Shown here piece after piece: positions 1-64,000 of a DNA stretch of 64,000 bases. The notes beneath the pieces were generated by a model. That model searched no databases, had not been told where the DNA came from, and worked only from the letters and a program-made list of their open reading frames with translations. Position 1 is the stretch's first letter. Each line of letters starts with the position of its first letter. A program made the position numbers and the translations under genes. Origin of the DNA: Thermomicrobiales bacterium (GTDB lineage Bacteria > Chloroflexota > Chloroflexia > Thermomicrobiales > UBA6265); assembly GCA_019637585.1 (NCBI GenBank), contig JAHBVL010000001.1, positions 186,001 through 250,000 on the forward strand. Reading direction: 5' to 3'.

Positions 1-436
1 CGAAGCGCCAGTCAATCTCGTCTACTCGCAGCGCAACCGGTCGGCCGCCATTCGCATTCCGACCTACTCGACCAGCGAGAAGAGCAAGCGGATCGAGTTC
101 CGCTGCCCGGATACGGCCGCGAATCCCTACCTGACATTCGCCGCGCTCCTGCTGGCCGGTCTCGACGGCGTCAAGAACAGGATCGATCCGGGCGCGCCCG
201 CTGATTTCGATCTGTACGAAGCGACTCCGGCTCAGCTGCGGCGAATCCGGAGCACACCACACTCGCTCGACGAAGCGCTGAACGCGCTCGAGCGCGACAA
301 TGCCTACCTGCTGGAGGGCGGCGTGTTCACCCCCGACCTGATCGAGTCGTGGATCAGCTGGAAGCGGTCCACCGAGATCGCGCCGGTGGCGTTGCGCCCC
401 ACGCCATACGAGTTCTATCTCTACTTCGACGTCTAG
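1..436 (+). CDS. Glutamine synthetase type I, C-terminal part (5' end outside window)
   Basis: The frame is open from base 2 to the TAG at 434-436, about 144 residues. The sequence matches the C-terminal third of type I glutamine synthetases: [10 protein letters not shown] corresponds to the ATP/glutamate-site arginine loop, [16 protein letters not shown] is the conserved substrate-pocket helix, and the protein ends in [10 protein letters not shown], the usual tail of GSI-alpha enzymes. The enzyme makes glutamine from glutamate, ammonia and ATP in the cytoplasm. A second, clearly diverged glutamine synthetase follows 130 bp downstream on the same strand, so this is a tandem paralogue arrangement. 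The N-terminal half, with most metal ligands, lies outside the window. Confidence 0.93.
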
Positions 437-460
437 ACGTCGCTTTCGCCGGGTTTTTGC

Positions 461-488
461 GAAGCTCGCCAGCAATCTGGCGAGCTTC
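461..488 (+). terminator. Perfect 12-bp hairpin between the two glutamine synthetase genes
   Basis: A 12-bp perfect stem (461-472 pairing with 477-488) with a CAAT loop lies 25 bp after the stop codon of the first glutamine synthetase. It is not followed by a good T-run, so it may be a weak terminator or an mRNA-stabilising hairpin rather than a classical intrinsic terminator. Confidence 0.55.
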
Positions 489-565
489 GTGTTGTACTGA
501 CGTATGAGAAAACGCCCAGATGTCCATCGGGGCACGTACGAACCACAGTGGATGGAGGTCTCCAT

Positions 566-1939
566 ATGACAAACGCCGTTTCCCGGGAAACCATTCTCGG
601 CCCAAGCCCGAGCAAGGAAGAGATTCTTGCCCGGGTCGAGAACGATGGTATCCAGTTCATCAATCTGCAGTTTTCCGACGTCATGGGAATGGTCAAGAGC
701 GTCACCATTCCGGCCGGTGTCTTCGAACATGTCATCGAGGGCGGCCAGTGGATCGACGGTTCATCGATCGCCGGGTTCACCCGCATCGCCGAATCGGACA
801 TGTTCCTCATTCCCGATCTTTCGACGTACGCCGTCATCCCGTGGGAGCTGGACACCTTTCCCACGGCGCGCGTCATCTGCTGGGTCTTCAATCCGAACGG
901 CGATTCCTTTCCCGGTGATCCCCGCGCCGTTCTCTACCGCCAGCTCGAGCGCCTCGCCGGTCATGGCTATCTCTACAAAACCGGTCCCGAGCTCGAATTC
1001 TTCCTCTTCGAGCGCAATGGCGACGCCATCGCCCCGCTGCCCCACGACCGTGGCAGCTACTTCGATTTCTCCACTGACCCCGCCTCGGTCATCCGCAAGG
1101 AAATGGTGCTCGCCCTCGAAAAGATGGGCATGGACGTCGAAGCCAGTCACCACGAAGTCGCTCCGGGCCAGCATGAAATCGACTTCGAGTATGGCGACGC
1201 GCTGGCCACCGCCGACCGCGCCGTCACGTTCAAATACGTCCTCAAAGCCATCGCCCAGCTGAACGGTCTCCACGCGACCTTCATGCCCAAACCACTCGAA
1301 GGCATCAACGGATCCGGGATGCACGTCCATCAGAGCTTCACCGGGATCGCCGACGGCAAGAATGCGTTCGTCGATACCAGCGATCCCTATGGTCTTTCCG
1401 CCATCGCCAAGCAATTCATTGCCGGGCAGCTCTACCATGCTCGCGGGCTCTCCGCAGTGATGGCTCCGCTCGTGAATTCCTATCGCCGTCTCGTTCCCGG
1501 TTACGAGGCGCCGGTGTACGTTTCCTGGGCTCGCACCAACCGCTCCGCGCTGCTCCGCGTTCCCTCGATCCGCGGCGGACACACGGCCGCCACCCGGCTC
1601 GAGCTCCGCTGTCCTGACCCCTCCTGCAACCCCTACCTCGCTTTCGCGGCGATGCTCGCCTGCGGTCTCGATGGCATCGAGCGCGATCTGCCCCTTCCCG
1701 AGCCGGTCGAGGAGAACCTTTACCATTTCACCGACGACGATCTTCGCCGCCGCAATATCCCCACCCTCCCCGCCACACTCGGTGAGGCTGTTGAGGAAAT
1801 GGAAAAGGACGACGTCGTCCGCGAGGCCCTCGGCGACCACGTCTTCGAGCGCCTTATCGAAGCCCAGAGCTCCGAATGGAACGCCTTCCGCCTCCACGTC
1901 TCCCAATGGGAACGCGACCGGTATTTGGAGGTGTATTAG
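566..1939 (+). CDS. glnA: Type I glutamine synthetase (second copy)
   Basis: Glutamate-ammonia ligase of about 457 residues, the normal GSI length. Visible signatures are the N-terminal beta-grasp domain with DVMGMVKSVTIP, the metal-binding GPELEFFLF, the catalytic NGSGMHVHQS, and the C-terminal RCPDPSCNPYLAFAA. The region equivalent to the adenylylation loop reads NLYHFTDDD, so regulation by adenylylation cannot be assumed. The ATG at 566 is preferred over an upstream GTG at 548 because GGAGG at 554-558 lies 7 bp before the ATG. The gene sits behind another glutamine synthetase and is followed by an intrinsic terminator. A damaged copy of its last ~140 bp is found at 7032-7172. Confidence 0.95.
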   Translation: MTNAVSRETILGPSPSKEEILARVENDGIQFINLQFSDVMGMVKSVTIPAGVFEHVIEGGQWIDGSSIAGFTRIAESDMFLIPDLSTYAVIPWELDTFPTARVICWVFNPNGDSFPGDPRAVLYRQLERLAGHGYLYKTGPELEFFLFERNGDAIAPLPHDRGSYFDFSTDPASVIRKEMVLALEKMGMDVEASHHEVAPGQHEIDFEYGDALATADRAVTFKYVLKAIAQLNGLHATFMPKPLEGINGSGMHVHQSFTGIADGKNAFVDTSDPYGLSAIAKQFIAGQLYHARGLSAVMAPLVNSYRRLVPGYEAPVYVSWARTNRSALLRVPSIRGGHTAATRLELRCPDPSCNPYLAFAAMLACGLDGIERDLPLPEPVEENLYHFTDDDLRRRNIPTLPATLGEAVEEMEKDDVVREALGDHVFERLIEAQSSEWNAFRLHVSQWERDRYLEVY

Positions 1940-1964
1940 GCCCCGAGCCTGCGTTGCAATTCAC

Positions 1965-2000
1965 CACACCGGGGGTAGTTCGCCTCCGGTGTGTTTTCTT
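1965..2000 (+). terminator. Intrinsic terminator after the second glutamine synthetase
   Basis: CACACCGG at 1965-1972 pairs with CCGGTGTG at 1986-1993 and is followed directly by TTTTCTTT. It lies 26 bp after the glutamine synthetase stop codon and marks the end of that transcript. Confidence 0.8.
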
Positions 2001-2102
2001 TGTCAGAGAAGCGTCGATCTTGCTTACGACACGTAGCAACGTCCTCGGCGACGTGAGCGGTGGGGCAAGAACGCGCTCGCCATCGGTGATGCCGATGGCC
2101 GT

Positions 2103-2435
2103 TCAACCAACAGCGGAGCGGGGCTGTTTGTCTCGTCGCCCCTCAACCTGCAAGGTCGCGCGAAGCCGTTCACGTCGGGCGGCGGTCCGAATAGGAATGA
2201 TGTGCAAGGGGAGCCCTTCTTCGATTTGAAGCGTCAGAACACGATCAATGAAGCAATCGACAACCTCATCCGGATCGTCCACGTCCACAATCGCCGTTAC
2301 GAAGACGGCCTCCTGGTTCTCCTCGGCATCCACCACAAACGTCGTCTCTGGGTAGGACTTCCGAATAGCCTCGGTTAGCTCCGCGATGGCGGCTGCCATC
2401 TGCGGGTCCAGGGGAATGGTCGATGCCGTGGTCAT
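2103..2435 (-). CDS. Conserved hypothetical protein paired with a HEPN protein
   Basis: A 110-residue acidic protein beginning MTTASTIPLDPQMAAAI. It has a central beta-rich stretch (TTFVVDAEENQEAVFVTAIV) followed by an acidic segment and a basic tail (RTAARRERLRATLQVEGRR). No named domain is recognised. Its start overlaps the stop of the upstream HEPN gene by 4 bp (ATGA), so the two are translationally coupled and likely act together. HEPN genes are often coupled to a partner or antitoxin, but this protein lacks the GSxxxGxxxxxD motif of MNT nucleotidyltransferase partners. A partner or antitoxin role is inference from position only. Confidence 0.7.
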   Translation of the reverse strand: MTTASTIPLDPQMAAAIAELTEAIRKSYPETTFVVDAEENQEAVFVTAIVDVDDPDEVVDCFIDRVLTLQIEEGLPLHIIPIRTAARRERLRATLQVEGRRDKQPRSAVG

Positions 2436-2833
2436 AATCTGTTGCCTCCAACCTGGCGAACGGTCGAGACGAAGTCGCGTGCCCGACGAAGTGCCCGAGC
2501 TGCCTGAATTTCCGAAACGAAGTCGGCGGCGTAGTCCCCTGTTTGACGAAGCAAAAAGAGTCTCTCAAAGGTATCGCGCAAGTTCGACGGGTATTGCTTA
2601 CGCCGGTTGATTAGCTCACCCACAAACAGCGCCTGCACAGTGTCATGCCCCCAGCGGGAGCCAGATGGTCGGATACCAGCTCGCAGGAGACCGGCCACCG
2701 ATGCCTGATAGCAAGCATAGTACGCCCGATTTGCACAGTTTTGATAGCGCCGGTTTGCAAACTCGCTTTCGGCGCCGGAAAGGCATTCTTCGGCCTTCAG
2801 CAGATAAAGCTCGCTGTCACCTCGTTCGCTCAT
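2432..2833 (-). CDS. HEPN-domain protein with a substituted catalytic histidine
   Basis: A 133-residue, mostly alpha-helical protein of the HEPN (UPF0332-like) family. The family signature NRAYYACYQASVAGLL is plain at about residues 36-51. HEPN ribonuclease toxins use an R-x4-6-H motif; here the position of the histidine in R-AYYACY-H carries glutamine, so nuclease activity may be lost. The ATG at 2833 (MSERGDSELYLLKAEECL) is preferred because the longer reading adds residues unlike the family. The gene is coupled by ATGA overlap to a small acidic protein. It could be an inactive or regulatory HEPN protein, or a toxin using another residue. Confidence 0.8.
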   Translation of the reverse strand: MSERGDSELYLLKAEECLSGAESEFANRRYQNCANRAYYACYQASVAGLLRAGIRPSGSRWGHDTVQALFVGELINRRKQYPSNLRDTFERLFLLRQTGDYAADFVSEIQAARALRRARDFVSTVRQVGGNRL

Positions 2834-3119
2834 GGCCGGATGATATCCCGGGGGGCAAGAGACTGCATTCAGTGTTGTCCAATCATCAATGACACACATC
2901 ACCATTGCATCAGAAACTCACTCCTTGACGAACGATCCTCCCGCTGTCATGCTCGAAGCAGACTGTCATTCCGCGCAGAGCGACGCATGTTCACCGTCGT
3001 TGAGCCCATCACGTTCTGGCTCGCCCTCGCCGTCAACGCAATCGGAATGGTCCGGCCAGGATTGGTTCAACTGAACAATGTCTTGTTGACGCGCGAGTGA
3101 GCCACGGGCAGGACCGGTG

Positions 3120-5489
3120 ATGAACCAGCGTCCCGAGAGCACCACCAATCAGCAACTCTCCTCGCCGTTGCGAACGATCCCGACCCGTCCCTCTCGGCCC
3201 TGGGCGCGGATCCCTTCCCCGGTCACGTCGCTCGTCGGCCGCGATGCCGACATCGAAACGATTCTGTCCCTGCTTCGTGATCCAGAGGTCCGGCACATCA
3301 CCCTGTCTGGTCCGGGCGGTGTGGGCAAAACGCGTCTGGCGATCGAGGCGGCCAAGGCGTCCCCCGGCCACTTTGCCGATGGCGTGGCGTTTGTCTCGCT
3401 GGCGGTGATTCATGCCGAGAACCACTTCAGCCGGACTGTCGCCGCCGCTCTGGGGCTGATCGAGCGTCCCGGCGAGGATCCCGCTGAAGCCGTCGAACAT
3501 CTGCTGGCACAGAAGCGCTTCCTCCTCGTTCTCGACAACTTCGAGCACCTGATCGGCGCCGCCTCACAGGTGACCAGGTGGCTGCAGGCATGCCAGTCTC
3601 TGACCGTTCTCGTGACCAGCCGGGCGTCATTGCGTTCGACCGGCGAACACCTCATAACCCTTGCACCGCTGGCAACGACCAGTGCTGGTCATCCGCTCGA
3701 TCGGCCCGGAGCGTCGCCGGCGCCCGCGGTTCGGCTCTTCGTCGACCGGGCCGCGTCAGTCGCGCCCGGTTTTCGCTTGACGGACACCAACCACGATGCC
3801 GTCACGGCAATCTGCACCAGGCTGGATGGTCTGCCGCTGGCCATCGAGCTGGCGGCCGCCCGTATGCAGCATCTTTCGCCCCAGGCGCTGCTCGACCGGC
3901 TCGATCGTCGGTTGCCCCTTCTGACCGGGGGTCCCGCGGACCAGCCTCCGCGATTGCAGACACTGCAGAATGCGATCGGTTGGAGTTATGACCTGCTCAC
4001 CCCGGTCGAGCAGGACCACCTCCGCAAAATCGGCGTCTTCGTTGGCGGATTCACACTGGAAGCCGCGGAGGCACTCTGCAACAACGGCAGCGAATTGCTC
4101 GACATCATCGGCGCCCTCGTCAGCAAGAGCCTGATCTGGCGGGATCAAACGTCCGAACAGGATTGTCGCTACCAGATGCTCGAAACGGTGCGGGAGTTCG
4201 CGCTGGATCGCCTGGAAGAATCGGGCGAGCTGGTTTCGCTGCGCACCGCTCACGCCATGTACTTCGTGCAACTGGCCGAGCAGGCGGACGAAGCCATCTG
4301 GGGCGGCCCGAATCACGTCTACTGGCTCGATCGACTGGAAGCGGAGTTGCCCAATCTCCGGGCGGGGTTGTCCTGGCTGGAAACGACCGGCGACGACACC
4401 GGGTTGATTCGGCTGGCGGCTGCGCTCGGCGGACTCTGGCGCTTTCGCAGCCACCGCATCGAAGGTCGCGAATGGCTTACCAAAGCGCTGGCGCTTGGCG
4501 GTCATGCCGCTCCCGCCGCTCGCGCCACCGCCCTCGTCAAAGTCACCACCATCGACTGGGACCTCAGCGGCTCTCCTCGCACCGACTATCTGCTCGAAGC
4601 GATTCAGATCCGCCGAACGCTCGGCGACGATCGCGGCGTCGGGCGCGCTTTCCTGAATCTCTCGACCATTGCCGCGTCCTGCGGAGACGTCGATGCCTCG
4701 GCTCGCCTGGCAGCCGAGGCACGAACCCACTCGGAGCGCGCCGGCGATCTCACCGGTCTGGCACGTGTCCAGCTCGATGCCGGCAGATCGGCCGTGACGA
4801 GAGGAAATCCCTGCGAGGCCCGTGAGCGACTCCAGGAGTCACTCGCACTCTACCGGCAGGATGGCTTTCAGTTTGGCATGTCCAATGTCCTGGTGACATT
4901 GGGAAACCTTGAGTTCGATCTTGGAAACAATGCCGCCGCCACGGACCATTTTCGGGAGTGTCTGGAGCTTTGGCCCACAACCCAAAGCAAAGAGTGCCTC
5001 GTCGATTGCCTGGTCGGGACCGCCTGCCTGGCATGGCGCTACCGCCGGGCAAAAGACGCCGCGATGCTCCTCGGTGCTGCGAAGTCGCTGTCGGCGCAGC
5101 TCGGCTATGTCATGCCGCCTGCCCAGACCGAGCGCGTGAATCAGGCGATCGGCGAGTGCCCGTCACTGCAGAGCATGGAAGACTTCGCCACCTCGCTCAG
5201 CGACGGGGCATCGTGGCCACTGGACCAGATGCGTGCCGTCGCCAGCCAGCTCCTCGCTGAGATGAGCCTTGCTTCTGCCGGAGCACGGAAGAGGCCCAAT
5301 GGGCTGACGTCCCGCGAACTGGACGTCGTCCAGTTGCTGGCGAAGGGCAAATCGAACCGTGAGATTGCCCAGACCCTCTTCGTCAGCCAGAACACCGTCA
5401 TCAGCCATGTGCGTCATGTGATGGCCAAAATCGAGCTCGACTCACGCGCCGCTGTCGCCGCATGGGCCGTCCGCAACGGACTGGATTGA
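3120..5489 (+). CDS. LuxR-family transcriptional regulator with NB-ARC-type ATPase and TPR-like repeats
   Basis: A protein of about 789 residues with three parts. An NTPase domain carries Walker A GPGGVGKT at about residue 65 and Walker B FLLVLDNFEHL near residue 140. Next comes a long helical region with repeats typical of TPR arrays. A C-terminal LuxR/GerE helix-turn-helix follows, with LTSRELDVVQLLAKGKSNREIA and VSQNTVISHVRHVMAKI in the last ~65 residues. This matches large ATP-dependent STAND regulators (MalT/AfsR-like). It probably activates transcription on ligand or partner sensing; its targets are unknown. The gene stands alone between the HEPN pair and the sulfite-oxidase-like gene. 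A GTG at 3117 directly before the ATG is an alternative start. Confidence 0.9.
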   Translation: MNQRPESTTNQQLSSPLRTIPTRPSRPWARIPSPVTSLVGRDADIETILSLLRDPEVRHITLSGPGGVGKTRLAIEAAKASPGHFADGVAFVSLAVIHAENHFSRTVAAALGLIERPGEDPAEAVEHLLAQKRFLLVLDNFEHLIGAASQVTRWLQACQSLTVLVTSRASLRSTGEHLITLAPLATTSAGHPLDRPGASPAPAVRLFVDRAASVAPGFRLTDTNHDAVTAICTRLDGLPLAIELAAARMQHLSPQALLDRLDRRLPLLTGGPADQPPRLQTLQNAIGWSYDLLTPVEQDHLRKIGVFVGGFTLEAAEALCNNGSELLDIIGALVSKSLIWRDQTSEQDCRYQMLETVREFALDRLEESGELVSLRTAHAMYFVQLAEQADEAIWGGPNHVYWLDRLEAELPNLRAGLSWLETTGDDTGLIRLAAALGGLWRFRSHRIEGREWLTKALALGGHAAPAARATALVKVTTIDWDLSGSPRTDYLLEAIQIRRTLGDDRGVGRAFLNLSTIAASCGDVDASARLAAEARTHSERAGDLTGLARVQLDAGRSAVTRGNPCEARERLQESLALYRQDGFQFGMSNVLVTLGNLEFDLGNNAAATDHFRECLELWPTTQSKECLVDCLVGTACLAWRYRRAKDAAMLLGAAKSLSAQLGYVMPPAQTERVNQAIGECPSLQSMEDFATSLSDGASWPLDQMRAVASQLLAEMSLASAGARKRPNGLTSRELDVVQLLAKGKSNREIAQTLFVSQNTVISHVRHVMAKIELDSRAAVAAWAVRNGLD

Positions 5490-5553
5490 CCCGCATCCGC
5501 CCCAAGGCGTTCTCCCAAATCAGCCTCCGGTAACGAGAGCCCGTTTCCGAGAA

Positions 5554-5571
5554 ATCACAAACCCTTGTGAT
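5554..5571. promoter_or_regulatory. Inverted repeat upstream of the sulfite-oxidase-like gene
   Basis: ATCACAA and TTGTGAT form a perfect 7-bp inverted repeat separated by ACCC, 163 bp before the start of the next gene and 65 bp after the regulator's stop codon. It could be an operator or a small transcript hairpin; no T-run follows. Confidence 0.35.
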
Positions 5572-5733
5572 GACGGCCGGTATCCCTGGTGGTCATCATC
5601 ATGGTGCTGCGCCGGAACACGAACGGCAGGAACGCTGCGAGCGTGGATCGATCCACGCGGTCAGGCGTTCATCACGTTCGGCAACTCGATCTGGTTCGGG
5701 TTGCTGCCGGGCGAAGTGGACGAGGAGTGCTCC

Positions 5734-6891
5734 ATGGCAACATCACTCATTTCCCGGCGACACCTGATGCACAGTGGCGGTGGCGCGATGGCCGGATACA
5801 GCGTGCTTCGCCTGGCCGGTTCGTCGCTCGCCTTCCAGAGCGACGCCGAAGTGATCCCCTGGCTCGATCAGCCAGAGGAGAATCCGGTGCCTGAGGCGAT
5901 TGTCAACCAGATCGTCTGGGAAGAGCTGGACTCCTGGATCACGCCAAATGAGGAGTTCTTCATCATCAAGCATTTCAACGCGCCCGAGCTGAACGAAGCC
6001 GACTGGCAACTCCAGATCACCGGGCTCGTGGACAATCCACTCTCCCTGACATTGGCCCATCTTCGAGCCCGGGAGCAGGAGGAGCGCACGGTCACACTCG
6101 AATGCTCCGGCAACTCCGCCTTTCCCTTTAACAAGGGGCTCGTCAGCAATGCCGCCTGGACCGGGGTCTCGCTGGCCAGTCTCCTCGAGGAAGCGGGCAT
6201 CCAGGAGCATGGCCGGGAGGTCGTTTTCTGGGGAGCCGATGCGGGTGAGCAGGTGTGGCGAGAAGCGACGATCACCGAACAGTTCGCCCGCAGCATGTCG
6301 GTCTCCGACGCCATGGCGCCGGAAAATCTGATCGCGACCGAAATGAACGGAGAACAACTCCCCCACATGCACGGTTTTCCCGCCCGACTGATAGCCCCGG
6401 GATGGTATGGCGTGGCCAATGTCAAATGGCTGACCAAAATCGAGGTCCGCGACAGTCGCTATCAGGGCAACTTCATGGCCAGAGACTATGTCACGATCCG
6501 CGAGGAAGCAGTCGGCGGCGAGTCTGTCTGGACCTTCACGTCGGTCGGACGGGGCCGTCTCAAATCAGCGCCGGCCAGAGTCACCCGGACAGGCGATCGC
6601 TACTCGATCATGGGCGCGGCCTGGGGAGCGCAAGTCGGCGGCGTCGATGTCCGTATCGACGATGGCGCATGGCAACCTGCGACGCTTACCGAAGGCGACG
6701 GCTCAGGTTTCACCTGGACATTCTGGACCATGGATTGGGACGCACCCGCTGCCGGGGAGCACACCGTAACCTCCCGGGCGATCGACGCCGATGGCGCGAT
6801 CCAGCCGGCAGCCGACGATCCATACCTCACGGCCAGGACAACCTACTGGGAAAACAACGGCCAGATCACGCGACAAATTCTCATTTCGTGA
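5734..6891 (+). CDS. Tat-exported sulfite-oxidase-family molybdopterin oxidoreductase
   Basis: A 385-residue protein with the two-domain plan of sulfite oxidases. A molybdopterin-binding domain contains LECSGNSAFPF, whose cysteine should ligate molybdenum, and HMHGFPARLIAPGWYG. A C-terminal Mo-co dimerisation (immunoglobulin-like) domain starts near residue 270. The N-terminus has SRRHLMHSGGGAMAG, a twin-arginine export signal consistent with a folded cofactor enzyme outside the membrane. ATG 5734 is chosen because GAGGAG precedes it by 6 bp; the longer ORF from 5701 has no such site. The substrate (sulfite or another S/N-oxide) cannot be read from sequence. A paralogue with membrane helices lies at 28717-30435. 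Confidence 0.88.
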   Translation: MATSLISRRHLMHSGGGAMAGYSVLRLAGSSLAFQSDAEVIPWLDQPEENPVPEAIVNQIVWEELDSWITPNEEFFIIKHFNAPELNEADWQLQITGLVDNPLSLTLAHLRAREQEERTVTLECSGNSAFPFNKGLVSNAAWTGVSLASLLEEAGIQEHGREVVFWGADAGEQVWREATITEQFARSMSVSDAMAPENLIATEMNGEQLPHMHGFPARLIAPGWYGVANVKWLTKIEVRDSRYQGNFMARDYVTIREEAVGGESVWTFTSVGRGRLKSAPARVTRTGDRYSIMGAAWGAQVGGVDVRIDDGAWQPATLTEGDGSGFTWTFWTMDWDAPAAGEHTVTSRAIDADGAIQPAADDPYLTARTTYWENNGQITRQILIS

Positions 6892-6892
6892 C

Positions 6893-6920
6893 GCTGCGCC
6901 ACATTTGCGGCGCAGCGGCT
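6893..6920 (+). terminator. Intrinsic terminator after the sulfite-oxidase-like gene
   Basis: GCTGCGCC and GGCGCAGC form an 8-bp stem with an 8-nt loop immediately after the TGA stop, followed by GGCTCTTTT. Confidence 0.75.
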
Positions 6921-6935
6921 CTTTTCCCTCCGAGC

Positions 6936-6954
6936 GGGACCCCTTGTGGGTCCC
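6936..6954 (+). repeat. GGGACCC-type hairpin
   Basis: GGGACCC and GGGTCCC form a 7-bp perfect hairpin with loop CTTGT, 16 bp after the preceding terminator. A closely similar word with an extra base pair (GGGCACC...GGTGCCC, again with TGTGGGT on the 3' side) occurs twice in the 93-bp repeats at 23065-23285, so this is probably a dispersed element. Confidence 0.45.
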
Positions 6955-6976
6955 GTTTCTCGTCAGCTACGACGCC

Positions 6977-7007
6977 GCAGGGATGGTCAACGCCGTGTCC
7001 GGTAGCC
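6977..7007 (+). repeat. 31-bp direct repeat, left copy, bordering the restriction-modification island
   Basis: This 31-bp word, beginning GCAGGGATGGTCAACGCCGT, matches 12560-12590 at 29 of 31 positions in the same orientation. The flanks of the two copies do not match. The copies enclose the 5.5-kb island with the restriction-modification and ParB/methylase genes, and each lies next to a gene remnant. It may be an attachment site or target duplication, or simply a dispersed repeat used for recombination. Confidence 0.6.
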
Positions 7008-7031
7008 GCTAGGTGCGCCGCCCCGACCGTT

Positions 7032-7172
7032 GCCGCCACACTCGATGGGGCCGTTGAGGAAATGGAAAAGGTCGACGTTGTCCGCAAGGTCCTCGGCGAC
7101 CACGTCTTCGAGTGCCTCATCGAAGCCCAGCGCTCCGAGTGGGAACGCGACCGGTACTTGGAGGCATATTAG
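7032..7172 (+). pseudogene. Glutamine synthetase C-terminal remnant
   Basis: About 140 bp closely match the last 170 bp of the glutamine synthetase at 566-1939, read in the same frame: ATLDGAVEEMEKVDVVRKV, then LGDHVFECLIEAQRSEWERD, ending in a TAG stop. The only size difference is a 30-nt in-frame deletion (NAFRLHVSQW missing) between the near-identical sequences TCCGAATGG and TCCCAATGG of the parent, as expected from recombination at microhomology. There is no upstream domain and no start region, so it is not a functional gene. It abuts the left copy of the 31-bp repeat. Confidence 0.85.
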
Positions 7173-7221
7173 TTGCCGGCGTAAGGCCGCTGCGCGTCGA
7201 TTCTCGAAGCAGAAGAGCCTT

Positions 7222-8082
7222 CTAGCTACTGCCACCACGTTCGTTGTAGACCTGTACCCACTCGTCAACCAGTTGGGGAAGTACCTCCACAACCTCCCGA
7301 CCGAAGATGACCTCATCGACGTAGCCCATGTGCAGCATGTCGATCATCCGACAGAGGTAGGATCGACCATCTTGCCACCATGTCCTGTAGCCATCCACGA
7401 ACAAGCAATGGAATGGACTAATTCCTTGGTCAGCCACCAACTGATCTATCTCAACGCCATCAAGCATCGTTGAATAGATGCCGTCAGGGATTTTGCTTCC
7501 GAAGGTGGTGGTGTAGTAGTATTCCTTGACCTCCCATAACGCTATCGGGTTAACCACCCCAGGGAACGCTCCATCAAATCTGCGAGCGAAGGTTCTGAGT
7601 GGCGCGCCGTTCAAGGTGAATGTCGTAAGGTTCCTGGGATCATAGTTGCACGGCAAGTCGCCAATTCGACTCTCAACGATTGCGTTGACGATGGCCGTCA
7701 GGAAGGCAATGTCTTTTTTCTCCCCCTTTTGCTTGTTCATTGGCGGGATGAGCGTCGGATGGAGTTCATCACGATGCTGCTCATAGGTTGCCTTAGCAGT
7801 CAACGCGTCCATGAAGAGGTGTTGGACGGTATCATTCAGGATTTCAGCCCGAAACTGGAAATACTCTACGAGCAACGCGCCGAGTGGTGTTATCTCGCCG
7901 CCAGGCGTGACGATATGGCTGTCTGACAGGCCCAAGCTCACCAACCCTCGCCGGATGTCGTCAATTGTGTGAATCTTTATTGTCTTGGCGCCCCGAACTG
8001 TGTACCCCAGTTTTTCGCTCAGGGAGCGAACGTTTGCCCAAAAGTACCCCGGTTGGCGAAGAAACTGTTGATTCGCTTTCAA
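7222..8082 (-). CDS. Putative type II restriction endonuclease (PD-(D/E)XK)
   Basis: A 286-residue protein whose central part contains RRFDGAFPGVVNPIALWEVKEYYYTTTFGSK. The Asp, followed 14 residues later by Glu-Val-Lys, is the active-site layout of PD-(D/E)XK nucleases. It lies on the opposite strand to a D12-class adenine methylase, with an XRE controller between them, the classic organisation of a type II restriction-modification system. No exact family or recognition site can be named. The start is a TTG at 8082 with GGAG about 10 bp upstream; the N-terminal ~40 residues overlap out of frame with the 3' end of the controller gene. GC content is visibly lower than in neighbouring housekeeping genes, which fits horizontal acquisition. 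Confidence 0.75.
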   Translation of the reverse strand: MKANQQFLRQPGYFWANVRSLSEKLGYTVRGAKTIKIHTIDDIRRGLVSLGLSDSHIVTPGGEITPLGALLVEYFQFRAEILNDTVQHLFMDALTAKATYEQHRDELHPTLIPPMNKQKGEKKDIAFLTAIVNAIVESRIGDLPCNYDPRNLTTFTLNGAPLRTFARRFDGAFPGVVNPIALWEVKEYYYTTTFGSKIPDGIYSTMLDGVEIDQLVADQGISPFHCLFVDGYRTWWQDGRSYLCRMIDMLHMGYVDEVIFGREVVEVLPQLVDEWVQVYNERGGSS

Positions 8083-8320
8083 TTTGCTTCATCTCCGACG
8101 ACGTGATTACGTCACAGATGTCGATACCGAGCGCGGAGCACACGATGACCAGTTCGCCAACAGTCAGACGTCGTTCTCCAGATTCGAACTTACTGACGAA
8201 GGATTGCGGTTGCCCCAAATCAGCAGCGAGGTCTGACTGGCGCATACCCTTCTTCCGCCGCGCATCTCGAAGCACGGCGCAAATATGGTTATCCACACGG
8301 TTCTGGCGAGATATCGACAT
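7961..8320 (-). CDS. XRE-family HTH protein, probable restriction-modification controller
   Basis: A protein of about 119 residues. Residues 5-70 form a canonical XRE/Cro helix-turn-helix domain (VLRDARRKKGMRQSDLAADL, then QSFVSKFESGERRLTVGEL). The remainder looks unstructured and overlaps the first 122 bp of the nuclease gene in another frame. C-proteins of type II systems delay nuclease expression until the methylase is made; gene order here (controller directly before the nuclease, methylase divergent) fits that role. The ATG at 8320 starts MSISRQNRV. An inverted repeat lies 27 bp upstream, between controller and methylase. The overlap could also mean an ancestral HTH-nuclease fusion split by a frameshift. 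Confidence 0.8.
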   Translation of the reverse strand: MSISRQNRVDNHICAVLRDARRKKGMRQSDLAADLGQPQSFVSKFESGERRLTVGELVIVCSALGIDICDVITSSEMKQIESESTVSSPTGVLLGKRSLPERKTGVHSSGRQDNKDSHN

Positions 8321-8346
8321 GCGAGGATAGTAGGGTGATTTGAGAA

Positions 8347-8365
8347 ATATCCCAAAATCGGATAT
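8347..8365. promoter_or_regulatory. Candidate C-box operator in the divergent restriction-modification promoter
   Basis: ATATCC and GGATAT form a 6-bp inverted repeat with a 7-bp A/T-rich spacer, centred in the 83-bp gap between the XRE gene (start 8320, minus) and the methylase (start 8404, plus). It is placed where a controller could block or activate both promoters. Confidence 0.5.
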
Positions 8366-8403
8366 CTTTTCGGCGTTGGCTTGAGATTCTTGTGAGGTGG
8401 CGA

Positions 8404-9288
8404 ATGTTGGAGCAGACAACGCTTTGGGGTACAGAGCAAACCCGGCGTGTAGCCCCAATAAGACAAGGGCTTCTGAAATGGGTGGGGTCGAAGCAGAAGA
8501 CTGCTGTCCCGATAGTTGACGCCTTCCCCTCTCGATTTGGCACGTACTTCGAGCCATTCTTGGGCAGTGGAGCAGTACTGGGCAACCTGGCCCCTCAGAG
8601 CGCAGTCGCGTCCGATGTGTTTGCACCTTTGATGGAAATCTGGATAACCCTGTCGAAAGATCCCGACATGCTCAAGGCCTGGTATGCGGATCGTTGGCAG
8701 ATGATGATGACGGGAGACAAGGTAGAGGTCTATGAGCAAATCAAGGCTTCTTACAACGAAAATCCAAATGGAGCTGACTTCTTATTTCTCTGCCGCGCGT
8801 GCTACGGCGGCATCGTACGATTTCGAAAGCGGGATGGGTACATGTCTACCCCTTGTGGCATCCATTCCCCAATACCACCGCAGAACTTTGCCAAGCGCGT
8901 GGATTTATGGGTGCGTCGAACACGAGGAACTGTGTTCCGACTTGCCGACTATCGTGAAGTCTTTGAGGATGCTCGATCTGGGGACCTCATCTACTGCGAC
9001 CCCCCCTACAGTTACTCCCAGTCAATTCTATACGGTGCCCAAGACTTTTCGATGTCCCAGCTAATGGCCGAGATTGGTCGATGCAAGGATCGAGGCGTAT
9101 TTGTAGCTCTCAGCATCGACGGCCACAAAGAGAGCGGAAACTATACCTTCGAGTTGGAAACCCCTGCAGGTCTGTTTGAGAGAGAATTGATGTTGACAGT
9201 GGGCCGTTCAATGCTCAAACGCTTTCAAAATCCCGGTGTGAGCATGGATGGGGAAGTAATCGCGGACCGATTGCTTCTCACCTATTAA
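8404..9288 (+). CDS. D12-class DNA adenine-N6 methyltransferase of the restriction-modification system
   Basis: A 294-residue protein. It has LLKWVGSKQK near residue 25 (the D12-class F/W-x-G-x-K motif that binds S-adenosylmethionine), YFEPFLGSGAVLGNL (motif I-like) and IYCDPPYSYSQS with the catalytic DPPY. These define the Dam/DpnM group that methylates adenine at N6. It is divergent from the XRE controller and nuclease and should protect the host site cut by that nuclease. ATG 8404 is chosen over GTG 8392 because GAGG lies 6 bp upstream of the ATG. Target sequence is unknown, although GATC is common in this class. Confidence 0.9.
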   Translation: MLEQTTLWGTEQTRRVAPIRQGLLKWVGSKQKTAVPIVDAFPSRFGTYFEPFLGSGAVLGNLAPQSAVASDVFAPLMEIWITLSKDPDMLKAWYADRWQMMMTGDKVEVYEQIKASYNENPNGADFLFLCRACYGGIVRFRKRDGYMSTPCGIHSPIPPQNFAKRVDLWVRRTRGTVFRLADYREVFEDARSGDLIYCDPPYSYSQSILYGAQDFSMSQLMAEIGRCKDRGVFVALSIDGHKESGNYTFELETPAGLFERELMLTVGRSMLKRFQNPGVSMDGEVIADRLLLTY

Positions 9289-9926
9289 TCCAGCAGAAGC
9301 AGCTAGTTCGACAAAATCACGTTCTATCGAAATCACCGGCGGCAGTTGATATCGGCGAGCTCTTTTCCAGATAGTCGGAACGCCATTATAGTCGGAGTGC
9401 CATTTGCCCAACCCACAAAAAACATCTTCATTCTGAATCCAGAGTCCACCACTGAGTGACTCGGAGTGAAACCCGGCCCTCATCTGTCCGAGTTTTCGAT
9501 CTATTTTCCTGGGATCATCTACTTGGCTCGAATGGCGCATGCAACTCGCGGGTTGGATTCTTCCGTTCTCAGACTTGAAGTCCGTACTCCCGATTCCCGT
9601 CTTTCTCTGAATCTCGATTCATGATCTTAGGCCCCAGAAACCGAGGATGAGCCATCTGTTTTCAAGCTCCTCTGCTCTAACGAATCACAAGACATCTCTT
9701 GGCATTGATGGCCCAAAGGGGACCGGGGCTTTGCGAGCAATCTGAAGTCTCCCAAGCTGACGTCGCCACTCTATCGAGGGATGACTTCAATCTTCGGAGA
9801 GAGGAGCGAGGCGAGGCTGGCCACTAGACATCTCCGTTGCCCAATACGGTAGCGGGCGAAGTGGCCGCCAAGGAGGAACAGCGGTAACCTTCTGAATGCA
9901 GAGTAGAGCGACTCAAAGGTTCGAAT
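9289..9926. other. 638-bp gap inside the island; only a doubtful ORF seen
   Basis: No recognisable gene lies between the first methylase and the ParB-like gene. A minus-strand ORF (9208-9540, 110 codons) overlaps the methylase 3' end; it has a protein-like middle (WIQNEDVFCGLGKWHSDYN) but no identified family and no convincing ribosome site. The rest (9541-9926) shows nothing beyond moderate AT-richness, and presumably includes the promoter of the ParB-like gene. Confidence 0.4.
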
Positions 9927-11411
9927 ATGGACTACAAAAGCATTCGTCCATCTCAAGTGCTGCTCGATTCAGAAAACCCACGCCTACCAGATGGTACAAC
10001 GAACGACAGAGAGGCTATTAATCGCCTGCTCGCAGAAGGATACGAACAGCTCATCGCGCTAGCGAGGGACCTCGCGGAACGCGGGCAGGCCAACCCGACC
10101 GAACTTCCTATTGTCCTGAAGCACGATAGCAAATACATCGTACTCGAGGGAAATAGACGCTTTGCAGCGTTGCGGTTACTCGGCGACCCGAAACTTGCCG
10201 ATGACGCCGTGCATCGAGCCGCTTTCGAACGTGTGGCGAAGAAGGGCAAACAGGCTCCAAAGTCTGTCTACTGCGCGGTAGCGGCAAGTCGTGACGAGGC
10301 AGACCACTGGATAACACTACGTCACACCGGTGCGAACGATGGGGTCGGGGTGCGAGGGTGGAGCGCGGAACAGAACGCACGCCATCGAAGACGTATGAAG
10401 GCACCGATCGACAGTGGGACCGCCCGGGCGATCTCGGTTGCCGACGAACTGACAGAGACTTACCAAGCAGACGATACCCTAGTTGAACTCATCAAGAAAG
10501 TGCGCGCAGAGAGGCTGACGAACATCGGTCGCTTTTTCAGTGGCGTGATGCTTTCGGGCACGCACTTGCAGTTGAAACAGTCCACCGACCGAAGGTCACA
10601 GATTCTGTTGGCAAGGCACACAGCAGTCCAGCTCCATGACTTTTTTGTGTGGGCATTCCAGTTCCTGGACAATAACTCAGTCGACACGTTCAAGAATGAC
10701 ATTCTGCGAAGAGAACTATTAAAGGATCGTGCCAACTCACTCCCTGTTACTGCGGATTTACTGTCAGACTATGTGAGACTCGCAGACTACCCATACTCGC
10801 CGACAGTCAGCACCCCGAGTTTCGCTAGCACCTCGCCTAGCGAAACGGACGTCGCGGATTCTCGTGGGGCCGGAGGTCCCCCTGATCGTCCGTCGAGCAA
10901 TTGTTCAGACGAGAGTAACGACGCTACCAGCGATTCTCCCGACGCTTCGAGTAGTAACTCCAAGAAACAGGGGGGACAGAGGGAGGAGCGATTCCTCTAC
11001 TCCAACGTGAAGCTGCCGAACCTATCGCCAAACATTCAGCGTTTGCTCAAGGAAGCTAAACAGCTAAGAATCGACGACAACTACGCTACTGCCTGTGTAT
11101 TGGCGAGGGTGATTCTTGAGCTGGCGGTGTCTGACCCCAAAGTCCTGAAATGGTCAGGCAAAAATGAAAGCGACAAACTTGAAGAAAAAATCAGAGGCTG
11201 TATTCTCAGGCTCGACCCCCACATCGACGTTCAAAGGAAACGGCAAAGGCAGGACCTCGTCCAAGCGAACCTTGAGACAAATCAGATCGGCGTGACCTAT
11301 CTCCACCAGTTTGTGCACAACCCTTGGGCAAAATCCGATCAGCATCTAGCGCGGCGTTTCAGCAGTGCTTTTAGCCCTCTCCTGAACAGCGTCAATGAGA
11401 TGGCTACATGA
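9927..11411 (+). CDS. ParB-like domain protein coupled to a DNA methylase
   Basis: A 494-residue protein. The first ~100 residues carry ParB/sulfiredoxin-fold signatures: LDSENPRLPDG near residue 11 and YIVLEGNRRFAALRLLGDP near residue 70. This domain binds or hydrolyses nucleotides in ParB (CTP) and in several defence nucleases. A helical middle is followed by a Ser/Asp/Pro-rich linker (about residues 290-345). The ~140-residue C-terminal helical domain (ACVLARVILELAV) has no name known to me. Its stop overlaps the next start by 4 bp (ATGA), so it is coupled to a D12-class methylase. It lacks a KorB/ParB DNA-binding HTH that I can see, so plasmid partition is unlikely; a modification or defence role is inferred. 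Confidence 0.75.
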   Translation: MDYKSIRPSQVLLDSENPRLPDGTTNDREAINRLLAEGYEQLIALARDLAERGQANPTELPIVLKHDSKYIVLEGNRRFAALRLLGDPKLADDAVHRAAFERVAKKGKQAPKSVYCAVAASRDEADHWITLRHTGANDGVGVRGWSAEQNARHRRRMKAPIDSGTARAISVADELTETYQADDTLVELIKKVRAERLTNIGRFFSGVMLSGTHLQLKQSTDRRSQILLARHTAVQLHDFFVWAFQFLDNNSVDTFKNDILRRELLKDRANSLPVTADLLSDYVRLADYPYSPTVSTPSFASTSPSETDVADSRGAGGPPDRPSSNCSDESNDATSDSPDASSSNSKKQGGQREERFLYSNVKLPNLSPNIQRLLKEAKQLRIDDNYATACVLARVILELAVSDPKVLKWSGKNESDKLEEKIRGCILRLDPHIDVQRKRQRQDLVQANLETNQIGVTYLHQFVHNPWAKSDQHLARRFSSAFSPLLNSVNEMAT

Positions 11412-12298
11412 GTGGCTCGCTTTTCGTCTCACCCCTCCGATATCCCGGTGGGAAAGGGCGGCTTGCTCCTTATTTGGCCCGCGTTCTAGCAAGCCAATCG
11501 GCGTCCATTTCTACCTATTGCGAGCCGTACGCTGGCGGAGCCGGTGCTGGCCTTCAGCTCCTAATGGACGGGCATGTCAGTAAGCTCATAATCAACGATC
11601 TAAATCCAGGAATCGCCGCATTCTGGAGATCAGTGTTCTTCAATACGGACGCGTTTGTTCAGCTAATCGCTGAATGCGCGGTCAACATCGACAACTGGCA
11701 TAAGCAGCGAACAATCTATCTCGCACCAGATGATCACGACGAACTTGAACTGGGGTTCGCGACATTCTACCTTAACCGAACCAACCGTTCCGGCATTCTG
11801 AGTGCACGACCAATCGGTGGACTAAACCAAACTGGAGTTTGGTCCATTGACGCACGATTCAATAAAACCGATCTCATGCGGCGTGTTAGAAATCTGGGTA
11901 CGGTCTCTTCCCAAATCGTTGTCCGAGAGGAACCCGCAATCGAGTTAGTCAATACTCTTAACAGAAGAAAGCACCGCGTCTTCCTCTATGTTGATCCTCC
12001 CTACGTTGTACCCGGCGAAGAACTGTATATGACAGATCATTCCTGGACAGAACATCAAAAACTGAAGAAGGTTTTGAAGAGATCGCCGCACCTGTGGATC
12101 CTGACCTACGATGACGACAATCGAACCCGACAGCTCTACAGAGATTTCCGTTGTCTGCGATACGGAATTTCTCACACGGCCCAAGTGCAGAAGATTGGAC
12201 GTGAGTTTATGTTCTTCAGCCGAGGACTTCGGGTGCCAGACCGATACGTCTTGCATGATGAAGGAGATTGGGTTTCGTCGCTCCATTGTCCTGCATAA
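11408..12298 (+). CDS. D12-class DNA adenine methylase (second, ParB-linked)
   Basis: A 296-residue protein with SPLRYPGGKGRLAPYL at the N-terminus (the S-adenosylmethionine-binding PGGK motif), YCEPYAGGAGAG, and FLYVDPPYV with the catalytic DPPY, so a DNA adenine N6-methyltransferase. It is only distantly similar to the methylase at 8404-9288, and is more like phage and solitary Dam enzymes with a YPGGK start. It is translationally coupled to the ParB-like protein, and no second nuclease follows. It could be an epigenetic regulator, the protective half of a two-gene defence module, or a second methylase of the neighbouring restriction system. Confidence 0.9.
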   Translation: MSGSLFVSPLRYPGGKGRLAPYLARVLASQSASISTYCEPYAGGAGAGLQLLMDGHVSKLIINDLNPGIAAFWRSVFFNTDAFVQLIAECAVNIDNWHKQRTIYLAPDDHDELELGFATFYLNRTNRSGILSARPIGGLNQTGVWSIDARFNKTDLMRRVRNLGTVSSQIVVREEPAIELVNTLNRRKHRVFLYVDPPYVVPGEELYMTDHSWTEHQKLKKVLKRSPHLWILTYDDDNRTRQLYRDFRCLRYGISHTAQVQKIGREFMFFSRGLRVPDRYVLHDEGDWVSSLHCPA

Positions 12299-12364
12299 AT
12301 ATTGCTTAGGATTATTTTCTCGTCGAACTTTAGGTCGCCTCCGCCGATTCTCGCAAAGTCTGAC

Positions 12365-12560
12365 ACTGACCTTCAGTCGGTTTGAGCAGTCCACCGAGCA
12401 GACTCAGCAGCGTCGTCTTGCTGGACTAGAAGGCCCCATGATCAGCAGCACTTCCCCCTGTGCTGCTTGCACGTCGATGCCTTCAACTGTCCGCGCCGCC
12501 TGACCATGGCCCAAGACCTCGACCAGGGAGCGGGCTTCCACCGTCAGGTGTCCCGGTGGG
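12365..12560 (-). pseudogene. ABC transporter ATPase remnant (LolD/MacB type) with a frameshift in the P-loop
   Basis: Read from 12560 downwards, the sequence gives LTVEARSLVEVLGHGQAART, then VEGIDVQAAQGEVLLIMGPS, the start of a MacB/LolD-like ABC ATPase up to Walker A. A 1-nt loss in the next codon shifts the frame; reading on in the shifted frame restores SSKTTLLSLLGGLLKPTEGQ, the rest of Walker A and the following helix. Homology then stops near 12365, about 70 bp from the end of the second methylase gene. It is therefore a truncated, frameshifted relic at the right border of the island. The right 31-bp repeat lies just upstream of its 5' end. Confidence 0.8.
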
Positions 12561-12590
12561 CAGGGATGGTCAACGCCGTGCCTGGTAGCC
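12560..12590 (+). repeat. 31-bp direct repeat, right copy
   Basis: Partner of 6977-7007 with two mismatches, same orientation. It borders the ABC ATPase remnant and marks the right edge of the island. Confidence 0.6.
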
Positions 12591-12744
12591 CACCAGGACT
12601 TCAAGCGGTGCAACATCGATTTGGGACTCAACACGACGGCGTCCTGCTCTGTTCTCGATTGAATCCTCGACTATTTCACGTAGCATGAGACTTCCCGTGT
12701 CACGTTTTTTCGTTTCTCGCTATTACTCTACAGATGCCATATGA

Positions 12745-13386
12745 GTGACGAGAGACGATATGCGGCGACCGCGCTTGCACCATTCGGATGCGACAACCTC
12801 ATCGCCCATTGCTGATGACCGGCAAGACGCCGAAGTGGTCGTGGACGCGCGACGAGATCCGAGCGAGTTTTCGACCCTTTTCGATCGATATTGGGACTCG
12901 GTCTTCGGCTACTGCTTTCTGCGCGTGGGGAACTGGCATGAGGCGGAAGATGTCGCCAGCCAGGTCTTTCTCAGTGCGTTGGCGAATCTTTCCCATTTCG
13001 AGTCACAGGGAACGTCGGACACATTCCGGGCCTGGCTTTTTGGCATCGCGCGCAATCACATCGGGACTTCCTTTCGAAACAAGGCGAAGCACGCGGCAGC
13101 GCCCATCGATGCGGCGGCGGCAGTTTTCGATCAGCGCAGCATGCCCGAGGAGATCTTCATTGCCGCCGAAGAACACCAGCTCCTGCTGGACATGCTCAGT
13201 CAGCTGAGCGCCGACCAACGCGAGTTGCTCCAGCTTCGCCTGGCAGGGCTTTCGGCGGCGGAAATCGGTCGCGTGCTGGGGAAGTCACAGGAAGCGGTTC
13301 GCAAGGCGCAATCGCGCACCGTGATCGGATTGCGGGCCGAGCTGGCAAAGCAACAGATCAGTCGAGATGGACAGCGACATGTCTGA
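12745..13386 (+). CDS. ECF-type RNA polymerase sigma factor
   Basis: A 213-residue sigma-70-family protein with region 2 (FSTLFDRYWDSVFGYCFLRV, WHEAEDVASQVFLSAL, FRAWLFGIARN) and region 4 (LSADQRELLQLRLAGLSAAEIG, then KSQEAVRKAQSRTV). ECF sigma factors redirect RNA polymerase to stress or envelope genes. Its 3' end overlaps the next gene, a membrane protein with an exported NHL propeller, the usual position for an anti-sigma factor. GTG 12745 is the longest reading; ATG 12760 is equally possible, and neither has a strong ribosome site. It lies 155 bp right of the island border, in normal-GC DNA. Confidence 0.92.
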   Translation: MTRDDMRRPRLHHSDATTSSPIADDRQDAEVVVDARRDPSEFSTLFDRYWDSVFGYCFLRVGNWHEAEDVASQVFLSALANLSHFESQGTSDTFRAWLFGIARNHIGTSFRNKAKHAAAPIDAAAAVFDQRSMPEEIFIAAEEHQLLLDMLSQLSADQRELLQLRLAGLSAAEIGRVLGKSQEAVRKAQSRTVIGLRAELAKQQISRDGQRHV

Positions 13387-14716
13387 ACAGGATGACATCA
13401 ACCTTTCCCGTTTCTGGGATGCCTACGTAGCCGGAGTTCCGGACGCGGTCGACATCGATCAATCGACCGCGGAGCCGCTCCGCTACGTTCACACCCTCTT
13501 TGCGGCGCCAAAGCCGGGATCGGCTCGCGAGCGAGCCCGGCAGCGCGTGTTCGATATATCTCAACTACCCGAGGAGAACACGATGTCTGCCAATGTTGTT
13601 CCAATCCCGTTAACTGCTCTGGGAGGAGCACCTGCACAACCGAGATACCGGCTGGCTGATGCGGCGCCCGTGCGAAGACGGTGGGTTCTGGCATCCGCGG
13701 CGGCGCTCCTGCTGCTGCTGGTGGGAGGGATAGCGAGCTACTTCACCCTGGTTCCACCGGAAGATCGTCTGTTCGGCGGCGACGGTGGCAACCGCGGACT
13801 CGTTCCGGCGGCTCAGGCGCCGTTCGATCCATCCGACGTGAACCTTGAGTGGGAAACCGACGGTGGCCAGGACATGCCAATGGTGGGACCACTTGCCGTG
13901 GCCATTGCGCCAGACGGCAACGTCTACGTGGCCAGTGGCGGAAACACCATCGATGTCTTCTCCGCCGACGGCGATCACCTCGAAACCTGGGGAACGGAAG
14001 GCGACGGGCCCGGCGAGTTCCTCTTCAACAATCGAAGTTTCGCGCTGGCGAATCTCGAGTTCGATGCGGATGGGAATCTTTACGTCTTCGATACCCTCAA
14101 TCACCGCATTCAGAAGTTCGGTCCCGACCATTCGTTCATCCTCGAGTGGGGATCATACGGCGTCGAGAATCCAGGTCAGTTCGATATGCCGATGGGCGCT
14201 ATCGACAACGAGGCGCATCTTGTCTATGTCGTCGATCGCACCGGCCGTGTCCAGGTCTTCGATCTGGATGGCAACTACCAGATGCAGTGGGGAAGCTCCG
14301 GATCCGGACCCGGGGAGTTCATCACTCCTGCGGGCATCGCGATTGACGCGGCCGGGAATGTGTATATCGCGGACGAGGGAGCGGCCGGCGGCCCGGCTCG
14401 CGTCCAGCAATTCGATCCGATCGGAACACTCATCGAAGGCGCGGGCGTCGAAGGGAGTTTTTTCTCTGGTTTCGACTCGATAGCCTTTTACCTTGAGTTC
14501 GACCCGAACGGAAACCTCTTCGTCTCCGCCTGGCACGCAAACGCCATCTGGATCGTTTCGCCGGATGGCAGATTGATCGGCAATCTGGGAGAAGTTCCCC
14601 TGGAGCTGCCAGTCGATGGTCCCGGAGGCATGGCCTTCGACGCCGACGGCAATATCTACGTGGCCAGCGAGAACAACAACCGGCTCTTCAAACTCGCACT
14701 GCCGCCGCTCAGTTGA
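13379..14716 (+). CDS. Membrane-anchored NHL-repeat protein, probable anti-sigma factor
   Basis: A 445-residue protein in three parts. A cytoplasmic N-terminal ~95 residues begins SEQDDINLSRFWDAYVAGVP. One transmembrane helix follows (WVLASAAALLLLLVGGIASYF, about residues 101-121). The exterior part carries five or six NHL/beta-propeller blades marked by repeats such as APDGNVYVASGGNTI, DADGNLYVFDTLNHRIQKFG and DADGNIYVASENNNRLF. It overlaps the sigma gene by 8 bp. The arrangement suggests an anti-sigma factor whose outside propeller senses a ligand or wall component. An internal ATG at 13583 with GAGGAG upstream could produce a shorter form lacking the sigma-binding part. Confidence 0.8.
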   Translation: MSEQDDINLSRFWDAYVAGVPDAVDIDQSTAEPLRYVHTLFAAPKPGSARERARQRVFDISQLPEENTMSANVVPIPLTALGGAPAQPRYRLADAAPVRRRWVLASAAALLLLLVGGIASYFTLVPPEDRLFGGDGGNRGLVPAAQAPFDPSDVNLEWETDGGQDMPMVGPLAVAIAPDGNVYVASGGNTIDVFSADGDHLETWGTEGDGPGEFLFNNRSFALANLEFDADGNLYVFDTLNHRIQKFGPDHSFILEWGSYGVENPGQFDMPMGAIDNEAHLVYVVDRTGRVQVFDLDGNYQMQWGSSGSGPGEFITPAGIAIDAAGNVYIADEGAAGGPARVQQFDPIGTLIEGAGVEGSFFSGFDSIAFYLEFDPNGNLFVSAWHANAIWIVSPDGRLIGNLGEVPLELPVDGPGGMAFDADGNIYVASENNNRLFKLALPPLS

Positions 14717-14776
14717 TCGGCGAACCGCGCGAATCCCTCATCTGTCGTTATCTATGAAACAGGGGGTGAACTGACC

Positions 14777-15379
14777 ATGAACAACCATCTCACCGATACC
14801 ATCGACCGCCGGACCGCCATCGGCGGAGCGGCTGTCCTCGCCGCCACGGCTGGGATTTTCGGCCACGCCCGCAGCTCCTCGGCACAGAACGCACGAGCCG
14901 ACTACTCGGCTCACCCGATGGCGGGGATGTGGCTGGCTCTTCCGAATGCAGCGCTGCCGACCAATCCCATGTTCGCCGCGCCGTCCTTCTTTTCGCCCGA
15001 TGGCTACAGCCTCTTCTCCTTCCCGCCAGTCGATATCGGCGAGAACGGTCTCTTCTACCAGTCGGCATTCTTCGGCGTCTGGGAACCGGTCGACGACACC
15101 AGCGGCCGCTGGCACGGCGTTTCGATGTCGTCCGACGCCACCGGACTCTTCACCGGCAGCACCGAGCTCGACACGGTGATCACCATCCTCGACGATGGCA
15201 CCTTCATCGATGACGGAAGCTGGTCTCGCGTGACGGTCAGAGACGCCCTCAACAACGTTCTCGTCGTCATCGAGCCAACCGGTGAACCGGACGGACGGCC
15301 ACCAGTGACTGCTCGCAAGATGACTATCGACGATGCCGGCTTCCCGGCGCCTTCTGCTGCAGCAACGCCGACGTCCTGA
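14777..15379 (+). CDS. Tat-exported hypothetical protein
   Basis: A 200-residue protein with a twin-arginine signal (IDRRTAIGGAAVLAATAGIFG) and cleavage probably after AQNA. The mature part is a compact beta-rich domain (FFGVWEPVDDTSGRWHGV, DTVITILDDGTFIDDGSWSR) that looks lipocalin-like or like a small extracellular barrel, but no family is recognised. It follows the sigma/anti-sigma pair by 60 bp on the same strand with AGGGGGTG before the ATG, so it may belong to that sigma factor's regulon. Function unknown. Confidence 0.75.
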   Translation: MNNHLTDTIDRRTAIGGAAVLAATAGIFGHARSSSAQNARADYSAHPMAGMWLALPNAALPTNPMFAAPSFFSPDGYSLFSFPPVDIGENGLFYQSAFFGVWEPVDDTSGRWHGVSMSSDATGLFTGSTELDTVITILDDGTFIDDGSWSRVTVRDALNNVLVVIEPTGEPDGRPPVTARKMTIDDAGFPAPSAAATPTS

Positions 15380-15527
15380 CGAACCATGTATCACCGGTTG
15401 GCCGCGTCGCGCGGCCAACCGGCCCCCTCTTGGGGAGCAGCGATCCCAGACACCAGCGCGGACACCACTGCTGACCGCGTACAATGGTCGGCCGGTTACG
15501 TTCGTCGTCCGCGAAGCACGGGAATCC

Positions 15528-16739
15528 ATGCAAGACAGTCTGATCGAAGCCTACTTTCGGATCGCTTTTCATCTCGAACGCCATGTCCCGGGTTACATCG
15601 ATGCCTATTTCGGCGACCCGGCCCGCAAGGAGCGACTCACTGGCGAGTCGTTGCTCAGCGCGAAGGATCTGACCGCTCTCGCCGAGGCTCTTGGTCGCGA
15701 TCTGGCGACTGCCTCTCTGCCGGCCAGCCGCAAGGACTATCTCCTGAAGCAAGTGGCGGCTATGGAAACGGTCGCCCGCAAGGTCGCTGGCGAGTCGATC
15801 GGGTACATCGACGAAGTCAGCCGCTGTTTCGACATCACGCCGGAGCGGACGCCGGACGCCCTGCTCGAATCCGCGCTGGACGATCTCGATCAGCTCCTTC
15901 CCGGCTCTGGCGACGTCACCTCCCGCATGGGAGCCTGGCGCGCCAGAACGGAAGTCGATATCGATGGCGCCCGGCTGGCCATCGATCTCATCCTCGAGGA
16001 AGCTCGCCGCCGCACCCTGGCGTTCATCGACCTCCCCGCGCACGAAGCGGTCGAGATCTCGTTTGTGAACGACAAACCATGGCGAGGCTACAACTGGTAT
16101 CTCGGCGATTGCCGATCACTGGTCGAGATCAACACCGATCTCCCGCAGTACGCCAGCTTCCTCGTCGAGCTGATGGCCCACGAAGCCTATCCCGGTCACC
16201 ACACCGAGCACGCGGTGAAGGGGGAGCACCTCTACAAAGCGCTGGGTTATGAGGAAATGGCCATTCAGCTGATCAACACACCCGAATGCGTCATTCACGA
16301 GGGGATCGCCACGACGGCACACGAGATCATCTTCCCGGGCGAGGAAGCGCTCGAATGGGAGAATGCCGTGCTCTATCCAGCGCTTGGCCTCGATCCATTG
16401 CCGGAAAGCACCCTGGCTGTCCGCGACGCCCACAAGCGGCTCCGCTCCGTCGCCGGCGATGCCGCCCTGATGCGGCATGTCGACGGCGCCAGCGACGACG
16501 ATGTCGTCGCCTTTCTCATGCGCTACGGTCTGAGCAACGAGGAGCAGTCGCGGCACCGACTCCGGTTCATCGACGACCCGCTCTGGCGTCCCTACATCTT
16601 CACCTACCACGTCGGGTATGACATCCTGCGGGACTGGTTCGGCGACGCGGACACCACGACGAAGCGCGAGATGTTCCGCACTCTGCTGACCGGTCAACAC
16701 ACCCCATCCGGGCTCCGCGCCGAATCGACTCATGACTGA
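15528..16739 (+). CDS. DUF885-type zinc metallopeptidase
   Basis: A 403-residue protein with HEAYPGHHTEH at about residue 220, the HExxxHH-like zinc motif of DUF885 proteins, and a downstream HEGIATTAHE that can supply further ligands. It is helical throughout, as in M3/M32-like gluzincins, and lacks a signal peptide when started at ATG 15528 (MQDSLIEAYFRIAFHLERHV). The longer ORF from 15333 is rejected because its extra N-terminus is arginine-rich and not protein-like. The gene overlaps the next, an amidase, by 8 bp, suggesting co-translation and a shared role in peptide or amide turnover. Confidence 0.85.
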   Translation: MQDSLIEAYFRIAFHLERHVPGYIDAYFGDPARKERLTGESLLSAKDLTALAEALGRDLATASLPASRKDYLLKQVAAMETVARKVAGESIGYIDEVSRCFDITPERTPDALLESALDDLDQLLPGSGDVTSRMGAWRARTEVDIDGARLAIDLILEEARRRTLAFIDLPAHEAVEISFVNDKPWRGYNWYLGDCRSLVEINTDLPQYASFLVELMAHEAYPGHHTEHAVKGEHLYKALGYEEMAIQLINTPECVIHEGIATTAHEIIFPGEEALEWENAVLYPALGLDPLPESTLAVRDAHKRLRSVAGDAALMRHVDGASDDDVVAFLMRYGLSNEEQSRHRLRFIDDPLWRPYIFTYHVGYDILRDWFGDADTTTKREMFRTLLTGQHTPSGLRAESTHD

Positions 16740-18387
16740 CCGATCCAACGCTCCAGCCGCATTCGACCGGCGCACCCTGATGCGATCCGCCCTGGTCGCC
16801 AGCACCGCGGCGATGTCGACACGAACTGCCGCCGCACAGGACGAATGGCCGCCGTTTCAACCAATGCGCGCGCTCGATTTCACATTCTGCAAGAGCGAGC
16901 TCGACCACTTCACCGGCAACACCATCGCCCGCCTCAATGGTCTGGTGCTGGAGAAATCAATTGCCGAGCTCACGGCGATGATGGACGCCGGGGAGCTCAC
17001 CAGTCATGAGCTCACCCTCTACTATCTCGACCGGATCCAGACCCATGATGCCGAACTGCTCAATGCCATCATCGATCTGAACCCCCTGGCGCTCGAGGAT
17101 GCCGCCGCGCGTGACGCGGAACGGCAGGAAGGCAATGTACGCGGACCGCTCCACGGCATTCCGGTCGTCCTCAAAGACAACATCGCCACTGGCGACTATC
17201 TGCGCACCACCGCCGGCGCTCTTGCCCTCCAGGATTCGACAGCGCACCGGGATGCGTTTCTGGTCAGCCGCCTGATCGAGGGGGGCGCCGTCATCCTCGG
17301 CAAAACCAACCTCTCCGAATGGGCGAACTGGATGCACAGCACGCCGGCCAACGGCTTCTCGGCCGTCGGCGGTCAGTCGGTGAGTCCCTACTGGGACTGG
17401 CTCGATCCCAGCGGCTCCAGCACGGGGTCGGCTGTCGCCGTGTCGGCGGGATTCGCGCCGCTGGCCATCGGCACGGAGACCGTCGGATCGATCATCTCCC
17501 CCTCCTCTCGCAATGGCGTTGCCGGTCTCAAACCAAGTCTCGGGCTGATCAGCCGCGATCTCGTCATTCCCATTACGGCCGAGGTCGACTCCGCCGGTCC
17601 TATCGCCCTGACCGTTTCCGATATCGCGCTGGCCATGAATGTGCTGGCCAGTGGCGGTGATCTGAACGATCCGCGGTCGGTGGAAGCGTCGCGATTGATC
17701 GGTGCGGACTTCACCGCGAACCTCACCACCGATCAGCTCGATGGCAAACGGGTGGCGATCGTCGCCTTCGATGGCGAACTCTCGGACGAGGACAACATCG
17801 CCATGTATGCCCTCGAAGATGAAATCGCCGCCCTCGAATCGATCGGCGCTGAGGTGATCGTTTTCCGGCCAGATCCCTTTCCCGATCTTGCCTACGGCGA
17901 TCTCTGTTCCTGCGGCATGCGCGTCGGCGTCGGTGCCTATCTGCAGGCAACCAGCGCTCCATTCGAATCGCTGCAGGATATCGTGACCTTCAACGAAGAA
18001 AATCCCGCTGCCATTCCCTATGGCCAGGAGCGGCTGACAGAAGCTGCGGCCTGCACTCTCGGTCCGGAAGAGGTCAGCGCGCTTGGCAAAGAAATTCGGG
18101 AGGTCTCTGCTGCCTGGCTCGATACGCTCTTCGACGCGAGCGAAGCGGATGTGCTGGTCAGCATCGACGAAATCTTCTCGCTCCACTATTGCATGGCTGG
18201 CTTTCCCGCCATATCGGTTCCACACGGCGTGACCCTGGGGGATGGCATTCCCTCTGGTCTCACCCTTATCGGACGCTATCTTTCCGATGTCGAGCTCCTG
18301 GGCTATGCCTATGCATTCGAACAAACCGGCCGATGGCGAGTGCCGCCTCCGGTTGTAGCGTCCATACTTCCTGCTGAGAGATCGTAA
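16732..18387 (+). CDS. Tat-exported amidase-signature-family enzyme
   Basis: A 551-residue protein with a twin-arginine signal (FDRRTLMRSALVASTAAM) and the full amidase signature: GIPVVLKDNIATGD with the catalytic lysine, DPSGSSTGSAVAVSAG with the cis-serine, and GTETVGSIISPSSRNGV with the nucleophilic serine. Such enzymes hydrolyse C-N bonds in amides and peptides; the specificity is not readable. Its start lies inside the last codons of the DUF885 peptidase gene, so the two are coupled. Length agrees with exported relatives that have a ~60-residue N-terminal extension. Confidence 0.92.
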   Translation: MTDRSNAPAAFDRRTLMRSALVASTAAMSTRTAAAQDEWPPFQPMRALDFTFCKSELDHFTGNTIARLNGLVLEKSIAELTAMMDAGELTSHELTLYYLDRIQTHDAELLNAIIDLNPLALEDAAARDAERQEGNVRGPLHGIPVVLKDNIATGDYLRTTAGALALQDSTAHRDAFLVSRLIEGGAVILGKTNLSEWANWMHSTPANGFSAVGGQSVSPYWDWLDPSGSSTGSAVAVSAGFAPLAIGTETVGSIISPSSRNGVAGLKPSLGLISRDLVIPITAEVDSAGPIALTVSDIALAMNVLASGGDLNDPRSVEASRLIGADFTANLTTDQLDGKRVAIVAFDGELSDEDNIAMYALEDEIAALESIGAEVIVFRPDPFPDLAYGDLCSCGMRVGVGAYLQATSAPFESLQDIVTFNEENPAAIPYGQERLTEAAACTLGPEEVSALGKEIREVSAAWLDTLFDASEADVLVSIDEIFSLHYCMAGFPAISVPHGVTLGDGIPSGLTLIGRYLSDVELLGYAYAFEQTGRWRVPPPVVASILPAERS

Positions 18388-18418
18388 CGAGGGAATTCCA
18401 CAAAGGAGCGCATGCACG

Positions 18419-18919
18419 TTGGCCACGATTGATGACTTCACCCGTGACGAGCTTCGCCTCATTCAGCACGCGCCGGTCCATGTGATTGCCGGTGCTGTGG
18501 CCAGTGGCGAGGAAGGCGTGACTGGCTCGATGGTCGAGATGATCGACGGCGTCGAGCGATTCGCCCAATCGATGGCCAGCGCGGCAGACTCGCTGCTGAC
18601 GTCGATCTTCGCGTCGATCGACCAAACCCAGCCAGACGATTTCGACATCACGCAGGTCAGCGATCCCGTGTTTCGCGATGCGATCATCGAAAAGGGATTG
18701 AAGGCCGCTGCAGAGGCGAAAGCGCTCCTCCTGCTCAAAGCCGATCCCGAGGATGCGGAAACCTACACTGCCGGCCTCATCAACGCGGCGCGCGCCGCTG
18801 TCCATGCCGCGAGATCGGGTGGCTTCCTCGGCTTCGGCAGTGTCGAGGTCACCGATGAAGAAGCGGAGTATGTGGGACAGCTGATCACCATCCTGGGAGC
18901 AGCCCAGTCGGAGGTCTAG
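18419..18919 (+). CDS. Hypothetical alpha-helical protein
   Basis: A 166-residue acidic, mostly helical protein starting from TTG (MATIDDFTRDELRLIQHAP), with AAGGAG 11 bp upstream. Residues 15-60 contain alternating Ala/Gly helices and residues 105-140 an Ala-rich helix, giving a predicted four-helix bundle. No family is recognised. It follows the amidase by 31 bp on the same strand. The gene ends 10 bp from the convergent MscS gene. Confidence 0.7.
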   Translation: MATIDDFTRDELRLIQHAPVHVIAGAVASGEEGVTGSMVEMIDGVERFAQSMASAADSLLTSIFASIDQTQPDDFDITQVSDPVFRDAIIEKGLKAAAEAKALLLLKADPEDAETYTAGLINAARAAVHAARSGGFLGFGSVEVTDEEAEYVGQLITILGAAQSEV

Positions 18920-18929
18920 CTCCGCCACC

Positions 18930-19697
18930 CTATGGCTTGTTGTACCGGATCGACGCTTTTTCCAGCGTCGACTTGACCGCCGCGATAAACGCATCCGACC
19001 GGGTCATTCCCGGCGGATCCCAGATGATCACGTCGAATTCGACGCTGTCCTCCAGCGCCGCAGCGATCTGCACTGCCGCTTTCGGGTCGTTCTCCCCTTG
19101 AACGCTGCGCGCGGCGTCCCAGATGGCGTCGTATGTCTGTGTTACTGGATAGGGTGACGTGACGGTGTAGGAATGTGGCTCGTACTCCGTCTGCCGGCGC
19201 ACGACCTGCGAAAAAACGGTGAAATTCGGAATGTAGACCTCTTCCCGGCTGCGATTGCGAATCACCGTCGTCCGGATGTCGATGCGCTCGACCTTGCCCG
19301 ACTGATCCAGCACCCGGATCGTATCCCCCGGTGCGAAGGGGCGTTCGATCAGCAGATAGAGTCCTGAAACGAAGTTCCGCAGAACATCCTGCAACGAGAG
19401 CGAGATCGCCGCGGTGACCAGACCGATAACGGTCACGGAGGTGCTGGTGTCGCCAGTCAATGCGCCGAAGGCGATCAGCGCGACGATGATCAGCACCGTG
19501 ATACGGACACAGTTGTCGACGATTGTCACGACGCTGGCATCTCTGCCATGACTGACCATCGACCTGCGGAGCCGGCGCCGTCCTTTTCTCGCCAGCCAGA
19601 TCAGGATGAAAGCAAGGAGCAGCGCCCACCCGAGGGAGAGCACACCTTCCAGCAGATTCCCTAGCTGATCGACGACTTCATCCCGCATCGAGGCCAC
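18930..19697 (-). CDS. MscS-family mechanosensitive channel
   Basis: A 255-residue protein with two or three N-terminal membrane helices (LGWALLLAFILIWLA, ITVLIIVALIAFGAL), the pore-lining TM3 region (SVTVIGLVTAAISLSLQDVL), the beta domain (RPFAPGDTIRVLDQSGKVER) and a C-terminal alpha/beta domain. These are the parts of the small-conductance mechanosensitive channel, which opens on hypo-osmotic shock. A GTG at 19697 and an ATG at 19688 are both possible starts. It is transcribed towards the hypothetical helical gene and away from the small membrane protein at 19898. Confidence 0.9.
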   Translation of the reverse strand: MASMRDEVVDQLGNLLEGVLSLGWALLLAFILIWLARKGRRRLRRSMVSHGRDASVVTIVDNCVRITVLIIVALIAFGALTGDTSTSVTVIGLVTAAISLSLQDVLRNFVSGLYLLIERPFAPGDTIRVLDQSGKVERIDIRTTVIRNRSREEVYIPNFTVFSQVVRRQTEYEPHSYTVTSPYPVTQTYDAIWDAARSVQGENDPKAAVQIAAALEDSVEFDVIIWDPPGMTRSDAFIAAVKSTLEKASIRYNKP

Positions 19698-19897
19698 GTC
19701 CCGTTGCTCGTTCGGATTCCCAGCGGGGCAAGCCTACCATTGATAGGGCAGTCCCTCGGCGACCGGGATGCGGAACCCGGCCCCGTGCGGCAGCGGGGGA
19801 TGTCCCTCCAATCCCGGCCGGCGCGCATCACCAGCCAGTCCCTGGGCTGTGGCACAATGCCAACAACGGAAACTGCCGATTCAACAGGAGGATTGCC

Positions 19898-20101
19898 ATG
19901 TCCGGCTGGAAGCTTTTCGGTGTCTGGATAATCTGCGTTGTCCTCGGAGCCTTGGCGGGCTATGCACTCGGGTGGCTCCTCTGGAAAGCCGGCCTGGAGT
20001 TGATCGGCAGTGCGGTGGCGCTGGTTGGCGCCGGTGTCGGCGGGTTTGTCATGCTCTATCTGTTCATGCGCTGGGCAGACAACCGTGGATATCGACAGTA
20101 A
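19898..20101 (+). CDS. Small two-helix membrane protein
   Basis: A 67-residue protein with two hydrophobic segments (LFGVWIICVVLGALAGYALG and LIGSAVALVGAGVGGFVMLY) and a short basic tail. It starts at an ATG with AGGAGG 7 bp upstream, a strong ribosome site that supports it as real. Function unknown. It is followed closely by an intrinsic terminator, so it is a single-gene transcript. Confidence 0.75.
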   Translation: MSGWKLFGVWIICVVLGALAGYALGWLLWKAGLELIGSAVALVGAGVGGFVMLYLFMRWADNRGYRQ

Positions 20102-20121
20102 CCTGAGCAGAAGAGTGATGA

Positions 20122-20147
20122 GAGGGCGCCGCTGGGCGTCCTCTTTT
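20122..20147 (+). terminator. Intrinsic terminator after the small membrane protein
   Basis: GAGGGCGCC pairs with GGGCGTCCTC (one G-U pair) over a GCT loop and is followed by TTTT, 20 bp after the stop codon. Confidence 0.8.
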
Positions 20148-20230
20148 CCGTTTATGATTGCTGGCCGAATATTTCAGGTGCTGTGAGCCATCCCACACAG
20201 GCCCGGCTCATTCAGGGAGGGAACACCGCA

Positions 20231-22180
20231 GTGGAATCATCAACCTTGCGTCGATCGCTACGACTTCTGGCTGTCGTCTTCGCGATCGTCACATTCCTGA
20301 GCGTTGGCGGGGCGTCCGGGAGCGCGCAGGATTCTCCCGAACAGCAGCTCATCGACCGGCACGCGCCCATCATGATGCTGCGACAGCAATCCGCCGATTG
20401 CGATCGCAGTGGCGAGGGTTACTTCCCGACGACGGTCGACTTCCTCTTCGACAATCCGGACATCAAGCTCGTCGCCAACACCGGCGGAGCAAAAAAGGAA
20501 GATGTCGTCCTGCAGGAAGGCATCACCCCGCAGGATCTGGCCAGGGCGAATGCCGAGACATACCTGGACTTCCCCGGCAATCCACGTGACCCCGGATGCG
20601 CCTACGAAACCTATTTCAAGCAGAAGGTCGAGGAGCTGGGACTGGAGCCCACAACCTACGCTCGCATCTTCATCGATCCCGCCACCAAAGAGCTCTTCAT
20701 CCAGTACTGGTTCTATTACTACTTCAACGACTGGAACAACACCCACGAATCTGACTGGGAGATGATCCAGGTCAACTTCCAGGGAGTCACGTCTGCTGAA
20801 GAAGCGCTGCAGGTCGAACCGACGTCGGTCTCCTTCGCCCAACATGGTGGTGGCGAAAACAGCAAGTGGAATGACGAAAAGCTCCTGCGAGATGGCGACC
20901 GCCCGATTGTCTTTGCCTCCGCCGGTTCGCACGCCTCCTACTATGGATCGCACACATTTATCGGGTGGGGTGAAAACGGCACGGCCTTTGGTTGTGACAA
21001 CACCACGCCTGAGTCGGTCGAAACGCCGTTGAACGCGATCCTCGTTCCCGAGGTCATCGATCCAGATAGCGAGATGGCCTTCCTTCTCTACCCGGGCAAG
21101 TGGGGCGAGCGCGAAGTGGCCATGTACAGTGGTCCCGGCGGACCGAACGCCGGAGGCAAGTGGCGAAACCCCGAGGGCTCGCTCGACACCTGGCGGTCGA
21201 ACACCCTGAAGGTTCCCAGCCAGTCATTTGGCGGTGTCGATTCCACCCGGCTCTTCTGCGGACTCTCCAAATGGGGCTCCAAGCTCGTCACCTTTATGGG
21301 AACCCATCCCTGGGCAGTCGGCCTGTCGGTGCTCGCCTCCCTGATCGTGATCGGCTTCCTGCTCTACCGCGTCTGGGCGTATTTCCTGGAAGCAATCGAC
21401 ATCTACGGGGACGAGCTGCGGACCTTCCTCGGTATCGGCGCGCTGGTGATCCCGCTCGGGTTTCTCGGTTCGCTGGTTTCGAGCTACCTCGCCCGCGTTC
21501 CGCCATTCGCGTGGATCGGTGATCCATTCAACAACTCGCGGGCAGGAAGCGCCGCCATCGCGCTAGCTGTCGGCAGCCTGACCCAGGTCGTCATGATCCT
21601 GGTCGTCACCCCGGCGGTGATCGTTGCCATGAGAGACATCAGAAATGGCATCAAACCGGGAGTCATCGAGTCCTACAAGGGAGCGATCAAGGCATTGCCA
21701 TTGACGGTGCCGATCGTGATCGTCTTCGTCGTGCTGTCGTTCCTCGTTCCTCTTCTCTGGATATTGCTGCCGGTCGTCGTCTATCTGTTGATCCGCTGGA
21801 TGTTCAGTTTCCATGCCGGCATCATCGATGGATACACGCCATTCAATCTGGCGATGAAGCAGAGCTGGGCCGTCACCCGGGGCCGGTGGTTTCGCGCGGT
21901 GCTTGGTTCGCTCATCTTCCAGGTCCTGGCGATCATCCCCGGACCGCTTGTCGGAGTCCTGGTGATGATCGTTGGGGGCAGCCGGGTCGGATTCGCCAAC
22001 TTCCTGAGCTCCTTTGTCTATGCGCTGACCATCCCGCTCGCCACGATCGGCATCACCATGCTCTATCACCGCATGGCCGGCAATGAGATCGTCGAGCCCG
22101 ATATCGTCACTCGGGAACGGAATCCCGGCGCCGCGGCTGCCCGTGCCAAACGAATGGGCATGGAGTTGCAGTCGGAGTAG
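20231..22180 (+). CDS. Exported Vps62-like domain fused to a multi-pass membrane domain
   Basis: A 649-residue protein. After a signal peptide (LRLLAVVFAIVTFLSVGG) comes a ~330-residue exterior domain with the Vps62 pattern: HAPIMMLRQQSADCDRSGEG, ELFIQYWFYYYFNDWNNTHESDWE, FASAGSHASYYGSH, and YPGKWGEREV. From about residue 360 there are six or so membrane helices (AVGLSVLASLIVIGFLLY, MILVVTPAVIVAMR, ALPLTVPIVIVFVVLSFLV), resembling the DUF4013/DUF975 type. The GTG at 20231 has AGGGAGG 10 bp upstream, so it is preferred over the GTG at 20183. The fusion of a Vps62-like head to a membrane bundle is unusual; the function is unknown. Confidence 0.78.
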   Translation: MESSTLRRSLRLLAVVFAIVTFLSVGGASGSAQDSPEQQLIDRHAPIMMLRQQSADCDRSGEGYFPTTVDFLFDNPDIKLVANTGGAKKEDVVLQEGITPQDLARANAETYLDFPGNPRDPGCAYETYFKQKVEELGLEPTTYARIFIDPATKELFIQYWFYYYFNDWNNTHESDWEMIQVNFQGVTSAEEALQVEPTSVSFAQHGGGENSKWNDEKLLRDGDRPIVFASAGSHASYYGSHTFIGWGENGTAFGCDNTTPESVETPLNAILVPEVIDPDSEMAFLLYPGKWGEREVAMYSGPGGPNAGGKWRNPEGSLDTWRSNTLKVPSQSFGGVDSTRLFCGLSKWGSKLVTFMGTHPWAVGLSVLASLIVIGFLLYRVWAYFLEAIDIYGDELRTFLGIGALVIPLGFLGSLVSSYLARVPPFAWIGDPFNNSRAGSAAIALAVGSLTQVVMILVVTPAVIVAMRDIRNGIKPGVIESYKGAIKALPLTVPIVIVFVVLSFLVPLLWILLPVVVYLLIRWMFSFHAGIIDGYTPFNLAMKQSWAVTRGRWFRAVLGSLIFQVLAIIPGPLVGVLVMIVGGSRVGFANFLSSFVYALTIPLATIGITMLYHRMAGNEIVEPDIVTRERNPGAAAARAKRMGMELQSE

Positions 22181-22198
22181 CGGAGTATCCTTGCTCTA

Positions 22199-22226
22199 CC
22201 AGGGCGCTTCCTTTGAGGCGCCCTGG
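22199..22226 (+). terminator. Hairpin after the Vps62-like gene
   Basis: CCAGGGCGC and GCGCCCTGG form a 9-bp perfect stem with a 10-nt loop, 19 bp after the stop codon. A T-run is missing, so it may only slow transcription or protect the mRNA end. Confidence 0.55.
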
Positions 22227-22282
22227 TGGCTGCTCAATTGCCGGCAGCTCGAAACGTCGCATGCAGGAACTCCAGACCAGAT

Positions 22283-22957
22283 ATGACCCCATCACATACT
22301 CCACTCGCCATCGAAGCCGTCATCTTCGATATGGATGGCGTGCTCATCGATTCGGAACCGCTCTGGCGCATCGCCGAGACCCAGGCCATGAACGCGATTG
22401 GCGTTCCGATGAAGGAGGAAGACGGTTTCCTGACGATGGGACTCCGGACAGATGAGGTCGTGGAATTCTGGTACGCCCGGCACCCCTGGACCACGCCATC
22501 GAAAAAAGAAGTCGAAGGAGCGATTACCCAGGGCGTGATTCAGTTGATCGGGGAGCGGGGCGAACCCATGGCGGGCGTCCAGGACGCGATCCGTCTCATT
22601 CAGTCTCTCGGCTTGCGGATCGGGCTGGCGTCCTCGTCCTCAACTGAGATCATCGCCGCAGTGCTGGAGAAACTCGGACTGTCCGAGGTGTTCGACATCA
22701 CCCAGTCAGCGGAACACGAACCGTACGGAAAACCCCACCCGGCCGTCTATATCGAGTGCGCCCGCCGCCTGGGCGTCGCTCCCGAACGGTGCATCGCCAT
22801 CGAAGACTCCCCAGCCGGCACCCTCGCCGCCAAAGCAGCGCGCATGCAGTGCATCGCCATCCCCGCCCCCGAGCTCGCAGGCGATCGCCGCTACAGCATC
22901 GCCGACCACGAGCTGCGATCTCTCACCGAGCTGACAGCGGAAACGCTGACCGCGTAG
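22283..22957 (+). CDS. HAD-superfamily phosphatase (beta-phosphoglucomutase/2-deoxyglucose-6-phosphatase type)
   Basis: A 224-residue protein with motif I VIFDMDGVLIDSEP near residue 11, motif II GLASSSS near residue 115, and motif III/IV KPHPAVYIECARRLG with CIAIEDSPAGTLAAK. The helical cap after motif I places it in subfamily I, like HxpB/YniC hexitol phosphatases. It removes phosphate from sugar phosphates in the cytoplasm; the exact substrate is uncertain. ATG 22283 starts MTPSHTPLAIEAVIFD; the longer ORF from 22226 runs through the preceding hairpin. Confidence 0.9.
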   Translation: MTPSHTPLAIEAVIFDMDGVLIDSEPLWRIAETQAMNAIGVPMKEEDGFLTMGLRTDEVVEFWYARHPWTTPSKKEVEGAITQGVIQLIGERGEPMAGVQDAIRLIQSLGLRIGLASSSSTEIIAAVLEKLGLSEVFDITQSAEHEPYGKPHPAVYIECARRLGVAPERCIAIEDSPAGTLAAKAARMQCIAIPAPELAGDRRYSIADHELRSLTELTAETLTA

Positions 22958-23064
22958 GTCCCGCCCGTTTCTTCATTCGTGGCTTTCGACGGCAATCGCT
23001 GCAATACGAAGCGCCGGCACAGAGACCTGTCGATGCAAAGGGCTGGCACGGACGACCGGCGCTG

Positions 23065-23157
23065 TCGATGAGAAGGGCTGGCACAGGGACCAGCCCGTAC
23101 GGGCACCCCACTGTGGGTGCCCATCTCACCCCCAGCGAAGGTGATCGGAAACCGGCA
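23065..23157 (+). repeat. 93-bp direct repeat, copy 1, with two internal hairpins
   Basis: Nearly identical to 23194-23285 (only a few differences). It contains GGCTGG...CCAGCC and GGGCACC...GGTGCCC hairpins in tandem and ends in CGGAAACCGGCA. A degenerate third partial copy (GTCGATGCAAAGGGCTGGCAC) precedes it at about 23030. It lies in the 380-bp gap after the HAD phosphatase and is non-coding. Confidence 0.8.
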
Positions 23158-23193
23158 TGACCAAACATTTCCGGCTTCAGACGGCCGGCACAG

Positions 23194-23285
23194 TCGATGC
23201 GAAGGGCTGGCACAGGGACCAGCCCGTACGGGCACCCCACTGTGGGTGCCCATCTCATCCCAGCGAAGGTGATCGGAAACCGGCA
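23194..23285 (+). repeat. 93-bp direct repeat, copy 2
   Basis: Second copy of the hairpin-bearing repeat, 37 bp after copy 1 and immediately before a heptamer array and the convergent end of the secreted module gene. Confidence 0.8.
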
Positions 23286-23295
23286 GGGCCGACTC

Positions 23296-23338
23296 CCGCC
23301 GCCTGCTGCCCGCCGCCCACCGCCTGCTGCCCGTCGCC
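23296..23338 (+). repeat. Heptanucleotide array (CCGCCGC/CTGCTGC type)
   Basis: Six successive 7-nt units (CCGCCGC, CTGCTGC, CCGCCGC, CCACCGC, CTGCTGC, CCGTCGC) abut the stop codon of the minus-strand secreted protein. Same period as the other heptamer arrays in the window. Confidence 0.6.
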
Positions 23339-25026
23339 TACGTCATGCTGAATGACGCCCGCAGCGCGTCCATCGCGCTCAGCTGACCCGGAGCGTCGAT
23401 CGGGAGGACGAACTGCTCGAGGCTGACCACAACGCCTTGACCGGGGATCTCCGAGCAGGCGACATAGTTGATGCGTTCCGCATTGGTTGCGGCATCAGCA
23501 TCCGTCAACGCGATCGCGCCGGTCACATCCCAGACATCCGGCACCGCGCTGACGGCATCCTGGGCGGCTCGCACGTCGGTGAAGTCGGGATTCGTCGAAT
23601 AGAAGGCCACGATCCACTCGAAGCAGTTCCCCTGCGTAGCGTCCCACGATTCGCTCAGCAGTTCGGCATACACCGGACCATTGGTCAACGCCAGATAGTC
23701 CCGCCCGGCAACCGTCGATTCCGAGTCGACCGTCCACGGCGCTTCCCATGACAGCCGGTACCCGAAGTTCGGGCTGACATAGCTCATACCTGAAACACCC
23801 GACCCGACGCCCGCGCCAGTCGTTGTTCCGCTGGCTGTTTCAGCCGTCGGCGAAACGCCCGCTGGGGCTCCGGAGCCCGCCGTGAGCGTGAAGCCCTGCC
23901 GGAGTGCATCCATTTCCGGTTTCAATTGCTCGAACGAAGCCGCCAGCGAGGAAATCTCGAGGGAGACGATCGCCGAATCACCGGGGATATGCGAGCAGGA
24001 AAGGTAATTGACGATTTCGATCTGCGCTCCCGAGCTGGTGATGCCGGTCATCGACAGCGTGCCGGTCGCATCCCAGACGCCAGGCACCCCGCTGGTCGCG
24101 TCGCGATTCGGCACGACATTGATGTAGTCCTCGTGGTTCGAATAGTAGGCGGTGATGAAGTCGAAGCACGAGCCCGTGTCCTGTGGATAGGCTTCGCCGA
24201 TCAGGTCGGCGAAAAGACCGTCCGCATGCTCCAAACCGAGGTAATCACCCCGATTGTCCGACTCCTGACTCGAGACTGTCCAGGCGTCGCTCCAGGTCAA
24301 TCCGTAGCCGAAAGCTGGGCTCACGTAGCTGTTGCCTGATACTCCTGTCTGTGCCTCTGGCAACGGAGCCGTGCCGATATCCGGCACCGGCGTCGCTGTC
24401 GTACTGTCGGGAGCAGCCTCTTCGGCGGCCGGTTCCTCAACGGCAATCGGCGTTGCTGCTTCGACACCGGAACTCTCGCCCGCTGTCAGCGGGGCGAGCG
24501 CCGACTCGACAGCGATTTCGGCCGCGGCCATGGCGGCATCCTGCCCGACCAGATCACGCTCCAGCAGAAGGAACTCCAACCGCACCATTCCACCAACGTC
24601 GGGCAGTGCCCAACAGGTCATCCGGTCCCGGCCATCCAGCTGCTCACCGGCTGCTGTGACGAAGGTGTACCCGAACAGTGCGGTGGCTTTGCCATTCTGC
24701 TCGGCGATTGGCTCCACAAACGTGAAATTCGCGTGATTCGCTCTCGCTTCGACCTCGTCGACCGCCTCCTCAATGCAGGCAGCCGGCGTTTGATCGGTTG
24801 CGTACGATGTCAGGAAGGCGACGACTGCCTCGTTGGAGAATCGCAGGATGTCGCCATCGGCGTCACTCGTCTCCGAATCCACCGTCCAGCCAGCCGGCAA
24901 CGTCACGCTGAATCCAAACGTCGGGCTGGTGTAAGACGCCTGGGCACTGACCGGCGATGCGATCAGCATCGTCGACAAGACCAGAAACAGCGCGATGACC
25001 TTCGCATGGAACGTGCGCATTGTCAT
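23338..25026 (-). CDS. Secreted protein with three copies of a ~150-residue module
   Basis: A 562-residue protein with an N-terminal signal (VIALFLVLSTMLIASPVSAQ). It has three homologous modules at about residues 30-185, 225-375 and 395-560, each beginning Y-x-SP-x-FG(Y/F), then a Trp-rich strand (W(S/E)-x-x-WTV-x-S), a cysteine about 50 residues on, G-x-P-x-VWD-x-TG, a second cysteine near NY-x-x-CS-x-IPG, and ending MDALR-x-x-F-x-(L/M)T. Low-complexity Thr/Ala/Pro linkers join them. The neighbouring gene has two more modules. No named family is recognised; extracellular location and a binding or surface role are inferred. ATG 25026 or 25020 follows AGGAG. Confidence 0.8.
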   Translation of the reverse strand: MTMRTFHAKVIALFLVLSTMLIASPVSAQASYTSPTFGFSVTLPAGWTVDSETSDADGDILRFSNEAVVAFLTSYATDQTPAACIEEAVDEVEARANHANFTFVEPIAEQNGKATALFGYTFVTAAGEQLDGRDRMTCWALPDVGGMVRLEFLLLERDLVGQDAAMAAAEIAVESALAPLTAGESSGVEAATPIAVEEPAAEEAAPDSTTATPVPDIGTAPLPEAQTGVSGNSYVSPAFGYGLTWSDAWTVSSQESDNRGDYLGLEHADGLFADLIGEAYPQDTGSCFDFITAYYSNHEDYINVVPNRDATSGVPGVWDATGTLSMTGITSSGAQIEIVNYLSCSHIPGDSAIVSLEISSLAASFEQLKPEMDALRQGFTLTAGSGAPAGVSPTAETASGTTTGAGVGSGVSGMSYVSPNFGYRLSWEAPWTVDSESTVAGRDYLALTNGPVYAELLSESWDATQGNCFEWIVAFYSTNPDFTDVRAAQDAVSAVPDVWDVTGAIALTDADAATNAERINYVACSEIPGQGVVVSLEQFVLPIDAPGQLSAMDALRASFSMT

Positions 25027-25032
25027 GCTCTC

Positions 25033-27966
25033 CTAGCTGATATCGCCACAGGCAATCGCCTGGGAGAAGTCCTCGCCGCCGGCATAAACCACGACCGAAT
25101 ATGCTTCCCCACCGGTCAGCGCCGCCAGACGCACCCTGAGCTCTTCTCGCAACAGACCCGTTTCATCCAGCTCACCCACGATGTAATCCGGTTCGGTTCC
25201 GCCGCTGATCGTGGAACAGCTGCCTCGCTGAATCGTGACTGTATCGCCAGCCTGCGCCCCGATCACGATCGCTGTCACGATCACCAATCGGGTTTGCGCT
25301 TCCAGCGTGCCTGTACCGGTCGCGCCGCTGTTGTTGACTGGCTGCAGGAAAAAGGTGGCGCTCTCCGAACCGCCCTCAGGCGGTGCAACGACCGTGCCGG
25401 ATCCTTCCGCGGTGGGCTGGGCAATCGGCGTTTGCGGAACTTCCGTTGTGGCGATCGCAGGTTGTCCCGGAATCACCAGGCCAGCCTGCAACGCCGAGAT
25501 GGCGCTCCGCTGCAGGACGAAGTCGGCCGGCGACATGTAGATCTCCATCACCACCACAGCGCCCGGCTCATCCATGCGGTGACAGGTTGCTTCGCTGAAC
25601 TGATCGATCGTCGCGCCACTGTCCAGGAGACGGGTGAACGAGATCACGCCAGTTGCATACGTGCCGAAGTCTTGCAGGAGCGGCTGGCCATCGGCGCCGG
25701 TGGCATACACCACATTCGAATAGAGCTCGTCATTCACGTAGTAATTGAAGAGCTCTTCGACACAGGCCAGTGGCGAATTCACGCTGGTTGCCGCGTACAG
25801 ATCGGCAATCAATATCCCGGACGATATCCGCAGGAAATCGATCCCTTCCGATGATTCATCCGCGGTAACGCTCCAGCTGTCATCCCAGGTGAGGGAATAG
25901 CCGAAGGTCGGGCTGGTGTAGGTGTTGCCCACAACGTTGCCGCCGGTCTGTCCCGAGGCTGCGGTTTCAGTCGGAGCGACAACGCCGGTTACGGGTGTTG
26001 GCGTGGGCACATCGAACCCGCTGGTCGGCGTTGGCTCGGGACCGCTGACCACCGGTGTCTCGGTGGCCACTGGCACGCTGCTTCCCTGGCCAGTCAGGCT
26101 GAAGCTGGCGCGCAGCTCATCCATGATGGCCACCTGGGCGGCGAAGTCGCCGATAGGCACGAACTGCTCCAGCGAAGCGATGCCGTTCTGGCCGGGCAAC
26201 ACCGAACAAGCGGCGTAATTCACGTAGGTGATCGGATCGCCGGAATCCGGCGTTTGGGTCATCGTCAGAATCCCGGTCGTCTCCCAGACACCAGGAACCA
26301 CGCTGACATTATCGACAGCGCCGCGAACGTCGGAATACCCCGGTTCGTTCTCGTAATACTGGATCAGGCGGTCGAAACAGCTCCCTCCGGCAAGATCCCA
26401 TTGCTCACCGATCAGGTCCGCCTGCACCACACCGCTTTCCAGTTCGAGAATGTCGAGTGTGGGGCTGCTGCTGGCGGATGAGACCGTCCACGCATCGCTC
26501 CAGCTCTGGGAGAATCCGAAGGTCGGACTGGTAAAGGTATTGCCCTCCACGCCCGGCAGATCGGAGGTCGTCGCGACCGGTGTTTGCTCGACGATCGCCG
26601 TAGTGCCGGCTTCGGCTGTAGGCGAAAGCTGTTCGAGCCCAACAGTCGGACTCGGCGCGGCGACTCCACCCTCATCGAGCGACCAGACAATCAGATCCTC
26701 GAAGGCGACGCCACCGTTTTCGATGAACGTATCAGCGAAAAATGCCGACGCCAGATCGATGTACCCGGCCTCCTGGACTGCCGAAAGATCGAGTGTGGCG
26801 ATGTATTGGTCGTTCAATCCGAAGTAGCCGGTATCCCCGACCGCGATCAGATTCAGCACAACCTTCGAATCCGCCGCCGGTGATGGAGGGCCATCGACTC
26901 CCGACTGCAAGGGCTGGTTGGCGCCCTGGCTCAGGAACCAGTAGCCATCCGAGACATAGGCGACACGATAATGATCGGCGCCGCCACCCCGGAAGACGAA
27001 ACCACAGTCCCAGTATCCCTCCGCCGAGGACTGCCCAGCCACGCATTCGACGCGGGCGATGAAGTCAGCAGCAGTGACACCGGTTTCGTAGAAGCTGACC
27101 GCATCGGGCTGATGCGCGATCGTGCCATTCTCCGGTCCATACAGAATCGTCCGGGAGAGCGCTTCCGCCACATAGCTGTTGAATGTCGCTTCGTCGTCGC
27201 CGGGAACGTCAGCCGGCAACGTGCCGGCAATGGCGGTTGCAACCTCTGTCGCTGTCGGTTCGGGCGTCTGAACGACGGCGGCTGCGGCTGTTGCTGTCTG
27301 TTGAAGCGCTGGGTCCGCCGCCGGCGCCTCACTGACGGGAGTGACGCCCGTCAGATCCCAGGCCGCAAACCCTTCAAAGTCCAGCGTCGCTCCAGCCGAT
27401 GCCCGACCGAGCAGATTTGCCCGGACGGTGATGTCTCCAGATTCGAGCAATGCCGACAGATCGAGTGTTGTCAGGTACTGCTTGCCGATCCCCACATAGG
27501 CTTTGTCCGCAACTGCGACGATATGGAGACGAAGGAGCTCTCCGACGGCCGGCACAGTGACGCCGGTTCCCGTCGAGACAGGCCTTCCGTTCGCCGGTGC
27601 AAAACTCCAGCCACCGTCCGACCATAACAGGAGGTAGTGGAACGCCGACCCCGACTGCCGAAAAGCCACCGATGCCGCCCATGTTTCGCCTGACTGCGTT
27701 GCCGGTACCTTGAAATCGACGTGCAGGGCGAAATCGGCAAGATCGACGCCCAGCGACGCGCTGTTCGCCCCGGACGAAGCAAGTTCCAGCGCGCCATTGA
27801 TTGGCCCGGCCGATGGAGCCATGCTGTCGATTGTGGACAGGTAGCTATCGAAGGTTTGCTCATCTTCAGCCGACTGAGCCGCTACCGGCGCAGGGCTTGC
27901 CAGCATCACCGCCGGCAGAATCGCCAGTGCCACCAGCAGCAGCGCCATCATTCGTCGTAGAAGCAT
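25033..27966 (-). CDS. Large secreted multidomain protein: two jelly-roll-like domains plus two shared modules
   Basis: A 977-residue protein starting at ATG 27966 with GGAGG 10 bp upstream and a signal peptide (MMALLLVALAILPAVMLASP). Two related beta-sandwich domains come first (about residues 35-200 and 250-420; both share YL-TTLDLS / YIATLDLS and end in a 'W-L' strand), resembling concanavalin-like domains. Two copies of the module seen in the next gene follow, beginning TFTSPTFGFSQSWSDAW and TYTSPTFGYSLTWDDSW, and then a C-terminal ~110-residue beta domain. Thr/Pro linkers separate the parts. It lies 6 bp upstream of the three-module gene, so the two form an operon. Function unknown, probably cell-surface or matrix. 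Confidence 0.8.
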   Translation of the reverse strand: MLLRRMMALLLVALAILPAVMLASPAPVAAQSAEDEQTFDSYLSTIDSMAPSAGPINGALELASSGANSASLGVDLADFALHVDFKVPATQSGETWAASVAFRQSGSAFHYLLLWSDGGWSFAPANGRPVSTGTGVTVPAVGELLRLHIVAVADKAYVGIGKQYLTTLDLSALLESGDITVRANLLGRASAGATLDFEGFAAWDLTGVTPVSEAPAADPALQQTATAAAAVVQTPEPTATEVATAIAGTLPADVPGDDEATFNSYVAEALSRTILYGPENGTIAHQPDAVSFYETGVTAADFIARVECVAGQSSAEGYWDCGFVFRGGGADHYRVAYVSDGYWFLSQGANQPLQSGVDGPPSPAADSKVVLNLIAVGDTGYFGLNDQYIATLDLSAVQEAGYIDLASAFFADTFIENGGVAFEDLIVWSLDEGGVAAPSPTVGLEQLSPTAEAGTTAIVEQTPVATTSDLPGVEGNTFTSPTFGFSQSWSDAWTVSSASSSPTLDILELESGVVQADLIGEQWDLAGGSCFDRLIQYYENEPGYSDVRGAVDNVSVVPGVWETTGILTMTQTPDSGDPITYVNYAACSVLPGQNGIASLEQFVPIGDFAAQVAIMDELRASFSLTGQGSSVPVATETPVVSGPEPTPTSGFDVPTPTPVTGVVAPTETAASGQTGGNVVGNTYTSPTFGYSLTWDDSWSVTADESSEGIDFLRISSGILIADLYAATSVNSPLACVEELFNYYVNDELYSNVVYATGADGQPLLQDFGTYATGVISFTRLLDSGATIDQFSEATCHRMDEPGAVVVMEIYMSPADFVLQRSAISALQAGLVIPGQPAIATTEVPQTPIAQPTAEGSGTVVAPPEGGSESATFFLQPVNNSGATGTGTLEAQTRLVIVTAIVIGAQAGDTVTIQRGSCSTISGGTEPDYIVGELDETGLLREELRVRLAALTGGEAYSVVVYAGGEDFSQAIACGDIS

Positions 27967-27990
27967 GCTCGTCGTTTCCTCCAGGTACCA

Positions 27991-28018
27991 AGACAGACGA
28001 TCGATCAATCGTCTGTCT
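27991..28018 (-). promoter_or_regulatory. 11-bp inverted repeat in the leader of the secreted-protein operon
   Basis: AGACAGACGAT and ATCGTCTGTCT pair perfectly across CGATCA, 25 bp upstream of the start codon of the 977-residue secreted protein and just upstream of its ribosome site. It could be an operator or a 5' UTR hairpin affecting translation or mRNA life. Confidence 0.5.
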
Positions 28019-28145
28019 TCCGAGTGGCATTCTTTCCTGCAAGCGTACACCCTCAGGACGCCACCTGCGGCCCCCTTTTGCCGGCGAGAGAAACGCTCAC
28101 CCGCAATTCTCGATCCACAACCTGACGTGAAACGGGCACGACAAT

Positions 28146-28169
28146 GCCCGGGGAGCAAGCTCCCCGGGC
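28146..28169. terminator. Strong GC-rich hairpin (11-bp stem)
   Basis: GCCCGGGGAGC and GCTCCCCGGGC pair over an AA loop, 32 bp past the stop of the minus-strand small gene at 28201. It lacks a clear T-run, so a terminator role is likely but not certain. Confidence 0.5.
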
Positions 28170-28200
28170 AGATTGCCAAGTGATGGATTGTGGAACCGGA

Positions 28201-28368
28201 CTAGTAGATCCAGCTGCCACCCTGGCGCTGATCGAGCCGTTGCAGGTCGCGACGCGCCTCATCGGCGGTGGGATAGCCAGATCCCTGACCAATGACCGAC
28301 GTGTAGTACCGGCCGAACCGGCCCTCGTTCGACTGAAAGATGTTCCATTTAGAGAAAAAACCGCGCAT
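28201..28368 (-). CDS. Small hypothetical protein (55 aa)
   Basis: A 55-residue protein beginning MRGFFSKWNIFQSNEGRFGR and ending in QRQGGSWIY. The middle (SGYPTADEARRDLQRLDQRQ) suggests one amphipathic helix. GAGGAG lies 4-5 bp before the ATG and a strong hairpin follows the stop codon, which supports a real short gene. No family recognised. It is on the same strand as the secreted-module operon but separated by its promoter region. Confidence 0.6.
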   Translation of the reverse strand: MRGFFSKWNIFQSNEGRFGRYYTSVIGQGSGYPTADEARRDLQRLDQRQGGSWIY

Positions 28369-28463
28369 TGTGCTCCTCGCTTCCATAATTTCACTGGCAT
28401 CAGTATATCACAACATCGCGATATATGCATAGATGCAAGTGAGGAATCGGCGAGAGGGCCAGT

Positions 28464-28495
28464 CGGCAAGACGGGAAGACGGGAAGACGGGGAGT
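28464..28495 (+). repeat. Octanucleotide array (CGGGAAGA type)
   Basis: Four 8-nt units (CGGCAAGA, CGGGAAGA, CGGGAAGA, CGGGGAGT) in the 348-bp gap upstream of the second sulfite-oxidase-like gene. Confidence 0.7.
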
Positions 28496-28510
28496 GATCA
28501 TAGGCGTCCT

Positions 28511-28532
28511 GTAGCGGCGCACGGCGTGCGCC
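28511..28532 (+). repeat. GTAGC-hairpin element
   Basis: GTAGC followed by GGCGCAC, loop GGC, and GTGCGCC: a 7-bp stem directly after the GTAGC tag. Member of the dispersed family also present at 51009-51270, 54999, 58977, 60380/60521 and 62712-62808. Confidence 0.65.
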
Positions 28533-28576
28533 TTCTCCTCCGCAGCAGCATTGGTGTCGGAAACGACGCTCGCGGG

Positions 28577-28671
28577 AGCGCTTGTCCGTCTTCCCGTCTG
28601 CTCGCCTTCTCGACCAGCGCAACCAGCACCGTCATCCGAACTGCTTGCCGACTCGCCGTCTTGCCGCCTCC
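28577..28671 (+). repeat. Two octanucleotide arrays (TCTTCCCG and CCGTCTTG types)
   Basis: 28577-28608 reads CTTGTCCG, TCTTCCCG, TCTGCTCG, CCTTCTCG. 28640-28671 reads ACTGCTTG, CCGACTCG, CCGTCTTG, CCGCCTCC. Both keep an 8-nt period. They fill the region before the promoter of the 28717 gene. Confidence 0.6.
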
Positions 28672-28716
28672 CCAGCTCAACTCGTGCATAATGGAAGCGA
28701 CCCACCGCCTCCGGGA

Positions 28717-30435
28717 ATGTCCATGATGAACTCCAGCGTCACCACATCCCCCAAACAGGCAGGCAATGCCGGCTTCCTGGCAGCGCTGGTCATGATCACA
28801 GCACAACTGCTGTGGCGATTGATGACCGACAACAGCGTGGTGCAGGCATTTCCGGAATTCGTTGTCGCCGCAATCGCGCGGTTGATGCCACTTTCCGTTT
28901 TCGGTGCAGCCACTGAGAATTACGGAAGTCTGGCCAAGAAGACCCTTTTCTTCTGCGTGCTCCTGGGTATCGCTGGCGCGGGATTTTTCGGAGGGCGGTT
29001 GGCCGGTAGGCTCACGGCACGAACCGGCACATCGTTCGCTGGCAGAACACTCGCCGGTCTCTTGGTCGCATCCGCGTTCTGGCTGGCGACCAATCTCCTG
29101 ATCATGCCGATTGCCCATCTTGGACTATTTGCTCGCGATAGCTCCTACACCAGTCAGATTCATCTGCAGCTGGCTTCAACGTTCTGTCTCTACGCGGTCG
29201 TCTGGGCACTTGGTACAGCGCCGCAATTCGAGGAGGAATCCATGCCGACACCGACAGGGGAATATTCGCGACGCACGATTCTGCAGGGCGCATTCGACGC
29301 GGCCACGCTTGCCGCCGTCGCTGCTGCCGGATTGACCGGCTGGCGAATCATCACGCCGAAAGGCGGGACGGTGAGCGTCCAGAGCGCCGAATCGTCCGTC
29401 GACGATATCGTGGCGACGCAGCGCGCGTCGCAGGGATACCCGCTCACACCGACACCAGCGAGGCCCGCTACCCCTCGCGACTCAGCCTCGCTGACCAATG
29501 ATGTGATGCTCCAGGATGACCCATTTGCGCTCTTCGGACAGCTCGAAGAGCAAGAGCGGATCACCGCAGTGCTGACGCCGATTCCCGATTTCTACAATGT
29601 CTCCAAGAATCTCTTCGACCCGGAGGTCGGAGCCGAGGGCTGGACGCTGAAAATCACCGGTATGGTCGACAACGAGATCGAGCTGACCTACGACCAGATC
29701 GTCGAGCGATCGACCGCGACCAACATCACGACCCTCTGCTGTATTTCGAACGATTTGAACGGCTCCCTTATCAGCACCGCTCAATGGACCGGCATTCCCC
29801 TGGCGGAGCTGCTCACCGAAGCTGGGATACAGGCGGGAGCGGTCGATCTCAAATTCCATGCCGCCGATGATTACGAAGATTCGGTAGCCATCGATGTCGG
29901 CATGAGTCCGGACAACATGATCGTAACCGGCATGAACGGTGAAACGCTGCCGAGCAAGCACGGGTTCCCAGCCCGGCTCATCATTCCCAATATCTATGGA
30001 ATGAAGAACGTGAAATGGCTCGACCGGATCGAGGTGGTCGGCGAGGATTTCAAGGGCTATTGGCAAACGCGCGGCTGGAGCGACACGGCAGTGGTCGAAA
30101 TCTGGGGGCGCATCGACTTTCCGCAGAAAGGGGACGTCGATAGCGACGGCCTGGTGGCCGCCGGAGTCGCTTCCGCCGGCGCTCGCGATGTGGGCCGGGT
30201 CGAAGTCAGCCTGGACGACGGCGCCAGTTGGGAGGATGCGTTTCTGGAGCCATCATTGAATCCTCCCTTCACCTGGGTTCGCTGGGCGCTGCCGATTGAG
30301 GGCGATTCCGGCGAGTACAAAATGCGGATCCGGGTCACTGACGGCGAGGGAAGCCTCATGGATGAAACCAAGCGGTTCCCGCTTCCCGGCGGCGCCACAG
30401 GCTGGCCCGAGCGCACGTTCGAAATCAGGGAGTGA
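28717..30435 (+). CDS. Membrane-anchored sulfite-oxidase-family molybdopterin protein
   Basis: A 572-residue protein. The first ~170 residues hold about four membrane helices (FLAALVMITAQLLWRL, TLFFCVLLGIAGAGFFGG, GLLVASAFWLATNLLIM, LQLASTFCLYAVVWAL). A twin-arginine-like stretch (EYSRRTILQGAFDAATLAAV) with another helix follows, then an oxidoreductase molybdopterin domain (about residues 280-450) with TTLCCISNDLNG, carrying the likely Mo-ligand cysteine, and KHGFPARLIIPNIYG. A Mo-co dimerisation-like domain ends the protein. The membrane part suggests electron transfer to the respiratory chain. Starts at 28717, 28723 and 28726 are all in frame. It is a paralogue of the soluble exported enzyme at 5734-6891. 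Confidence 0.85.
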   Translation: MSMMNSSVTTSPKQAGNAGFLAALVMITAQLLWRLMTDNSVVQAFPEFVVAAIARLMPLSVFGAATENYGSLAKKTLFFCVLLGIAGAGFFGGRLAGRLTARTGTSFAGRTLAGLLVASAFWLATNLLIMPIAHLGLFARDSSYTSQIHLQLASTFCLYAVVWALGTAPQFEEESMPTPTGEYSRRTILQGAFDAATLAAVAAAGLTGWRIITPKGGTVSVQSAESSVDDIVATQRASQGYPLTPTPARPATPRDSASLTNDVMLQDDPFALFGQLEEQERITAVLTPIPDFYNVSKNLFDPEVGAEGWTLKITGMVDNEIELTYDQIVERSTATNITTLCCISNDLNGSLISTAQWTGIPLAELLTEAGIQAGAVDLKFHAADDYEDSVAIDVGMSPDNMIVTGMNGETLPSKHGFPARLIIPNIYGMKNVKWLDRIEVVGEDFKGYWQTRGWSDTAVVEIWGRIDFPQKGDVDSDGLVAAGVASAGARDVGRVEVSLDDGASWEDAFLEPSLNPPFTWVRWALPIEGDSGEYKMRIRVTDGEGSLMDETKRFPLPGGATGWPERTFEIRE

Positions 30436-30499
30436 TCCACGTTCCTGATCGCCAATGGGCCGGAGCACCAAACGAGACGGCCACGGTGAAAACGACGAA

Positions 30500-30520
30500 G
30501 GAGGCGCACGAAGCGCCTCC
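30500..30520. terminator. Bidirectional hairpin between the sulfite-oxidase-like gene and mscL
   Basis: GGAGGCGC and GCGCCTCC form an 8-bp stem with a 5-nt loop. On the plus strand it is followed by TCCAAAAC, and on the minus strand by TTCGTCGTTTTC, so it fits termination of the convergent mscL transcript at least as well as of the plus gene. Confidence 0.6.
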
Positions 30521-30558
30521 TCCAAAACAAACCATGCCGCAGCCTTCCGAGTACCAGA

Positions 30559-30597
30559 CTTGCCGTCTTACGACTGGCCGTCTGGCCGACTCGCGTC
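30559..30597 (+). repeat. Octanucleotide array (TGGCCGTC type)
   Basis: Units CTTGCCGT, CTTACGAC, TGGCCGTC, TGGCCGAC, TCGCG follow one another up to the stop codon of the minus-strand mscL gene. Confidence 0.55.
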
Positions 30598-31000
30598 AGG
30601 CGACCGGCGCCACGGCAATCCCGCAATGCGCGCAGCGAGTGGCGGCGACCGGAATGTCGCTCAGGCACTCTGGGCAGGCGCGGGTCGTTGCGGCTTCTTC
30701 CTTCTTATTGCGCGCCATGATCGCATTGACCGGCTTCAGCACAAAGAAGAATATCGCTGCGGCAACGAGCACGAAGTTGATCAGCGCCGTGATGAACGAA
30801 CCGTATCGAATCTGGGCGTCACCGACATTGATCACCAAATCCGAGAAATCGGGCTTGCCCACAATTGCCGCGATGATCGGATTGATCACGTCATCGACCA
30901 GTGAATTCACCACCAGAGTGAACGCGGCGCCAATCACCACGGCGACCGCCAGATCGATGATATTTCCTCGCATGAGGAAATTCTTGAACTCCTGGAGCAT
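30596..31000 (-). CDS. mscL: Large-conductance mechanosensitive channel with C-terminal zinc ribbon
   Basis: A 134-residue protein. MLQEFKNFLMRGNIIDLAVA is the canonical MscL N-terminus with the amphipathic helix and start of TM1; TM2 is at FITALINFVLVAAAIFFFVL. The last ~35 residues replace the usual cytoplasmic helix with CPECLSDIPVAATRCAHCG, a four-cysteine zinc-ribbon-like motif found in some actinobacterial and chloroflexal MscL proteins. The start at 31000 is chosen by family alignment and a GGGGGAGG just upstream; the ORF extends to 31012. It releases solutes on hypo-osmotic shock, and a MscS channel is also present at 18930-19697. Confidence 0.95.
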   Translation of the reverse strand: MLQEFKNFLMRGNIIDLAVAVVIGAAFTLVVNSLVDDVINPIIAAIVGKPDFSDLVINVGDAQIRYGSFITALINFVLVAAAIFFFVLKPVNAIMARNKKEEAATTRACPECLSDIPVAATRCAHCGIAVAPVA

Positions 31001-31092
31001 TTCCTCCCCCATTCACGCATACGCCAATCGCGCAAGAAACTGATTCCCATAGTAGCAAGTTTTGACGATATGTCACGCATGTTTGCCGTGAA

Positions 31093-32118
31093 TTATGCCG
31101 TCGGCGTCGCCTCTTCCAGTGGAAGAAGATCCGCTCTGAATGCCGCGGTGACATCGAGGCCGCCACCGATCAGTCCTCGGTCAACCATCCATGCTGCGTA
31201 CGCGGTCCACTGCTCGGGGTCCTGGTATCCGAAAACCGGAGGAGTATCCGGCAGCCACACCTCCGACAGGAGCGCGATTCCCTGTCGCTCGACCTCTTCA
31301 TCCAGCTCGGGATATGCTGCGGTCAGTGCCTCGATCGCATCCCGCGGAGCATCGATCGCCGCACGGTAACCCTGCTGGAGCACAGACAGCACAGCAGTAA
31401 CTAGCTCCGGGCGCTCTTCGACGAGTTTCTCGCTGGCCACCAGCACCAACTCATAATAGGAAGGCACACCCCATTCTTCGACGCGCATCACGTCGACCTC
31501 GTATCCCTCCTGTTCGGCCAGAATCGTTTCGTGGGTCCAGAAGCCACCGAGCACGGCATCGACCTGCGTGGAGATCAACGCAGGCAGGAGATTGAAACCA
31601 ATGTTGACCAGCGACACTTCGTCGAGGGTCAATCCGGCTCCCTCCAGCATCGTGGCCAGAAACGCGGCCTGGCTCGGAATGCCAGGGTATCCCACCGTCT
31701 TGCCTGCCAGGGCAGCCGGCGAGGTGATTCCCGCATCCTGCAACGCCATGATCGTCACGAGCGGTTGCTGCACGAACGCCGCTACCGACACCACCGGCAC
31801 GCCCTGATCTCGAGCCAGCAGGACATCCGTCTGATAGGAAATTCCGAACTGATCCCGGCCCGCTCCCACGGTCTGGAGCACCGTGGTTGGATCGGCTGGC
31901 GTATAGGCATCGAGTTCGAGGTCGGCGTCATGCCAGTAATCACGTGACTCAGCCAGAAAAATGCCCGCGTGATTGGCGTTGGGATACCAGTCCAGAGCCA
32001 GCGAAATCTTCTCAGTGTCGTGGGCGCCCACGCAGGACATCGTCCCCGCTGCAGTCAAAGCCCCACCCGCCATCCCTGCCAGCGCTCGCCGCCTGGAAAT
32101 CAATCGGTCCATCATCAT
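31093..32118 (-). CDS. thiY: ThiY/NMT1-like substrate-binding protein (thiamine precursor uptake)
   Basis: A protein of about 341 residues. It has a twin-arginine/lipoprotein-like signal (LISRRRALAGMAGGALTAAG, then MSCVG with a possible lipid-linked cysteine) and the THI5/NMT1 fold. LALDWYPNANHAGIFLAESR is the family signature, and TVGYPGIPSQAAFLATML lines the ligand pocket. ThiY binds formyl-aminopyrimidine or HMP for ABC import. A TPP riboswitch with its own terminator lies directly upstream, which supports the thiamine assignment. No permease or ATPase gene is adjacent, so partners must be elsewhere. In-frame ATGs at 32118, 32115 and 32112 all follow AGGGAG; 32112 has the best spacing. Confidence 0.88.
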   Translation of the reverse strand: MMMDRLISRRRALAGMAGGALTAAGTMSCVGAHDTEKISLALDWYPNANHAGIFLAESRDYWHDADLELDAYTPADPTTVLQTVGAGRDQFGISYQTDVLLARDQGVPVVSVAAFVQQPLVTIMALQDAGITSPAALAGKTVGYPGIPSQAAFLATMLEGAGLTLDEVSLVNIGFNLLPALISTQVDAVLGGFWTHETILAEQEGYEVDVMRVEEWGVPSYYELVLVASEKLVEERPELVTAVLSVLQQGYRAAIDAPRDAIEALTAAYPELDEEVERQGIALLSEVWLPDTPPVFGYQDPEQWTAYAAWMVDRGLIGGGLDVTAAFRADLLPLEEATPTA

Positions 32119-32123
32119 GCTCC

Positions 32124-32160
32124 CTACCATCTACCAGTTGCTAGTTACCAGTTGCCAGCT
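32124..32160 (+). repeat. Heptanucleotide array (TACCAGT/TGCTAGT type)
   Basis: Units TACCATC, TACCAGT, TGCTAGT, TACCAGT, TGCCAGC lie between the riboswitch terminator and the ribosome site of the thiY-like gene. Confidence 0.7.
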
Positions 32161-32162
32161 AC

Positions 32163-32198
32163 AAAAAAAGGCGCACCCATCGGTTCATGGATGCGCCC
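32163..32198 (-). terminator. Riboswitch-controlled intrinsic terminator
   Basis: On the minus strand a GC-rich stem (GGGCGCATCC pairing with GGGTGCGCC) is followed by seven T residues (A-run at 32163-32169 on the plus strand). It lies between the TPP aptamer and the thiY-like gene, the normal place of a transcription-termination expression platform. Confidence 0.85.
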
Positions 32199-32216
32199 TG
32201 ACTGAGCTCTGGCCTA

Positions 32217-32301
32217 TCCCTGCGCGGGCATGATCCCGATCAGGTTCGACGGTCGGCGGAGAATCGCACCCGCCCTCTCAGCCCGGCGCTCCGGACTCCC
32301 G
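32217..32301 (-). promoter_or_regulatory. TPP (THI-box) riboswitch
   Basis: Read on the minus strand, it has the conserved CTGAGAGGG in the pyrimidine-sensing arm, ACCGTCGAACCTGATCGGG in the junction, and ATCATGCCCGCGCAGGGA in the pyrophosphate arm, bounded by GGGAGTCC at the 5' side. It binds thiamine pyrophosphate. The downstream terminator implies that high TPP stops transcription of the ThiY-like gene. Confidence 0.95.
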
Positions 32302-32361
32302 TTGGTCGATATTCGGTTGTCGATTCGAGCGTAGGGTAGCGATCGGGTGTTGTCAAATCTG

Positions 32362-32387
32362 AGGCGGATAGGCGGACGGGCGAATAG
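32362..32387 (+). repeat. Short octanucleotide array (GGCGGATA type)
   Basis: GGCGGATA, GGCGGACG, GGCGAATA, GG: three octamers between the TPP riboswitch and the Uma2 gene. Confidence 0.5.
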
Positions 32388-32426
32388 GTTGGTGAGCCAC
32401 TGGGTCAGGCGTATTGTCTGAGGAAC

Positions 32427-32978
32427 TCAGGGGAGATCAAAGATACGGCTGATCTCGATCTGGAAGCCAGGCAGGATGTCGCCACCATCGAGCATGGCCG
32501 ACTCGTCAAGGATCTCCGGATCCTGACCAGGGCGATGGACGGTGACTGTCCGCCGTTCAGGATCGACCCACCAGACGAGCGGGACGCCAGCGCGTGCGTA
32601 GAGGCTCTGTTTACGATCGATGTCGGCTCGTTCGTCAGTCGGCGAAATCACTTCTACGGCTAAATCAGGCACTCCATGGAAAAAGCCCCGTTCGGGAACA
32701 TTGTCGGCAAGTCGGATCGCCCGGACGAACCCGATATCGGGAGCCACAACGGTTTGGGAAGCGCCGCTTAGAACATATCCCGCATCTGCGTTCGTCGTGA
32801 GACCCAGCCCACGTTCGAGCACAAACTGCCCAAGGAGAATCTGCAATCGTGATCCGATAGCCCCGGACCTGAAGCCTGATGGAGACACTTCCCTGAGTAC
32901 CCCTTCCCAAAGCTCATAGGGGACATTGCTCCCCATCGCCAGAAGCTCGTCTGCGGTCATCAGTTGGGTCGACGTCAT
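32427..32978 (-). CDS. Uma2-family (DUF820) putative PD-(D/E)XK endonuclease
   Basis: A 183-residue protein. It contains YELWEGVLREVSPSGFRSG, VAPDIGFVRAIRLAD, FFHGVPDLAVEVISPTDERAD and GVPLVWWVDPERRTVTVHRPG, the standard Uma2 sequence. The PD...EVISP pair supplies the PD-(D/E)XK active site. Uma2 proteins are very abundant in Chloroflexota and cyanobacteria; their biological role is unclear, although transposition or defence has been suggested. ATG 32978 starts MTSTQLMTADELLAM, which matches family starts. The gene is monocistronic. Confidence 0.92.
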   Translation of the reverse strand: MTSTQLMTADELLAMGSNVPYELWEGVLREVSPSGFRSGAIGSRLQILLGQFVLERGLGLTTNADAGYVLSGASQTVVAPDIGFVRAIRLADNVPERGFFHGVPDLAVEVISPTDERADIDRKQSLYARAGVPLVWWVDPERRTVTVHRPGQDPEILDESAMLDGGDILPGFQIEISRIFDLP

Positions 32979-33193
32979 ATGGCAAATCCTTGCCGGAGTT
33001 CGTGCACGCTCGTAGCGTAGCACGCACGGCAACTGGCGCTGTCCAACCCATCGCGCTAAGAATCAGCGTGCCCGGATCCGGTGGAACCGGGAGGATCGCT
33101 ATACTCGCTGTACTGGAACTGTGTCACGAACAAGGCACAATGGTTCGGTCCACAGTGGGCTGGACGATTATTCGAGTGAGGGGGCATTCACCA

Positions 33194-33715
33194 ATGGCGA
33201 CTTCGCGGGTCGAAGGGTACCGAAATCAGTTTCGTCTGGCCAATGACTGGCTGGAGGGCACGATCGAGGGGATGTCCGACGAACAGCTCCACTATCAACC
33301 GGAAGGCAATGCGCATCCTGCTGGAGCGCAGTACTGCCATCATGTCCAGGGACTCGACGGCACGATTCACGGATTGCTCCAGGGTGCCGCTCCATTGATG
33401 ACTGGAGCGTTTGCCGGAAAGTACGGGACCGAAACGCCATCTGAATTCGGCAAGTGGGGCGAGTGGGCGCGATCGGCCAAGGTCGATGTTGACGCCGCCC
33501 GCAGCTACGCCAAAGCGGTCTATGACGCGACCGACGCTTACCTGGCCACGCTCTCCGACAACGATCTCGACGACCAGATCGATCTGTCGATCTTCGGCAT
33601 GGGCCACCAGCCGCGATCGGCTATGCTGGACATCATTCTCCTCGACACGGCCCTGCACACTGGAGAGATCTCCGCAATCAAAGGCCTCCAGGGGTTGAAG
33701 GGATATCCCTTCTGA
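33194..33715 (+). CDS. DinB-family protein
   Basis: A 173-residue four-helix-bundle protein. FRLANDWLEGTIEGMSDEQLHYQP is the typical DinB first helix, AQYCHHVQGLDG carries one metal-ligand histidine and LLDTALHTGEISAIKG another. DinB/YfiT proteins bind a divalent metal and often act as thiol-dependent transferases. The ATG at 33194 is selected from the family start; no strong ribosome site is visible. It is followed 6 bp later by the metallophosphoesterase gene, probably in the same transcript. Confidence 0.85.
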   Translation: MATSRVEGYRNQFRLANDWLEGTIEGMSDEQLHYQPEGNAHPAGAQYCHHVQGLDGTIHGLLQGAAPLMTGAFAGKYGTETPSEFGKWGEWARSAKVDVDAARSYAKAVYDATDAYLATLSDNDLDDQIDLSIFGMGHQPRSAMLDIILLDTALHTGEISAIKGLQGLKGYPF

Positions 33716-33721
33716 TGCCGT

Positions 33722-35191
33722 ATGCCGGGTAGCGAAAGCATCGAGCACGCGGCCGGTCCATCGCCGGCGATTCCGGCGCTGGTTCCTGCCGGAGAGCATG
33801 GCCACCAATTCGTTTGTTATGCCGATTGCTGCTCCGGCATCCCGGGTCGAGGCAACGTCGAGCGGTTCGCTGCTGTCAACGCGGTCCTGAAAAGACTCGA
33901 CCCTCCTCCCGAATTCATCTGCTTTCCGGGAGATGAGATTCAGGGCTTAACCGCCGACCCTGCACTCCTGCGCGAACAGTGGCGTTTCTGGTTCGAGGAG
34001 GAGATGTCCTGGCTCGACCGGGACGCCATTCCGCTCTATCACACGACCGGCAACCACACCGTCTATGACCCACAGAGTGAAGCGATCTTTCGCGACGTCA
34101 TGGCGCACCTGCCGCGCAATGGACCGCCTGGCCAGGAAGGGCTCTCCTATGTCATACGGCGGGGCGATCTGGTCATGGTGTTCGTCAACACCCTCTGGAG
34201 CGGTCTCGGCGGTGAAGGGCGGGTGGAAACCGAATGGCTGGACGCGACGCTCGCCACCCACAGCGATGCGACGTTCAAGCTGGTTTTCGGGCATCACCCC
34301 GTTTTTCCAGTCAATGGTTTTTCCGGCATCTGCCAGCGCGAAATCGAACCCGAAAACGGCCGGGCGTTCTGGGATATCCTGGTCCGCCATGGGGTAATGG
34401 CCTACTGCTGCAGTCACATTCTGGCCTTCGACGTTCAGGTTCATCAGGGGGTGCTGCAGTTGCTCACTGCCGGGGCCGGCACCGAACCCGGCATGCCGGA
34501 ATCAGAGTACCGTCACCTCGTGCAGATCGCGATCGATCGCGCCGGCGTGCGCTATCAGGTTCTCGATACTGCAGGGATGCGGCGTGAATGGCTGACCTGG
34601 CCGCCAGCGTTGCCGCCATCATCCGATTGGACAGACTGGCCGCACACAGACGTGAATGAAGCAAGAGAAGAGGAATCCAGTCCGGGCGCTCCGGAAATGA
34701 TTGCCTGGCGATTCACTGCGAAGTGCTCGAATGACGGCCGGGGCGACCCACAAACGCTCCTCTGCGGCTGGCATCCGGGAGCCGGTCTGGAAACCACCTG
34801 GATCGGGTTGCGCGGTCCGGAACAGCGCCTCTGTGTGCTCCTCAGCCCCGAGCCCGGCCGCAGCCCTCACCTCTGGCTAGGCCCCCCTCTTTGCGATCCG
34901 ACACCCAGACATACGGAACTGCTCGCCGACTTACCGTCTGGCCGGCTTTCCGACTCATTCCAAGTCGCCATTCATCGGGGAATGGGGCCGGGCGGCATCC
35001 TCTGGCGGTGGGATGACCAGTCGCCCTGGACATCGATGACCGCCGCCTCCCCGTGGGGAGCAGAACGGATCATCTGGCCCGCGCACTGGGGCGTTGGGCA
35101 TAGTCGGGGGGATGTCCACGCCCAGCCGTTTCGCGGGGACGGATTAGGGGTGTCTGGGTTCCGAAAGCCTGTTACCCCTCTTCATCCGTGA
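33722..35191 (+). CDS. Calcineurin-like metallophosphoesterase with C-terminal extension
   Basis: A 489-residue protein. The N-terminal ~290 residues contain the metal-binding set of metallophosphoesterases: YADCCSG (diverged motif I), FPGDEIQ, TTGNHTVYD, VFGHHPVF, and SHILAFD. The last ~190 residues form a separate beta-rich region of unknown type. No signal peptide is visible. At 34920-34959 the coding sequence runs through an octanucleotide array (GCTCGCCG, ACTTACCG, TCTGGCCG, GCTTTCCG) encoding LADLPSGRLSDS, which looks like a repeat inserted into, or captured by, the gene. It lies directly after the DinB gene. Confidence 0.82.
   Translation: MPGSESIEHAAGPSPAIPALVPAGEHGHQFVCYADCCSGIPGRGNVERFAAVNAVLKRLDPPPEFICFPGDEIQGLTADPALLREQWRFWFEEEMSWLDRDAIPLYHTTGNHTVYDPQSEAIFRDVMAHLPRNGPPGQEGLSYVIRRGDLVMVFVNTLWSGLGGEGRVETEWLDATLATHSDATFKLVFGHHPVFPVNGFSGICQREIEPENGRAFWDILVRHGVMAYCCSHILAFDVQVHQGVLQLLTAGAGTEPGMPESEYRHLVQIAIDRAGVRYQVLDTAGMRREWLTWPPALPPSSDWTDWPHTDVNEAREEESSPGAPEMIAWRFTAKCSNDGRGDPQTLLCGWHPGAGLETTWIGLRGPEQRLCVLLSPEPGRSPHLWLGPPLCDPTPRHTELLADLPSGRLSDSFQVAIHRGMGPGGILWRWDDQSPWTSMTAASPWGAERIIWPAHWGVGHSRGDVHAQPFRGDGLGVSGFRKPVTPLHP
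34920..34959 (+). repeat. Octanucleotide array inside a coding sequence
   Basis: Five 8-nt units of the CCG-ending family (…GCCG, …ACCG, …GCCG, …TCCG) within the metallophosphoesterase gene, of the same style as the intergenic arrays at 28640 and 30559. Confidence 0.5.
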
Positions 35192-35247
35192 CACCGTCGT
35201 GCCCTGGCAGCAGGAATCCAGCTCACTGACCGGGTGCAGTCAACACC

Positions 35248-35565
35248 TCAACTCGCCTTTTTCTGGGCCTCGACATAGCTACGCAACACGGCATTCATCC
35301 GCGTCTGATATCCACGTCCACCCGCTTTGAACCAGTCGATCACTTCCGGATCGAGGCGTACGGTTACTTGTCGCTTGGGCATGGGAAACCCGATCTGGAT
35401 CGTGTCCCAGAGGGGCTCCCCCTCCTCCTCAAAATCGATCGAGGCCTCCAGTTCTTCTTCGGTCATCTTGTCGAGGCGGGCAAAGTCGGTGCGATCCTCG
35501 CCCCGCCGAATCATCTCTTCCAGCTCATCCAGGGTGTAGCTGACGATATGCTCGCTTTTCTGCAT
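35248..35565 (-). CDS. brnA: BrnA-type antitoxin
   Basis: A 105-residue protein. The N-terminal acidic helical part (YTLDELEEMIRRGEDRTD) is followed by PMPKRQVTVRLDPEVIDWFK and a helix-turn-helix-like end (GYQTRMNAVLRSYVEAQKK), as in BrnA antitoxins with a ribbon-helix-helix-type fold. It neutralises the BrnT ribonuclease encoded just upstream and represses the shared promoter. ATG 35565 is preferred because GGAGAGG lies 8 bp before it; this gives a 41-bp overlap with the toxin gene. Confidence 0.9.
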   Translation of the reverse strand: MQKSEHIVSYTLDELEEMIRRGEDRTDFARLDKMTEEELEASIDFEEEGEPLWDTIQIGFPMPKRQVTVRLDPEVIDWFKAGGRGYQTRMNAVLRSYVEAQKKAS

Positions 35566-35824
35566 TTCTTCCTCTCCTTGCGGAAATGATTCGTATGGCA
35601 TCCTCTCGTTGCGTCCAAATCACCGTGATAAAGAGATCATCGATAACCGTTGTTGTGATCCAGCGGGTTTCTTCCACATAGGCACTACGCATGGTGAGTA
35701 CTGGTCTGCCATCGAAGGCACGCTGGGCATAAACGAAATCGATGTCGTGCTTCTCAATGTTTCGCAATCGCTTGGCTTCATCCCACTCGATTCGCATATG
35801 TGGAGCATCCCATTCGACATCCAT
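35525..35824 (-). CDS. brnT: BrnT-type ribonuclease toxin
   Basis: A 99-residue protein (90 if started at ATG 35797). MRIEWDEAKRLRNIEKHDID and FVYAQRAFDGRPVLTM match the BrnT/RelE-like fold, and IRIISARRGRNAEKRAYRQ is the conserved C-terminal end with the catalytic arginine and histidine/lysine positions. It cleaves mRNA when free of BrnA. The toxin precedes and overlaps the antitoxin, as usual for brnTA operons. A longer ORF upstream of 35824 is not supported. Confidence 0.9.
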   Translation of the reverse strand: MDVEWDAPHMRIEWDEAKRLRNIEKHDIDFVYAQRAFDGRPVLTMRSAYVEETRWITTTVIDDLFITVIWTQREDAIRIISARRGRNAEKRAYRQLHPG

Positions 35825-35923
35825 CGGCCCATTGTAACAACATGATGTCGTTACATGGGTCTCATACTTGCCTCGAAACCGCGTTGTTCTGGTATCACCA
35901 GCGAAACATGGGGGGACACAGTC

Positions 35924-36598
35924 GTGAGAGACACAATCCGCGTGATGACCGAGATCGGCAAGAAACGAGTGGTCGCGGTGGCGTTCGACTGGCCCGGCTG
36001 GGATCGTCCAGGCAAGTCGGAGGAGCTGGCGCTGGAGGCATTGGAGAACTACCGGCCGCGCTACCGGAAGGTGGCCGTGCTGGCCGGTCTGCGCGAGGAG
36101 TTCGATGCTACCGGGGCGTTCGATGTCGCCGAACGGATCGAGTACCACAGCACTGTCGATTTCGGCGGCTACTCATCCCGGCCAGCTGCTGCCGAGACGG
36201 TTCAGATGACCGACGCGGAATGTGAACGCAAGCTGGCGCTGCTGCGCGCCGCCTGGACCTATTTCGATCAGACCTGGCCGAGTGTTTCCGAGCAACTGCG
36301 CAAGGGGCCGCGAGGCGGCGGTCGCGATCGCGACAAGATTGTCGTCCATACATATGGCGCGGAAACGGACTATTCCCAGCGGGTGGGCGTGCGGACATCG
36401 CTCGAGCAGTCGCTCGATCCTGATGGTCGTCAGGAGCACCGGCAGGCGTTCGTCGAGGCACTGCGCATCTACAACGCAGAGAATCGCAAACCCTCCAGCT
36501 GGACAGTGCCGTTCATCATTCGCCGGGCCACCTATCACCTGCTCGATCATGCGTGGGAGATGGAGGACAAGGACCTGACTGGTTCCGATACTCCTTAG
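35924..36598 (+). CDS. Conserved hypothetical protein
   Basis: A 224-residue protein beginning at GTG 35924 with a G-rich ribosome site 8 bp upstream; ATG 35945 is an alternative. Readable parts are VVAVAFDWPGWDRPGKSEE, then ALEALENYRPRYRKVAVLAG and, near the C-terminus, FIIRRATYHLLDHAWEMEDK. The C-terminal helix with HLLDHAWE resembles the last helix of DinB-like four-helix proteins, so a distant DinB relation is possible. It stands alone, divergent from the brnTA operon. Confidence 0.75.
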   Translation: MRDTIRVMTEIGKKRVVAVAFDWPGWDRPGKSEELALEALENYRPRYRKVAVLAGLREEFDATGAFDVAERIEYHSTVDFGGYSSRPAAAETVQMTDAECERKLALLRAAWTYFDQTWPSVSEQLRKGPRGGGRDRDKIVVHTYGAETDYSQRVGVRTSLEQSLDPDGRQEHRQAFVEALRIYNAENRKPSSWTVPFIIRRATYHLLDHAWEMEDKDLTGSDTP

Positions 36599-36730
36599 CT
36601 CTGCTCTGAACTATCTGGTTCATCGTGCCGATCTGCCGTAGACGCGTCGTTGCAGTCGTGAGACGATAGCGAAGCGGAATTTCAGTTTCGATAGCACCAA
36701 CCGCGTCCACTACGCGCAAGGAGAAGTGAG

Positions 36731-37489
36731 ATGAGCCTGACCCGACGAACCCTGCTTGGCGGCGTGACACTGGCCGGCGCCAGTTCGCTTGTCGCGAACA
36801 CCGGGTTGGCACAGGAGAACGCCACGCCAGATGCGACCGATGCGGGCACACCGGGATACGCCATTACCCGCGTGCGCGCATTGCCGACCGCTGAGCTGAA
36901 TCAGGCGATCTTTCCGAATGTGACACACCAGTTCCTGCCCCTGCTGGAGGGAGCCCCTGGATTCTCCGGGTATCTCTTCGGCTTTCATGACGACGAACCT
37001 GGTTCATCGATCTCCCTCTCCCTGACCACGGACGAGGCGGCATCGACTGCAGCGGATGAAGCCGCCGCCGGCTACGTCGGAAGTCTCGATCCTCGCTTCA
37101 CCGTTGAGACGCCACTGGCCCGGAGCGGGCCGTTGCGGGCATACGGCGTGACCGACCGTCCAACGAGCGAACTCTCCCCCTTTCTGCATGGATACAAGGT
37201 GACCGTCCGCGATCGCGAAACCGCACCCGGCGCCGACATCGAGGCCGTGATAGCTCAGGTAAACGACGATCTCCTGCCGCTGATGATGGGGATGGAGGGA
37301 TTCGTCCTCTACGCCTGGATCCAGACCGAAACCGGCCGCGTTGCCATCAACATCTGGGAAACCGCCGACCAAATGGCCGCCGGCGACCAAGCCGTTTCCG
37401 ACTTCGTCGCCCAGAACACCGTCAGCACAACCGTCGGGGAGCCGGTGGTGCATAACGGGACGGTGGGGTATACGTCGGGGATTGTCTGA
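36731..37489 (+). CDS. Tat-exported two-domain protein, ABM-like
   Basis: A 252-residue protein with a twin-arginine signal (SLTRRTLLGGVTLAGASSLV). The mature part appears to be two copies of a ~95-residue ferredoxin-like alpha/beta unit (FPNVTHQFLPLLEGAPGFSGYLFG and VNDDLLPLMMGMEGFVLYAW, each followed by a strand and 'WETADQMAAGDQAV'-type helix), as in dimeric alpha/beta barrel (antibiotic monooxygenase/stress-response) proteins. A full paralogue is at 43633-44427 and two single-domain relatives are at 44804 and 45481. No catalytic residues are identified. Confidence 0.7.
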   Translation: MSLTRRTLLGGVTLAGASSLVANTGLAQENATPDATDAGTPGYAITRVRALPTAELNQAIFPNVTHQFLPLLEGAPGFSGYLFGFHDDEPGSSISLSLTTDEAASTAADEAAAGYVGSLDPRFTVETPLARSGPLRAYGVTDRPTSELSPFLHGYKVTVRDRETAPGADIEAVIAQVNDDLLPLMMGMEGFVLYAWIQTETGRVAINIWETADQMAAGDQAVSDFVAQNTVSTTVGEPVVHNGTVGYTSGIV

Positions 37490-37659
37490 GCGCGCGTACA
37501 GATCGAAATCTGTGGCTAGCGGGATACGTTACTCCCGCCGGGACTGCATTTCGGGCGGACCTGGGGTCCTCTCTGCGTGCCGACCCCTGACCCCTCACCT
37601 CACCCCTATCTCTGAGACAATACCGCCCACGACTTCTTCGCTCGCCACAGGAAGGTGAC

Positions 37660-38994
37660 ATGACCGCCATTCCCAACGCCGATTCCCTTTTCGACAAGGC
37701 ACAGCAGGTGCTCGCCGGGGGTGTGTCGGCTGGCATGCGGATCAATCCCTATCTGGGCAAACCGCTGTATGTCGAGCGAGGGGAAGGAGCGCATCTCTAC
37801 GATATCGATGGTCGCCGGTTGATCGACTTCAACATGTCGAACGGCGCCGCGTTGCTCGGACACGATCACCCGAAGGTGAAAGCCGCGGTGAACCACGGTG
37901 TCGAGCTGGGGATCATCTGCGCGGCCGAGACGTCATTTCACGAAGAGCTTGCCGCGAAGATGGTCGAGATCATCCCGGCCGCCGAGCGGGTCCGCTTTTC
38001 CAGCGTCGGCACCGAAGTGACGATCGTCGCTCTGCGCATCGCTCGCGCGGCAACCGGCCGGAGCAAGTACCTGAAGTTCGACGGCCACTTCCACGGTCTT
38101 GCCGAGCAGTGGCTCTATAAAAGGAAAGACCCGCTCGATCCGGTCAGTCCGGTGGTGCCATCGTCCGACGGCGTGCCGGTCAGCGGCGCGGCCGAGGTGG
38201 TGATGGTGCCGTGGAACGACGTCGCTGCATTCGAAGAGGCGATGCGCGTGCATGGCGGTGAATTGGCCGCGGTCTTCTGCGAACCGATTCACTACAACGC
38301 CGGCTGCATCCCACCCGCCGATGGCTTCCTCGAACTCCTGCGGGAGCGGACCACCGAGCATGGAGCCATCCTCGTTTTCGATGAGGTTCTCTCCGGTTTT
38401 CGGACGCACGTTGGTGGTGTTTCAGCGCAGTACGGTGTCACCCCCGACCTGACTACTCACGCCAAAGCGCTGGCCAATGGATTGCCCCTGTCGTCGGTTT
38501 CCGGCCGGGCGGATCTGATGAGTCTCCTCACCCCGACCGGCGGCGCAATTCACAGCGGCACCTATTCCGGACACCTGCTCAGCGTGCTCGCCGCGCTGGC
38601 CACCCTCGACGAGCTCAGCCGGCCGGGCGTCTACGAACAGATCAACGCCACCGCCGAGAACTTCTACGCGCAACTGCAGTCCGTCTTCGATGAAAACGGT
38701 GTGCAGGTCCGCGTGCAGGGCATGGGGGCCCGATTCGGTCTCTACTTCGGACGCACCGACCCGGTCACCACCTGGACCGACGCCACGAACCACGACCACG
38801 CAGTGAATCAGCAGTTCGTCGCCGAATGCAACCGTCTCGGCGTCGCGTTCCACGGCTACACAAAGCAAGGTCCTCCCGGCCACGCCGGTTTCTCCCTCGC
38901 CCACACCCAGGCCGACTTCGACGAAACGTTGAATGTGGTCGATACGGTGGCGGGATCGATGGGCAAAGGGCAAAAGGCAAAGGGCAAAGGATGA
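37660..38994 (+). CDS. Class III aminotransferase, glutamate-1-semialdehyde-aminomutase-like
   Basis: A 444-residue PLP enzyme. It has RGEGAHLYDIDGRRLIDFNMS, HDHPKVKAAVNHG, the cofactor-phosphate loop FSSVGTEVTIVALRIARAAT, GHFHGLAEQW, the ring-binding VFDEVLSGFR, and the Schiff-base lysine in THAKALANGLPLS. Overall it is like HemL, but the neighbours (dehydroquinase-like, DyP, MlrC) do not make tetrapyrroles, so it may be an omega-aminotransferase or aminomutase for a catabolic substrate. The final residues (GKGQKAKGKG) are encoded by a heptanucleotide array, so the native C-terminus was probably a little different. Confidence 0.88.
   Translation: MTAIPNADSLFDKAQQVLAGGVSAGMRINPYLGKPLYVERGEGAHLYDIDGRRLIDFNMSNGAALLGHDHPKVKAAVNHGVELGIICAAETSFHEELAAKMVEIIPAAERVRFSSVGTEVTIVALRIARAATGRSKYLKFDGHFHGLAEQWLYKRKDPLDPVSPVVPSSDGVPVSGAAEVVMVPWNDVAAFEEAMRVHGGELAAVFCEPIHYNAGCIPPADGFLELLRERTTEHGAILVFDEVLSGFRTHVGGVSAQYGVTPDLTTHAKALANGLPLSSVSGRADLMSLLTPTGGAIHSGTYSGHLLSVLAALATLDELSRPGVYEQINATAENFYAQLQSVFDENGVQVRVQGMGARFGLYFGRTDPVTTWTDATNHDHAVNQQFVAECNRLGVAFHGYTKQGPPGHAGFSLAHTQADFDETLNVVDTVAGSMGKGQKAKGKG
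38961..38990 (+). repeat. Heptanucleotide array GGGCAAA x4 at the 3' end of the aminotransferase gene
   Basis: GGGCAAA, GGGCAAA, AGGCAAA, GGGCAAA, GG, immediately before the TGA stop. The same family recurs at 39072, 40939, 47459, 54913, 59168 and 60286. Confidence 0.85.
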
Positions 38995-39071
38995 GCGGAA
39001 GAACAAGTACAGCAGCACGGCAAGAACCCTCTCCCGCGGTCGGGAGAGGGCAGGGTGAGGGACAATCCCCA

Positions 39072-39099
39072 TCGCCCTTTGCCCTTTGCCTTTCGCCCG
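39072..39099 (+). repeat. Heptanucleotide array (TGCCCTT, inverse of GGGCAAA)
   Basis: CGCCCTT, TGCCCTT, TGCCTTT, CGCCCGT just before the start of the dehydroquinase-like gene. It is the reverse complement of the array at 38961, so the pair faces inwards across 81 bp. Confidence 0.75.
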
Positions 39100-39106
39100 T
39101 CATCCA

Positions 39107-39931
39107 ATGAACCTCACCGCTCTCCCCCGCCCCTTCATCATCGCAGTCGCCACCGACCGGACTGTTGCCGGCATGCTGGGGACGATCCGTCGGGCGGCGG
39201 ACGAGGGGGCGGATGCAGTCGAGCTCAACCTGCCGGCGGTTTCTGATCTGCTGCCCGAAGAGCTGCAGGAGATGCTGGCGGAAGCGCCATTGCCGGTCTA
39301 CACGACTTGCCGGCGACGCGACTTCATGTCGGTTTACGGATTCGAATCGCTCGATCTGCCGAACTGGACCGACGACGAGCGGATGGAGCGGCAACTGGCC
39401 GCGCTGCACTACGGGTCGGTGGCTATCGATATGGAAATGGACACCTTCGATCCCCATCCAGCGCCGCCGATGGGCACTCCCCAAGCCGCAGCATTTGCGG
39501 CCAAGAACGGCGATCCGGCCGAGTTGACGCACGACCCTACGGCCATCGCGCGGCAGCGGGAAGTCGTCGGCGACGCTCACCTGGCCGGCGCCGAGGTGAT
39601 CCTTTCCTGCCACACCGGGCGGCCGCAGACGAAGGAGCAACTGCTGGCAATTGCCGCCGCGGCGGTTGACCGGGGCGGTGATCTGCTCAAGATCGTCACG
39701 CCCTGTCGCGACGCCACCGATCTGACCGTGATCTACGAAGCCACGGAGCAGATGTTCTCGGGCCTCCCGATTCCGTTTGTCATCATTGGAGCCGGTTCGG
39801 CTGGACTGGCGAGTCGCACTGAGGGGTGGAAATTCGGGTCGAGTTGGATCATTGCGCAGCTCGACCGCACCGATGGCGGATTTCAGGACCAGCCACTGGT
39901 GCGCGAGATCAGTCGCGAGAGGGTGGAATGA
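39107..39931 (+). CDS. Type I 3-dehydroquinate dehydratase-like protein
   Basis: A 274-residue (beta/alpha)8-barrel protein. FIIAVATDRTVAGMLGTIRR is the first strand and helix. ADAVELNLPAV stands for the substrate-binding strand, VILSCHTGRPQTKEQL holds the general-base histidine, and GDLLKIVTPCRDATDL holds the Schiff-base lysine of class I dehydroquinases. Class I enzymes dehydrate 3-dehydroquinate in the shikimate or quinate pathway. The sequence is divergent around the usual EWRxD motif, so the substrate may differ. The gene overlaps the DyP peroxidase start by 4 bp. Confidence 0.72.
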   Translation: MNLTALPRPFIIAVATDRTVAGMLGTIRRAADEGADAVELNLPAVSDLLPEELQEMLAEAPLPVYTTCRRRDFMSVYGFESLDLPNWTDDERMERQLAALHYGSVAIDMEMDTFDPHPAPPMGTPQAAAFAAKNGDPAELTHDPTAIARQREVVGDAHLAGAEVILSCHTGRPQTKEQLLAIAAAAVDRGGDLLKIVTPCRDATDLTVIYEATEQMFSGLPIPFVIIGAGSAGLASRTEGWKFGSSWIIAQLDRTDGGFQDQPLVREISRERVE

Positions 39932-40923
39932 CAACGCCGCACGACACTCCCACCGCTGAACCTCAACCCGTTCTGGCTCCTCTGAGTTCAGCTGCTGTTT
40001 TCCTGGTCTTCACCATCCAGGAGGGTGGTGAGAATGCGGTACGGGAGTTGTTGCCAGACCTGCCGGGTCTGCAGCGATCGGTCGGTTTTCGCAATCCGGA
40101 CGCTTTGCTGAGTTTTGTATGTGGTATCGGCTCCGACGCCTGGGATCGGTTGTTCGCCGGTCCACGACCGACGCATCTTCATCCGTTTCAGCCGGTTCAG
40201 GGCGTCAAGCACCACGCTCCTGCCACACCCGGCGATCTGCTCTTTCACATTCGGGCCCAGAGCTTCGATCTCTGTTTCGATCTCGCCGCGCTGATCACAC
40301 AACGACTCAGCGGCGCTGCCGATGTCGTCGACGAGGTCCATGCCTTCCGGTATTTCGACGCCCGCGATCTGCTCGGGTTTGTCGACGGAACAGAAAATCC
40401 AACCGGCAACGCTGCTGCCAGGGCCGTGATCGTGGGAACAGACGATCCTGACTTCGCAGGTGGCAGTTATGTCGTGGTTCAGAAATATGTGCACGACCTC
40501 GACACATGGAACGGGATGACCGTGGAAGAGCAGGAGCGGATCATCGGTCGTACAAAGCTGGACAATATCGAGCTCGGCTCGCCCGACCCATCGCACGTCA
40601 ACCTGACCACCATTGTCGACAGCGATGGCACCGAGCGCAAGATTCTCCGGGACAACATGCCCTTTGGCACGGTCGGAAAGGAGGAATTCGGCACCTACTT
40701 CATCGGATACACCGCAGACCCGGCCGTTCTCGAACTCATGCTCCACCGGATGTTCGCCGGCGACCCGCCCGGCAGCTACGATCGCATTCTCGATGTCTCG
40801 ACCGCCGTCACCGGCACGCTCTTCGCCGTCCCACCCCTCGATTTCCTCGACAACCTTCCCCCGTCACCGACCCAAACGGCAACGGCGGGCGGCACCGGCA
40901 GCCACCAACCCGCTATCGGATGA
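39928..40923 (+). CDS. DyP-type heme peroxidase
   Basis: A 331-residue protein. It carries the family's GxxDG motif in LLGFVDGTENPTGN, with the catalytic aspartate; the conserved proximal-histidine region DPSHVNLTT; and the distal arginine-containing GTYFIGYTADP stretch. DyP enzymes use H2O2 to oxidise dyes, lignin model compounds or porphyrins. No Tat signal is present, so the location is cytoplasmic or inside an encapsulin; no encapsulin gene is seen nearby. The start overlaps the dehydroquinase-like stop (ATGA), so the two are co-expressed. Confidence 0.92.
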   Translation: MTTPHDTPTAEPQPVLAPLSSAAVFLVFTIQEGGENAVRELLPDLPGLQRSVGFRNPDALLSFVCGIGSDAWDRLFAGPRPTHLHPFQPVQGVKHHAPATPGDLLFHIRAQSFDLCFDLAALITQRLSGAADVVDEVHAFRYFDARDLLGFVDGTENPTGNAAARAVIVGTDDPDFAGGSYVVVQKYVHDLDTWNGMTVEEQERIIGRTKLDNIELGSPDPSHVNLTTIVDSDGTERKILRDNMPFGTVGKEEFGTYFIGYTADPAVLELMLHRMFAGDPPGSYDRILDVSTAVTGTLFAVPPLDFLDNLPPSPTQTATAGGTGSHQPAIG

Positions 40924-40938
40924 GCTTCCGATCACCTC

Positions 40939-40982
40939 GTTTGCCCTTTGCCTTCTGCCCTTTGCCCATCACCCTTCGCCCG
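40939..40982 (+). repeat. Heptanucleotide array (TTGCCCT family)
   Basis: Units TTGCCCT, TTGCCTT, CTGCCCT, TTGCCCA, TCACCCT, TCGCCCG fill the gap between the DyP and MlrC genes. Confidence 0.8.
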
Positions 40983-40992
40983 AGGTAACCCC

Positions 40993-42528
40993 ATGCGCGT
41001 CGCCATCGCCGAGTTCAAACAGGAAACGAACACCTTCGTCCCCCGTCCGACCACGCTGGACGACTTCGCGGCGTGGCATCTCTGGTATGGCGATGACCTG
41101 ATCGCCGGACTTCAGGGAACGAACTCGGAGATCGATGGATTTCTGAACGTGCTCGGGGAAGCGGGAATCGAGCCTGTGCCGGTTCTGGCCACATTCGCTA
41201 TGTCGGGCGGTCGGGTGACCGACGACGCGTACGAGCGGCTGCTCGACGAGCTGACGACTGGAATCGCAGCGGCGCAACCGGTCGACGGCGTGCTGCTGGC
41301 GCTTCATGGGGCAATGGTCACCGAATCACACGACAGTGCCGACGGCCGCACCCTGGCGGCTGTGCGCAAACTGGTCGGCCCGGAGATGCCGATCGTCGTC
41401 AGTTACGATCTCCATGCGAACCTGACGCTCGAAATGGCCACCAATGCTGATGCGCTGATCGGGTTCAAAACCTCGCCTCATATCGATCAGCGCGACACCG
41501 GCGAGCGCGCGGCCCGGGTGATGGTCAAGATCCTCAAAGACGGCGCGAGACCAACGATGGCGTTCGTCAAGATCCCGATGGTCGTTCCGGCCTCCACGCA
41601 TATGCATCATCTGCCCGGACCATTCAAGCGCTTGCAGGACGCGACCCGCGATCTGGAAACTGGGAGCGTTCTTTCCGCGAATGCAGCGACGGTTCAGCCC
41701 TGGCTCGATATCGACGAAATGGGCTTCGCCACGGTGGTGGTCACAGACAACGATCGTGCTCTGGCATCCGATCTGGCCTGTTCGCTGGCGAACCAGGCAT
41801 GGGCAGAGCGCCATGCCTTCATGGAGATCGACCTCGCCAAACCAGCTGACGCAATCCGCCTGGCACTCGCCGAACCGGATGGCCCGGTGGTTCTCGCGGA
41901 TTGCGCCGATGGCACCGGCGCGGGCTCGCCAGGCGACGCCACAGCGGTGATCGCCGCCTTGCTGGAAGCAAATCCGAACAAACCCGCCTATGTCTTCGTG
42001 CGTGATGAGGAGTCGGCCGCGGCATCCATCGCCGCAGGTGTTGGGGCGGAGATCAGCCTCGATATCGGCGGCAAGATCGACAACGTCTTCAACAAACCCG
42101 TTCGCGTCAACGGCACGGTGATGTTCGCCGGTCCAGCCAGCTTCCGGTTCGGCGGCGAGGGATACACGGGCGTCGAACAGGACATGGGGCCGTCTGCGGT
42201 CATCCGGGTGGGGAACGTCTCCATCCTGATCGTCAGCACCTCCGTGATGACAGTCGATCCCGAGCTCTACCGGGCGGTCGGATTGGAGCCGCTGGAGGCC
42301 CAGATCGTCGTGGTGAAATCGCACATCCAGTTCCGAGCGGGATACCGGGACGTAGCAAAGAAGATCATCCTTCTCGACTCGCCAGGGATGAGTAGCGACC
42401 ATATCGTTGGGCTGCCCTGGGAGAACGTTCCGAGGCCCCTCTTCCCACTCGATCCGGAAACCGAATTTGTCTGCCAGCCGGTGGTGTTCGGCGGTGGAGC
42501 GGTCGCGGACGGGCCGCGTAACGGATGA
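40993..42528 (+). CDS. mlrC: M81-family metallopeptidase (MlrC)
   Basis: A 511-residue protein beginning MRVAIAEFKQETNTFVP, the characteristic start of MlrC-like proteins. The N-terminal DUF1485 domain shows LLALHGAMVTESHDSADG, VSYDLHANLTLEM and FKTSPHIDQRDTGERAA; the C-terminal domain shows VVLADCADGTGAGSPGDAT and KSHIQFRAGY. MlrC completes microcystin breakdown in sphingomonads; most homologues cleave other small peptides or amides with zinc. It follows aminotransferase, dehydroquinase-like and DyP genes on the same strand, suggesting a catabolic cluster. ATG 40993 is chosen from the family start. Confidence 0.93.
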   Translation: MRVAIAEFKQETNTFVPRPTTLDDFAAWHLWYGDDLIAGLQGTNSEIDGFLNVLGEAGIEPVPVLATFAMSGGRVTDDAYERLLDELTTGIAAAQPVDGVLLALHGAMVTESHDSADGRTLAAVRKLVGPEMPIVVSYDLHANLTLEMATNADALIGFKTSPHIDQRDTGERAARVMVKILKDGARPTMAFVKIPMVVPASTHMHHLPGPFKRLQDATRDLETGSVLSANAATVQPWLDIDEMGFATVVVTDNDRALASDLACSLANQAWAERHAFMEIDLAKPADAIRLALAEPDGPVVLADCADGTGAGSPGDATAVIAALLEANPNKPAYVFVRDEESAAASIAAGVGAEISLDIGGKIDNVFNKPVRVNGTVMFAGPASFRFGGEGYTGVEQDMGPSAVIRVGNVSILIVSTSVMTVDPELYRAVGLEPLEAQIVVVKSHIQFRAGYRDVAKKIILLDSPGMSSDHIVGLPWENVPRPLFPLDPETEFVCQPVVFGGGAVADGPRNG

Positions 42529-42559
42529 GACGCAAGCCCAGCTACGACTGCAGACCCGG

Positions 42560-42979
42560 CTAACCTTCGCTCAGCACCAACAGAAACTCGGCGGCTGAAA
42601 CGATACGAACGCCCCGAAACTCGCGAAGCTTGAGCAGCTGCCGGTCGCCGGTGACGAGATAGTCGACTTTGCCGCTGATGGCCGTCGCCAGCACGAGATC
42701 GTCCTCTGGATGCGTCGCGACGCCGGCGACGCGCTCCGATATCCGCACAACCGTCGCTTCCTGTGACAGATGGAGGAGATTCCGAGCAGTCTCAGCCTCC
42801 GTCAGCCTCAGCCGAAAGTACGGGCGATCGACAGTCCGTTTCAGTTCCAATAGTGTTTGCTCAGAGACGATGAGTTCGAACGCCTCGTTTTTCCACTGAT
42901 TGATGACCTGCCGAGGAGCACCGATCGGACTGACAAAAGCCGAAGCCAGGACGTTCGTGTCGACGACTGCGAGAATCAC
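42560..42979 (-). CDS. PIN-domain ribonuclease toxin
   Basis: A 139-residue PIN protein of the COG1569 type. Acidic active-site residues are at VVDTNVLASAF (Asp), ELIVSEQTLLELKRT (Glu), THPEDDLVLATA (Asp) and LVTGDRQLL (Asp). Such toxins cut RNA when unopposed. It is coupled by ATGA overlap to an upstream Phd/YefM-like antitoxin, the usual order. The converging MlrC gene ends 31 bp away. Confidence 0.92.
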   Translation of the reverse strand: MILAVVDTNVLASAFVSPIGAPRQVINQWKNEAFELIVSEQTLLELKRTVDRPYFRLRLTEAETARNLLHLSQEATVVRISERVAGVATHPEDDLVLATAISGKVDYLVTGDRQLLKLREFRGVRIVSAAEFLLVLSEG

Positions 42980-43305
42980 GATGCCAGACGCCTGGCCTCT
43001 TCTCGCTCGGCGCGCATTTCGGCCCGCACTTCCTCAACGGCCCGGTCAATCTCACGCTGGAGTTCGTCCGGATCCACATTCTTGAACGGCCGGCTGAAGT
43101 TCTCGATCAATTCCGCTCGCGACGCTCTGATCTCATCGCTTCGTCTGAGACGCATCAGGTCTTCAAATGGTGCGATGATGGCAACCGGAGTCCCGTTTCG
43201 CTCAACTACGATCCGCTTATTCTGCGCACGCAGCTCTTCCAGGATTGTGTCGAAACTCTGCTGCGCGTCGTCGAAACTGATCGTTTCGACAGGTACTTTG
43301 TTCAT
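42976..43305 (-). CDS. Phd/YefM-type antitoxin
   Basis: A 109-residue protein. VPVETISFDDAQQSFDTILE with NKRIVVERNGTPVAIIAPFEDLM is the Phd/YefM DNA-binding fold, and the C-terminal half is a long charged helix (ELQREIDRAVEEVRAEMRAE) that should wrap the PIN toxin. It is first in the operon and probably autorepresses. ATG 43305 (MNKVPVET) has a GAGAG site; an upstream ATG at 43332 is possible. Confidence 0.88.
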   Translation of the reverse strand: MNKVPVETISFDDAQQSFDTILEELRAQNKRIVVERNGTPVAIIAPFEDLMRLRRSDEIRASRAELIENFSRPFKNVDPDELQREIDRAVEEVRAEMRAEREEARRLAS

Positions 43306-43632
43306 GTCGTTGCTCTCTTCAGTTCGTGTCATATTGTGTCATTGTACGACTGTTCGGTCTAAGCCCAATTTCTCTGGATGGAAACCAGTGCTGCGCAGCA
43401 CACATTTTGCCGGGAGCTCGCCACAGCAATTGGCGCTTATCCCTCACAGAATCAGAGCAATCCTCGGCGAGGGCAGGCAGCCCGGCCAGACGAGTGCGAT
43501 GAAGAGACGTGAGCGATAGACAGCGCGGAACTGCCGTGATAGCGTCGTAATGATGAAGTCATAGTGAACGATCCCATGCCGCGCATAGGGCGTTTCGACG
43601 GTCAATCCACATTCATTCTCAGGAGGAACGCG

Positions 43633-44427
43633 ATGAACCTCACCCGCCGAAACGTCATGGCCTCGATGGTAGCTGGAGCCGGAGCGCATCTGATGCTTCG
43701 TCAATCTTCCCTCGCTCAGGGAACTCCCGAAGCCACGCCTCAAGCGATCGATCCGGGAGACTCAGCATTGCCGACGCCCGGATATGCGCTGGCCCGGGTG
43801 CGTACTCTTGCTGACGCGTCACAAACGCAGGCCGCTGTCTTTCCCAGCGTGATGGCCGATTTTCTGCCCCCAACCCGAGCAGTCGAGGGTTACGGCGGGT
43901 ATGTCTTCGCTCTCGGCGACACCAACCCGGCGACGGCCATCACCCTGACGCTGCTGGCCGGCGAGGCATCGGCAGAGGAGGCTGGGGCGGTCGCGCAGGA
44001 TTTCGTGGACGGACTCGATCCCCGCTTCGCCGTCGAGACGGCCGAAGCAGGCAACGGTGAGCTGCTGATCTACGAAACCACCACCCGCTCCGCAGCGGAG
44101 GTGCCACCGTCGCTCTATGGGTGCCACTTCACGATGCGTGTCGACGTCACCTCTCCGGGCACAGATATCATGCAGGACGTCTATCCCATCGTGCGAGACG
44201 GCTTGACCCCCGAAATGGCAGCGATGCCTGGTTTCCTTGCCTATCTGTGGGTGAAGTCGGGCGATATCGGCACGGCGATCAATATCTGGGAAACGGCGGA
44301 GCAGACCGCCGCCGGTGATCAGGCTGTGCGTGACTGGATTGCGGCCAACGCCATCCCGGAGACGGTCGGTACGCCAACGGTCTACAGCGGAACGATCTTG
44401 TTCGCCGAGTTGGCCGGAATCGCATAA
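43633..44427 (+). CDS. Tat-exported two-domain ABM-like protein, paralogue of 36731-37489
   Basis: A 264-residue protein starting at ATG 43633 with AGGAGG 7 bp upstream. The signal is NLTRRNVMASMVAGAGAHLM. It matches the 36731 protein along its length: GYALARVRTL against GYAITRVRAL, DGLDPRFAVET against GSLDPRFTVET, and INIWETAEQTAAGDQAV against INIWETADQMAAGDQAV. It contains two alpha/beta units of the dimeric-barrel kind. The shared mature-domain order suggests duplication. Function unknown; extracytoplasmic. Confidence 0.75.
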   Translation: MNLTRRNVMASMVAGAGAHLMLRQSSLAQGTPEATPQAIDPGDSALPTPGYALARVRTLADASQTQAAVFPSVMADFLPPTRAVEGYGGYVFALGDTNPATAITLTLLAGEASAEEAGAVAQDFVDGLDPRFAVETAEAGNGELLIYETTTRSAAEVPPSLYGCHFTMRVDVTSPGTDIMQDVYPIVRDGLTPEMAAMPGFLAYLWVKSGDIGTAINIWETAEQTAAGDQAVRDWIAANAIPETVGTPTVYSGTILFAELAGIA

Positions 44428-44481
44428 CGGCAACGTCAATTGGCTGGTTTGCGGTCGGTCGTAGTGCCTGACACCGGGAAA

Positions 44482-44511
44482 CAATGGGGCGAGATCTGTC
44501 TCGCCCCATTG
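44482..44511. terminator. 13-bp perfect hairpin
   Basis: CAATGGGGCGAGA and TCTCGCCCCATTG pair over TCTG, 55 bp after the preceding stop codon. On the minus strand it is followed by TTTCCC, so it could also end minus-strand transcripts. The rest of the 376-bp gap (44512-44803) holds no recognised gene; a minus ORF there lacks a start with a ribosome site. Confidence 0.65.
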
Positions 44512-44803
44512 CGCGTTCAGGCGACAGCCGAGGTCCGCTGGCGCTCGAGGATCGAATCGACCACGAAGCGCGTCGAATCAGCGACGCCGGCCAGGAACCC
44601 CGACTTGATCGACGGCCCGCGAGAGGTGATGGACCCGCGATTGCGCTGAATTGTGTAAACGGAGATCGACGCTCCCGATTCGCACAGGAATCGTGTCTTA
44701 CCTAATGAATAGACAAGAGGATTCGGTCGTGATAGCGTCATTATGGAATCGTTGGGAACACGAAATGCTTGCGCGCTAGCGTCACACAGCGAAAGGAACG
44801 CAC

Positions 44804-45268
44804 ATGATCGATCCGTCGAAGCACCGTGGATCCGTCGCTCACGATCGTCGGGCGGTCATCAAATCGGGGGCCGGCGCATTCGCGGCGCTGGCAGGGCTTG
44901 GGGTGATTGCGTCAGCCAATGCCCAGGCGACCCCGGAAACAGCCGATGGCGGCAGCAAAGTCGGGTTGTATGCCGTCACCCGCATGTATGTCATCTATGA
45001 CGACGCCGATATGGACCAGCTGAATAGCATCATCGAGGACTTCGCGGCTCTGATCGCAGCCTTGCCGGGATTCATCAGTTACGACGTAATTTTTGACGAG
45101 ACGACGCGCGGATATATCACCGTCGGCATCTTCGATAACCCGGAAAGCGCGGAGGCCTCGAGCGAGACCGCCAGGACCTTCATACCTGAGCACAATCTCG
45201 CTGATTTTTATGTCGACACCACTCCGGTCACTGTCCAGGGTGAAATCGTCGTCAGCGCCGGCGGGTGA
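44804..45268 (+). CDS. Tat-exported single-domain ABM-like protein
   Basis: A 154-residue protein with a twin-arginine signal (HDRRAVIKSGAGAFAALAG). The mature part is one ~105-residue alpha/beta unit: YAVTRMYVIYDDADMDQLNS, then LIAALPGFISYDVIFDE, GYITVGIFDNPESAEASSE and a C-terminal strand. This is the pattern of a dimeric alpha/beta barrel monomer. Its closest visible relative is the next gene (45481-45942). No active-site residues can be proposed. Confidence 0.72.
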   Translation: MIDPSKHRGSVAHDRRAVIKSGAGAFAALAGLGVIASANAQATPETADGGSKVGLYAVTRMYVIYDDADMDQLNSIIEDFAALIAALPGFISYDVIFDETTRGYITVGIFDNPESAEASSETARTFIPEHNLADFYVDTTPVTVQGEIVVSAGG

Positions 45269-45480
45269 CGACTGCCGAATGGAACCGGAGCGGTAGCGGC
45301 GCTGAGCGCTGATCACCGCTTCGTCACTTCGGCTTCTGGCGGGCCACTGAGACGGGAGATTTCTCCGTCGTCTCGGTCCATTGCCTGTGACAGTGTGACG
45401 TCAGATGCTAGAACAGTCGATTGGTTGCGATGAGCGCGGCTTGGGCCGTTGGCGAGACCTGCCAGATGAGGAGTATTGCA

Positions 45481-45942
45481 GTGAGTGAGTCGTCTTTGAG
45501 CACCAAAACGCCGGGCCGGCGGGACCTGATGAAAGCGGGCGCCGGCGCGCTGGCCGCGCTGGCCGGTGCGCGCACGGTTACCAGCGTGCGCGCACAGGAT
45601 GGCACGCCGGAAGTGCCGGCTGGCCGGGATCTGAACGGACACTATGGGGTAACCCGCACTTATGTCGTCGCTGAGGACGCCGATCTCGACGCGCTGATCG
45701 CCATCGTAGAGGAGTACGCGACGATCATCGCCGCCTCCCCTGGGTTTGCCGCCTACTCGATTCTCTACAACGACGAGACTCGCATCTGGACGGCAGTCTC
45801 GCTCTTCGACACGGCAGAACATGCCGCAGCCTCGACCGAATCCGCCGCGTCGTTCGTGGCAGAGCACGATCTCGGTGGTTATTTCGAGGACCCTGCCCCG
45901 GTCGTCGTGGACGGGCGTGTCATCATCAATCGAGGATTCTGA
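45481..45942 (+). CDS. Tat-exported single-domain ABM-like protein, paralogue of the preceding gene
   Basis: A 153-residue protein starting at GTG 45481 with GAGGAG 7 bp upstream. The signal is GRRDLMKAGAGALAALAGAR. The mature part parallels its neighbour: YGVTRTYVVAEDADLDALIA, IIAASPGFAAYSILYNDETR, then VSLFDTAEHAAASTESAASF and AEHDLGGYF against PEHNLADFY. The two are tandem duplicates. They lie between the two-domain paralogue and metY; an intrinsic terminator follows. Confidence 0.75.
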   Translation: MSESSLSTKTPGRRDLMKAGAGALAALAGARTVTSVRAQDGTPEVPAGRDLNGHYGVTRTYVVAEDADLDALIAIVEEYATIIAASPGFAAYSILYNDETRIWTAVSLFDTAEHAAASTESAASFVAEHDLGGYFEDPAPVVVDGRVIINRGF

Positions 45943-45980
45943 AACCCGAATCAATGGAGTTGATGATCGGGTTTATCTGA

Positions 45981-47501
<1,521 letters not shown>

Positions 47502-47522
47502 GAAATGGGAAATGGGAAATAG
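47502..47522 (+). repeat. Heptanucleotide array (GGAAATG) x3
   Basis: GGAAATG, GGAAATG, GGAAATA begin directly after the metY stop codon. Confidence 0.75.
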
Positions 47523-47570
47523 CCCTCCCCTGCGGCCGGGAGAGGTGCGGAGGTGAAGGACATCCCACTC

Positions 47571-47594
47571 TGACTGCCGACTGCTGACTGCTAC
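47571..47594 (+). repeat. Heptanucleotide array (TGACTGC) x3
   Basis: TGACTGC, CGACTGC, TGACTGC precede the CoA-binding gene; same family, opposite sense, as CAGTCAG at 57581. Confidence 0.7.
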
Positions 47595-47615
47595 GCTCCC
47601 GACTAGGAAAAACGG

Positions 47616-48149
47616 ATGACGATCATGACTGAAACCAATGACAGTTGCGCCGTCTCGTTCGCCCCACCGGTTGCCACGGCCGGCGCGTTCGAGCGGCTCC
47701 GCATCCTCACGACGTACGACACCATCGCCATGGTCGGACTCTCACCCGATCCGATGCGGCCAAGCCACTTTGCGGCGATCTACATGCAGTCGGAGGGGTA
47801 CGACATCATCCCCGTCAACCCGAACTACGCCGGCACGGAAATCCTCGGGCAGGAGGTCTATGCCTCGCTGCTGGATATTCCTCGAAAGCGCAACGTGGAA
47901 ATCGTCGACGTCTTCCGCCGCCCGTCGGACATCCCTCCCATCCTCGACCAGACCCTCCAAATCGGAGCCAAGGTCTTCTGGATGCAACTGGGCATCGTCA
48001 ACCATGCCGAAGCCGCCCGCGCTCGCGAAGCCGGACTGGAAGTCGTCCAGAACCGCTGCGTCAAGATCGAACACGCCCGCTTCTTCGGCGGCCTGAACCT
48101 GGTGGGGATGAACACTGGGGTGATTTCGGCGCGGAGGAGCGTCGGGTAG
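47616..48149 (+). CDS. CoA-binding domain protein (YccU-like)
   Basis: A 177-residue Rossmann-fold protein. LTTYDTIAMVGLSPDPMRPSH is the nucleotide-binding loop; YDIIPVNPNY, EIVDVFRRPSDIPPIL, VFWMQLGIVNHAEAARAREAG and VVQNRCVKIEH complete the CoA_binding_2 family pattern. Members bind CoA or a related nucleotide and are often linked to methionine and cysteine synthesis genes, as here with metY. Possible starts are ATG 47616 and 47625. Exact role unknown. Confidence 0.9.
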   Translation: MTIMTETNDSCAVSFAPPVATAGAFERLRILTTYDTIAMVGLSPDPMRPSHFAAIYMQSEGYDIIPVNPNYAGTEILGQEVYASLLDIPRKRNVEIVDVFRRPSDIPPILDQTLQIGAKVFWMQLGIVNHAEAARAREAGLEVVQNRCVKIEHARFFGGLNLVGMNTGVISARRSVG

Positions 48150-48288
48150 GCCGGAGCGTCGCGACGTGGCCGAAAGAACCATACCGACGGCTCAGAATGC
48201 TCTTCTCTCCAACAGGTGTTGTTTCCGGTGTCATTGACTGTGCTTTTTGATGTACTCTTGGTGTAGTTGATCTGAGGAAGGAGGCTCC

Positions 48289-48708
48289 GTGACAGCCACC
48301 GCAATTGAACAGACATACGCTAACTCCCCACCGGATGGCCAGGAATTGCTACGCATCGCCCATCGACGCGCCATCCAGACATCACCAGCCGAAATGGCCG
48401 CATTCTTCCAGAATCTTCTTGGACAACAGTTGACTGCCTATATGACGGGCGTCGCCAACCCAAAAGCGGTGGGGAAATGGGCCCGGGGCGAACGCTCACC
48501 CCGTCCCGCTGCTGAGGCCAGGCTCCGCCAAGCATTTCAGGTCGCCGTTCTCATCTCCGAGCTTGACGACGAGGAAACGGCTCGTGCCTGGTTCATGGGC
48601 ATGAATCCGGCGCTCGATCACCGGGCGCCTGCATGGGTGATTGCAAATCAACCAGATGGTGGCGACCGCGCCATGGATGCCGCGCTGGCCTATCTTTCCT
48701 ACGGTTAG
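48289..48708 (+). CDS. Xre/MbcA/ParS-type antitoxin
   Basis: A 139-residue protein started by GTG 48289 with AAGGAGG 7 bp upstream. The middle (LGQQLTAYMTGVANPKAVGK, WARGERSPRPAAEARLR) is an Xre-like helix-turn-helix and the end (ARAWFMGMNPALDHRAPAWV) is the DUF2384 toxin-binding domain. It represses the operon and neutralises the RES-domain toxin that follows with a 1-bp overlap. Confidence 0.88.
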   Translation: MTATAIEQTYANSPPDGQELLRIAHRRAIQTSPAEMAAFFQNLLGQQLTAYMTGVANPKAVGKWARGERSPRPAAEARLRQAFQVAVLISELDDEETARAWFMGMNPALDHRAPAWVIANQPDGGDRAMDAALAYLSYG

Positions 48709-49370
48709 TGGCCGTTCAGCTTGCGCCAGATCCGCTTGTCCTGCATCGAATCGGACGAAGCCCATCGCCACTCGCCTTTCCGCCGCTATCGAGTCAGGGT
48801 CGAGGACGGTACGATGATCCTGCGGGCCGAGTTGCCGTGCTCTATGCAGCGGGCAGTCGTCGAGGCGCGTTCATGGAGACAATCGATCATTATCGTTTTG
48901 ATGTCGCCACAATGGCAGAAGCACAATCTCGCACCGGAGGACCGATTGGTGAGGAGTCACTCCACTCGTTTGGCACGATCCCTCGGTCATTTTTTCATCG
49001 CCGCATCGCTGCCTTTCGCGTCTCGTCAGGTCAACGATGGCTCGACGCTCGAGCTCCCGAGACCCACGCGACAGTCCTTCGCGCCATGTCCAGCAGTTTC
49101 CTCGATCTGAACATCGGACCGCGGCTCACCCTTGGGCATTTGCTCAGTGGTGACTATCGAATTCCTCGCGTGTTCACACGATGGGCGATTGACCATGGCT
49201 TCCACGGCATCGCGTACACAAGCTGCCATGACCTCACTGTCACCTGCTGGGCCATCTTTGAAGGCGCGGCGATCAAACCAGTTGGTAACCCGGAGCCGAT
49301 CGGTCCAGACGATGCAGATCTGCGAGACGTCGCAGCGCTATGGAGCCTGTCGCTTCCCGATACAGACTGA
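48708..49370 (+). CDS. RES-domain toxin
   Basis: A 220-residue protein starting at GTG 48708, whose G is the last base of the antitoxin's TAG. QGRGRYDDPAGRVAVLYAAG followed by RRGAFMETID is the RES signature with the conserved Arg, Ser (in AAGSRR) and Glu (in FMET). RES toxins degrade NAD+ by an ADP-ribosyltransferase-like fold. The C-terminal half (LTLGHLLSGDYRIPRVFTRW, HGFHGIAYTSCHD) also fits. Together with the upstream Xre-type gene it forms a complete type II module. Confidence 0.9.
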   Translation: MAVQLAPDPLVLHRIGRSPSPLAFPPLSSQGRGRYDDPAGRVAVLYAAGSRRGAFMETIDHYRFDVATMAEAQSRTGGPIGEESLHSFGTIPRSFFHRRIAAFRVSSGQRWLDARAPETHATVLRAMSSSFLDLNIGPRLTLGHLLSGDYRIPRVFTRWAIDHGFHGIAYTSCHDLTVTCWAIFEGAAIKPVGNPEPIGPDDADLRDVAALWSLSLPDTD

Positions 49371-49464
49371 CGACGGGCTCAACCGCCGCTCACGTTGGTC
49401 CCGCAGACTGAACTGACCCACTTCACGGTCGCGAGGTCGGGGACCACGGACTCCAACCGCCCTC

Positions 49465-50676
49465 TTACTCCCTCACACCCTCGAAATGGTCATGCGGCTC
49501 ACCTCGCTCGGCAAGCGCCGGGTTCCAGGCGCCGCGAAACGTGTAGGCCAGGTGCGCCCGGCTGATGATCAGCGTGATTGCCGCCAGCACGATGTAGACG
49601 ACCGAGAGTTCGACCCGGTAATCCGGCCAGACGAACTGGAACGCGAACAACCCGAAGAGCAGACCAGCCCCGATGACCGAGAGCCGCCGGTCGAGCAGCA
49701 GCGCCACGGCGAAGAGCGACTGCGCGGCCGTCAGCAGAATCTCGTCCTCCTGCCGACTATCCAGCGGCAGTGGTTCGATCGAACCAAGCGCGATCACATA
49801 GACGAGGGGCAGCATCCCCACCAGCAGGGTCCATTGATTGACTTTCGACGACACCACTGTTCCCAACGCAGCATCGCCCGCTGCACGCCAGGCGAAAATG
49901 CCGACCACAACGAACTCCGGCGCTTCCGACGCCAGTGGCGCCAGCCATTGCACAAGCAGAAACTCGTCGATGCCTACCTCGGTACCAGTGCTGACCAGCG
50001 CTTTGGCAAAGGGTTTGGCCACGAGGAGCACAATACCGGCCGCGGCCAGCGCCATCGTGCCGGTGAAGGCACGCCGTTGCTTGTCGGGCAGGGAACCGAT
50101 CGTTTTCGCTGGGCCGACCAGGTGCGGTTCTTCGGTTGGCAGCTTGGTCAACCGCCAGACATATACGAGGAAGATGGTGCCCAGGATGACACAATCGATC
50201 AGCGAGAGGTTCCCCTTGAAGGGCAAGACAAACGCATACGCCGTAGCAGCCAGCAATGCCACCAGCTCCAATCCGTGAGCTGGGCCGAGCGTGACCGATG
50301 TCTTCCGCGTTCGCAGCCAGATGATCACGATGACCATTGGCCAGGCGATACCAACGAGCAACCGGTTGGCCCCGGTCATATTGGCCACTGCGTATCCGGC
50401 ATACTCCGGATCTTCGGCGGCCAACCAGGCGAAGGACGCATCGACCACGTATTCAGGCAGAATCGCAATCAGCGCCAGCAACGCCAGTGCTAATCCCTGC
50501 GACACATCCAGCTGGATGACCTCGGCCGCCCACGACAGCAAAAACGCCGCCCCAACGATGGCGATACCGAACAACAGCGCGCGGACGGGATCCGACGCAT
50601 CCGCAAAACCCAGCCGGATGATCAGTCCCGGCACTGCCACTCCCAACGCAATGAGAACAGGTGAGTAGATTCTCAT
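49465..50676 (-). CDS. CaCA-family cation exchanger, probably Mn2+/Ca2+ efflux
   Basis: A 403-residue membrane protein with about ten helices. The two alpha-repeats are visible as ALIAILPEYVVDASFAW and WLAPLASEAPEFVVVGIFAW, each with the acidic transport residue. The ATG at 50676 begins MRIYSPVLIALGVAVPGL; the upstream part of the long ORF is repeat DNA. The family exchanges Ca2+ or other cations for Na+ or H+. A yybP-ykoY riboswitch and terminator directly upstream show control by Mn2+, so manganese export is the most likely physiological role. Confidence 0.9.
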   Translation of the reverse strand: MRIYSPVLIALGVAVPGLIIRLGFADASDPVRALLFGIAIVGAAFLLSWAAEVIQLDVSQGLALALLALIAILPEYVVDASFAWLAAEDPEYAGYAVANMTGANRLLVGIAWPMVIVIIWLRTRKTSVTLGPAHGLELVALLAATAYAFVLPFKGNLSLIDCVILGTIFLVYVWRLTKLPTEEPHLVGPAKTIGSLPDKQRRAFTGTMALAAAGIVLLVAKPFAKALVSTGTEVGIDEFLLVQWLAPLASEAPEFVVVGIFAWRAAGDAALGTVVSSKVNQWTLLVGMLPLVYVIALGSIEPLPLDSRQEDEILLTAAQSLFAVALLLDRRLSVIGAGLLFGLFAFQFVWPDYRVELSVVYIVLAAITLIISRAHLAYTFRGAWNPALAERGEPHDHFEGVRE

Positions 50677-50713
50677 GGCGGCTCGCTCCTTTCCTTCTCT
50701 GCGGTCCTGGGCA

Positions 50714-50753
50714 CAAAAAGGCCCTGGCTGCATCCGACATGGATGTGCCAGGG
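50714..50753 (-). terminator. Expression-platform terminator of the Mn2+ riboswitch
   Basis: On the minus strand CCCTGGC pairs with GCCAGGG around a 19-nt loop and is followed by CCTTTTTG. It lies between the aptamer and the exchanger's ribosome site (GGAAAGGAGC). Confidence 0.8.
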
Positions 50754-50756
50754 TCT

Positions 50757-50872
50757 GGCCAGGCGAGAAGGGTCTCGCGCTTCTGCCGCCGGGATGCGGT
50801 GGATCGCATCCGTGTAATGACGACGGCAGTCCCGCCCCGAGGGTAGTGGAGCGGGGGTTACTCCCCCTGTTG
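50757..50872 (-). promoter_or_regulatory. yybP-ykoY manganese riboswitch
   Basis: Read on the minus strand it contains the conserved GGGGGAGTAAC at the 5' edge, GCCGTCGTCATTACACGG in the middle, and AGAAGCGCGAGACCCTTC at the 3' edge, in the order and spacing of the RF00080 consensus (GGGGAGUA ... GUCGUCA ... GCGAGACCUUU). It binds Mn2+ and should permit expression of the exchanger when Mn2+ is high. Boundaries are approximate. Confidence 0.85.
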
Positions 50873-50940
50873 GTCAAAAGGGTAATTCGGCAACGGGGCA
50901 ATTGGCAATGTGAACGATGGGGGCGGAGGGCCGGGGCCCG

Positions 50941-50978
50941 GAGTCCGGAGTCCGGAGTCCGAAGTCCGAAGTCCGAAG
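50941..50978 (+). repeat. Heptanucleotide array (GAGTCCG/AAGTCCG)
   Basis: Five and a half units: GAGTCCG three times, then AAGTCCG twice, then AAGGA. The clearest array in the window apart from GGGCAAA and CAGTCAG. Confidence 0.9.
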
Positions 50979-51008
50979 GATCGACGCTCGCAGTGGCGAG
51001 AGTTTCGG

Positions 51009-51290
51009 CGTATAGCATAGGGGAAAGGCCTGCCTTTCCTTCCCAGGCGAGTTTAGGCAGAGGTCTGTTGGGCGAGAATCTCGTCGCATGCCGTAGCGGA
51101 AAGGCCTGCCTTTCCTTCTCAGGCAAGACTAGACGGCGATCTGCCAGGCGAGAATCTCGTCGCATGCCGTAGCGGAAAGGCCTGCCTTTCCTTCTCAGGC
51201 GAGACTAGGCAGCGGCCTTATGGGTGAGAATTTCGTCGTATGGCGTAGCGGAAAGGCCCGCCTTTCCTTCCTCAGGAAGCGACAATTCGA
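51009..51290 (+). repeat. Four tandem ~77-bp repeats, each with a GGAAAGGC hairpin
   Basis: Copies start near 51009, 51087, 51164 and 51238. Each contains a GTAGCG-like tag, then GGAAAGGC, CT, GCCTTTCC (one copy has GGAAAGGCC...). The bases between hairpins (TCAGGCGAGACTAGGCAG-type, then GCGAGAATCTCGTCG) are also conserved. The array fills the gap upstream of the glyoxalase gene. A GCGAGAATCTCG palindrome occurs between copies. Confidence 0.85.
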
Positions 51291-51322
51291 CGCGACCACC
51301 ATCGACGCTCAGGAGACGATTC

Positions 51323-51769
51323 ATGACCACCACACCGACACTCGCTCCCCCACCAGTCATCGGCTTGTTCGAGATGGTGCTGGAAGTCAGCGATCTCGCC
51401 GCCGCGGAAGCCTTCTATGCGGGTGCGCTGGGCTTGCCAGTTGCCGATCGCTGGACCGGCGACCGGCAGGCGGTTTTTCTGTCGCTGGGGAAAGACGGGT
51501 TTCTCGGCTTGTGGCCGGTGGAAACCGGAGGTGAGCAGGCGATCCATCAGGGGCGGGGTGGCGCGCACGTCCATTTCGCCATCCGGGTACCAATTGGAAC
51601 GCTCGATCGAATGCAGGATCACCTGGAGCACCTTGGCTACGAGATCGAGAGCGGTTGGGAGTTCGGTCCCGGCAATCGCGCCATCTACCTCGACGACCCT
51701 GATGGAAACGTTGTTGAGATCACGGAGCGGACGACCTTATGGGACGGGTCGGCGGCGAGTGAGTCGTAG
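51323..51769 (+). CDS. Glyoxalase/bleomycin-resistance superfamily protein
   Basis: A 148-residue vicinal-oxygen-chelate protein. GLFEMVLEVSDLAAAEAFYA is the first metal-binding strand and helix, GAHVHFAIRV the third, and AIYLDDPDGNVVEITER the C-terminal strand with the metal-ligand Glu. Members bind a divalent metal and act as lyases, dioxygenases or resistance proteins; the substrate is unknown. ATG 51323 has AGGAGA 7 bp upstream. The preceding part of the longer ORF is tandem repeat DNA. Confidence 0.9.
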   Translation: MTTTPTLAPPPVIGLFEMVLEVSDLAAAEAFYAGALGLPVADRWTGDRQAVFLSLGKDGFLGLWPVETGGEQAIHQGRGGAHVHFAIRVPIGTLDRMQDHLEHLGYEIESGWEFGPGNRAIYLDDPDGNVVEITERTTLWDGSAASES

Positions 51770-51866
51770 TAAAGATGCTCTTCAGCCCTATCCGTGAGAC
51801 TCTTGCCTCGAATCCGGGCGACACCGTACGATGCTTGCGCCAATACGCCATGCTGGGAGGATGATG

Positions 51867-52235
51867 ATGAAGACCGACGAGAAAACGTTGAAGCGGGTCT
51901 ACGCCTACAGTCTGGACAGCGTCTATCCCCACTACATCACCAAAGCAGAGAAGAAGAATCGCTCCAAAGCCGAAGTCGACGAAGTCATTTGCTGGCTCAC
52001 GGGCTATAACCAGAAAGAGCTGGACGCGCATCTGAACGAGGGGACGAGCCTCGGGGACTTCTTCACTCAGGCACCAGAACTCAACCCCAATCGGTCGCTG
52101 ATCAAGGGAGTGATCTGCGGTGTCCGGGTCGAGGAAATCGAGGAACCAACCATGCGGGAAATCCGCTACATGGACAAACTCATCGACGAGCTGGCCAAGG
52201 GCAAGACCATGGAGAAGATCCTCCGCACGTCATAG
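51867..52235 (+). CDS. DUF2200-family protein
   Basis: A 122-residue protein. [60 protein letters not shown] and [20 protein letters not shown] cover nearly the whole DUF2200 consensus. The function of the family is unknown; the fold is thought to be small and alpha/beta. ATG 51867 is preferred because GGGAGG ends 6 bp before it. It is followed, with a short overlap, by the convergent NHLRC2-like gene. Confidence 0.93.
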
Positions 52236-53762
52236 CGGTGCGCCGGACCATGGACGCAGGAGCTCGCCATCGGGCGGGCCGCTGATCAGCGTTGCTACAT
52301 CGCCGCTCGCCAGATCGATGCGCCGAATCGCGTGGTTGTTCGTATCCGCGACATAGAGGTGATTGCCGGCGATCGAAAGACCGGACGGATTCCAGAAGCT
52401 CGCGGTGTGGGCAGAGCCGTCTTCGAGCGCGGCTTCACCGGTTCCGGCGATCGTCGTGACAGCCCGGGTTCGGGGGTCGAGCCGCTTGATCTTGTGGTTG
52501 TAGGTGTCGGCCAGATAGAGAACAGTCGCTCCTCCCTCTGTGACAGCTTCGATTCCTTCCACGTGCTGCAACCGGGCGCTATCGCCCCGAGCATCGAGAT
52601 CGCCGAAGTGGAACAACCCGCGTCCAACCAGCCGCCGAACCCGGTTCTCATCCGGATCGACGCTTCGGACGGCGCTCGATTCACTGTCCGCGACGAAAAG
52701 GCGTCCGTTTGATTCGGCAATGCCCATCGGTTGGGCGAAGGTCGCTTCGGCAAGTGGGCCGTCGTGAATCGATTCGGCGCCCGTTCCGGCCGAGGAGCCG
52801 GCTATGCCGGTGGCGGGGTTGAAGGTCCAGAGCTGATGCATCCCGGCCATGGCGATCCAGAGGAGTGATTTGCGCCAGGCGAGATCCCATGGAGACGCCA
52901 GGGCAACGTCGAGCCCCGGCCCGGAATGATCGTCGCTGCCACGGTTCCCCGTGCCGGCCACAGTGGCGACCAGGCCGCTTTCGAGGTCGATGGCGCGCAA
53001 GGCGTGATTGCCGGCGTCGGCAACGTACAAGATCGTTCCGTCGGGGGAGACCGCCATACCCTGCGGATTGGCGAAGCTCGCCTCGTCCGCCATGCCATCG
53101 GCAAAACCGGCGCTTCCCGACCCGATCCGCCACTGCGTATGACCTTCCAGCGAGGTCATGACGATCTGGTGATGTCCGGAATCGGCAATGAAAAGTCGCT
53201 CGCGGACAGGATCGGCCAGCACCTTGCCGGGAAATGCGAGCTCTCCCGTTTCGGAAGGGGTCCAGGCAGGAGGCAGAACGTCCCCTTCACGAATTGCGCC
53301 CGCCTCACGATACCGCCGGAGCAGCGTGGCGATCGCCTCATGCATCGCCGCGTAGCGGAACTCACCCGCATGCCGGGCAATCACATATCCAGCCGGATCG
53401 ACGAACATCAGCGTCGGCCAGGCGTTGACGCCCCACGCTTGCCAGATATCCATCCGCTCATCATTGACGACCGGATGGGTAATGCCGTTGCGGGCCACCG
53501 CCTTTTCCAGATTGCGATGATCGGCCTCAGCAGGAAACTTCGGCGAATGCACCCCGATGACCACCACGTCCGGACCAAGCGCCTCGGCAAGGTGGTGCAG
53601 GTGGGGCAGGATGTGGATGCAATTGATGCAGCAGGAGGTCCAGAAGTCGAGAATTACGACTTTGCCGCGCAGCCGCTCGACGGTGAGTGGCGAAGTATTG
53701 ATCCACTGAAGCCCGGGTGGAAATTCGGGAACCCGGACGCGTCCGGCGTAGAGTTCTGGCAT
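52230..53762 (-). CDS. Thioredoxin-like/NHL-propeller protein (NHLRC2-like)
   Basis: A 510-residue protein with two parts. An N-terminal thioredoxin-like domain (about residues 5-150) has [20 protein letters not shown] with the CxxC redox motif, and [18 protein letters not shown]-terminal six-bladed NHL propeller shows repeats such as [40 protein letters not shown] and [20 protein letters not shown]. This is the architecture of human NHLRC2 and its bacterial relatives. No signal peptide is seen from ATG 53762. The role is probably redox or stress related; its partner is unknown. Confidence 0.9.
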
Positions 53763-53942
53763 GGCGTGCTCGCAAAGGTCGAAGCCTTCCCACAAGCTTA
53801 CAGAGTCTTCGAAAGGCTCGCCTCCTGACCGCTGGGCAGCCTCGCCACCTCCTTCGGAGTAGAATGACAGGGACTGCCTTCCACGCGAGTGCGGAAGGCC
53901 ACATGCCTGCCCGGTATCCAACCGGCGATCCCGGATTCACTA

Positions 53943-54914
53943 ATGACCTCCAATAGCTCTTCTCCACCTCTGGATACGCCACTGCAGGCATCGACCCTGA
54001 CCGACCATGCCGCGCCCGTCGAAGGCGGGACATCGGAACAAACAGGGATCCTGGCAACGGTCAACGACTATGTGATGCTGATGAAGCCGGGCATTCTGAG
54101 TCTCCTGCTGGTGACGATGCTGGCCGGAATGATGTTTGCGGCCAAGGGTTTCCCTTCGTTCACCATCGTCTTCTGGGGGTTGCTGGGCGGGTTGCTGTCG
54201 GCTGGCGGCGCCAATGTGCTCAACTGTTACATCGACCGGGACATCGACCGCCTGATGACCCGCACAAAGCACCGCGCATCCGCTTCCGGCCGGATTGCCG
54301 CCCGGAATGTGTTGATTTTCGGTCTCGTTCTGACCGCCGCGTCCGCGCTGATCCTCGGCGTTTTCACCAACTGGTTCACGGCAGGTCTGGCCCTGATCGG
54401 CTGCTTCTACTATGTGGTCGTCTACACCTACTATCTGAAGCGCCGCACCGAACAGAACATCGTGATCGGGGGGGCCGCTGGAGCGATGCCGCCGGTGGTT
54501 GGCTGGGCGGCAGTGTCCGGGAGCATCGGTATCGCGCCGGTGCTGATGTTCGCGCTGATCTACTACTGGACCCCGCCACACTCCTGGGCACTGGCTCTCC
54601 TCAAACGAGGCGACTATAGCCGCGCCGACGTGCCGATGCTGCCGGTCATCCAGGGGGAAATGGAGACCCGGCGCCAGATTCTCCTCTATTCCCTTTTGAT
54701 GGTGGCGGTTTCGTTTCTGCTGACGCCATTTGGACTGGGAGAGATCTACTTCGTTTCGGCGATTGCGCTGAACGCCATCTTTATGGTCCTGGTGGTGCAG
54801 CTCTACCGCACCGGCTCCAAGCACTTCGCTCGCTTGACCTTCTTTTACTCCCTCTGGTACCTGGCGCTCATCTTCGCCGCCATGGTCGTCGACCGGATGG
54901 TGCTTGGGAATTAG
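53943..54914 (+). CDS. ctaB: Protoheme IX farnesyltransferase (heme O synthase)
   Basis: A 323-residue UbiA-superfamily membrane enzyme with about nine helices. ANVLNCYIDRDIDRLMTRTK is the prenyl-diphosphate-binding motif (NxxxDxxxD), and IYYWTPPHSWALALLKRGDY with DVPMLPVIQGEMETR are the second and third conserved regions of CtaB/CyoE. It adds a farnesyl group to heme B to make heme O for cytochrome oxidases. It stands alone here, divergent from the NHLRC2-like gene; cta genes are not adjacent. The ATG at 53943 gives the usual N-terminal tail. Confidence 0.95.
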   Translation: MTSNSSSPPLDTPLQASTLTDHAAPVEGGTSEQTGILATVNDYVMLMKPGILSLLLVTMLAGMMFAAKGFPSFTIVFWGLLGGLLSAGGANVLNCYIDRDIDRLMTRTKHRASASGRIAARNVLIFGLVLTAASALILGVFTNWFTAGLALIGCFYYVVVYTYYLKRRTEQNIVIGGAAGAMPPVVGWAAVSGSIGIAPVLMFALIYYWTPPHSWALALLKRGDYSRADVPMLPVIQGEMETRRQILLYSLLMVAVSFLLTPFGLGEIYFVSAIALNAIFMVLVVQLYRTGSKHFARLTFFYSLWYLALIFAAMVVDRMVLGN

Positions 54915-54941
54915 GCAAAGGGCAAGAGGCAAAGAGCAAAG
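54913..54941 (+). repeat. Heptanucleotide array (GGCAAAG) x4 after ctaB
   Basis: GGCAAAG, GGCAAGA, GGCAAAG, AGCAAAG starting at the last base of the ctaB stop codon. Confidence 0.8.
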
Positions 54942-54998
54942 GAACGTGTGGACTTCATGCGTTCCATTGTGTCGTCAAGCGCGGCTCAGAAACGACGC

Positions 54999-55019
54999 GT
55001 AGCCTCGCCATTCATGGCG
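54999..55019 (+). repeat. GTAGC-hairpin element
   Basis: GTAGCC, then CGCCAT, TC, ATGGCG: a 6-bp stem after the tag. Confidence 0.5.
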
Positions 55020-55139
55020 CTTTCGCCCACATCCGTTTGAGGTCTTTCGCCGCGACTCAATCGAGGGACCTATCGTTCGCGTGAGCTGAGCCGGCGATTT
55101 GCAGCGCCGCAAGACCCGAACGAGGGATTCCTCCACTTC

Positions 55140-55202
55140 GGTCGGAATGACAAAGGTGGGCGGTCGGAATGACGAAGGTGAGCAGCCCGAATGACGAGGT
55201 TC
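55140..55202 (+). repeat. Three imperfect ~21-bp repeats (GGTCGGAATGAC type)
   Basis: GGTCGGAATGACAAAGGTGG, GGTCGGAATGACGAAGGTGA and AGCCCGAATGACGAGG follow one another at 21-22 bp spacing in the 490-bp gap before terC. Confidence 0.6.
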
Positions 55203-55235
55203 GGCGCTCGTGCCTTTGCCCTCCCCCTTTTCTCC

Positions 55236-55299
55236 TATCCGCCCTTCCGCCTGTCCGCCTATCCGCCTTTCCGCCCCCGTGCCTGTTCGCCTCTCCGCC
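55236..55299 (+). repeat. Octanucleotide array (TNTCCGCC) x8
   Basis: TATCCGCC, CTTCCGCC, TGTCCGCC, TATCCGCC, TTTCCGCC, CCCGTGCC, TGTTCGCC, TCTCCGCC: eight units with an exact 8-nt period, the longest octamer array in the window. Confidence 0.85.
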
Positions 55300-55407
55300 C
55301 AAAGAAGTACCATTGGACCCGCTTGCGCCGCATGGCGCGGGGGCAGTCCGCGCCGCGGGGCAACGATGCGGACGATCAATCTCATCCCCTTGAGCTAACC
55401 AACCAAC

Positions 55408-56112
55408 GTGGACCTCGATCTTCTCTCGAAACTCGGCGCGATCATCGTCATCGATCTGGTGCTCTCTGGTGACAACGCCGTTGTCATTGGCATGGCCTCG
55501 CGCTCATTGCCGCCGGACGCCCGCAAGCGCGCGATCGTCCTGGGCGGTCTCGGCGCCGTGGGGTTGCGCATTTTCTTCACCGCACTGGCCGCACTGTTGC
55601 TCGATGTGCCGCTCCTCCAGGCGTTCGGCGCGTTTCTTCTGATCTACATCGCGTTCAAGCTGGTCCGTCCGGTTGGGCATGAGGAGCATGTGACCGAAGC
55701 GCATTCCCTCAAGGAAGCGGTGAAAACGATCATCATGGCTGACGTGGTGATGAGCCTGGACAATATCCTTGCGGTCGGCGGCGCGGCTCACGGCGATTTG
55801 TGGTTGCTGCTTTTCGGACTTGCTGTTTCGATTCCGATTCTGCTCTTCGGTAGCTCGCTCGTGGCCAGGCTGATGGGACGTTTGCCGGTGCTGGTCTATA
55901 TCGGATCGGCCATTCTGGTGCTCACCGCCACCCGGATGTTCTTCCACGACAAGATCATCCACGGCATCTACGAAGCTCCGCACATCGTGGTGGGTGTGGT
56001 GGCCGCAGCACTGGCAGCGCTGGTCTGCTTCTACGGATGGCGACTCAGCCAGAAACAGCTCGAATTGGCCGGGTTTGGCGGCAGCGAAACCGCTTCCGGG
56101 CATTCCGGCTAA
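55408..56112 (+). CDS. TerC-family membrane protein
   Basis: A 234-residue protein with about seven helices. IVIDLVLSGDNAVVIGMASR and IIMADVVMSLDNILAVGGAA are the two diagnostic TerC repeats with the conserved acidic residues (SGDNA, SLDN). Members of this YjbE-like subgroup export Mn2+ or load metalloenzymes during secretion. It starts at GTG 55408 and is followed by a strong intrinsic terminator. No yybP-ykoY element is visible upstream, unlike the exchanger at 49465-50676. Confidence 0.93.
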   Translation: MDLDLLSKLGAIIVIDLVLSGDNAVVIGMASRSLPPDARKRAIVLGGLGAVGLRIFFTALAALLLDVPLLQAFGAFLLIYIAFKLVRPVGHEEHVTEAHSLKEAVKTIIMADVVMSLDNILAVGGAAHGDLWLLLFGLAVSIPILLFGSSLVARLMGRLPVLVYIGSAILVLTATRMFFHDKIIHGIYEAPHIVVGVVAAALAALVCFYGWRLSQKQLELAGFGGSETASGHSG

Positions 56113-56234
56113 TCCGATACATCCAATCTGCAAACTGCTGCGTATATGGGGGTGAGAGCGATGAGAGCCTTAACGGTTCCCGCTCTCTCCCAAGCCCAGT
56201 GGAGCGCCGCACACGCTCCACCCTCCCCTTCCCG

Positions 56235-56267
56235 CATTGACCCGGCCACTGGCCGGGTCAATGTTTT
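56235..56267 (+). terminator. Intrinsic terminator after terC
   Basis: CATTGACCCGGCC and GGCCGGGTCAATG form a perfect 13-bp stem over ACT followed by TTTTG, the strongest terminator in the window. Confidence 0.92.
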
Positions 56268-56332
56268 GTGCGCGGCCGGCGGTCCGAAAGCAGGCTGCAG
56301 GCAGCGCGCGATCCAGTACATGCAACCCGAAT

Positions 56333-57532
56333 CTACCCCGATTCCGACACCCGCACATGGGCATCCGGACGATCCCGCAATCCCGGCAGCAGCTCCGTGC
56401 CCAGACCGGGGGTGTGGGGGATATCGAGGTGGCCGTTGGTGAAGACCGGCAGCTGGGTGACCAGCTCCTGATACCAGCCGGTGTAGAAGGCCCGAACCGA
56501 CTCCTGAATCAGCGTGTTGACAGCGTTCAGCGACAGGTGCATCGAGGCCATGTAGACGACCGGACCGGTGCAGTCGTGCGGCGCCACCGGCAGCTTGTAG
56601 GTTTCGGCCATGCCGGCGATCTTTTTCGCTTCTGAAATGCCGCCGCACCAGGAGAGGTCGATCATGATCACGCCGGCGGCATTGGCCTCCATCACCTCGC
56701 GGAACGACCACCGCGTCGCGAGTGTCTCGCTGATCGTGGTCGGCACGTGGGTCGAGGCAGCGTAGTCGGCGAGGGCGTCGATGTTGTCTGCTTTGATCGG
56801 ATCCTCGAACCAGAAAGGCTCGAATTCCTCCAGCGCCCGGGCAATCTTCTTCGCCGTTGGCAGATTCCAGAGGGAGTGGAACTCGACCATGATGTCCATG
56901 TCGTTGCCGACCGCCTGGCGAATCTTGCGGAAGGGCTCCAGGGCGGCATTCAGATCGGCGTTGGAGATGTAGAGTCCGCCGCTCGCTTCGGCGGCCGGAT
57001 CGAACGGCCAAATCTTCATGCCGGTGATGCCCTGTTCCATCAGACTGAAGGCGAGTTCGTCGGCGCGATGGAGAAAGGCGTCGAGGTCTTCGTAGGGCCC
57101 GTCGTTGTTGCCGAGACCCCAGAGCGCGACCGACTGTTCGGGCCGGCTGCGCACGTAGCGATAGCCGGCGCAGGTGTTGTAGGTGCGGATCGAGTCGCGC
57201 GAGCGTCCGCCCAGCAGCTGGTAGATCGGCTGGCCGGTTGCTTTGCCGAGGAGGTCCCAGAGGGCGATGTCGAGCGCGGAGTTGCCTCTCATCTCCACAC
57301 CTGAGGAGCGGTAGCCGACATAGCCATAGAGCGCCTGGGCGTGCTTGTCGATGGTCAGCGGGTCTTTGCCGAGGAGGTAGGGCGCGACGCTTTCGTGGAC
57401 ATACGCCTCGACTGCCTGCGAGCCGAAAAAGGTCTCGCCCAGGCCGATGAGGCCCTCGTCGGTGTGGACCTGGATCCAGACGACGTTGGGAAACTCCTCA
57501 AGCCAGATCGTTTCGACCTTGGTGACGTTCAT
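56333..57532 (-). CDS. Enolase-superfamily (mandelate racemase/muconate lactonising type) sugar-acid dehydratase
   Basis: A 399-residue protein. The N-terminal capping domain begins MNVTKVETIWLEEFPNVVWI. The barrel has metal ligands in MDIMVEFHS (Glu), FWFEDPIKADN (Glu) and TTISETLATRW (Glu), and a possible catalytic histidine in VAPHDCTGPVVY. Overall it resembles gluconate/galactarate-type dehydratases (GlucD/ManD subgroup). It would remove water from an aldonic acid in the cytoplasm; the exact substrate is unknown. It is a single gene, convergent with terC. Confidence 0.9.
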   Translation of the reverse strand: MNVTKVETIWLEEFPNVVWIQVHTDEGLIGLGETFFGSQAVEAYVHESVAPYLLGKDPLTIDKHAQALYGYVGYRSSGVEMRGNSALDIALWDLLGKATGQPIYQLLGGRSRDSIRTYNTCAGYRYVRSRPEQSVALWGLGNNDGPYEDLDAFLHRADELAFSLMEQGITGMKIWPFDPAAEASGGLYISNADLNAALEPFRKIRQAVGNDMDIMVEFHSLWNLPTAKKIARALEEFEPFWFEDPIKADNIDALADYAASTHVPTTISETLATRWSFREVMEANAAGVIMIDLSWCGGISEAKKIAGMAETYKLPVAPHDCTGPVVYMASMHLSLNAVNTLIQESVRAFYTGWYQELVTQLPVFTNGHLDIPHTPGLGTELLPGLRDRPDAHVRVSESG

Positions 57533-57580
57533 CGGTTGCCTCTTCCTGGGTGGCCGGGTGTCGATGGCGGGATTATCGGG

Positions 57581-57608
57581 CAGTCAGCAGTCAGCAGTCA
57601 GCAGTCAG
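57581..57608 (+). repeat. Heptanucleotide array CAGTCAG x4
   Basis: Four perfect units between the enolase-superfamily gene and the HNH gene. The rest of the 57533-57854 gap holds no recognised gene. Confidence 0.92.
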
Positions 57609-57854
57609 GGACGATCGTAGACCAATTGCAGCACAGGGTGGGCGTGGAGCGGAGGCTGATGTCCGGGGCGGGCGGTTGCGTCCGCTCGGCCGTGAACGGA
57701 CCGGGCTCACAGAGCGATGGTCCTGCGGACCTGCTGGGATGGGCAGTTTCGTTGGCCCACCGAGCTCACGTGTCGACGATGGAACGCGCTCTTGCCAAGC
57801 GATCAAAATAGCGCGAAAGAATCCACACCTAGTTGTTCAAACGGGAGAATCCTC

Positions 57855-58641
57855 TCATTGGCCTAGGGGGCAATAGTATGTGCCGTCCGGCTGGATAAGC
57901 GCCTTGAGCTGAAGCCTCCCGTTGCGTCTTTCAGGTTTGCATTGAGTTCGCCTACGTTGTTGCCAATGAGCTTCGAGTCTTTCGCCAACCCGACCGGTCC
58001 CGCCGAGAAAGCAAACGCCATCGAAGAAAATGATCAGCCATAGCGAATCCTGAGGATCGCCCGATTCTGTCTCGAGATAAGGTACCCAGGTCACAATGCG
58101 ATCACCGCGATTCCACTTTTCCGCGTCGAAGTCTGTTCAGTATCTCAACCAATGGGCGAGATGCTTCCGCGGGCACTTCAATCACACTCACTGTGCAATC
58201 TAGGGGTAATGCCGTCTTCGTTGTCACAAGATAGAGTCCTCGCACGATTCTTGCGAGAGCTCGCCTCGCTGGTTCCTTGTTGAAATTGTCGGTTAGCAGA
58301 ACGGAGCCGGTGACTATCCCTCCCGGAGTGACATAGTCTGCCTCTTCTGCGTCGTCCATCGTCTGCTCAATCCAGCGCCGAGTGGCTTCATTCGTGTCGA
58401 AGAGTTTCCGAAGATGAGACTCCCAGTCTGGATGATTTACGGACTCAAGTGAAAGGACGATCCAGTTTCTCAAATCTCTGATATTTGATGACATCTCTCG
58501 ATTGCATTGTTCGCAGACATCAACTGTCACCATTTTGGGGTCCATCACGAGAAACAGCGTCCGTGGAATCACATGCTCCTTGCTTAGGTTCTTGTGCTGG
58601 CCGCAATAGGGACAGACGTCTTTTACTTTCCGCTTGCTCAA
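57855..58641 (-). pseudogene. HNH endonuclease gene interrupted by a +1 frameshift
   Basis: The first part (58641-58102) encodes a zinc-bound HNH nuclease: VCPYCGQHKNLSKEHVIPRT with CxxC and H, then VDVCEQCNREMSSNIRDLRN with CxxC and N. It ends abruptly at RRGKVESR-stop. One extra A in the AAAA run at 58117-58120 explains this: in the other frame the sequence continues RGKWNRGDRIVTWVPYLETE, then DPQDSLWLIIFFDGVCFLGG, to a stop at 57855, giving one protein of about 260 residues. It is a recent pseudogene, a sequencing error in the run, or a frameshift-expressed gene. TTG 58641 with GGGAG upstream is the likely start. Confidence 0.8.
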
Positions 58642-59167
58642 CTGACACTCCCTGGTTCTCCGCGCTTTGAAGAGCACTCCGTGCAGACGCTAGGTTAACT
58701 GTTTGATAGAGTGACTTCATTGTGTGTCCACGGCCCACTTCGTGAATGCACAAATGCAGCACCCTCGTCAAGCCGATCCTACTCGCCTCGATGCCCTCGT
58801 GCGAAAAGTCGTAGTGGGTAAGACAGCCGCGGACAGGCTCCAACCATGGGGTTCATGGCATGCTCGCTGCCGCACCCAACGGTGAGCACACCGATGCCCT
58901 CGGTCAGCCGCGTGATGGTGCCGGGTACCAGCGATGGTCGCCCATTACGCAGCGCGGCATCTTGCATAGCCGAGTACCACCGGTTCAAACCGGTGGCTAA
59001 CACGCCTCGTGAGTTGCCCAGGGATCGTTGGCAAGAGTGACCTCATCTCCGGATAGTTTCGACTGCCATCCTGCCCAGTGTGTCACTTTGATCGGCGCGC
59101 TTCCTTAGGGGCCACTCGCAGTCCGGCTGAGTTGCATATGCAGAAGCGATCTCCCTCCTCACGCTAC
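58642..59167. other. About 525 bp with no recognised gene
   Basis: Short ORFs occur on both strands, but none has a family match or a ribosome site. The only clear structure is the CCACCGG hairpin at 58977-59000. Confidence 0.5.
58977..59000 (-). repeat. TTAGC-hairpin element
   Basis: On the minus strand TTAGCCACCGG, TTTGAA, CCGGTGG: a 7-bp stem after a TTAGC tag, matching the GTAGC family in layout. Confidence 0.6.
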
Positions 59168-59204
59168 CATTCCTCCCATTGCCTTCTACCCATTGCCCTT
59201 TGCC
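59168..59204 (+). repeat. Heptanucleotide array (CCCATTG/CCCTTTG)
   Basis: CATTCCT, CCCATTG, CCTTCTA, CCCATTG, CCCTTTG immediately before the alcohol dehydrogenase start. Confidence 0.7.
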
Positions 59205-59220
59205 AGGAGCGACGCGACCA

Positions 59221-60285
59221 ATGAAAGCCGCCGTCTACCACGGACAACGTGACATCCGTATCGAATCCGTCCCCGACCCGACGCCCGGACCGAATGATCT
59301 CGTGCTTAAAGTCGGGGTGTGTGGGATTTGTGGGACGGATTTGGAGGAATACACGATTGGCCCGCTCTTCATTCCCGACAAAGGCAAACCGCATCCGCTG
59401 ACAGGGAAGACGTTGCCGGTCGTGATGGGGCATGAGTTTTCGGGTGAGGTGGTGGAGGTTGGGTCGGGGGTGACGCGGTTCAAGCCGGGAGACCGGGTGG
59501 GGCCGGACATTCTGCTGACGTGTGGTGAGTGCTACTGGTGCAAGCGGCATCAGCTGGCGCTTTGCCCGAATCAGGGGGCGCTGGGGTTGGCGGGGGATGG
59601 TGGGCTGGCGGAGTACTGCGTCGTGCCGGAGTTCATGTGCATTCCGCTGCCGAATGGGATGTCGTGGGCGGCGGCGGCCGTCGCGGAACCGACCTCCGTT
59701 GCCGTGCGTGCGGTGCGGCGAGGGCAGGTCACGGTCGGGGAAAAGGTGGCGATCTTCGGGGGCGGCGCGATCGGTCAGCTGGCGGCGCAGGCGTCGCGGG
59801 TGGCCGGGGCGAGTGAGGTCTATGTGGTCGAGCCGCAGGCGAACCGGCGGGCGCTGGCCGAACAATTCGGCGCCACCGCGACCTTCGATCCCAAAACGGG
59901 CGACCCGGTGGAATGGCTGTTCGAGCAGACGGGTATCGGTCCGGATGTGACGATCGAAGCGGCCGGAGCACCAGTGGCGGCGCCGGCGGCAATCGATGCG
60001 GTGCGACCAGGGGGCCGGGCGGTGATCGTGGGGATTCCGACCGGGTCGGTTGAGTTCAACTTCCTGCAGGTAGTCAAGGGCGAGAAGAATGTGCATGGCG
60101 TGATCAGTCATGTCTATGACGAGGACTACAAGAACGCCATCTGGCTATTGGGGGAGGGTCGCATCCAGGCAGAACCGCTGATCACGCGACGGATCGCGCT
60201 GGACGATGTCGTGACCGGCGGCTTCGATTGGTTGCTGAATCACCAATCGGACACGCTGAAGATCATCGTGGAGCCGGGAGCCTAA
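59221..60285 (+). CDS. Zinc-dependent medium-chain alcohol/polyol dehydrogenase
   Basis: A 354-residue MDR protein. VGVCGICGTDLEEY and VVMGHEFSGEVVEVG hold the catalytic zinc ligands (Cys, His, Glu); LTCGECYWCKRHQLALC is the four-cysteine structural zinc lobe. VAIFGGGAIGQLAAQASRVAG is the NAD(P)-binding Rossmann loop with YVVEPQANRR, where the glutamate suggests NAD. It resembles butanediol/threonine/sorbitol dehydrogenases; the substrate is unknown. A G-rich stretch of unusual codon use occurs from about 59450 to 59820. Confidence 0.93.
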   Translation: MKAAVYHGQRDIRIESVPDPTPGPNDLVLKVGVCGICGTDLEEYTIGPLFIPDKGKPHPLTGKTLPVVMGHEFSGEVVEVGSGVTRFKPGDRVGPDILLTCGECYWCKRHQLALCPNQGALGLAGDGGLAEYCVVPEFMCIPLPNGMSWAAAAVAEPTSVAVRAVRRGQVTVGEKVAIFGGGAIGQLAAQASRVAGASEVYVVEPQANRRALAEQFGATATFDPKTGDPVEWLFEQTGIGPDVTIEAAGAPVAAPAAIDAVRPGGRAVIVGIPTGSVEFNFLQVVKGEKNVHGVISHVYDEDYKNAIWLLGEGRIQAEPLITRRIALDDVVTGGFDWLLNHQSDTLKIIVEPGA

Positions 60286-60306
60286 GCAAAGGGCAAAAGG
60301 CAATGG
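60286..60306 (+). repeat. Heptanucleotide array (GCAAAGG) x3
   Basis: GCAAAGG, GCAAAAG, GCAATGG directly after the alcohol dehydrogenase stop codon. Confidence 0.75.
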
Positions 60307-60379
60307 GGAGCAGTGGAGCCCTGCACACAGCGGCCTAGCCCGATTGTTCAACAAGGTGCCTCTCCGTTTCCCAGTAGTC

Positions 60380-60397
60380 GCAGACCCCCGTGTCTGC
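60380..60397 (+). repeat. GCAGAC-type hairpin element, plus orientation
   Basis: GCAGAC, CCCCGT, GTCTGC after a GTAGTC tag. An inverted copy lies at 60521-60538. Confidence 0.7.
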
Positions 60398-60520
60398 TTC
60401 CATGGGGAGCGCAACGCATTTACTAGCTAGCGGCGCTTTCGCTTCACTTGCCGACGCAGGGTTGCGGTTCTTGGGGAATGAGGATGGTGGTGAGCGATCA
60501 CAGCGTGTGTCCATACGAGT

Positions 60521-60538
60521 GCAGACACGGGGGTCTGC
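60521..60538 (-). repeat. GCAGAC-type hairpin element, inverted copy
   Basis: Exact reverse complement of 60380-60397, with GTAGCC tag on the minus strand. The 140-bp segment between the two copies holds no gene; the whole 60286-60680 gap is otherwise featureless. Confidence 0.7.
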
Positions 60539-60680
60539 GGCTACGTGGCGATGAGATCGCTGCCAATGGTCGTGTCTATCGCTTAATGAATAATCCGGGC
60601 TAAACCAATTGATGCAGTGTGCTAGCCTGTTTCGACGAACAGCGGCAGCGCGGAAACGGTTCGAGTGACAGGATGCGACG

Positions 60681-61004
60681 TTGGATTGGTTGGCCGGGCA
60701 GCTGGGCGTCTCCACGACTGTCGCGCTGGCCATTGTGCTGCTGGCGGTGGTGCAGATCGGCCTGGCTGTCTACGCGTTGGTCGATCTCTGGCGGCGCGAG
60801 CGCGTCACCGGCGACCGAAAATGGCTCTGGGTAGTGATGATTCTCGCGGGCAATCTCGCCGGTTCGATCATCTATCTCACCGTTGGCCGCAACGTCCCAC
60901 CGGAGGTCACTGACGATGGCGTCGCGTCGCCTACCGGCCCGGTCACCCGAAGCGACCGCATCCAGCGCGGCGTCGAATCGCTCTATGGACCGCCTCCTTC
61001 GTGA
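60681..61004 (+). CDS. PLDc_N-domain small membrane protein (YxlE-like)
   Basis: A 107-residue protein from TTG 60681. Two hydrophobic helices (VALAIVLLAVVQIGLAVYAL and WLWVVMILAGNLAGSIIYLT) flank DLWRRERVTGDRK, the PLDc_N (PF13396) pattern. Its stop overlaps the next GTG start, so it is coupled to an ABC ATPase and permease. The same trio order is found in the Bacillus sigY operon (yxlE-yxlF-yxlG), where YxlE is an accessory or anti-sigma-like factor. No sigma gene is adjacent here. Confidence 0.82.
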   Translation: MDWLAGQLGVSTTVALAIVLLAVVQIGLAVYALVDLWRRERVTGDRKWLWVVMILAGNLAGSIIYLTVGRNVPPEVTDDGVASPTGPVTRSDRIQRGVESLYGPPPS

Positions 61005-61939
61005 CCGCTCCTCCCGCGATCGAGCTCGATCACCTGACCCGGACATTCGGGAAGGTCACGGCCGTCAATGATCTCTCCCTGGTGGTCCCAACGGGCTCGA
61101 TCTTCGGTTTTCTGGGGCCGAATGGCGCCGGAAAGAGCACGGCGCTCGGAATTCTCGCCGGGCTCGATTTCCCAACCAGCGGGACCGCTCGAATCCTGGG
61201 GCACGATGTCGTTGCCGAGGCGGCGGTTGTGCGATCCACGATCGGCTATCTGCCGGACGTACCTCGCTTCTACAGTTGGATGACCGCGCCGGAAGCGCTC
61301 GATCTGATGGGGAGGCTTTTCAATCTCCCCGACACGCTCCGAAAGCAGCGCATCGAGGTGGTGCTCGATCTCGCCGGACTGACCGGCGTCAACACGCCGG
61401 TGGGAGGATTCTCGCGCGGGATGACCCAGCGCCTCGGCATCGCCCAGGCGCTGATCAATGCGCCGCCGGTTCTCCTGCTCGATGAACCGACCAGCGCGCT
61501 CGACCCACTGGGACGGCGAGACGTCCTCGACATCATCGGGGCGCTGGCTGGTCGCGTCACGGTCTTTTTTTCGTCTCATATTCTCAGTGACGTTGAGCGC
61601 GTCTGCGACCAAATCGCCATCCTCGACAAAGGCGAGATCAAACTCGAGTCGTCGATGGCCGATCTGCTGGTGACGTCGAAATCGCACCGATTGCTGGTCG
61701 AAGCGGCATCGGAGCACGAGGCGACCCAACTGGCGGAGCTCCTTCGTCCCGAATCCTGGGCTTCGGGCGTCGAGCAGCACCTGCGGCACATCGACCTGAC
61801 ATCCAGCGACATTGATGCCGCCCAGCACCGCATCCCGGCGCTGGTGTCGAGCGCCGGTCTGGGATTGCGGCGGTTCGAGATCGAGGAGCGCTCGCTGGAG
61901 GATGTCTTCGTCGATTTGGTCAGGCCCGAGTCGTCATGA
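61001..61939 (+). CDS. ABC transporter ATP-binding protein
   Basis: A 312-residue ATPase starting at GTG 61001. It has Walker A GFLGPNGAGKSTALG, the Q-loop region with YLPDVPRFYSWMTAPE, signature motif GGFSRGMTQRLGIAQAL, Walker B PVLLLDEPTSALDP, and the H-loop VFFSSHILSDVERVC. The C-terminal ~90 residues are the extension typical of ABC-2 export ATPases (DrrA/NodI/YxlF type). It overlaps the permease gene by 4 bp. Confidence 0.95.
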   Translation: MTAPPAIELDHLTRTFGKVTAVNDLSLVVPTGSIFGFLGPNGAGKSTALGILAGLDFPTSGTARILGHDVVAEAAVVRSTIGYLPDVPRFYSWMTAPEALDLMGRLFNLPDTLRKQRIEVVLDLAGLTGVNTPVGGFSRGMTQRLGIAQALINAPPVLLLDEPTSALDPLGRRDVLDIIGALAGRVTVFFSSHILSDVERVCDQIAILDKGEIKLESSMADLLVTSKSHRLLVEAASEHEATQLAELLRPESWASGVEQHLRHIDLTSSDIDAAQHRIPALVSSAGLGLRRFEIEERSLEDVFVDLVRPESS

Positions 61940-62715
61940 GTGGATTCGGCGTCTGGCTCCGCAAAGAGCTGCTGGAGATCACTCGGACGTGGAGACGGGT
62001 GGTTCTGCCGGTTCTGGTGCTTTTCCTGGCGGTGATGAGTCCCGTGCTGGCATACATCACACCCGAATTGCTCCGGTCGGCGGCATCAAACGATCCGGGC
62101 GTCGTCATTTCAGTCCCCGACCCCACTGCCATTGATGCGATTCGGCAGTGGGCCCAATCGCTGGGTCAGATCATCATGTTTGCGATCATCATCGTGGCGG
62201 CAGGGTCTGTTTCCAACGATCTGCGGGACGGCACAGGTCAGCTCGCGCTCGTCAAACCGCTGGGGCGCGCGGCTTTCATTCTGGCCAAATTCGTGACGCA
62301 GGTTCTCTTTCTCGCGCTCGTCGTGGCGGTTGGCGCCGGTGTGTGCGGCGTGGCGACGGCGCTCATCTTCGGCGAAACGCCGATCGCTAACCTGGTTGCC
62401 GTGACGCTCGCCTGGTTCGTGTTCGCGGCGATGTTCGTGGCGCTGATGACGCTGCTTTCGACATTGCTCGGTTCGCAGGCCGCGGCGGTCGGAGCAGGGC
62501 TGGCGATCTACGTTCTGTTCAGCATTGCCGGCATCTGGAAGCCAGCCCAGGAGTTCTCTCCGGCTGGTCTGCTCGCTGGTCTTGATGAGCTGGCGTCAGG
62601 CACGCGCCCCGATCTCGCGATTCCGGTTCTTGCGTCGCTCGCCGTCGGCGCCATTGCACTCTACGTCGCCGTCATCAGATTCGAGCGAATGCCGATTCGC
62701 CAATCCACGCTGTAG
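61936..62715 (+). CDS. ABC-2 type permease
   Basis: A 259-residue membrane protein with six helices (VVLPVLVLFLAVMSPVLAYI, IIMFAIIIVAAGSVSNDLRD, VLFLALVVAVGAGVCGVATA, LVAVTLAWFVFAAMFVALMT, AAAVGAGLAIYVLFSIAGIW, and VLASLAVGAIALYVAVIRF). NDLRDGTGQLALVKPLGRAAFILAK is the conserved cytoplasmic loop of YxlG/NosY-like permeases. It pairs with the preceding ATPase for export; the cargo is unknown. Its stop codon overlaps the first GTAGC-hairpin element. Confidence 0.92.
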   Translation: MSGFGVWLRKELLEITRTWRRVVLPVLVLFLAVMSPVLAYITPELLRSAASNDPGVVISVPDPTAIDAIRQWAQSLGQIIMFAIIIVAAGSVSNDLRDGTGQLALVKPLGRAAFILAKFVTQVLFLALVVAVGAGVCGVATALIFGETPIANLVAVTLAWFVFAAMFVALMTLLSTLLGSQAAAVGAGLAIYVLFSIAGIWKPAQEFSPAGLLAGLDELASGTRPDLAIPVLASLAVGAIALYVAVIRFERMPIRQSTL

Positions 62716-62808
62716 CGGCGACGCCTGCGTCGCGGGCAGCCAACCCCGTAGCGACGACGCCTGCGTCGCACGTCCACAAGCGACGAGCGAGGCAGGCCTC
62801 GCCGCTAC
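62712..62808 (+). repeat. Cluster of three GTAGCG-hairpin elements
   Basis: Copy A: GTAGCG then GCGACGC-CT-GCGTCGC (62712-62733). Copy B: GTAGCG then an ACGACGC-CT-GCGTCGC stem (62748-62769). Copy C is inverted: GCGAGGC-AG-GCCTCGC followed by CGCTAC (62787-62808). All three keep the tag and CCTG centre but differ in stem bases while staying paired. Confidence 0.85.
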
Positions 62809-62843
62809 ACCGGCCGCAGCAGCCGCGTCGTAAGTCGCATTCC

Positions 62844-62878
62844 CCCATTTCCCATTTCCTATGTCCCATTTCCCAGTT
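62844..62878 (+). repeat. Heptanucleotide array (CCCATTT) x5
   Basis: CCCATTT, CCCATTT, CCTATGT, CCCATTT, CCCAGTT; inverse sense of the GGAAATG array at 47502. Confidence 0.88.
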
Positions 62879-62972
62879 CAACCATTCTCCGCATCCTTTT
62901 CTGTCCGTTGACCGTCTGAACTTGCAGGACGGGGACCGTGGTACGGTCCTGGCGGGCTGGCGAGGGTGATGT

Positions 62973-64000
62973 GTGGTGGTTCCGACAACTGATGAGTGCG
63001 ATCGACTGAATGCAGTCCTGGACGATGCTGTTCTCGATGAGGAGACAGTGGCCGGCGATTCCGCGACCGACCCGGATGCGCGGACGCTACTGACCTTGGT
63101 CGAAGCCGACAATGCGATCGATGTTGGCGAGCGGGTTCCTTTTTCGTCGTTTCTCGAACGCCGGGGGTCGTGGTCGAAGCGGGCGCTGCTGGCGGCGCTG
63201 GTGTTCTCGCTGACGATCGTCTATTGCTGGATCCGGTTGCAGGATCTGGACAGGCTCGTCACTACGGATGAACCGCTCTGGCTTGGCCGGTCGGCGAATT
63301 TCTATCAGGCGCTGCGGTCGGGGGAGTTCGAGCACACCTACCAAATGGCGCATCCCGGGATCATGACGATGTGGGCGGGAGCCGCGGCGTTCCATTTCAC
63401 TGCCCCGGAATACGCCAGCCTCATACCGCGCCAGATCGGCAACGTCTATCACATCGATCGCGTGCTGCGCGAGATCGGCATCGACCCGCTGGAGATGATG
63501 GTGGCGGCCAAGCAGGCGAAGGTCGTCATGCAGGGCGTCTTCTTTCTGATCAGTCTCCTCTACCTTCTCCGGCTCTTCGGTTGGCGGATTACCACGGTTG
63601 CCGGCGCCCTGATCATCTTCGATCCCTTTCTCTCGGGGCTCGATTCCGCATTGCATGTCGACGGGTTGTTCGCCATCACGTCGTTCGCAGCAATTCTGGC
63701 GCTGGCCTATGCGGTCCGGGCCGGACATGCCGTTTCTCTTCCCTGGATCGTGGCGGGATTGCTGGCGGCGTGCGCCTGGTACACGCGGGCCACGGGCATC
63801 CTGCTGGTGGTGGTTCTGTTGATGATCCTGACTGTCAGCGCAATTGGCCGCATCCGGCAACGGGGAACATTCTCGGTGCGGGCGGTGGTGCAGGCACCGG
63901 CATTTTCCGGGTTGCTTTGGGGAGGGTCGGCACTCGTCGCGTCCATCGCACTGCTTCCGGCGTTGTGGGTCGATCCGTTCGGCACGCTCGATCAGATGTG
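62973..64000 (+). CDS. Membrane glycosyltransferase of the GT39/ArnT type (3' end outside window)
   Basis: The frame is open from GTG 62973 (GAGGG 6 bp upstream) to the window end, about 342 residues. A 60-residue acidic cytoplasmic N-terminus is followed by a first helix (ALLAALVFSLTIVYCWIRL) and an exterior loop with LVTTDEPLWLGRSANFYQAL, carrying the Asp-Glu pair typical of GT-C enzymes. At least six more helices follow, such as VVMQGVFFLISLLYLLRLFG and LPWIVAGLLAACAWYTRATG. Such enzymes transfer sugars from polyprenyl-phosphate donors outside the membrane. The acceptor is unknown. Confidence 0.85.
   Translation, partial: MVVPTTDECDRLNAVLDDAVLDEETVAGDSATDPDARTLLTLVEADNAIDVGERVPFSSFLERRGSWSKRALLAALVFSLTIVYCWIRLQDLDRLVTTDEPLWLGRSANFYQALRSGEFEHTYQMAHPGIMTMWAGAAAFHFTAPEYASLIPRQIGNVYHIDRVLREIGIDPLEMMVAAKQAKVVMQGVFFLISLLYLLRLFGWRITTVAGALIIFDPFLSGLDSALHVDGLFAITSFAAILALAYAVRAGHAVSLPWIVAGLLAACAWYTRATGILLVVVLLMILTVSAIGRIRQRGTFSVRAVVQAPAFSGLLWGGSALVASIALLPALWVDPFGTLDQM

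Follow-up and report, generated by a model that had tools for sequence, protein, structure and literature searches.

The locus studied here raises the question of how a group of defence genes can enter a chromosome without a recombinase. An earlier note on this DNA, made from its letters, had pointed to a 31-bp word that occurs twice in the same orientation around a block of lower GC content, and had taken the place for an integration or replacement hot spot with scars of earlier events. We analysed the whole 64-kb stretch of DNA (64,000 nucleotides), which we call the window, together with related genomes, plasmids and viral contigs. The locus is an ordinary, well-preserved defence island made of two known types of system, and its parts are not new. 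Its features are listed in Table 1.

Table 1. Features of the defence island and its borders (window coordinates).
Feature	Coordinates	Strand	Basis or remark
Left copy of the 31-bp direct repeat	6977–7007	+	Sequence match
glnA 3′-end remnant (glnA tail)	7008–7172	+	Pfam Gln-synt_C, DNA identity to intact glnA
Restriction endonuclease R, BclI type	7222–8082	−	DUF7690 + DUF7687, PADLOC REase_II
Controller (C) protein, XRE/HTH_3	7961–8320	−	Family match
Candidate C-box ATATCC-GATTTT-GGGATA, between C and M	8348–8365	−	Cross-genome conservation
D12 N6-adenine methyltransferase M, M.BclI type	8407–9288	+	Divergent from C-R
638-bp spacer, no recognisable gene	9289–9926		Pfam, plasmid DNA comparison, six-frame reading
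PD-Lambda-5 protein A	9927–11411	+	ParB-like N domain + HEPN-like C domain (predicted)
PD-Lambda-5 protein B, D12 methyltransferase	11408–12298	+	Overlaps A by 4 bp
ABC-transporter ATPase N-terminal remnant (ABC head)	12333–12559	−	ORF matches; frameshifted, cut at 3′ side
Right copy of the 31-bp direct repeat	12560–12590	+	Sequence match

A direct repeat unique to the locus

Both copies of the word were located as the earlier note had described them; they are identical at 29 of 31 positions, with an exact core of 21 bases. The genome-wide search for further copies that the note had suggested was carried out with pattern and BLAST searches of the 3.94-Mb assembly and, with up to three mismatches allowed, returned these two copies and no third, so the word is not widespread. 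It is absent from 60 other genomes of the order (no congener among them), the repeat core has no match in viral contigs, and a 15-base core of the word is missing from every other locus examined. No tRNA gene was found near the repeats, nor does the word lie inside one. Within the window, only two dispersed pairs of direct repeats have at least 29 of 31 bases identical at a spacing of 0.5–10 kb, namely the 31-bp repeat and the duplication formed by glnA and the glnA tail, and both pairs touch position ~7000. Such a pair was found in none of 20 Markov-null windows, and dinucleotide shuffles of the window never held two matches to the repeat core at three mismatches. The repeat is unique to the locus. 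The alternative that the two words resemble each other by chance, for which only their length of 31 bp speaks, is refuted by the null windows and by the missing third copy.

Composition of the block and its broken neighbours

The genes of the island have a GC content of 50–56% against 60–65% in the surroundings, a GC3 of 0.52–0.64 against 0.69–0.77 in flanking genes, and a codon-usage distance of 0.40–0.47 against 0.15–0.39, in keeping with the lower GC that the earlier note had described. Codon usage alone is a weak criterion, because a sigma-factor gene (0.386) comes near the values of the island. The low-GC stretch runs from ~7200 to ~12336 and thus begins and stops about 190–220 bp inside the repeats. 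The repeats bracket the low-GC block, as claimed, but since the edges of the foreign DNA fall inside the two remnants, that block does not reach as far as the repeats.

The repeats stand between a sulfite-oxidase-like gene that ends at 6891 and a sigma-factor gene that starts at 12745. Both remnants lie directly inside the repeats. The broken glutamine synthetase tail that had been noticed beside the left copy matches Pfam Gln-synt_C, has 87% DNA identity to window positions 1759–1884 and 91% to 1907–1939, and carries an internal deletion of ~30 bp. The intact glnA, 5.3 kb upstream, is 87% identical to it, while among other genomes of the family the longer matches reach 71–78% and two short ones (54–65 bp) 87–88%. 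Judged by these identities, the tail is a duplicate from the same lineage; another partial glnA match lies immediately upstream of the window. The broken ABC ATPase start beside the right copy is borne out by matches of 38–51% to ABC ATPase ORFs in the N-terminal and Walker A region, but its Pfam match is weak (0.027) and its frame is disrupted. Both remnants are thus confirmed, the ABC head with weaker support than the glnA tail.

At 63% and 62% GC, the glnA tail and the ABC head are both host-like. As the glnA tail is nearest to the genome's own intact glnA, the repeats enclose scraps of the host lineage in addition to foreign cargo. The simplest reading, that the foreign DNA ends at the repeats, is thereby disfavoured. 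An insert that brought along pieces of a donor chromosome would fit, and so would a later insertion flanked by older scars. A glnA-ABC neighbourhood that could serve as donor context was not seen downstream of glnA in 11 relatives, whose ORF lists were compared by eye. Considering (i) the composition, (ii) the codon usage, (iii) the patchy distribution described below, and (iv) the two remnants, the import of this 5-kb, low-GC block with its two known kinds of defence system is supported.

Three further features of the window lie outside the block. Between glnA and a LuxR-type regulator, a HEPN-domain protein (2432–2905, − strand; Pfam PF05168, 4e-12) overlaps a small ORF (2103–2435), and the pair (2103–2905) is possibly a HEPN toxin-antitoxin-like unit. 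A second low-GC spot (58001–59000, 53.8%) holds an ORF (58102–58677, − strand) that contains CPYCGQHKNLSKEHVIPRTLF and appears HNH-like by eye. Tandem arrays with palindromic stretches occur at 51018–51276 (76-bp unit, 3.4 copies) and 23051–23285 (129-bp unit, 1.8 copies).

A BclI-type restriction-modification system

The nuclease, the XRE controller, the two D12 methylases and the ParB-like protein that the earlier note had read from the sequence all matched PADLOC models or Pfam families. The R gene begins with TTG, and residues D170...E184-x-K186 of its product are invariant. R is 41% identical to R.BclI of plasmid pBcl1 over 289 columns and its full length, M is 46% identical to the pBcl1 M, and C 28% to the pBcl1 C. 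The latter matches PDB entry 2b5a, the solved structure of C.BclI, over 77 of 77 residues, and the pBcl1 system is therefore BclI. The nearest plasmid relatives of R are encoded on pBcl1 (NEB414), pBM69 (B. methanolicus) and pGA2 (C. glutamicum), all of which have the M / C-R arrangement of the window. By homology and gene order, the first system is thus a C-regulated type II restriction-modification (R-M) system of the BclI kind with an M-C-R layout.

BclI recognises TGATCA. Carried over at 41–46% identity, the predicted site of the window system is the same; TGATCA occurs 29 times in the window against 26 expected, and this lack of depletion speaks neither for nor against the site. The predicted fold of R is poor in its catalytic part, and a structural search with the model found no match.

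The R gene is present in 7 of 400 genomes of the phylum. M-C-R is kept in the other carriers wherever the available stretch covers the group (one stretch stopped short of M, and one R gene is divided over two frames), with identities to the window proteins of 47–58% for R and 58–62% for M. The split R (G252:C7:105929-106485, loci L125/L126) accompanies an M that reads through, which suggests that restriction may have been lost there and the methylase retained.

A candidate operator between C and M

The C frame runs 122 bp into R (7961–8082), because the stop codon that relatives have near the start of R is absent; the overlap may reflect either a genuinely longer C protein or a small frameshift. 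Between C and M, a relaxed pattern of the C-box has its single match in the 64 kb of the window. In other genomes of the phylum, the same or a nearly identical box occupies the C–M interval (or the region upstream of C) at loci L119, L121, L123, L124 and L125, and L120 carries a variant. These matches are not independent of the pattern, because it was drawn from some of the same loci; what stands is the shared position of the box in all of them. We therefore regard ATATCC-N6-GGGATA as a candidate operator for C. The pBcl1, pBM69 and pGA2 loci gave no match to the pattern, and a clade of BclI-type R-M systems with its own conserved candidate operator is indicated.

A PD-Lambda-5 system

The PADLOC models of PD-Lambda-5 match A at 2e-152 and B at 1.4e-105; PDLC04007 is the nearest profile, and identity to the other copies of PD-Lambda-5 proteins in the phylum is about 40%. 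On this basis the second system is assigned to PD-Lambda-5, with both A and B present. The N-terminal domain of A, with a ParB-like GNRR motif, was modelled confidently and resembles ParB, Noc and KorB (Foldseek probability 1.0; Z of about 10 across 95 residues, 2.3 Å). In the helical C-terminal domain, residues 364–494 reach Z scores of 7–9 to several HEPN chains, which falls short of the caution level that the tool sets for helical bundles, and no R-x4-6-H motif was seen in the aligned C-terminal part. In their original description, the authors call PD-Lambda-5 a compacted RM+Abi system (PMC9519451); a methylase paired with an effector agrees with that.

PD-Lambda-5 A occurs in 5 of the 400 genomes of the phylum, of which only the present one also carries R. 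A adjoins B in all four other carriers (in one of them inverted) and on 17 of 19 viral contigs; genes of this system are present on many viral contigs.

No mobility genes found in the block

The search for an integrase, transposase or recombinase, or a relic of one, found none in the block (Pfam, PADLOC) or in the spacer (six-frame reading), which upholds the earlier note on this point. The spacer has no match in plasmid DNA or to any family. Relatives at the family level do not share the order of the flanking genes, and a scan of genome contigs yielded no close relative.

How the block arrived

Combining these findings, we propose that the locus is a small defence island gained by horizontal transfer, with two independent systems of intact-looking genes, both of which are probably functional. 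M would protect TGATCA sites and R would cut unprotected DNA, while C, acting at the candidate operator between C and M, would delay R upon entry into a new host, as the C-controlled architecture implies. Methylase B would mark self DNA, and A would be the effector that attacks phage DNA lacking the mark. The cargo (~7200–12336) is flanked by the glnA tail and the ABC head, and the 31-bp repeat borders the whole. In our model, a fragment that already carried the glnA and ABC pieces would have been inserted, independently of an integrase, by illegitimate recombination or end joining, and 31 bp of the target would have been duplicated; afterwards the two copies would have diverged at 2 of 31 positions, while deletion and frameshift eroded the remnants. 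The repeat, the composition, the gene identities and the remnants are observed, whereas the target duplication, the order of events and all biochemical activity are inferred. Of the readings considered, such a target-duplicating insertion is the likeliest, with a probability of roughly 0.55; the identification of the two systems is much firmer. The offset of the repeats from the low-GC edges counts against it, as does a repeat length below that of the published long duplications, and the glnA tail could be left over from a local tandem copy of glnA instead of belonging to the insert.

That last point leads to the next reading in order of likelihood, a tentative one, in which the repeats, the glnA tail and the ABC head are older scars of local rearrangement, a tandem glnA copy having arisen and decayed; a later, unrelated insertion with its edges at ~7200 and ~12336 would have placed the defence genes between them. 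The position of the compositional edges inside the remnants agrees with this, as do the closeness of the tail to the adjacent intact glnA (87% against 71–78% for longer matches in the family), the further partial glnA match just upstream of the window, and the fact that the only two dispersed repeats of such grade both touch ~7000; a separate cause would be needed for a 31-bp repeat that brackets the later insertion. Ranking close to it, and likewise behind target-duplicating insertion, is a decayed integrative element, a doubtful alternative in which the repeats would be attL and attR, the integrase would have been lost, as in a remnant of a cis-mobilizable-like element, and the element would have gained the defence genes as well as the glnA and ABC fragments. 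In its favour are repeats used once, around a foreign block, BclI-type R-M genes that adjoin recombinases on plasmids (a tyrosine recombinase on pBcl1, a recombinase on pGA2), and PD-Lambda-5 genes on many viral contigs. Against it stand the lack of a recombinase or relic in the block and the 638-bp spacer, a word found neither in a tRNA gene nor in viral contigs, and host-like DNA inside the putative ends. We consider it quite improbable that R-M and PD-Lambda-5 form, in this lineage, one self-spreading, recombinase-free cassette that duplicates ~31 bp of target and carries donor scraps along.

The earlier reading of the locus is thus supported in part: for an imported defence island at a scarred site, given its composition, codon usage, patchy distribution and remnants. 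A site-specific integration hot spot is not shown, as there is no recombinase, no tRNA gene near the repeats, no other element at the site, and no use of the word elsewhere in the genome, and as the repeats stand apart from the compositional edges. The locus adds a well-annotated chromosomal defence island for a poorly studied lineage, and its unique repeat and decaying remnants make it a concrete case for studying the insertion of defence genes in which no recombinase takes part.

Comparison with known systems

As in BclI of pBcl1 from [Bacillus] caldolyticus NEB414, M is divergent from C-R, and R and M are homologous over nearly their whole length and C over its HTH domain. Identity is only 41, 46 and 28% for R, M and C, however, the candidate operator is of another type (ATATCC-N6-GGGATA), the C frame extends 122 bp into R, and the system is chromosomal, without an adjacent recombinase. 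The PD-Lambda-5 of Vassallo et al. 2022 (PMC9519451) has the same two-gene A+B operon in which B is a D12 methylase, and both PADLOC models are matched nearly end to end; it was found in a prophage, whereas here it lies in a chromosomal island beside an R-M system. R-M units that insert with duplication of their target, and without a mobile element linked to them, are described in PMC3031569 and PMC3874152; both refer to Nobusato 2000 and Furuta 2010, and the long target duplications are given as ~100 bp. The present block resembles the insertions described there in lying between direct repeats without a transposase or integrase, and differs from them in that its repeat measures 31 bp instead of ~100 bp and encloses fragments of genes.
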